From: a virus
Reading direction: 5' to 3' (one strand)
Virus record (IMG/VR): IMGVR_UViG_3300025102_000287
Span: 1 to 24,175 of that record
Length of the DNA stretch: 24,175 bases
Below, piece after piece: positions 1 to 24,175 of this stretch. The notes beneath the pieces are model-generated. The model saw nothing but the letters and a program-made list of their open reading frames with translations, did no database searches and was not told the DNA's origin. A program made the translations under genes and the position numbers. Within the stretch, counting starts at the first letter, position 1. Each line of letters begins with the position of its first letter.

Positions 1-1
1 T

Positions 2-820
2 GTATACGCAAAAAAGAAATATGGAGAATCATTTGAGGACGAGGTGCATAAGTTTCATCATGATTACTTTGAAGAGGCTCTACGTCCTAGAGAAATTGAA
101 AAAATTATTAAGCAAGCAGATAAGAAGGATTGGGGATACAAATGTAAAGACCAACCCATGTGTTCTTTCTGTAATAAATCAAAATGCAGGATAAGAAAAT
201 TTGGTATTGGAGATAGCAATGTAATTACTGATGTGGGTAATGTCACTCAGTATGGAAACAATGACGACACCATTTATCATATTACAATTAATCAAGAGAG
301 CACAATAGTTTGCACTGTTGAAGAATTGTATGACCAACATAAGTTTAGAAAAAAATGTTTAGTCAAAACTAAATCTATGCCTGCCGTTTTATCTCGAACA
401 GACTATGACGCCTTCGTGACTTCTTTAGTTTCCAAAGCTATTGAGGTTAAGACAGATCAAGAGATGACTCCTGAGGGTCAGTTTAAAATTATTTTATCTA
501 AGTATATTTCTAATCAAGCTAACGCAGTTGACCTTGATGACATTCTCAGTGGGCAGTGTTTCGTGGACGATGAAGAAAACAAAGTGTTCTTTCGTATTGA
601 TCAACTACAAGAGTATATGCGAAATAGAAAACATTCAGCTTTGACAACTAATCAAGTTGCAGTTTTTATTAGACAACTAGGTGGGGACTGTACGAAAAGA
701 AAATTAAATAATAAACCCGGTCAATTAGTTTGGTTCGTGGACAATGATAAGTTTAACTCTGTTGAGAGAATAGAATCAGAAGAAAAAAAAGAAGAAGTTG
801 AGGAGACTATTCCATTTTAG
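2..820 (+). CDS. Primase/helicase-like replication protein, C-terminal part (5' end outside window)
   Basis: The reading frame is open to the left edge, so this is the last ~272 residues of a longer protein; the GTG at 44 is not convincing as the true start. A cysteine cluster is encoded at 143, 161, 170 and 185 (C-x5-C-x2-C-x4-C), followed by RKFGIG. This resembles the zinc-binding segment seen late in phage and plasmid primase or primase-helicase proteins. The last third (FFRIDQLQEYMRN to QLVWFV) looks like a winged-helix DNA-binding domain. The extreme C-terminus is an acidic tail ending EEVEETIPF, like the tip of bacterial SSB. It lies immediately upstream of and overlaps the helicase gene by 7 nt. 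The replication role is inferred from the Cys cluster, the tail and the neighbours; the catalytic domain is not visible here. A zinc-binding regulator is the main alternative. Confidence 0.6.
   Translation, partial: VYAKKKYGESFEDEVHKFHHDYFEEALRPREIEKIIKQADKKDWGYKCKDQPMCSFCNKSKCRIRKFGIGDSNVITDVGNVTQYGNNDDTIYHITINQESTIVCTVEELYDQHKFRKKCLVKTKSMPAVLSRTDYDAFVTSLVSKAIEVKTDQEMTPEGQFKIILSKYISNQANAVDLDDILSGQCFVDDEENKVFFRIDQLQEYMRNRKHSALTTNQVAVFIRQLGGDCTKRKLNNKPGQLVWFVDNDKFNSVERIESEEKKEEVEETIPF
801..805 (+). promoter_or_regulatory. Shine-Dalgarno for the helicase ATT start
   Basis: AGGAG lies 8 nt upstream of the ATT at 814. It decides the helicase start, because no ATG, GTG or TTG exists in that frame between the in-frame TGA at 799 and the TTG at 907, which lies beyond the Walker A motif. 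Confidence 0.5.
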
Positions 821-2328
821 ATAACGTATTCAAAATTATTGGTCCTCCCGGTACAGGTAAAACGACAACACTACTAAAGTATGTTGAAGATAATTTACAA
901 AAAGGATTGGAGCCTGATCGCATAGGGTATTTTTCTTTTACCAGGAAAGCTGCTAACGAAGCAATATTTAGAGCAGTGAATAAATTTAAAATAGAGAGAA
1001 AAGAACTTAAATGGTTTAGGACACTACACTCTTTAGCTTATCAATACTTAGGTTGCACGCACACAGATATAATTCAAGATCACGACTTTGATGAATTTAA
1101 AAAAGAATTTGGTATAGACATAGCTCAATCTCTTAACAATAACGGAGGAACGATAGGAAGAGATCCTGATGGTATACATTTAATTGATTTATATAGGGTT
1201 AGAAATACTTCTTTATATGAAGAATTTAAAAAGGCAGGGCACATTCAAGGAGGTTTTGAAAGATTACAACGTATTGATAAGAACTATCGTATGTTTAAAA
1301 AAGAAAAAGGAGTCAAAGATTATACAGATTTAATCTTAGAATTTAATAAGACTGAGAGATGTCCTAGATTGGATGTCGTTATTGTTGACGAGGTTCAAGA
1401 TTTAAAAGCCTCTGAGTGGGATATGGTTCACACTATGATTGGACAAGCTAAAACTGTTTATTTAGCAGGAGATGATGATCAAGCTATTTATGGTTGGAGT
1501 GGAGCTGAAGTTTCTAAGCTAATTGATCTGGACTGCCATTTGCAAGTTTTGAATCAATCATATAGAATACCAAATAAGATTTTTGTTAGAGCAAACAAAT
1601 TGATTAATAAAATAAATAAAAGAATTCCTAAAGAATGGAACCCCAAAAAAGAACAAGGCACCGTATCCACCGCTAACTTTGAAAGACTTAATTTAAGAAA
1701 AGATGAGTGGCTTATTTTATGTAGGACTAATTATTATTTAAACGAGATAGCCACAGATTTAAAAAGCAAAGGTTATTTATTTGAAAAGAATAATAAATTA
1801 TCAATCAAAGATGATGTTTTAGTTGCTTACAATTGTTGGAAAAATTTACAAGAGGGCCACGAAGTATCTCTGTCTGATGTAAAAACTATGTATCAATACA
1901 TAAGATCAGGAGACAAAGGTATTTCCCGGGGAAAAAAGAAAATGCCGGGGGCAGATGAAGAGATTAAATATAGCTATGCTACTTTATCTACAGAGTGGGG
2001 TTTGAAGGTAGATATGAATACGCCATGGCAACTTGCTCTAAATGGTATTGCTGAGAATGAAGTCAATTACATGAGACAGATTTTAAAAAGAGGATACGAC
2101 TTAGATAAAAGAGCAAGCATAAAACTATCAACAATTCATGGAGCTAAAGGGGGAGAAAGTCAGAACGTTGTTTTGTTTTCTGATATATCAAAAAGAATTA
2201 TGGATGAAATGTCTGTCAACAGAGATGATGAGAGAAGAGTTTTTTATGTGGGCATGACAAGAGCAAAAGAAAATCTTTATGTTATTCCTTCGACTTCACA
2301 ATATGAATTTGAGGAGATACTTCGATGA
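814..2328 (+). CDS. UvrD/Rep-family SF1 DNA helicase
   Basis: ATP-dependent DNA unwinding enzyme for phage replication or repair. With the ATT start at 814 the protein has 504 residues and carries all the core SF1A motifs: Walker A GPPGTGKT at 10-17, motif Ia FSFTRKAA around 40-47, Walker B VDEVQD at 191-196, motif III GDDDQAIYGWSGA at 219-231, motif IV QSYRIP near 248, motif V STIHGAKGGE near 439, and motif VI RRVFYVGMTRAK near 474. The next standard start in this frame, TTG at 907, would delete Walker A and destroy the ATPase, so it is rejected. The length is short for cellular UvrD (~720 aa), typical of compact phage versions. The gene overlaps the preceding gene by 7 nt and the polymerase by 4 nt (ATGA), so translation is probably coupled. 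Family assignment is firm; the exact start is inferred. Confidence 0.9.
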   Translation: MLDNVFKIIGPPGTGKTTTLLKYVEDNLQKGLEPDRIGYFSFTRKAANEAIFRAVNKFKIERKELKWFRTLHSLAYQYLGCTHTDIIQDHDFDEFKKEFGIDIAQSLNNNGGTIGRDPDGIHLIDLYRVRNTSLYEEFKKAGHIQGGFERLQRIDKNYRMFKKEKGVKDYTDLILEFNKTERCPRLDVVIVDEVQDLKASEWDMVHTMIGQAKTVYLAGDDDQAIYGWSGAEVSKLIDLDCHLQVLNQSYRIPNKIFVRANKLINKINKRIPKEWNPKKEQGTVSTANFERLNLRKDEWLILCRTNYYLNEIATDLKSKGYLFEKNNKLSIKDDVLVAYNCWKNLQEGHEVSLSDVKTMYQYIRSGDKGISRGKKKMPGADEEIKYSYATLSTEWGLKVDMNTPWQLALNGIAENEVNYMRQILKRGYDLDKRASIKLSTIHGAKGGESQNVVLFSDISKRIMDEMSVNRDDERRVFYVGMTRAKENLYVIPSTSQYEFEEILR

Positions 2329-4205
2329 TATTTGAACAACAAATGGATTTGTTAAAGAAAGAAAATAAACCTGAATGGACAAGGCCTAAGTTCCCTGATG
2401 TCACTGGCATCAAACAAGTTGCAGTAGATTTAGAAACTTATGACCCAGAGATTAAAAATCTTGGTGGCGGGTGGGCAACGAACAAAGGTTTTGTTGTAGG
2501 TGTCGCTGTTTCTTTTGAAGGTTTCGATGGGTACTTCCCAGTTCGTCATGAGCGAGGAGGTAATTTTTCTGAGGACGAAGTAAAGAAGTGGTTAAAAAAA
2601 TTATTCAAAGAAGATCCTATTGTTCTTTGTCATAACGCAGTCTACGATTTAGGTTGGCTCCGACGTTGGGGTGTTGATTGTAATGTCACTAAAGTCTATG
2701 ACACTTTGATTGCAGCTCCTTTGGTAGATGAAAATAGATTCAGTTATAGTTTAAATAATTTAGCTAAAGATTATCTAGGAGAAAGAAAGCAAGGAAATAT
2801 TTTAGATGAGTTTGGTAAAGAGCATGGGTTTAAAGCCATTGAGAACATGCACCTAGTTCCTGTAGAGTATGTCGGTGTGTATGCCGAACAAGATACTAAA
2901 TTAACTTATAAGTTATGGGAAGTCTTAAGAGTTGAAATACAGAAACAAGGGCTCACAGATGTTTTTAATTTAGAAACAGATCTATTACGTTTACTTTTGG
3001 AGATGAGATGGAAGGGAGTCCGTGTAGATCTTGACCGGGCTGAAAAAACAAAAAAGTTTTTCAAGTCAGAGGAAGAAAAAATTTATACCAACATTAAAAA
3101 CGAGACAGGAATTCAGATAGATGCATCGGATATCTATACAGCTGCTTCTCTTCAAAAAGTATTTGATAAGCTAGGAGAGAAATATGAATACACTGAAAAG
3201 AATAAACAAGCCAAGATTAGTAATGAGGCTATGAAAGAAAGTCTTAATCCTTTGATTCAATCAATATCTGTGGCTAGAGAATACAATAAGGCTCACACAA
3301 CCTTTATTGATTCTATTTTAAAGCATCAAGTCGATGGTAGAATTCATGCTGAGATCAATCAGTTGAAAGGGGAGTACGGAGGCACCGTCAGTGGGCGGTT
3401 GTCCATGAACAATCCAAACCTACAACAGGTCCCTGCTAGGAACGAAGCCATTGGTCCTAAGATCAGATCTTTATTTTTGCCTGAGGAGGGAGAAAAGTGG
3501 GCATCCCTTGATTATTCGCAACAAGAGCCTAGATTGCTAGTTCACTACGCAAAAAAACACGGTTTAGAGGGCGCTGAGACCCTAATTAAGTTCTTTCATG
3601 AAGGAAAGGACTTCCATCAAGTAACTGCCGATATGGCCCAAATATCAAGGAAAGAAGCCAAAACCATAGGTCTAGGCCTTATGTATGGCATGGGAATAGC
3701 TAAATTAGCAACTTCTCTAGATATCAGCCCTGATGCGGCTAAAGCATTAAAGAAAAAATATAATGATAATGTTCACTTTTTAAATAGCATTATTATCAAA
3801 GCTACCCGGTACACAGAACAACAAGGGTATATCAATACACTGCTCGGAAGAAGATGTCGGTTTGATTTATGGGAGAATAAAGACTTTCATGACAAGAGAA
3901 TGATGTCTTATGAGAACGCCAAGAAGACTTGGGCGTGGAATGAAATGAAAAGAGCAGGTACCTATCGTGCATTGAATAGGTTAATACAAGGTTCAGCAGC
4001 AGATCAAACCAAACAAGCCATGGTTAATCTGTGGAAGGATGTAGGGGTTATTCCTATGATTCAAATACATGACGAGCTCAATGTCTCCATAACCAATGAG
4101 ACCCAGGTGAAAGAGATTAAAGAGATAATGGAATCTGCTGTTGAACTTCATGTGCCTGTTAAATGTGATGCAGAAATAGGCGATAATTGGGGAGAAATAA
4201 AATGA
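2325..4205 (+). CDS. polA: Family A DNA polymerase with 3'-5' exonuclease
   Basis: The replicative polymerase of the phage, 626 aa. The N-terminal DnaQ-like proofreading domain is intact: Exo I DLE at 35-37, Exo II HNAVYD at 103-108, Exo III YAEQD at 186-190. The polymerase domain has motif A DYSQQEPR (Asp396, Glu401), the O-helix RKEAKTIGLGLMYG at 442-455, and motif C HDE at 582-584. There is no 5'-3' nuclease domain, as in T7 gp5. The O-helix residue equivalent to E. coli Phe762 and T7 Tyr526 is Leu450. The ATG overlaps the helicase stop (ATGA), and the next gene overlaps its own stop in the same way, so three genes form one coupled unit. All catalytic residues expected of the family are visible. 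Confidence 0.97.
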   Translation: MIFEQQMDLLKKENKPEWTRPKFPDVTGIKQVAVDLETYDPEIKNLGGGWATNKGFVVGVAVSFEGFDGYFPVRHERGGNFSEDEVKKWLKKLFKEDPIVLCHNAVYDLGWLRRWGVDCNVTKVYDTLIAAPLVDENRFSYSLNNLAKDYLGERKQGNILDEFGKEHGFKAIENMHLVPVEYVGVYAEQDTKLTYKLWEVLRVEIQKQGLTDVFNLETDLLRLLLEMRWKGVRVDLDRAEKTKKFFKSEEEKIYTNIKNETGIQIDASDIYTAASLQKVFDKLGEKYEYTEKNKQAKISNEAMKESLNPLIQSISVAREYNKAHTTFIDSILKHQVDGRIHAEINQLKGEYGGTVSGRLSMNNPNLQQVPARNEAIGPKIRSLFLPEEGEKWASLDYSQQEPRLLVHYAKKHGLEGAETLIKFFHEGKDFHQVTADMAQISRKEAKTIGLGLMYGMGIAKLATSLDISPDAAKALKKKYNDNVHFLNSIIIKATRYTEQQGYINTLLGRRCRFDLWENKDFHDKRMMSYENAKKTWAWNEMKRAGTYRALNRLIQGSAADQTKQAMVNLWKDVGVIPMIQIHDELNVSITNETQVKEIKEIMESAVELHVPVKCDAEIGDNWGEIK

Positions 4206-4432
4206 GAATATCTTACGACAATGGTGAATTAAATCTATCTTTGACTAATGAAGAAGTGGAACATATCAGTAGTAATAAAGGTAAAGCCGTAAAAATGGAC
4301 ATCAGTTGGTTGAAAGTTTTACATGAAGATATATCTAAATGTGTTATGGCCCACTGGTCCAAGGTTGAAGTGTGGGATGCATTAGAGTCACATCAGAAAA
4401 CGTTTAATAGCAAATCTAAAAGTAAAAAATAA
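4202..4432 (+). CDS. Small hypothetical protein (76 aa) after the polymerase
   Basis: Starts at the ATG overlapping the polymerase stop (ATGA), with the purine-rich sequence GGGGAG about 8 nt upstream inside the polymerase gene. An upstream in-frame TTG at 4187 is less likely because the Shine-Dalgarno lies after it. The protein begins MRISYDNGELNLSL, has a central amphipathic region with two Trp, and ends in a Lys/Ser-rich tail (SKSKSKK). No known domain was recognised. Its position suggests an accessory replication role, but that rests on context only. Confidence 0.7.
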   Translation: MRISYDNGELNLSLTNEEVEHISSNKGKAVKMDISWLKVLHEDISKCVMAHWSKVEVWDALESHQKTFNSKSKSKK

Positions 4433-4437
4433 ATGTA

Positions 4438-4461
4438 TGTTCTCTATTCAATAGGAGAACA
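4438..4461 (+). promoter_or_regulatory. RNA hairpin masking the RBS of the 55-aa gene
   Basis: TGTTCT pairs with AGAACA and CTAT pairs with ATAG, around a three-base loop with one bulged G: about 10 base pairs in 24 nt. The Shine-Dalgarno AGGAG (4453-4457) is inside the 3' arm. There is no T-run after it, so it is not a classical terminator. It may control translation of the following gene or stabilise the upstream mRNA 3' end. The pairing is seen; the function is inferred. Confidence 0.45.
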
Positions 4462-4463
4462 TT

Positions 4464-4631
4464 ATGATTGAATTACTTAAAAAACTAACAAACTTTATTA
4501 CACTTGAACATGACTCAGACAAAGCTCTTAAAGAATTTTTAAGAGCAGAATATAAAAAAGATTGGGAATCAGCTTACGTTTGGTTTTTAGAAGAAGGCTG
4601 TTTACCCCCTTCAACAAGAAGAAATGACTAA
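4464..4631 (+). CDS. Small hypothetical protein (55 aa), last gene of the plus-strand module
   Basis: ATG with a strong Shine-Dalgarno (AGGAG at 4453-4457, 6-nt spacing). The product is 55 aa, mostly helical in character, with an aromatic stretch (EYKKDWESAYVWFLEEG) and a terminal PPSTRRND. No signal peptide or membrane segment. Its TAA overlaps the TAG of the minus-strand lysozyme by 4 nt. The ribosome site and the dense packing support it as a real gene; function unknown. Confidence 0.65.
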   Translation: MIELLKKLTNFITLEHDSDKALKEFLRAEYKKDWESAYVWFLEEGCLPPSTRRND

Positions 4632-5077
4632 GTGTTAGCTACAATTTCAGAAAGGTGCTCACAGCGCTTCGGTGTCTGTGAATGCCATCTGGAATCCTTC
4701 ATTTCTTCAGCGGCTTCTTTCCACTTTTTGACTCTCATATTTTTCCACATCTTTTTAAATTTTGAAACACCTGTTGTCCCTAGCTGAAACACCATCTCAA
4801 GAATTACTTCCCCTACATGTTGAGGTAGCTCGTGACCAATATTATCTTCAATCAACATATCCGCTCCTGCTGCAGCTCTGTTTAAATCCATTTCAAATAT
4901 TTCCATAATTTCATCCATAGGTATTTCTACCCCTTCGGCAAATCTTTCCATTTCATGTGGTTGTACAAGGTGGCCTATGCCCACAGTTTTTTTTCCCAAA
5001 CTATCTAAATAAACAGATGTGCGCAAACCTTCATGGTCCTGTACTCTTGACTTTAGTGCGTCAGTAATTTTAATCAT
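4628..5077 (-). CDS. T4-type lysozyme (GH24 endolysin)
   Basis: Hydrolyses the MurNAc-GlcNAc bond of peptidoglycan to release progeny. The protein is 149 aa, close to T4 lysozyme (164 aa). The family catalytic triad spacing is exact: Glu in HEGL, Asp nine residues later in VYLDS, Thr fifteen residues later in KKTVGIGHL (residues 16, 25 and 31 from the ATG at 5077). The later conserved parts are also present: LPQHVGEVILEMVFQLG and the helix WKEAAEEMKDSRWHSQTP. The ATG at 5077 is preferred to the TTG at 5092 because GGGGA lies 8 nt upstream of it and the ATG overlaps the stop of the 32-aa gene (ATGA). There is no signal peptide or N-terminal membrane anchor, so a holin would be needed; none is recognisable in the window. 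Confidence 0.93.
   Translation of the reverse strand: MIKITDALKSRVQDHEGLRTSVYLDSLGKKTVGIGHLVQPHEMERFAEGVEIPMDEIMEIFEMDLNRAAAGADMLIEDNIGHELPQHVGEVILEMVFQLGTTGVSKFKKMWKNMRVKKWKEAAEEMKDSRWHSQTPKRCEHLSEIVANT
4660..4680 (+). other. Stable cUUCGg-type hairpin at the convergent junction
   Basis: In the plus-strand transcript, CACAGCGC and GUGUCUGUG pair around a C(UUCG)G tetraloop with one bulge. The hairpin begins 29 nt after the stop of the last plus-strand gene, inside the 3' end of the lysozyme gene. There is no T-tract after it on either strand. It could protect the plus-strand mRNA end or slow transcription running into the opposing operon. Function is inferred. Confidence 0.4.
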
Positions 5078-5172
5078 GATCCTATTCCCCAATGTATTGA
5101 GTGTTCATCGGGCTTTCCTTTCTGAGATAGAATTTTATCAAATAACTTTTTAAGTTTCAATAACATCTTCAT
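5074..5172 (-). CDS. 32-aa micro-gene coupled between virion protein and lysozyme
   Basis: The start ATG shares its A with the stop of the upstream gene (TAATG) and the TGA overlaps the lysozyme ATG (ATGA). It therefore exactly fills the only gap in the operon. The peptide has a basic amphipathic N-terminal half (MKMLLKLKKLFDKIL) and a polar second half ending SIHWGIGS. No strong Shine-Dalgarno is present, so it would depend on coupling. It is too short and too polar for an ordinary holin. The double stop-start coupling is the main evidence that it is translated; at the least it carries ribosomes to the lysozyme. Confidence 0.5.
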   Translation of the reverse strand: MKMLLKLKKLFDKILSQKGKPDEHSIHWGIGS

Positions 5173-6698
5173 TACTTTTTAGAGGAAATAATACCGCCAT
5201 ACATTTTCTTATCCATTAATCCACCTTCTGCCACCATGGCTAGGTATTGTTGTGCTATGTCTGGTTTGTTTTCAAATCGAATAACTCTTCTTAAAAGTTC
5301 ATTTTCTTCACCGGGGTCAACAGTATCTCCCACACCTTGCTTTACAAAGTTTACATAATTGTCAAAGGAATCTGGGTTATCAGAACGAGGAGAAAACTCT
5401 CCTATAATTTCATCAACGTTGCCACCATATCTTTCTGTCTTAATAGCTAAATCATTCTTAGCTGCCAGTATACCTGCCTGTGCATTTGGAAATACTGCAA
5501 AGCCCTTGCCATATGTTTCTCCTGTAGTCCCTGCTTGTCCTACATCCATTAAGTTTACAGGGTTGTTATAAGCAGTAACTTGAGTTCCTTCAGATGACTT
5601 AGGTTCTAATATGTCATCTAGAACTAAACTTTTAAAACCACCTTCTTCCATTGCAGGGTTTTCAAACTGAGTGCCATAAACTAAATCTGAACGGTCATCT
5701 ATTGTCGAAGCAGCGTAACTTTGTACATTGGAAAAAGGATACCCTTTGGACCTTTGTTTCGAAGGGTCTACATAAAATTCTTCTTCTCCGCCTCCTGGTG
5801 CGTTTGGTCTCAATAATGCTTCAACTTGTGGCGATTCATTTAACTCATCTAATAATGCTCTTTGTTGTTCTAAATATTCAGGACTAAATCTATCTAGAGC
5901 GGATTGTTTAATTTCTTCAGCTGGAAAAACAGGATCTCTAGTTGGAAATTCAATGGTAGTTTTAGGAACTGGTAATGAAAGTAAACCTGTGCCAAACAAA
6001 TCACTTGGTTGTTCATCGAATCCTCCACCCCCTCCTATTGCAGGGACACCTGTTGCGTCTTGTGCAGACGCTTCTTGTAAAGCGTCCAATCGTAGACCTA
6101 ATGCATCTTTTTCAGCTTGTGATTCTAAATTTCTAAAGTTTCTTAATTGTTTTACTTTTTCTTGTTGTTCCGCAAAAGTATATCTATTTGGATTGTCTGC
6201 TATCTCTTTTTGCACATCGGTAAGACTGTTGTAGGCACCACTAGCTTTATCTGCAGCATAGTTAGCTACCTCTTTTATAATTCCAAAAATTCCTAAGCTG
6301 CCACTCATAGCTTTTTCCCCAAGAGCGCCTATAATTTTTCCTCCTCTATAGGATACGTCGCTAGCTATCTCACTAAAAGTAGGACCATATTTGAAAGCTA
6401 GTTCTTGTTGTTTCTGTGCTAAAGTTTTTCCACCAGGTGTGGCTGCTTGAAATAAACCTGTTGCGCCTTCCACTGCTTTTGTTTTTGTGGGGTCGTTTTT
6501 AAAGGCTTGATATTCATCAGCTTGTGCTTGTCTTCTACGTAATCTATCATCAGAAATATCTGGCCTGTTATCAAAATATTTTGAACGAGTTTCCTCTTTT
6601 TTTTTAAAGTTTTCTGTTCCCCCTGTAAACCCTCTGAAAGGCTCAGATGTTCCTTTTCCTTTATTTAAATTACCTGTAAATCCTTCAAATCGTGCCAT
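5172..6698 (-). CDS. Virion protein with C-terminal peptidoglycan-hydrolase-like domain
   Basis: 508 aa. The first ~370 residues look like a structural protein: a basic start with two FxGFTG-like repeats (residues 4-9 and 21-26), a helical stretch, a Gly/Pro linker (222-226), and helices around 264-290. Residues ~376-485 (YNNPVNL, GFAVFPNAQAGI, IIGEFSPRSDNPDSFDNYV, VIRFENK) match in order the pattern of a domain often annotated in phages as 'structural protein P5' or a virion transglycosylase: NNPgNi, FavFds..aG, i..ysPp.en....Y, ...ENg. I therefore infer local cell-wall opening during DNA entry. The last residues (EGGLMDKKMYGG) form a Gly-rich tail like those on nearby virion proteins. It follows the 1481-aa gene with a TAATG overlap. 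The NNP-domain call is by motif order only. Confidence 0.6.
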   Translation of the reverse strand: MARFEGFTGNLNKGKGTSEPFRGFTGGTENFKKKEETRSKYFDNRPDISDDRLRRRQAQADEYQAFKNDPTKTKAVEGATGLFQAATPGGKTLAQKQQELAFKYGPTFSEIASDVSYRGGKIIGALGEKAMSGSLGIFGIIKEVANYAADKASGAYNSLTDVQKEIADNPNRYTFAEQQEKVKQLRNFRNLESQAEKDALGLRLDALQEASAQDATGVPAIGGGGGFDEQPSDLFGTGLLSLPVPKTTIEFPTRDPVFPAEEIKQSALDRFSPEYLEQQRALLDELNESPQVEALLRPNAPGGGEEEFYVDPSKQRSKGYPFSNVQSYAASTIDDRSDLVYGTQFENPAMEEGGFKSLVLDDILEPKSSEGTQVTAYNNPVNLMDVGQAGTTGETYGKGFAVFPNAQAGILAAKNDLAIKTERYGGNVDEIIGEFSPRSDNPDSFDNYVNFVKQGVGDTVDPGEENELLRRVIRFENKPDIAQQYLAMVAEGGLMDKKMYGGIISSKK

Positions 6699-9600
6699 TA
6701 TCCTAATCTTTCCGCTAATATTTCATCTGTACTCATATCTGTTAATATAGCCTTCTTTGTTAATTGATCAAGGTTTTGTGTGCCTGTTGTTGTAATCGTT
6801 CCACTTGCTCCACTAATAGGTTGGGTCGTGGTCGGTGAGGCGGTAGGCGTGATTTCTGTTTGTGTGAAACCCTCTGGTATAACAAAGGTTGAGTCAAAAT
6901 CACCGTCGTTAACGTTAACTTTCATATTATTTTTTCTAATTTTCATAATCTCTGGATATGCTAAGTTAAATGGATTAACTATATCTCTACCTAGTTCTAG
7001 TCTTAGTTCTCTAAAGTTTTGATTAAATGCCTGTCTCACCCCTGCCCCTGGAGTATAGGGTAGATATCTTCCTGTAATTATAGACTGTCTTTCAGCTTTA
7101 GTGACACGACCTAACTCTTTGATGACTTTACCTCTTTTAGCTCCTAACAATAATGCATCTTTGTATAGGTTATGCATCTGTTTAAAGTTTTGAAATCTTA
7201 CTCTTTCTGATTTAATGTATTGTTGCACTATTTCTTCAGGAGAAACAAGTCCTCCTTTTAATACATCACCAACAAATGACGCTCTTGCACTATCATTCTT
7301 TTTATTGAAATCAGTAACAATAAAAGGCATCGCTTTGACAGGGTCAGCTTCAATGGCTCTGAACCCAAAGATACCGCCGACCTCATCGCTCATATCAAAA
7401 ACTTGTCCATACTTATCTGGGCGCTTATCAGTCAAACCAAAAGCTCCTGCTTTAAATAATCTATTTATTTGACTTACAGAACCGGGAGCGAATGTTTCTA
7501 GAACATGCATACCACCTTTGTAAATTTTTTCTCCTGTAGAATCTCCTGCTCTAAATACTTGTCGACCATCTCTTGATCTCCCGTTTCTGGCAACGATGTC
7601 TGCAAAAGCTTCAAAGAAAATAGACTCTGAAATAAAAGGTTTTGATAATTCAAAAAAACTTGTAGCTCCTGCGTCTAATAAATATTTATTTAAACTTTCT
7701 CCTGTTTGTTGTCCCTTAGCTGCTTCATTTAAAATTGTATTAACAGGGCGAACTAAAGTGTCGTAAGGAAAGATATAACTTAAATCTACGTATTTTACTT
7801 TCCCTGTTTCTTCGTCTTTACTAATAGGCATCAACAAACCATTGGTTGACCAAGAGGGAACAAAACTTCTAAGCGCTCTCATTTCATCATCAGTCATATT
7901 AGCTAGTGACTTACCAAACTCTACTAAACCTGCAGGAACAACTGCTGCTGTTGTGGCAACACCAGCTAATCTTCTCATACCTGTTTGTTTAAAACCCTTT
8001 ACTTGTAGTTCTCTTAAACCTCTTTGAATGGTATTATATCCTGTTCTAATAACTTCAGCGGGGAAAGCTACAAAGGTACCAAGAGGTAATCTTCTTAATG
8101 TTTTAATAAACTCTCCAACATATTCGTAGTTAGGTATGTTGTGTTTTGTAATCTGAGCAGCCATGTTTTCATAGAAAGTTTCTAATAGTTTATCCCCTTC
8201 CATTTTAACTCCCCCAGTCATATTTAAAAATTTACCATCAGGACTAATGTCCACCACACGATCAAAGATAGGATCGTTCCTTGTTACTTTTCTACCAAGA
8301 AGTTTACTGTATGCCATGAGGTTTTTAGGATCAAAAATATTATCTGCTGTCACCCCTAAGGTATTAAAGTTATTTTTGACGGATATTAATTCTGCTTCGA
8401 AATTAAAATTTTTCCATAGATTATCTTCAGCAAGATATGCTCGTCTTGCTTTTTCTGCTAATTTAGAAACGCTAGTTAAAGTTTTATTCATACCTTCATT
8501 AAAGTTTCCTGTGTAAAAATCTGTTCCTACATCTTTAGCTAATCTATCCGCTTCCCCTGCTACAGGGTTTGTGCCATTAATTCCTAGACGAGTGTTTCTT
8601 AATCTTCTCGCTTTATCTACTGCGCTGTTACCTGTGACATCTTTAAAAGCTGCTTTAAAAAGTCTCGCTGTTTGAGCAGGGTTTTGAAATAAAATATTAC
8701 CATTCATGGTAGTAAATAAAGCTGCAGATATCACGTTTCGAATATGAGTGAAAGGAGAATAAATAGTTTTAGCTTGCTGCGATAAACTCTTTGGTATTAA
8801 GACCATCCACTTATATAAATTATTTAAAGTATTATCAGCCAAAGCTTGATCTCCACTATTGATTGCATCTGCTACGGCTTTAAAAGTAAACTTACCATCC
8901 AATACACTAGGAACGACGTCGGCGTTGTTTGTTTTTATAGGAACTATATCCTCAGGATCTATATAAACATCTTTGTATTCTGGTAAATTTTTTAATGTGG
9001 TAACAGCTTCTTGTCTTGAGTCAAAAAATAAATTGCTTTTCACTGCTCCACCCGACCCCGGTATAGCACTACGCTTTAGAGTGTCTTGATAAAGTTTGTT
9101 GTGAGTTTGAAGTTGAGCCATGATCTGTGCTTGTTTCGAGTTTGTGTTAGCAACATTGTAAAAAGGATCTTCTATTTCGCCTAATAACTCTTTAATAACT
9201 GGGTTCTTTAAAGTTCTTTCTTTAAATACTCCCTCATCTAATTCTATTTTAGCTTCATCTTTTAATAACTTTTTAAAACCTGCCATGCCTATGTCAGGCT
9301 TTTCAAACAAGCTTCTACCTCTAGTAGTCACTATTAATTCGACTGCTTCAGCAGCTTTTTTCGGAGCAGTGTTTTCAAAATAATCTTTAGCCATACGATC
9401 TAGTTCTTCATCAATAGCTTTTTGTTTACTTATTTTTCTTTCTCTCTCCATTAAAGGATCTCGCCTTGAAGTCATAGGTTGTGTTTGACGTTGCGCCGCT
9501 CTTCTCTCCACTGCGTCTACCGCAGCTTTTTTTGTTCGTTCACTATTTTTCCAAGCTTGAGTTATAGCTGTTCTATAAACACGTTCGGCTTTTCCAATTA

Positions 9601-11143
9601 TTTCTGCTGTAGGTTTAAATTCTCCGCTAGAGAATAGTTTATTAACCAATCCTTTTTCTGTTTTAAATATTTTATATTCTCTGTTCATATATTTACCTAA
9701 CTGACTAGAGAATGTGTCGCTCAACTCTTCGAGTGTTGTTTTTATCTCTTCAACATTTCGTAATTCTTTTTGAGGTAAGCTAGCCTCATCAATAACATCT
9801 TTAGCTTCTTTGATTAAAGGTTTTAAAAATGATTCGTTAAGTCTTAAAGAGTTTAAATCTATTTGATATCTACTTTCATATAATAAATTTTCTAATTGTG
9901 TTATATCGTCGTCGGACGCTTTTAGAGTATTCTTCATATAGTCGTGAAGTCTTTGTCTTTTTTGGAAAGCAGGATTGTTGACTTCAAACTCTCTACCCCT
10001 CGCATTGACTTTTGTTTTTACTCTTGGAATTGAGTAAGAAGTATTTGCTGCGGGGCCATCAATAATAAGTCCTTTTTCATCAACCACAAAATCTGATTTT
10101 TTAAAATCACCAAAATCTTTTAATCTTTGATCTATTAATTTTGTAAACTTAGTAAATACTTCTTGCTTGTCACCACCTGCAACCTTCAAACCTTGCTTTG
10201 CAATTTTCTCTGCAAGTTGTCCTAGATCTTCACTTATCTGTTGAGACTTTAAAATAAATGTTGTTGCTGCTTGATCTCCATCTTTTAAAATATTAAAAGC
10301 TTTACCTCCTAATACACCATCAGAAGTAAGTTTATTTAAACTTGCACCTACTTGACTTTGAAGAGGACTACGGTCAAATTGTCTAGCTAAAGGTGTTTGT
10401 TTTACAGCTTTTGATATGCCAGAAATGGTAGCCCCAAGGCCTGCTCCGATGGCTCCACTTTCTACTGCAAACTTAAAACGATTAGTAAATTTTCTAAAGG
10501 CTTCATCTCTACCTTCTAGTCCTTCGCTTTTATCTGTTTCTGTAGGACCTCCAATTGCGTCACCAATTGTTCCAAAGTCTTCAGTATACGCCAAACCTTC
10601 ACCAGCAGTGGATCCTAATAATCCTCCACCACCAATTTTTAATTTACTTTTTAAATCTAGTTTAAATAAATCTTTATCAATATCTTGTCTTTCTCTTAAA
10701 CTTTTTCCAGCAACATTTTTATCTAAATATTGGCCTGTTCTTTTTGCATTAACTGCTCTCCTAGCAAGACCTGCACCTATTTTATAACCTGCGATTCCCG
10801 GTATACCTAACTGTATAAGTCCTTCGGTTAGTTTGCCTGTTAAACTTTGTTCTGCTATTTCTTCAAAGGGATTTAATTTATCAAAAAATTCTTCAACACC
10901 TGTGGCTGTATCTGTGTCAAATCCTAAATCAATAAGTTCTGCTCCTAAAGAAACAAAACCTTCTGGTATTTTTAAGGCACCTGATGCTATGCCTGAAAAG
11001 AAAGATTTAAAAAAGCCGGGAGACTTATCTTCTTTTGCCTCGTCCTCCTCATTTAAGAAATTTTTTATTTTTACTTCGGCTTCTTGTTGAGATAATCCGT
11101 CTTTTAGTTCAAACTTTTCGCCTTGATATTCATAGATGGCCAT
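6698..11143 (-). CDS. Giant internal virion / DNA-ejection protein (1481 aa)
   Basis: The largest gene of the window, in the place where short-tailed phages keep ejection proteins such as T7 gp16. The start MAIYEYQGEKFELKDGLSQQ resembles a small N-terminal module common on phage virion proteins. Gly/Ala-rich, membrane-compatible stretches follow (IPGIAGYKIGAGLARRAV near 113-130; IGGGGLLGSTAGEGLA; GAIGAGLGATISGI). The long middle is helical and charged. A Thr/Pro-rich linker (TPTASPTTTQPISG) leads to a short C-terminal helix (DQLTKKAILTDMSTDEILAE) that could dock it to a partner. I see no lytic transglycosylase motif; that activity may sit in the next gene (508 aa). A pore-forming ejection role is inference from size, position and composition. 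Confidence 0.65.
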   Translation of the reverse strand: MAIYEYQGEKFELKDGLSQQEAEVKIKNFLNEEDEAKEDKSPGFFKSFFSGIASGALKIPEGFVSLGAELIDLGFDTDTATGVEEFFDKLNPFEEIAEQSLTGKLTEGLIQLGIPGIAGYKIGAGLARRAVNAKRTGQYLDKNVAGKSLRERQDIDKDLFKLDLKSKLKIGGGGLLGSTAGEGLAYTEDFGTIGDAIGGPTETDKSEGLEGRDEAFRKFTNRFKFAVESGAIGAGLGATISGISKAVKQTPLARQFDRSPLQSQVGASLNKLTSDGVLGGKAFNILKDGDQAATTFILKSQQISEDLGQLAEKIAKQGLKVAGGDKQEVFTKFTKLIDQRLKDFGDFKKSDFVVDEKGLIIDGPAANTSYSIPRVKTKVNARGREFEVNNPAFQKRQRLHDYMKNTLKASDDDITQLENLLYESRYQIDLNSLRLNESFLKPLIKEAKDVIDEASLPQKELRNVEEIKTTLEELSDTFSSQLGKYMNREYKIFKTEKGLVNKLFSSGEFKPTAEIIGKAERVYRTAITQAWKNSERTKKAAVDAVERRAAQRQTQPMTSRRDPLMERERKISKQKAIDEELDRMAKDYFENTAPKKAAEAVELIVTTRGRSLFEKPDIGMAGFKKLLKDEAKIELDEGVFKERTLKNPVIKELLGEIEDPFYNVANTNSKQAQIMAQLQTHNKLYQDTLKRSAIPGSGGAVKSNLFFDSRQEAVTTLKNLPEYKDVYIDPEDIVPIKTNNADVVPSVLDGKFTFKAVADAINSGDQALADNTLNNLYKWMVLIPKSLSQQAKTIYSPFTHIRNVISAALFTTMNGNILFQNPAQTARLFKAAFKDVTGNSAVDKARRLRNTRLGINGTNPVAGEADRLAKDVGTDFYTGNFNEGMNKTLTSVSKLAEKARRAYLAEDNLWKNFNFEAELISVKNNFNTLGVTADNIFDPKNLMAYSKLLGRKVTRNDPIFDRVVDISPDGKFLNMTGGVKMEGDKLLETFYENMAAQITKHNIPNYEYVGEFIKTLRRLPLGTFVAFPAEVIRTGYNTIQRGLRELQVKGFKQTGMRRLAGVATTAAVVPAGLVEFGKSLANMTDDEMRALRSFVPSWSTNGLLMPISKDEETGKVKYVDLSYIFPYDTLVRPVNTILNEAAKGQQTGESLNKYLLDAGATSFFELSKPFISESIFFEAFADIVARNGRSRDGRQVFRAGDSTGEKIYKGGMHVLETFAPGSVSQINRLFKAGAFGLTDKRPDKYGQVFDMSDEVGGIFGFRAIEADPVKAMPFIVTDFNKKNDSARASFVGDVLKGGLVSPEEIVQQYIKSERVRFQNFKQMHNLYKDALLLGAKRGKVIKELGRVTKAERQSIITGRYLPYTPGAGVRQAFNQNFRELRLELGRDIVNPFNLAYPEIMKIRKNNMKVNVNDGDFDSTFVIPEGFTQTEITPTASPTTTQPISGASGTITTTGTQNLDQLTKKAILTDMSTDEILAERLG

Positions 11144-11155
11144 GACCTAGCCTCT

Positions 11156-12295
11156 CTACGTAGCCCTTTTTACTTCAGGTTCTTCTGAGGTAAACATAGG
11201 TGTGCCGAATTCTTGTTCAATAGCGTCGTTTGCTTTCTCTCTTGCCTCATCTCCAGCACCTAATTCTGCTTCATAAAATCTCAAATACTCTGTGTATCTT
11301 TCAGCTCTAAGTTCACCAACTGTTTTACCTGATTTTTGAGCAAATACTTCTTCTGCTTTTTCTAAAGCTTTTTCTCTACTAAATCCCTCATTAACAAAAT
11401 CTTGAACCAATTGACCAAAATTTCCAACCTTTTGAGTTCTAGCCATTTCATCTTCAGCACCTTTTATAGCTAGCATATCAATTGCTCTTTCGTCTTTCAT
11501 AGCTTCTCTACCTAGAGCTGCAAAAGTTTGTAGTGGATCTTTAGCTGACTTTGCAATTTTCTCTGCAAAACTACCTCCTTTGGCAGAAGCTAAATTTAAA
11601 CCAAATTGTGCTAGTTGTAATAGACCTTGTTGTTTTAATCCTTCTTTGGGATCTCCTAAAATCTGTTTATATAAATCAGACCTCTCTCTAACCATAGCTT
11701 CTAGTGCCGATAGTTTATCTTTTTCAGGGCCAAGAGGATCATCATCATTTTCTTGTTTCTCTGGTAATTTAATATCTTGTCCTGGTCCTTCTTGTTTTAA
11801 GATTGCTTCTCTTAACTGATCGGGATTTTCTGCGTCTTGAATTTCTTTTGGCACAGGAGTTGAAGTAGCTTCTATTTTTTGTTCCTCTGAACCTGTAGTT
11901 GCTTTTTTTTCAGCTAGCTCTGCTTTTAATTTTGGAAGTTCTGCTTGTGCCTCAGCAGCTTTATCTTCACCATAAAAATCAGGGTTAGCAATAATTCTTT
12001 CTAGAGCAGCAATTCGACCTTCTAAATTTTTTACTCCTTTTTTTGCATATTTCTCAACCATAGGTGTATAACTTTCAGGATCGGTAATGGTCTCCATTAC
12101 TGTACGAGAATCTTTTGTTTGACGAAGTGCTTTATCATCATATTGATATCCTGGAGGAATAGTCACTCCTTCTGAACCAGATCCTTTGTTAAACTTTTGA
12201 ACCACACCACCATTAGCGAATGCAGGAATACCATACATACGGAGTTGTTCCGTGGGCAGTCGACGTTGAAACATGGGTCTATCTAATATAGCCAT
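11156..12295 (-). CDS. Probable internal virion protein (379 aa)
   Basis: Begins MAILDRPMFQRRLPTEQLRM followed by YGIPAFANGG, a start I associate with structural proteins of marine podoviruses. Residues ~88-135 form a likely coiled coil (LEGRIAALERII, ELPKLKAELAEKK). A Glu/Pro/Asp-rich linker follows, then a helical C-terminal half with an Ala/Gly-rich segment (LLQLAQFGLNLASAKGGSF). The gene lies between the 324-aa and 1481-aa genes and its ATG overlaps the upstream stop (TAATG). This fits the gp14/gp15 position in an ejection cluster. Assignment as a virion component is from context; no enzymatic motif was seen. Confidence 0.6.
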   Translation of the reverse strand: MAILDRPMFQRRLPTEQLRMYGIPAFANGGVVQKFNKGSGSEGVTIPPGYQYDDKALRQTKDSRTVMETITDPESYTPMVEKYAKKGVKNLEGRIAALERIIANPDFYGEDKAAEAQAELPKLKAELAEKKATTGSEEQKIEATSTPVPKEIQDAENPDQLREAILKQEGPGQDIKLPEKQENDDDPLGPEKDKLSALEAMVRERSDLYKQILGDPKEGLKQQGLLQLAQFGLNLASAKGGSFAEKIAKSAKDPLQTFAALGREAMKDERAIDMLAIKGAEDEMARTQKVGNFGQLVQDFVNEGFSREKALEKAEEVFAQKSGKTVGELRAERYTEYLRFYEAELGAGDEAREKANDAIEQEFGTPMFTSEEPEVKRAT

Positions 12296-13269
12296 TATGA
12301 TAACAAGCTAATGCCTGCTCCTGTTCCCCCTAATGCACCTAGTGTACTAAGTCCAGCTATACCTAATCCTGCAACCTGTTGGAAGAGTGAAGGAGAAGGT
12401 TGAGAGGTATATTGAATTTGTGAAGTAGGAACTCCTCTTAAAATATCAGAAGCAAATCCTGCTCTTCTAAATGGTTCTTGTTGTCTTGCTAGTTCAGTTT
12501 GTCTAGCGGCTTCTAAAGTATTTTGTTGTTGTTGCTGTTGAACTCCACCGACACTTAATAATCTATTTATATCTACACCACCGAGTTGTTGTGTTAAAGA
12601 TCCTAAACCTGATTGTGCTTGAGCTACACCTAAAGTTTGACTCCCCAATGATCCTAGTTGTTGCGCCGTTGCTCTTTGTGCGGCTTGAGCCTGTAAATAA
12701 TTTCTTGATAAGTCTTCAAAAATTCTTTGTGATTTTACTTGTGCTAAGTTTCTAGCTTCTTCCGCTTCCCGGACACCGAACCTCGAACCACCAAAAGCCC
12801 CTGCAGCTACTGCTTCAGCTGATGTTCTCTGTCCTTGAATTGCAGCTTGCCTATCTAATTCTGCTAAGGCAGCTTGCGTAACATTTTGTTGATAAGGATC
12901 CATATAAGTTGAAACTTGTGATGGGTCTAAGGCTTGAACTCCAGAAGAGATTGCCCCTAGACCTGCTTCAACAGATTTACCTGAAGCATCTAAAAAGGGT
13001 TGATAAGCTCCTAGACCTTCTTGTGCTTTTTGTATTGCAGTTAACTGTGCTTGTTCTAAAGGAGCAACTTGTTTAGCTGGAACTCCTTGTGGAATACCTG
13101 ATAGCCCTTTAATTCTTAATTGATATTCTTCTTCTGTTTCTCCCGGTAGTCTTGGAGGAAGAGTCTCTCCAGGGGCCAAAGGAACACCGAAAACAGAACC
13201 TAATAACTGCTCTGCTCTCTCTTCAATAAAAGGAGCCTGTCTTGAATATTGAACTATTTCTTCTGCCAT
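12295..13269 (-). CDS. Probable internal virion protein, Gln/Ala-rich (324 aa)
   Basis: Rich in Gln and Ala with long predicted helices. It has a YMDPYQQNV motif at 122-130 followed by AAGAFGGSRFGVREAE at 155-170, a pairing I associate with conserved virion proteins of marine podophages. A run of six Gln occurs at 244-249 and the C-terminus is hydrophobic and Gly-rich (VAGLGIAGLSTLGALGG), which could insert in a membrane. The gene is coupled to both neighbours by TAATG overlaps. The role is probably a scaffold-like or ejection component. The composition resembles T7 gp14-type proteins, but no homology can be shown by eye. Confidence 0.6.
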   Translation of the reverse strand: MAEEIVQYSRQAPFIEERAEQLLGSVFGVPLAPGETLPPRLPGETEEEYQLRIKGLSGIPQGVPAKQVAPLEQAQLTAIQKAQEGLGAYQPFLDASGKSVEAGLGAISSGVQALDPSQVSTYMDPYQQNVTQAALAELDRQAAIQGQRTSAEAVAAGAFGGSRFGVREAEEARNLAQVKSQRIFEDLSRNYLQAQAAQRATAQQLGSLGSQTLGVAQAQSGLGSLTQQLGGVDINRLLSVGGVQQQQQQNTLEAARQTELARQQEPFRRAGFASDILRGVPTSQIQYTSQPSPSLFQQVAGLGIAGLSTLGALGGTGAGISLLS

Positions 13270-14027
13270 TACGCTACCTTCTTTTCTAATTTGTGCATCA
13301 TTTCATACATGGTTTTTGCACCTTGACGACGTTGCTCTATCTTATCATTTTTTTTAGCACCCTTCAATGCACCTAATCCTCTAACTGCTTTTGCAGTCAT
13401 AACAAACTCTCCATCACTTAACATGGCAGGAATGTCATCAGACTTTTCTGTGCCGGGGCCGTCGATCTGTCCTGTCTTTCTAGGAAAACCTCCGTCTTTT
13501 AAACTTCTGTATGTTGGTGCTGATGCACCATATTCTCCTGTGGACTCATCAAAATAAGTTACAGGTGCACTCCTCATATCTAAAGGAGCGATGCTACCTG
13601 CTTCTGGTGAAGGAGAAATATTTGATTCTTCTTCCTCCTCATCCATTGAAGATAAGGCAGCTATAGCACCTAAACCTAATGCGCCTTTTGTTAAACCACT
13701 CATTCCCTTAAATGCTTCTACTCCTCTTTGAAAAACACCAGGTGTTGTAGCTACTTTACCACCAAGACCACCTGGAGCATTGGCTATTGGTGGAGATACC
13801 ATAGTTTTTGCACTAGACCCTAATGCTCCTAGTCCTTGTCCTCCAACTAAACCTGCACTAGCTCCAAAACTTCCTAAACCAAAACCCATCAATGCTGACG
13901 TTGCAATGTTAGCGGGATTGTCTCCTCTAACTGCCGATCCTAAACCTGCGCCTATAGAAGCACCAACGGGCCCTGCAACTGCAAAACCTATTGCTCCTGT
14001 TATTGCTGGTAGAATCTTTTTAAACAT
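13269..14027 (-). CDS. Virion protein with hydrophobic N-terminus and SDGEFVM motif
   Basis: 252 aa. Residues 7-130 are Gly/Ala-rich and hydrophobic with repeated small-residue helices (AITGAIGFAVAGPVGASIGAG, GLGSFGASAGLVGGQGLG), suited to membrane insertion. An acidic patch (DEEEEES) follows. The C-terminal motif at 178-219 (KDGG, GQIDGPGTEKSDDIPAML, SDGEFVMTAKAVRGLG) is a recurrent phage module also found in tape-measure and internal virion proteins. A Shine-Dalgarno (GGAG) precedes the ATG. It is likely part of the DNA-ejection machinery together with the following 324-, 379- and 1481-aa genes. The motif is clear; its biochemical function is not known to me. Confidence 0.65.
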   Translation of the reverse strand: MFKKILPAITGAIGFAVAGPVGASIGAGLGSAVRGDNPANIATSALMGFGLGSFGASAGLVGGQGLGALGSSAKTMVSPPIANAPGGLGGKVATTPGVFQRGVEAFKGMSGLTKGALGLGAIAALSSMDEEEEESNISPSPEAGSIAPLDMRSAPVTYFDESTGEYGASAPTYRSLKDGGFPRKTGQIDGPGTEKSDDIPAMLSDGEFVMTAKAVRGLGALKGAKKNDKIEQRRQGAKTMYEMMHKLEKKVA

Positions 14028-14030
14028 TTT

Positions 14031-14282
14031 TTACTCCGGCATTGTTCTCGCACCAGCAAATACATTAGGAGCCGTGACGTGCACATCTCTTCTTATATCT
14101 GCCTCGGTTGTTTCTGTTTCAGGATTGTCAATATCTGCCTGACATTCCTCATGTGAATTATACTCTTGCCCTGTCTTTGTGTTGGTAACCGTGGTTTCTA
14201 CCTTTGCACTATAAACAGGAACTTTTTCGCCGTCGATTTCGTCATAACGCAAAATCTTAGGCTCATCTATAATTTTTGCCAT
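14031..14282 (-). CDS. Small acidic hypothetical protein (83 aa)
   Basis: 83 aa, acidic, with a short central beta-like segment (VYSAKVETTVTNTKTGQEYNS) that resembles a conserved small protein of marine phages carrying a TGQEY..HEE pattern. The tail (RRDVHVTAPNVFAGARTMPE) is Pro/Ala-rich. It has one Cys and no membrane segment. A 39-nt spacer separates it from the upstream gene and only 3 nt from the downstream gene. It sits between the neck-type and ejection genes, so a virion or assembly role is plausible but unproven. Confidence 0.6.
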   Translation of the reverse strand: MAKIIDEPKILRYDEIDGEKVPVYSAKVETTVTNTKTGQEYNSHEECQADIDNPETETTEADIRRDVHVTAPNVFAGARTMPE

Positions 14283-14321
14283 AGTATAGTTTTATAGTTG
14301 AAAAACTAGGAAATCAATAGG

Positions 14322-14678
14322 TTATTGTTGTTGTTTTATTTCTAATACAGATACTTCAATCATGGCTCTAGAAGCTGCGTTTGCTTGAACTTTCAAACTC
14401 TCTCCTTGTTCATAAACCATACTTGAATTTATAGTATTTGTGTCGGAAGCAGATACATCTACTTGAAATATTTGAAGATCAGATGAGCCATTATTATGGT
14501 CTATATTCACTGTGACAGCGGCACTACCATCATAATTATGAGTATTTATAGTCTTTACTATAAAAGTTGATACAGGTACTGGAGGGGAAGCAGCCACATT
14601 AGCTGTAGGAACTGTAAATATTGTAGTCAAATCAGTTGTTGTTACATTCGCTATAAAAGATCTAAATACATCAGCCAT
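14322..14678 (-). CDS. Small beta-rich virion protein (118 aa)
   Basis: Alternating polar and hydrophobic residues over the whole length suggest a beta-sandwich. It shows the layout start - TTIFTVPT - VNIDHNNGSSDLQIF - INSSMVYEQGESLKVQA - MIEVSVLEI, seen in small phage structural proteins of neck, decoration or fibre type. No signal peptide or enzymatic residues. Its ATG lies inside the end of the 56-aa gene (8-nt overlap), so the two are translated together. The specific virion location is unknown. Confidence 0.6.
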   Translation of the reverse strand: MADVFRSFIANVTTTDLTTIFTVPTANVAASPPVPVSTFIVKTINTHNYDGSAAVTVNIDHNNGSSDLQIFQVDVSASDTNTINSSMVYEQGESLKVQANAASRAMIEVSVLEIKQQQ

Positions 14679-14841
14679 TCAAAAACCACGCTCTTCTTGT
14701 TGCTTCTTCTTGTGTATCTAAAGTATACGAACTATTAAGTTGTTGAATTAAATCTTCAAGCTGTCTTATTAGCTCTGCTGACTGTTGAGCATCATACTCA
14801 GGTCTAGGATCTGGAAATCTTGTTAATGTTAATTTTGCCAT
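14671..14841 (-). CDS. Conserved-type small virion-cluster protein (56 aa)
   Basis: A complete short reading frame that fills the gap between an oxygenase gene and the 118-aa gene, overlapping both (13 nt and 8 nt). It starts MAKLTLTRFPDPRPEYDAQQ, continues as an amphipathic helix (SAELIRQLEDLIQQLNSSY) and ends EEATRRAWFLNG. The pattern LE.LI..LN.SY followed by E..RR.WFL resembles a small protein repeatedly found in the head-tail region of marine podophages. No obvious Shine-Dalgarno, so translation probably depends on coupling. Function unknown; the recognisable pattern makes it a likely real gene. Confidence 0.7.
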   Translation of the reverse strand: MAKLTLTRFPDPRPEYDAQQSAELIRQLEDLIQQLNSSYTLDTQEEATRRAWFLNG

Positions 14842-15497
14842 TTATCAAAAAAATATACAACATTGTATCGCCAATTTCCATTTGAATATTCCTTATGATT
14901 ATCAATATAACCGCCGTGAGGAATATCCCCATCAAAAATCACACATCTATTGAACTTAGATTGAATTATATGTTTTTTAATATTTTGTTCATCTATGTCT
15001 ATTTTAATGTCTTCATATTCTTGTTCTCCACCAGAGGTTTTATAATTAGGTAATTTTTCATAAAGAGCTGTTCCTCCACTACATGTTTTATCCATATACA
15101 CAAGAATATTTTGTGATGGGTCTTGATGAGGTACAAACTGATATTTTTGTTCAGGAGGATTTATCCACGTAAATATATTTGTAGCAATAGTCTCACAATG
15201 ATGATTATCGAGTTTAAGTAAAGATTTTAAATAGTCAGTAGTTTTGTTTTCATTCTCGAAACCATTTTCTTGTAAAGATATCCAAGTTCTACAATCAAAA
15301 TAATCTTTAAAGTTACGTCCATCTTTTTTAATTTTCCAATTAGGAACCCAAGATTCTTTTAACATGTCATAAATATCATCAGCTCTTTTGTAAAAATTAT
15401 CTATAACAATGTATTTGTAAGGACCAATATATTTTTCTTGTGCTAGTAAGTTGTCGTTAATCTCAAATAGATGATGATGAATATAAGGTGTTGTCAC
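14829..15497 (-). CDS. 2OG-Fe(II) oxygenase-like protein (222 aa)
   Basis: A probable 2-oxoglutarate and Fe(II)-dependent dioxygenase with the facial triad His124-x-Asp126 (FVPHQDPSQN) and His194 (FDGDIPHGGY). A possible 2OG-binding Arg210 lies in NWRYNVVYFF. Between them are the expected strand ILVYMD and the GGT-containing loop. The arrangement resembles DUF6445-type proteins. It starts with GTG overlapping the upstream stop (GTGA). The substrate is unknown; position among tail genes suggests a virion protein, glycan or small metabolite. The fold is inferred from motif spacing. Confidence 0.7.
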   Translation of the reverse strand: MTTPYIHHHLFEINDNLLAQEKYIGPYKYIVIDNFYKRADDIYDMLKESWVPNWKIKKDGRNFKDYFDCRTWISLQENGFENENKTTDYLKSLLKLDNHHCETIATNIFTWINPPEQKYQFVPHQDPSQNILVYMDKTCSGGTALYEKLPNYKTSGGEQEYEDIKIDIDEQNIKKHIIQSKFNRCVIFDGDIPHGGYIDNHKEYSNGNWRYNVVYFFDKWQN

Positions 15498-16027
15498 AGT
15501 ATAGATATATTTGCTGATAAAACTATTCTACTTTTATCTTTGTTTGGCTTTACTTCGTGAGGAACATAGCTTGGAAATAAAACCATTTTGTTTTTAGCAG
15601 GTGATATATTCATTTCAGGACCTTCACAATAAGGGTGCCCAGGTTGATAAAAAGTTGTTGAAGTAGAATCGTCACTACATTGTATATAGTATATCAAGGA
15701 ATGTTCATGTATTTCTCTTCCATGTGCATGAAGTCCATGATGATGACCTTCTGCATAACATTGAATCCATGATCTAGTAATTTTAAAATCATTTTTATTT
15801 AATATTTGTTTTGTATACATTGTAAGATATTGTTTTAAATGATTATAAAAATCATTTAATTGTTCAGATTTATCAAATATATTTTTACAATCATAAAAAG
15901 TGGTAAGCATATCCTCTTTGTCAAAAGAATAATTCTTTATAAAAGAAAGTGTTGAGTCTAGGTTAAACTCGGTTTGTATATCGTAAATTGTTGTTTGAAA
16001 TATATTTCTGTTTACTTGTATTTCCAA
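15494..16027 (-). CDS. 2OG-Fe(II) oxygenase-like protein (177 aa), HxH type
   Basis: Resembles the PF13759 (2OG-FeII_Oxy_5) type. It has W-x-Q-C-Y (87-91), then His100-x-His102 (GLHAHGREIHEHS), a strand LIYYIQ, the P-GHPYCEGPEMNISP loop, and LFPSYVPHEV with His157, followed by SRIVLSANI with Arg167. An HxH pair replaces the usual HxD. A His-rich stretch (HHHGLHAHG) precedes it. The TTG start abuts the previous stop (TAATTG) with GGAAG upstream; no ATG gives a full domain. Substrate unknown. It is next to the P22 gp10-like gene and overlaps the next oxygenase. Confidence 0.72.
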   Translation of the reverse strand: MEIQVNRNIFQTTIYDIQTEFNLDSTLSFIKNYSFDKEDMLTTFYDCKNIFDKSEQLNDFYNHLKQYLTMYTKQILNKNDFKITRSWIQCYAEGHHHGLHAHGREIHEHSLIYYIQCSDDSTSTTFYQPGHPYCEGPEMNISPAKNKMVLFPSYVPHEVKPNKDKSRIVLSANISIL

Positions 16028-17854
16028 TTATCTTCTTCCATCTGGTTGTATGTCAAAACGTTGTGTTCCTAATCTCCAAGCTGTGCCTGTAGTATTTGAA
16101 ACTAGGTTGACTGTAAATTCTCTACCTCTACCTCTTAAACTCACAAAGTCTGTGGTATCTGAGAAGCTTGTAGTTTTAGTTACACTAATACTATTGTTTG
16201 GATAATTCTTAAATTCAAGTTTTGCATTTAATACACCTGCTTGATTTTCAACGTCAGGAATAATTTTAGATACAAAAGCAAATTCGTCGCCTTGAGCTAT
16301 TTGTACTACTCCTGATTTAACAAAAGCAGTAATTGCCTCTCCGTCAGCATCATTTCCTGTTTCGTGTAAAAACATTTGTGTAGCTCCATCTGTAAGACCT
16401 AATATGACCTCGTTGTTTGCCGTGGTCGATGGTAAGTAGTCTGATGCCACAGGGTTATCAAAAACTTCTCTATCAATCCATGTTGTTCTGTCAAGAGTTC
16501 CTGTCCACCAAGTTTGTTCTAAATAATTATAAGCTACTATCGCATTTATCTCGTTAGAGCCTGTTCTAGGATAAAACCACATAATCTCATTGAATTCACC
16601 ATTGTGCCCTGCAAAAGCGTTTTCAGAACCTGTTACATTAATATTGTCAAATACAAACTGTTCCACAGTGCACGGTAATTTTTTAACTGAACCATCAAAT
16701 AAGAAGAAAGAATCTTGTGACATCCAATAGCTTATACCATTAATGTCTATACCTGCGTGCATACCTATTATGCCACAATTCTGACCTAATTGTCTTAAAC
16801 CAAAAGTAAATGGTGGACCAATAAATTGTAGCCCATGAAGAGATGTGTCTGTCCAAACAAGTATCTGACCTCTTGATCTTTCAGCGGCCACGATTCGTGA
16901 TCCGTCGGCAATTCTTAAAGAGCCCGCAGTATTTTCTGCTGTTGGTTGATAAGTATTTATATCTTCTTGACTAGAAAATCTAATCAATAAATCATCTTGG
17001 CTGTTAGGTGTTGCAATAGTTTTCTCAGTACCCATAAACAGTAAGTGTCTGTCTGGAGTTGAAACTAAACTTATTCTTGATGCTGTTGGTGCGCTTGCTA
17101 TAGCTGTTGCTCTTGTTGATACACCTGTTGAAGGCTTCCACTCAAAAGCTCCACCATTTAAAACAGTGGCAACTAAATTTTCACCGAAGTTATCTAAAGA
17201 CCATTGTCTTGCTTCTAGAGTAACATTAGATGTGGATCTTGGCGTGTTCCATGTTGATATACCATAAGTATCTGTACCCCAACCAAAAGCAGGAACTGAA
17301 AATTCAGGACCTAAATTAAGTTGATAGTTCATGTTACCAGTGCCTCCACCTGCAGCGGTAGAACCTGAAGCAGTGCCTGTATGAGTTACCACATAAGCAG
17401 CAGTATTGACGACAGAGGTAACTTCGAACTCCTTATTCATATCTAATCCATCAATGGCTGAAAAAGAATCAAAAGTCACAAAACTACCTTGAACACATCC
17501 ATGACCTGCATCAGTGACCACCACAGAAGTAGTAGCGTTTGTGGTAAAAGGATTTGTTCTTGCTTGAGTTCTTCTAATTGGTGTTATGTCGTAAGCTAAA
17601 CCTTCTTGTATTAAGTAAAGTTTTCTGTCAGTGCCTATAGCGTTCTGTCTTACTCCGTCTAAAGATACCCATGCGTGTTGGTCTCTAGCGGCTCCTACTA
17701 ATGTAGTAGAAATAAACTTTTGCCATCCCTTGATTTTTTGTGCAGATCCTTGGAAAAAGCGAACCATATCACCATCAGTCCACTTACCCTGACCTGTATA
17801 ATCAGTAACTTCTTTGTTAATACCGGGTGCGGGTCTAAAATTTACTAGGGGCAT
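16028..17854 (-). CDS. P22 gp10-like tail hub / DNA-stabilisation protein
   Basis: 608 aa. The N-terminus (MPLVNFRPAPGINKEVTDYT, KWTDGDMVRFFQGSAQKIKGWQ) carries the hallmark of the phage stabilisation-protein family (P22 gp10): D...G.W.D...VRF..G..QKI.GWQ. The rest alternates strands and Trp/Gly turns (RQWSLDNFGENLVATVLNGG, LLFMGTEKT, NEIMWFYPR, AIVAYNYLEQTWWTGTLDR), as expected of a beta-propeller. In P22 this protein plugs the portal and links it to the tail. No Shine-Dalgarno was evident; the gene is spaced 12 nt from the upstream oxygenase. Its place at the start of the head-tail cluster fits. Confidence 0.75.
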   Translation of the reverse strand: MPLVNFRPAPGINKEVTDYTGQGKWTDGDMVRFFQGSAQKIKGWQKFISTTLVGAARDQHAWVSLDGVRQNAIGTDRKLYLIQEGLAYDITPIRRTQARTNPFTTNATTSVVVTDAGHGCVQGSFVTFDSFSAIDGLDMNKEFEVTSVVNTAAYVVTHTGTASGSTAAGGGTGNMNYQLNLGPEFSVPAFGWGTDTYGISTWNTPRSTSNVTLEARQWSLDNFGENLVATVLNGGAFEWKPSTGVSTRATAIASAPTASRISLVSTPDRHLLFMGTEKTIATPNSQDDLLIRFSSQEDINTYQPTAENTAGSLRIADGSRIVAAERSRGQILVWTDTSLHGLQFIGPPFTFGLRQLGQNCGIIGMHAGIDINGISYWMSQDSFFLFDGSVKKLPCTVEQFVFDNINVTGSENAFAGHNGEFNEIMWFYPRTGSNEINAIVAYNYLEQTWWTGTLDRTTWIDREVFDNPVASDYLPSTTANNEVILGLTDGATQMFLHETGNDADGEAITAFVKSGVVQIAQGDEFAFVSKIIPDVENQAGVLNAKLEFKNYPNNSISVTKTTSFSDTTDFVSLRGRGREFTVNLVSNTTGTAWRLGTQRFDIQPDGRR

Positions 17855-17866
17855 TGTGCGAATATA

Positions 17867-18334
17867 CTATAAAATTGGTACAAAATCCATAGCGACTGTT
17901 ATTCTATCGCTTTTTACTTTATCAACACCATGTAAGGCGTCTGATTTGAACAATATAGCAAACCCTTCTTTTTCTTCAACATGTTGTTTTTTGTCATTAA
18001 TCATAAAATATAAACAATTATTGATAGATGGTTTGATTATAATAATAAGAGAATATTCTTCGGGTTGATGATGATGAAGTTTTGTCCAATTGAATTTTTG
18101 ATAGTAGTTAACCCACCAAGATGATTTTTTCCATTTATGACTATTATTTACTTTAGGCAATATATTCTCAATAACAAAATCACCAATATCATGTAAAAAT
18201 TGATAGTTGGGATTAAATCCTGATGTGAGTGATTTAACGTTTTTTAAGTCTTTTTCCCAATTGTCTTTTTCTTGATAAACAAAATTAGAGATATTTACAC
18301 AATCATTATGTGGTATCTCAAAGGTTATAAACAC
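17867..18334 (-). CDS. 2OG-Fe(II) oxygenase-like protein (155 aa), divergent HxH type
   Basis: The shortest of the five. The core looks like PF13759-type enzymes: SSWWVNYYQKFNWTKLHHHQPEE with His87-89, a strand YSLIIIIKP, then FAILFKSDALHGV with His135 and DRITVAMDFVP with Arg144. It has HxH in place of HxD, and the N-terminus is abbreviated. The GTG start follows the glycosyltransferase stop by 4 nt without a clear Shine-Dalgarno. Activity is uncertain because the metal site is divergent; a cupin-like non-enzymatic role is the alternative. Confidence 0.6.
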   Translation of the reverse strand: MFITFEIPHNDCVNISNFVYQEKDNWEKDLKNVKSLTSGFNPNYQFLHDIGDFVIENILPKVNNSHKWKKSSWWVNYYQKFNWTKLHHHQPEEYSLIIIIKPSINNCLYFMINDKKQHVEEKEGFAILFKSDALHGVDKVKSDRITVAMDFVPIL

Positions 18335-18338
18335 GAGA

Positions 18339-19157
18339 TTATTTATTTGCTTTTTGCACGAGAGAACCTACATGGCCTTTAAAGGCTCTATTACCAAAGT
18401 GTGTTAATGGCATAGCTAAGTCTGCCCATATCTCACCACCACACTCTTGCCATAATCTTGAGAAGTAATAATCTTCAGAGAGATATCTAATTTGTGTTTT
18501 GCCATCTCTTGTTTTCGTTTCATAAGGACCTACAGCGAACAGATCATAACAATTGTCTGACTTGTAACTTTGTCCATTTACAATTTGATCTGACTCATAT
18601 TTTCTTTCAGGAAATTTTTTCATCATAGTCCTAAACACCTCTCTCTTAACAAGCATCATTCCTGTAGCAGCTTCTTGTACAGGAAAAAAACCTTGCTCCC
18701 CTTTTAAATTAAGAGGATCATCAAAGTTTACATTATACCCCAAACACCTAGCTTCAATTTCATCTGGTTGTGCATTAGGGTTTTCTTCTAAAATTCCTTT
18801 TATCTTTTCTATATAAAGATGTTTTCTAGGGTAAATTCCACATGCAACATCTTTGTCTGCACATATTAATCTTTCAATATTTTGCCAATTAAATCCTATG
18901 TCAGCATCTATAAATAATAAATGAGTAGCTGCAAAATCAGTTTGATCCATCATCATAGAAACAATGGTATTTCTAGCTCTAGTAATTAAACTTTCATTAC
19001 CCATAGTCTGTATTCTTAAATGTACATTATTAGTTGCAGTCCAAGATTGAAGCTCTAGCAAACCATGCATTGTGCTTTCAGTAAGCATGCCACCGTACAT
19101 TGGCATACCTAAAAATATTTTTAAATTCTTATCTTTTATTTCTTCTGGTTTAATCAT
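18339..19157 (-). CDS. GT-A type glycosyltransferase
   Basis: 272 aa, one-domain glycosyltransferase. The Rossmann-like start (LKIFLGMPMYGGMLTE) is followed by NESLITRARNTIV and the metal/nucleotide-sugar DxD motif in LLFIDADIGFNW (Asp84, Asp86). Downstream are PVQEAATGMMLVKREVF and the acceptor-side segment YLSEDYYFSRLWQECGG. This layout is common in marine phage genomes. The ribosome site AAGGAG with 6-nt spacing is the strongest in the cluster and the ATG overlaps the upstream stop (TAATG). It may transfer sugar to tail protein or host surface glycan; donor and acceptor cannot be read from sequence. Confidence 0.85.
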   Translation of the reverse strand: MIKPEEIKDKNLKIFLGMPMYGGMLTESTMHGLLELQSWTATNNVHLRIQTMGNESLITRARNTIVSMMMDQTDFAATHLLFIDADIGFNWQNIERLICADKDVACGIYPRKHLYIEKIKGILEENPNAQPDEIEARCLGYNVNFDDPLNLKGEQGFFPVQEAATGMMLVKREVFRTMMKKFPERKYESDQIVNGQSYKSDNCYDLFAVGPYETKTRDGKTQIRYLSEDYYFSRLWQECGGEIWADLAMPLTHFGNRAFKGHVGSLVQKANK

Positions 19158-19771
19158 TATTTTCTCCTTGACGATTCACTGTAACCTATGTTTGGTCTAC
19201 TATCATATGCCCATTCAGGATAATGTGGCCCTTCCATATCAATATAATGAAGGAAGCATTGCGCACAATGATCTCCCTGTAGTTTGTTTCTCCAATGCAC
19301 CAACTCTTCCCCCATGTAAATAATACCATCTCCAGGGTTCATAGTTATTTCTGCTTCCATAGAATAACCATTCTCTATATCTTCACCTTTATTTAATTTT
19401 CCAAAATAAATTGGCCAAGGTTCTCCACCAAAATTAATAGTTACTGAATATTCACAAGACTCTCTATCTCTATGAGGCTTTAGAGTTTCACCTCTAGTAT
19501 AAACTCTTGAATAAGAGTATGTAGGACATAAGTTCTTTTTTGTAATTTCAGATATAGTAGGTAATAAAATACCTGACAAAGTTTCTGTGGTAATGTCAGA
19601 ATAACAGTATCTTATATATTTAATTGCACTATCTTCCTTGGAATTAGAAAATTCAAGGTTGGTACATGCTTTGATTATTAAATAATTATAAATAAAACTT
19701 GATATTTTTGGATCTACTAAATTTGGAACGTGTACATAATCATTTTTTTTAAAATATTCTATTCTGTCCAT
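19157..19771 (-). CDS. 2OG-Fe(II) oxygenase (204 aa), HRD type
   Basis: A 2OG-Fe(II) enzyme with YSRVYTRGETLKPHRDRESCEY (His100, Asp102), a strand SVTINFGGEPWPIYF, and the distal metal ligand in YMGEELVHWRN (His159). The usual Arg ten or so residues downstream is not obvious; QCFLHYID fills that position, so 2OG binding may use another residue. It starts at an ATG preceded by GGTG and ends by TAATG overlap with the glycosyltransferase, which implies co-translation. The pattern is a common marine-phage version of the family. Possible substrate: protein, lipid or glycan; unknown. Confidence 0.78.
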   Translation of the reverse strand: MDRIEYFKKNDYVHVPNLVDPKISSFIYNYLIIKACTNLEFSNSKEDSAIKYIRYCYSDITTETLSGILLPTISEITKKNLCPTYSYSRVYTRGETLKPHRDRESCEYSVTINFGGEPWPIYFGKLNKGEDIENGYSMEAEITMNPGDGIIYMGEELVHWRNKLQGDHCAQCFLHYIDMEGPHYPEWAYDSRPNIGYSESSRRK

Positions 19772-20337
19772 ATCACCAAAACTTTCCTAGTCCCTTTTGT
19801 TAAAGGTGTTACGCTATGAGGAAACATAAAATTAGAGGGAAAACAAACAACATCTCCACGATCTATTTTGATACCCTTCTGTGAATTTTGAACGAATAAC
19901 TCTCCTCCTTCATATTCCTTAGGATCGTTTAATCCAATTAATAAGGTAAGTGCCCTTGGAGCATCTTTAAAATAATCAGTGTGATAATCATAATGACCAC
20001 CGTTTTTGCCTTCGTAATATAAAAATTCGAAATAGTTATTGTTAGAAAAATACCATGATGAAATCTTTTCTCGATATTCATTTTCAATAGTGCTTGTAAA
20101 TCTTTTTAAATCATTGAATATAATTCTTCTACTTATTGAATTACCAATATCTTTTTCATATAGACTAGTGCTTTTTACTGTTCTAATTTTTTCGTTAAGC
20201 CCAGATGCTGTGGAAGCTTTTTCCCAATCATCAACGTTCCTGTATATCTCTTCATTAATTAAATTTACTAAAGATGGTTTCATAGCATCTTTAATAATCA
20301 GAGAATACTGAAGAACTTCTTTTTTGAGGTTAAGCAC
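19759..20337 (-). CDS. Prolyl-4-hydroxylase-like 2OG-Fe(II) oxygenase (192 aa)
   Basis: The most canonical of the set, P4H-like. It has GGHYDYHTD with His119 and Asp121, then RALTLLIGLNDPKEYEGGELFV, the Gly-Asp turn GDVVCFPSNFMFPHSV with distal His174, and TKGTRKVLVIW with Arg184 or Lys185 for 2OG. An unrecognised helical N-terminal segment covers residues 1-100. The GTG start overlaps the previous stop by 8 nt; an internal ATG at codon 19 would also preserve the domain. It overlaps the next oxygenase by 13 nt. A hydroxylase of protein side chains is the family expectation; the target is not shown. Confidence 0.85.
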   Translation of the reverse strand: MLNLKKEVLQYSLIIKDAMKPSLVNLINEEIYRNVDDWEKASTASGLNEKIRTVKSTSLYEKDIGNSISRRIIFNDLKRFTSTIENEYREKISSWYFSNNNYFEFLYYEGKNGGHYDYHTDYFKDAPRALTLLIGLNDPKEYEGGELFVQNSQKGIKIDRGDVVCFPSNFMFPHSVTPLTKGTRKVLVIWTE

Positions 20338-20800
20338 CGAGGATAGTGTTTTTAGCTGAGGTTGCAGAAGTTTGTGCTGCTGTTTGTGCTGCAGCTACAT
20401 CTGAATCATAACTTGCTGAAGTAGAATCTAGTCCAGATAGCGCATTATCATATTCGGTTTGATATGTTGTCCAATATGCTTTTTCGCCATTCCAACGAGT
20501 AACCATTGTATTAGCCCAAGCAGGTAGACTTGAAACATCTATCTCTTGATTTTGTGCAGTGCCATCAAACTCAATATGTCCTGTACTTGTAGAACCACTG
20601 AATTGTAAAGCATGTACATTAGAAGGTATGATGTCTTTACCATTGATATTAAGATAAGATTGACCATCTATAATTACATCTGCCTCTGTGTCCCCAGAAA
20701 ACTCTTTAGGGCCATTACTAGCATTACTTGGATTGATATCAGCATCATTAATAATAGTAAGTCTATTATTTATTGTTACGCTGTTTATTGTTATTGCCAT
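20330..20800 (-). CDS. Small tail-associated protein (156 aa)
   Basis: Begins MAITINSVTINNRLTIINDA, with beta-like segments up to residue ~100. It then has LPAWANTMVTRWNGEKAYWTTYQTEYDNALSGL and an Ala/Ser/Thr-rich helical tail (SDVAAAQTAAQTSATSAKNT). Its position directly after the fibre paralogues and Cys-rich gene suggests a fibre accessory or chaperone. The start ATG follows an A8 run inside the preceding gene (35-nt overlap), with only a weak AAGG upstream. No family was recognised with confidence. Confidence 0.55.
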   Translation of the reverse strand: MAITINSVTINNRLTIINDADINPSNASNGPKEFSGDTEADVIIDGQSYLNINGKDIIPSNVHALQFSGSTSTGHIEFDGTAQNQEIDVSSLPAWANTMVTRWNGEKAYWTTYQTEYDNALSGLDSTSASYDSDVAAAQTAAQTSATSAKNTILGA

Positions 20801-21233
20801 TTTTTTTAACTACCTTTTTAGTACCTTTCTTCTTTTTAACACTTTTTTTATTTTGAAGCAACTGAATATCTTCATCTATATCCTCTCCGTTTGCAAGAGC
20901 TTCTTGACTGTCTGATATCTTTGTCCAAAAACTACCAACAGGGTTTTGTTTTTGTTCAGCTTCTTTATTCTTTTGATCTACTAGAGCTAAGGTTACCATA
21001 TTGGCTTTCACCATTTCGTTTCTAAAAGACTCAACAGCAGAATTAGTTTGAACTTGTTTGCCTGTATTTTCAACTAAAAGTAAGGGAATCCATGCTATGG
21101 AACAACCCCACTCTTGTACGTTTTGACCTGTTTGTGGGTTTTTTCCTTGAAGCATATTGTACCAAACACATTGATGTTTCATACACTTCTTATTTATAAG
21201 AGGACACTTACCATCAGGATCGAATATTGGCAT
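20766..21233 (-). CDS. Cys-rich small protein conserved in marine phages (155 aa)
   Basis: The N-terminal ~60 residues hold Cys10, Cys17, Cys22 and Cys44 (with His20), in PDGKCPLINKKCMKHQCVWY and the strand pair NPQTGQNVQEWGCSIAWIPLLLVEN. The arrangement suggests one bound metal (Zn or Fe-S). A helical stretch then ends in a Lys-rich tail (KSVKKKKGTKKVVKKNG). I recognise the CPLxxxxCxxHxCxWY, NPQTG, WxCxxAW order from uncharacterised pelagiphage proteins encoded near tail genes. Virion component versus assembly factor is open. It overlaps the next gene by 35 nt. Confidence 0.72.
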   Translation of the reverse strand: MPIFDPDGKCPLINKKCMKHQCVWYNMLQGKNPQTGQNVQEWGCSIAWIPLLLVENTGKQVQTNSAVESFRNEMVKANMVTLALVDQKNKEAEQKQNPVGSFWTKISDSQEALANGEDIDEDIQLLQNKKSVKKKKGTKKVVKKNGNNNKQRNNK

Positions 21234-21252
21234 TTCTTAGGATAGTTTACAA

Positions 21253-22296
21253 TTAATCCTTAGAACATGCAATGACATTTGCAAATTTAATATCCATGTC
21301 TGGAACTGTCAAATCTGTCGTTGCCGAAACACTACCTGATAAAGATACACTTCCTGAAATTGGGTGACTATGCGTTCCGCCTCCACCCGTGGAACCAGTG
21401 CTTCCGCCACCTCCTGATGGTCGAGGTGGATCTCCACCTGGTTGACCACTACGTCCACTCATGTTATTTGGGTGACTGTGAGAAGGTATCGTTGGTGTGG
21501 AAAGAGTTGTATCTCCGACAGCTAAAGTTCCTGTTGAAGCACCTGCACTTGAGGCATCATCAAAAGTAATAGGGCCAGAGGCAGTTGATTTTGTACCTGT
21601 AAACACTGTAGCAAAGGCATCGGAACCTGCTAATCCACCACCAGAACCTGTAACAACTTGAAGTGTTGTTGTATTTATCGTAGCAGAAGTATTTTGTGTC
21701 CAACCACTAGGAGCAGATCCTTGAAAAAATAAAGCAGTAGAACCTGAGGGTATGCTTGATACTCCTGTTAAAGCAGAGCCATCTCCAGAATATGCAGTAG
21801 CATTAATTGTACCGTTTGCAGCAGTCATTACTGTACTGTCAACAGTCAAAGAATTTAGAATACTTAAATCACCTAATGAGTTTGCAAACAAATCAATCAT
21901 ATCATTGCTAGCATTATTATAGGCAATGGTGTGAGATCCTTGTGTAATAACTAACGCATTAGCTGTATGGCCTGTGGCACAAACACTTAAAGTTTGAGAT
22001 CCTGTAGTGTTATTAAAAAAAATATAGTTTGATTCTACCGCAGGAATAAAAACTTTTATGTCACCTGTTAAGGCTCCTGTGAACTCTATAACTTTATTAG
22101 ACGCTTCTGCGGTGGGACTTGCATCGGCTGTTGTAAGTGTAACATCAGCAGAACCTGCTACGGACTTTGATAAATATCCTGCTGTAAAGGCATCAACCAC
22201 TTCAAGATTATTATTTGTGTTTGTTCCCCAAGTTCCTGAGTTAGCTCCTGTTTGTTGAAGTTCTAATTTATATCTATCTGAATAAGTGCTTGTCAT
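21253..22296 (-). CDS. Tail-fibre/collar paralogue 1 (347 aa)
   Basis: Third in transcription order of three tandem paralogues. The layout is an N-terminal segment starting STYSDRYKLELQQTGANSG, a conserved middle (TGALTGDIKVFIPAVESNYI, FFNNTTGSQTL), then a collar-like region from about residue 182 (PSGSTALFFQGSAPSGWTQN, LQVVTG, GSDAF). The C-terminus has TLSTPTIPSHSHP (His273, His275), a 31-residue Gly/Pro/Ser loop and THSHP (His309, His311), ending FANVIACSKD. HxH pairs bind iron in several phage tail tips, for example T4 gp37. It likely functions as a receptor-binding fibre or needle. Its AAGGA Shine-Dalgarno lies inside the last codons of the paralogue upstream. Confidence 0.8.
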   Translation of the reverse strand: MTSTYSDRYKLELQQTGANSGTWGTNTNNNLEVVDAFTAGYLSKSVAGSADVTLTTADASPTAEASNKVIEFTGALTGDIKVFIPAVESNYIFFNNTTGSQTLSVCATGHTANALVITQGSHTIAYNNASNDMIDLFANSLGDLSILNSLTVDSTVMTAANGTINATAYSGDGSALTGVSSIPSGSTALFFQGSAPSGWTQNTSATINTTTLQVVTGSGGGLAGSDAFATVFTGTKSTASGPITFDDASSAGASTGTLAVGDTTLSTPTIPSHSHPNNMSGRSGQPGGDPPRPSGGGGSTGSTGGGGTHSHPISGSVSLSGSVSATTDLTVPDMDIKFANVIACSKD

Positions 22297-22298
22297 TT

Positions 22299-23339
22299 TT
22301 AATCCTTTGTCGCTATTATACTATCTGCAAATTTTAAATTCATCGCAGGAACACTCGCAGCCACGGTAGAAGAAAGACTACCACTTAGAGATATACCTGA
22401 CAAGGTGTGACTGTGAGAGCCACCACCACCTGCACCACCTGTGCTTGATCCACTTGAACCTGTTGCTATTGGAGAACCACGACCTCTTGAGGGTTGTGGA
22501 CCACCTGCACTAGTTCTAGGATGACTATGAGAGGGTATTTGAGGGGTACTCAAAGTTGTTGCTCCTGCAGTTAAACTACTAGTATCTACTGTTAAACTAC
22601 CTGTGCTAATTGGAACACTCGCCTTTGAAGCTGACTTTGATCCTGTAAACACTGTGCTAAAAGTATCAGAACCACCTGTGCCACCACCTGTGCCATTAAC
22701 TACTTGTAAACAACATTCTGTTAAAGTAGCAGAGGTATCTGTCGTAAAACCTGTCGGAGCTGAAGTTTGTACAAAAGTTGCTTTGGTTCCTGCGGGAAAC
22801 TCTTGCACTCCAGTCAAACCTCCACCATCTCCTTTTAAGGTTGTTGCTGAAACTGTGCCATTTGCAAAAAGATTAATGTTATTTCCAATCGCAATCTTAC
22901 CTTTAGCTGAAACGTTACCGAAAGAATTAGCAAATAAATCTACCATTCTATTACCCTTACAATACATAATCGTATGGGCACCTTGCACTATTGCTACTCC
23001 ATTAGCTGTATGTCCTGTAGGAGCAACAGTCAAAGTTTGTGATCCCGTTGTGTTGTTAAAGAAAATATAATTAGACTCAACGGCAGGCACAAAAACTTTA
23101 ATATCGCCTGTTAATGCTCCTGTAAATTCAATTACTTTGTTAGATGCTTCAGCATTAGGATCTGAGTTGTTTGTGCTTAAAGTTATATCTGCTGATCCTG
23201 CCACACTTTTAGCTAAAAAACCTGCATTAAAAGCATCAATAACTTTTAAATTTGTATTTGTATTATCTCCCCATGTGCTTGCATTAGCACCTGTTGCCAT
23301 CAATTCTAATTTTAATCTATCTGAATAAGTTGAGGCCAT
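22299..23339 (-). CDS. Tail-fibre/collar paralogue 2 (346 aa)
   Basis: Same layout as the flanking paralogue: STYSDRLKLELMATGANAST, TGALTGDIKVFVPAVESNYI, FFNNTTGSQTL, then PAGTKATFVQTSAPTGFTTD and GGSDTFSTVFTG. His271 and His273 (IPSHSHP) and His309 and His311 (SHSHT) bracket a loop quite different in order (RTSAGGPQPSRGRGSP then ATGSSGSSTGGAGGGG). It ends LKFADSIIATKD. The last codons AAG-GAT-TAA supply AAGGA, 6 nt before the next ATG. Synonymous positions differ a lot from its neighbour, so the duplication is not recent. Function as a tail tip or fibre is inferred. Confidence 0.8.
   Translation of the reverse strand: MASTYSDRLKLELMATGANASTWGDNTNTNLKVIDAFNAGFLAKSVAGSADITLSTNNSDPNAEASNKVIEFTGALTGDIKVFVPAVESNYIFFNNTTGSQTLTVAPTGHTANGVAIVQGAHTIMYCKGNRMVDLFANSFGNVSAKGKIAIGNNINLFANGTVSATTLKGDGGGLTGVQEFPAGTKATFVQTSAPTGFTTDTSATLTECCLQVVNGTGGGTGGSDTFSTVFTGSKSASKASVPISTGSLTVDTSSLTAGATTLSTPQIPSHSHPRTSAGGPQPSRGRGSPIATGSSGSSTGGAGGGGSHSHTLSGISLSGSLSSTVAASVPAMNLKFADSIIATKD
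22303..22307 (-). promoter_or_regulatory. Shine-Dalgarno embedded in last codons of paralogue 2
   Basis: AAGGA formed by the Lys-Asp codons before the stop; 6 nt from the ATG of paralogue 1. Confidence 0.6.
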
Positions 23340-23340
23340 A

Positions 23341-24175
23341 TTAATCCTTACTACAAACTATTACGTTTGCCCTTTTTATATCCATACCTGGAACAGAAAG
23401 AGCAATTGAAGGTGCTCCCATTGTTCCTGTTAAATTTCCTGATCCACTGACAGGGTGAGTGTGAGAGCCACCACCTCCTGTAGATCCAGTTGAACCACCT
23501 GGTCCAATTCTTGACTGAGGACCACTATCAACATTAGGACCACCACTTATTGATTGAGAAGGGTGAGAGTGAGATGGAATTTCAGGTGTTGACAAAGTCA
23601 CATCACTTGCAGATCCCCCTTCGATTGTTAAAGGAGATATATCAACTGTACCCGCTCCTGAGGTAGCTTTTGATCCTGAAAAAACTGAATTAAATAAATC
23701 TGAACCACCTGTTCCTGCAGTACCAGAAGTTATAACTCTTAGTGTTGCATTGGTTAAAGCCGCTGCAGTATTTTGAGTCCAACCTGTTGGTGCGGACGCT
23801 TGTAAAAAAACCATTTGTGTATCTGCGGGTAAGGTGCTTACTCCTGTTAGATCTCCACCTGCACCAGTAAATGAAGAGGCAACAACCTGTCCATTTGATT
23901 TTACTTGTACAGATCCACCAACCGCACCCGCACCTTTAAAACTGACAGTGCCTAATGAAGATGCAAACAAGTCAACAACTTTGTTACTTGCATTGTTGTA
24001 AGCAATAGTGTGCGCTCCTTGTTGTATTGTAATTGAGTTTGCAGTATGGCCTGTTGGCGCTACCTTTAAAGTATGTGAGCCAGAGGTATTGTTAAAAAAT
24101 ATATAATTATTTTCTACAGCGGGAATGAATACAATAATATCTCCTGTTAAAGCACCAGTAAATTCTATAACTTTA
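23341..24175 (-). CDS. Tail-fibre/collar paralogue 3 (5' end beyond window)
   Basis: First of the three in transcription order. The frame is open through the right edge, and the visible protein starts inside the NKVIEFTGALTGDI region conserved in the other two; the TTG at 23970 is internal. The visible order is VFIPAVENNYIFFNNTSGSHTLKVAP in two stretches, then ADTQMVFLQASAPTGWTQNT, GGSDLFNSVFSGSK, IPSHSHP, a Gly/Ser/Pro loop, SHTHP, and RANVIVCSKD. Its last codons contain the Shine-Dalgarno for paralogue 2 (5-nt spacing). At least 278 residues are present; the rest lies outside. Confidence 0.8.
   Translation of the reverse strand, partial: KVIEFTGALTGDIIVFIPAVENNYIFFNNTSGSHTLKVAPTGHTANSITIQQGAHTIAYNNASNKVVDLFASSLGTVSFKGAGAVGGSVQVKSNGQVVASSFTGAGGDLTGVSTLPADTQMVFLQASAPTGWTQNTAAALTNATLRVITSGTAGTGGSDLFNSVFSGSKATSGAGTVDISPLTIEGGSASDVTLSTPEIPSHSHPSQSISGGPNVDSGPQSRIGPGGSTGSTGGGGSHTHPVSGSGNLTGTMGAPSIALSVPGMDIKRANVIVCSKD
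23345..23349 (-). promoter_or_regulatory. Shine-Dalgarno embedded in last codons of paralogue 3
   Basis: AAGGA formed by the Lys-Asp codons before the stop; 5 nt from the ATG of paralogue 2. Confidence 0.6.

Follow-up and report, generated by a model that had tools for sequence, protein, structure and literature searches.

The window, as we call the whole stretch of 24,175 nucleotides that was analysed, carries between 14829 and 20337, grouped around a gp10-like hub, five genes for 2OG-Fe(II) oxygenases and one for a putative DxD glycosyltransferase (GT), all on the minus strand. From high to low coordinates these are OX1 (19759..20337; 192 aa), a PiuC/PKHD/P4H-like 2OG-Fe(II) oxygenase with the motif HTD...H...R; OX2 (19157..19771; 204 aa), with a predicted 2OG oxygenase fold and the residues H100/D102/H159 (HRD...H); the glycosyltransferase-like GT (18339..19157; 272 aa), with a DAD (DxD) motif; OX3 (17867..18334; 155 aa), an HxH-type (PF13759-like) 2OG oxygenase; the hub (16028..17854; 608 aa), a P22 gp10-like tail hub or stabilisation protein; OX4 (15494..16027; 177 aa), an HxH-type PF13759 2OG oxygenase; and OX5 (14829..15497; 222 aa), a DUF6445-type 2OG oxygenase. 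Beyond OX1 on the same strand lie P156 (20330..20800), a putative fibre-assembly chaperone, P155 (20766..21233), a four-cysteine fibre accessory protein, and three fibre paralogues. Paralogue 1 (21253..22296; phrog_31104 1.8e-24, phrog_12796 tail fiber 2.2e-4) has a collar-type tip in which two HxH motifs flank a loop rich in Pro, Gly and Asn, paralogue 2 (22299..23339) matches phrog_31104 (5.5e-21), and paralogue 3 (23341..24175), an open reading frame cut at the window end, resembles both. Below OX5, also on the minus strand, P118 (14322..14678) is a conserved structural-like protein that co-varies with the downstream oxygenases and P83 (14031..14282) a conserved marker of the island end. 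The six enzyme genes and the interposed hub were all confirmed where a preliminary description had placed them, and the translational coupling it proposed is consistent with the overlapping or abutting neighbours (OX5/OX4 4 nt, OX4/hub 0 nt, GT/OX2 1 nt, OX2/OX1 13 nt, OX1/P156 8 nt).

By sequence, this marine phage appears related to phages that infect SAR11, the HTVC023P-type pelagiphages, whose gene order it resembles, but GT sits elsewhere; the hub (phrog_3287 5.1e-86), annotated as 'stabilization protein' in relatives, is 39% identical to those of HTVC023P and HTVC027P and 46% identical to that of freshwater DSL-LC04. Clustered 2OG-Fe(II) oxygenase genes of these pelagiphages have already been published, according to the available text of PMC9599517. 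Five oxygenases, which had been taken for an exceptional density, are the lineage median, with 3-11 per island across 62 complete related islands. In 15 related records, PF13640 matched nowhere outside the island loci; the other island slots are filled by diverse 2OG enzymes and, in relatives, also by halogenase, carbamoyl-, sulfo- and methyltransferases, and the oxygenases of the dataset make up dozens of diverged families.

Oxygenase families and the ferrochelatase label

In profile and sequence searches OX1, present in 61 of the 62 islands, matched PF13640 (2.2e-16), phrog_61 (6.3e-29) and, in the PDB, PiuC (1.6e-7), a protein whose name and known association point to iron uptake. OX3 matched phrog_81 (2.3e-13) and, below cut-off, PF13759 (0.0041); its model (pLDDT 95.7) matched 2OG-oxygenase folds in the PDB (3bvc, P4H, vCPH, PHD2), the best after 3bvc being the peptidyl hydroxylases P. 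putida P4H, PHD2 and viral collagen P4H, and H87/H89/H135 are invariant in homologue alignment A2. OX4 matched PF13759 (6.4e-9), PF13640 (2.5e-6) and, below cut-off, TIGR02466, whereas the best matches of OX5, a rare type (9 of the first 85 loci), were PF20043/DUF6445 (8.4e-6) and phrog_1644 (6.6e-23). The 'minor coat protein' label of phrog_1644 is a mislabel for OX5, which carries an HQD...H motif; a Pfam scan of genes labelled 'DNA endonuclease V' or 'minor coat protein' in PHROG returned 2OG, DUF6445 or nothing, and we set these labels aside.

A double-stranded beta-helix fold is predicted for OX2 and OX3 by models, for OX1 and OX4 by PF13640/PF13759 and for OX5 by its DUF6445 match, and the earlier fold and family calls proved right. 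The metal triad HxD/E...H fits OX1 (HTD), OX2 (HRD) and OX5 (HQD), and OX3 and OX4 carry HxH...H, a putative metal site shared with 3bvc/2rg4. The pattern H-x-[DEH]...H...[RK], present in 397 of 405 homologues but in 68 of 393 other ORFs, is not a chance motif. It is models and alignments that support the predicted fold and metal motif. The five genes had been described as five distinct sub-types; there are four, because OX3 and OX4 (17% identity) fall together in a single broad HxH (PF13759-like) group. Recent tandem duplication was rejected as the origin of the set, since oxygenase pairs within a locus have a median identity of 15% and a maximum of 40%.

OX2 matched phrog_2954 (1.6e-44), a PHROG labelled 'ferrochelatase', and its homologues have been read as ferrochelatase partners of the oxygenases, both in annotations (HTVC023P gp67, PHROG 2954) and in the available text of PMC9599517 and PMC3037559. 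This reading has next to no chance of being right: PF00762 (ferrochelatase) matched in 0/19 phage records including HTVC023P, with controls matching in 8/14 genomes; the top 50 fold matches for the OX2 model (pLDDT 86) include no ferrochelatase and are nearly all non-haem iron/2OG enzymes; and H100/D102/H159 is invariant in 38 homologues (alignment A1). A sequence search of OX2 against the PDB gave no match, and its PDB fold matches include EvdO1, SnoN, H11 and EctD. OX2 models as a 2OG oxygenase and not as a ferrochelatase, which is new here, and with the label corrected, a published argument that a partnership with haem or iron exists falls away.

Roles in DNA repair and in 2OG/NtcA regulation have been proposed for cyanophage enzymes (PMC3037559), and it is conceivable, if very improbable, that the enzymes of the window serve in the repair or hypermodification of DNA, or in regulating the 2-oxoglutarate of the cell. 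A weak resemblance of OX1 to Tet/JBP (PF12851; 0.071, 12.8 bits against a cut-off of 34.9) and a C5-methylase family in 5/15 related records would agree with this. However, the oxygenase genes lie among virion genes, away from replication genes, and consuming 2OG takes one enzyme, yet dozens of diverged families exist; Tet_JBP had no match in 15 related records, a search that is uninformative as no control matched either.

Co-variation with the fibre tip

OX1 and OX2 belong to a conserved module with the order HxH-tipped fibre, P155, P156, OX1 and OX2, a finding that is new here. In P155, C10, C17, C22 and C44 are invariant in 225 homologues; across the 62 islands the gene occurs in every island whose fibre tips carry a pair of HxH motifs and in no other (35/35 vs 0/27), and it adjoins fibre genes in unrelated phages too. 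P156 occupies the position of the PF16778 chaperones of P-SSM2 and CRP-361, to which its sequence similarity is weak, and OX1 and OX2 are fused in loci L029, L059 and L078 and in S-SCSM1/S-SCSM2R.

Mantel tests on 57 dereplicated islands established that the oxygenase repertoire upstream of GT tracks the fibre tip (r 0.63, p 0.001), also after controlling for hub, GT, fibre N-terminus and P83 (r = 0.62, p 0.001) and inside each fibre class (r 0.66 and 0.36). Fibre middle, fibre tip, P155, P156, OX1 and OX2 have mutual r values of 0.61-0.86, and the values of OX1/OX2 are much lower with the fibre N-terminus (0.29-0.33) and GT (0.14-0.20), which are almost decoupled. P155 and P156 lie between the tip and OX1 and have co-variation just as strong as that of the tip, and the OX1-tip correlation is 0.28 (p 0.001) once P155, P156 and hub are controlled. 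The downstream oxygenases (OX3-OX5 slots) track their neighbour P118 and not the tip (0.40 vs 0.15). The proposed link between oxygenases and fibres is thus partly supported: for OX1/OX2 by correlation and by recurring order, and more weakly for the OX3-OX5 slots. Coupling to GT is not supported.

GT, a candidate GT-A type glycosyltransferase, matched phrog_1574 (4.5e-37) and phrog_34859 'glycosyltransferase' (6.4e-5), with no sequence match in Pfam, NCBIfam or PDB. It is a core gene that stays nearly constant (about 80% identity), with DxD kept in 62/62 relatives, and it does not co-vary with the oxygenase repertoire (r 0.06, p 0.155). It was therefore rejected as an oxygenase partner, and the suggested stepwise hydroxylation followed by glycosylation is not supported. 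The same lack of co-variation weighs against the possibility that the oxygenases modify surface glycans made by host or phage, or other host molecules, as an auxiliary hot spot swapped together with the adjoining fibre genes. Tip and OX genes are indeed swapped as a linked block, the slots of relatives hold a sulfotransferase, carbamoyltransferase, methyltransferase, epimerases and extra glycosyltransferases, and in S-SCSM2R OX1/OX2 adjoin several glycosyltransferases and an amidinotransferase; yet OX1 comes after fibre and P155 in unrelated phages, and the fold neighbours of OX3 are mainly peptidyl hydroxylases. We consider such a role unlikely, although it deserves real weight.

Recurrence in unrelated marine phages

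A search anchored on P155, with loci not selected for oxygenases, gave 122 assessable loci, and 93 of them have an oxygenase gene <=3.5 kb downstream of P155 (40 vs 18 after dereplication), with OX1 first in 76/93; upstream of the fibre, in contrast, an oxygenase was found in 13/86 loci. The order fibre, P155, oxygenase (mostly OX1) is thereby established as recurring in unrelated marine phages. In P-SSM2, a collagen-repeat fibre (PF01391 1.6e-19) is followed by P155, a PF16778 chaperone and an OX1 homologue, whereas the window fibre is without collagen repeat; in S-SCSM1, the module fibre is recorded as a virion protein and seven annotated 2OG genes surround the module. Against a fibre substrate, the tip-bearing proteins of S-SCSM2R lie 38 kb away from OX1/OX2, and no fibre was identified beside the oxygenase clusters of syn9 and HTVC008M.

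The tips of T4 gp37 bear iron, and on this model OX1 and P155 might load iron into the fibre tip at its HxH sites rather than hydroxylate it. The invariant cysteines of P155, its strict association with two-HxH tips and the resemblance of OX1 to PiuC would fit, as would the rise of host iron transporter genes under HTVC027P infection described in PMC12753301, a paper that refers to the Ferrojan Horse idea. We nevertheless find iron loading improbable, as 29 loci have P155 and HxH tips and no nearby oxygenase, so that the tips do not need one, and OX2-OX5 would be left unexplained.

The Pro-rich fibre loops described earlier are a feature of the window's own clade (11% vs 2.7% Pro); in other phages, having an oxygenase nearby made no convincing difference to the Pro content of the loops, or to that of any other residue (best uncorrected p 0.009 in 20 residue tests; for Pro, one-sided p 0.036 in one comparison and not significant in another). 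No residue, Pro included, stood out as a shared target across phages.

Possible function and comparison with known systems

OX1 and OX2 may chemically finish the fibre, because both travel with its receptor-binding tip. Our favoured explanation, held tentatively and at slightly less than even probability, is that they do so post-translationally, and that the other oxygenases probably modify the same or other exposed virion proteins. The island would then be a set of virion genes of the late class that has taken up many 2OG-Fe(II) oxygenases, with OX1 and OX2 as standing members of the fibre module. These two would most likely hydroxylate side chains in shaft or tip loops of the newly synthesised fibre, either ahead of assembly or while it proceeds, just as collagen-type prolyl hydroxylases work on chains that are still unfolded. 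Around GT, hub and P118, the remaining oxygenases and now and then a tailoring enzyme sit in fixed slots, and their probable action would diversify the surface that host cells and receptors meet. The enzyme activity, the fibre as substrate and the identity of the changed residue are parts of this explanation that we infer. Against it stand the closeness of OX1 to iron-uptake-associated PiuC, a loop composition that singles out no target residue and the tracking of P118 by the OX3-OX5 slots, and a look for mass spectrometry of virions reporting on modifications turned up none; the co-variation of neighbours can also fit exchange as one linked DNA block.

It is more doubtful whether marine phages in general have a fibre-finishing system, with an OX1-OX2 core accompanying HxH-tipped fibres and swappable oxygenases, halogenases and transferases. 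If so, receptor-binding proteins would gain chemical variety beyond the genetic code. If receptor-binding fibres are hydroxylated or tailored in another way, fibre sequence alone could not reveal host range, and many marine phage oxygenases now classed as 'auxiliary metabolic' would instead serve virion maturation.

Among characterised folds, vCPH (PBCV-1, PDB 5c5t) and the PHD/P4H enzymes resemble OX3 and probably catalyse a similar type of reaction, but they carry HxD/E where OX3 and OX4 carry HxH. The best sequence matches of OX3/OX4 are the PF13759-like structural-genomics entries 3bvc and 2rg4, which have the same HxH...H...R, 3bvc being also the best fold match; these are bacterial proteins without assigned function, whereas OX3/OX4 are from a phage. 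Many diverged 2OG genes, with OX1 and often OX2 homologues, also occur in S-SCSM1 (24 genes, PMC9602691), syn9 and P-SSM2, which are myoviruses whose published 2OG roles concern host metabolism, nitrogen or DNA repair; in such 2OG-rich T4-like cyanophages some of the genes lie beside fibre genes and some have halogenases nearby. The VirX1 flavin halogenase of cyanophage Syn10 (PMC8407142) is absent from the window, and halogenase genes occur in the related island L040 and beside the syn9 2OG cluster. Closest are the HTVC023P-type clusters of the same lineage, with several non-orthologous 2OG genes close together and a 'ferrochelatase' beside one; the available text of PMC9599517 draws no fibre link for them, whereas here OX1 and OX2 are part of a fibre module.

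Layout of the oxygenase island

The window is a virus record of 24,175 bases, and relatives are encoded on 459 IMG/VR stretches. Its hub, a P22 gp10-like tail protein, shares 39% identity with the hubs of two cultured pelagiphages, HTVC027P and HTVC023P, and 46% with that of the freshwater phage DSL-LC04. All genes listed in the preliminary description were confirmed at their positions, including the five 2OG-Fe(II) oxygenase-type genes (OX1-OX5, 14829-20337, minus strand), of which OX1, OX4 and OX5 are supported directly by Pfam and PHROGs and OX2 and OX3 via PHROG families. The ends of neighbouring island genes abut or overlap. The island skeleton runs fibre(s) - (P155 - P156) - OX1 - OX2 - slot - GT - slot - hub - slot - P118 - slot - P83, where P155 is a four-cysteine fibre accessory protein, P156 a putative fibre-assembly chaperone, GT a glycosyltransferase-like protein, P118 structural-like and P83 the island end marker.

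Across the window's clade, 62 islands are complete and hold 3-11 oxygenases each (median 5), with OX1 in 61 and OX2 in 58 of them. The cluster of five described earlier is real but not exceptionally dense, five being an ordinary number for the lineage. Clustering at 40% identity placed 412 oxygenase ORFs, those of the first locus set, in 54 groups, and pairs inside one locus have a median identity of 15%, which excludes recent duplication as the origin of the set. Slots in relatives are also occupied by a Trp halogenase (PF04820, 3e-102; L040:13105-14592), a carbamoyltransferase (L072:6662-8155), a sulfotransferase (L053:3469-4257), methyltransferases, JmjC/cupin proteins, epimerases and DUF6065 proteins; the last (L028:2911-3660 and homologues in 54 loci) occur in 26 of the 62 islands, mostly between OX2 and GT. 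Matches to PF00145 (C5-methylase family) were present in 5/15 related records (those behind L002, L015, L019, L025 and L134), one match in the L134 record having an in-frame stop.

Predicted identity of OX2, OX3 and OX4

'Ferrochelatase' is the label of PHROG 2954, to which OX2 belongs, and the deposited annotation of OX2 homologues in HTVC023P, HTVC008M, HTVC033P and syn9. Judged from sequence and predicted structure, OX2 is not a ferrochelatase: true ferrochelatase (PF00762) was absent from all 19 phage records, HTVC023P and syn9 among them (control genomes positive in 8/14), H100, D102 and H159 are invariant among 38 aligned homologues, and its AlphaFold2 model (pLDDT 86) has matches among solved structures of non-haem iron/2OG enzymes, for example EvdO1, SnoN, proline hydroxylase H11 and EctD. 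According to PMC9599517, ferrochelatases in the HTVC023P lineage always adjoin a 2OG oxygenase; the gene so labelled belongs to the OX2 family, at least for HTVC023P gp67. Families matched by 2OG-type proteins of this kind (PHROGs 274, 1644, 2954 and 3531) are named 'DNA endonuclease V', 'minor coat protein' or 'ferrochelatase', and these names propagate through phage annotations.

OX3 and OX4 are predicted HxH enzymes. Across an alignment of 64 proteins, drawn from groups picked as HxH-type beforehand, H87, H89 and H135 do not vary; fold matches of the OX3 model (pLDDT 95.7) are 3bvc, P. putida P4H, PHD2 and vCPH, a viral collagen hydroxylase, and the HxH is shared by OX3 and OX4 with 3bvc and 2rg4.

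Co-variation with the fibre

Mantel tests over 57 dereplicated islands showed that the oxygenase repertoire upstream of GT tracks the fibre tip (r 0.63; 0.62 after controlling for hub, GT, fibre N-terminus and P83; 0.66 and 0.36 inside each of two fibre classes), whereas the downstream repertoire correlates with P118 (0.40) but barely with the tip (0.15). A link of oxygenases to the fibres is supported for OX1 and OX2 and weaker for the downstream genes. Among the 33 islands with P155, correlations linking OX1, OX2, P155, P156 and the middle and tip of the fibre lie at 0.61-0.86, against 0.14-0.33 for OX1/OX2 with the fibre N-terminus and GT. A cassette swapped as one unit would show this pattern, which alone cannot tell function from linkage. 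The window has three fibre paralogues (21253-24175); across the clade fibres differ at their tips and have similar N-termini.

GT has its DxD motif in 62/62 islands and no fold or named family match beyond PHROGs. Since it is ~80% identical over the clade irrespective of the oxygenase set, and sits elsewhere in HTVC023P and HTVC027P, the proposed scheme of hydroxylation first and glycosylation by GT second is not supported, though it may still occur.

The tip carries two HxH motifs, which resemble the iron-binding HxH of T4 gp37. The loop that separates them contains 11% Pro in the window's clade, against 2.7% in the rest of the fibre. The Pro-rich loops of the preliminary description are thus borne out here, but not as a general correlate of oxygenases: in other phages, having an oxygenase nearby made no convincing difference to the Pro content of the loops (one-sided p 0.036; two-sided p 0.137 under stricter dereplication), and no residue was significant after correction for 20 tests. 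The substrate may be the tip loop, the shaft or another protein. The best reading, tentative and at slightly less than even chances, is that OX1 and OX2 finish the fibre post-translationally.

The fibre module in other phages

P155 (20766-21233), a small protein in which C10, C17, C22 and C44 are invariant across 225 homologues, may serve the fibre as a metal-site accessory. It is present in exactly those islands, 35/62, that have two HxH motifs in the tip, and elsewhere accompanies HxH fibres in phages with or without oxygenases. Both T4-like cyanophages and the autographivirus CRP-361 have P155 homologues beside their fibre genes. In P-SSM2 a collagen-repeat fibre is followed by P155, a tail assembly chaperone and an OX1 homologue; in S-SCSM1 the order is fibres, P155, a 445-aa protein and an OX2/OX1 fusion, with more 2OG genes on either side. 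The CRP-361 locus contains fibre, P155 and chaperone, with an oxygenase absent from the locus and OX2 from the whole record. OX1 and OX2 form a single fused ORF in L029, L059, L078, S-SCSM1 (L247:7704-9065) and S-SCSM2R (L089:9980-11263).

Two IMG/VR scans used as queries distant P155 proteins taken from phages of Roseobacter and Prochlorococcus, so the result does not depend on the window's own clade; loci were not picked for oxygenases, except L089, added via OX2. An oxygenase lay within 3.5 kb downstream of P155 in 93 of 122 assessable loci (dereplicated, 40 with and 18 without), OX1 being the first in 76 of the 93, and upstream of the fibre in 13/86.

The relabelling of OX2 and the fibre - P155 - OX1 - OX2 module are the two new points; neither a prior correction of the label nor a published module was found in the partial literature searched. 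Clusters of 2OG genes are themselves known in HTVC023P-type phages (PMC9599517), cyanophages with many such genes have been discussed under nitrogen or DNA-repair hypotheses (PMC3037559, PMC9602691), and phage 2OG proteins resemble EGLN3 (PMC12774648).
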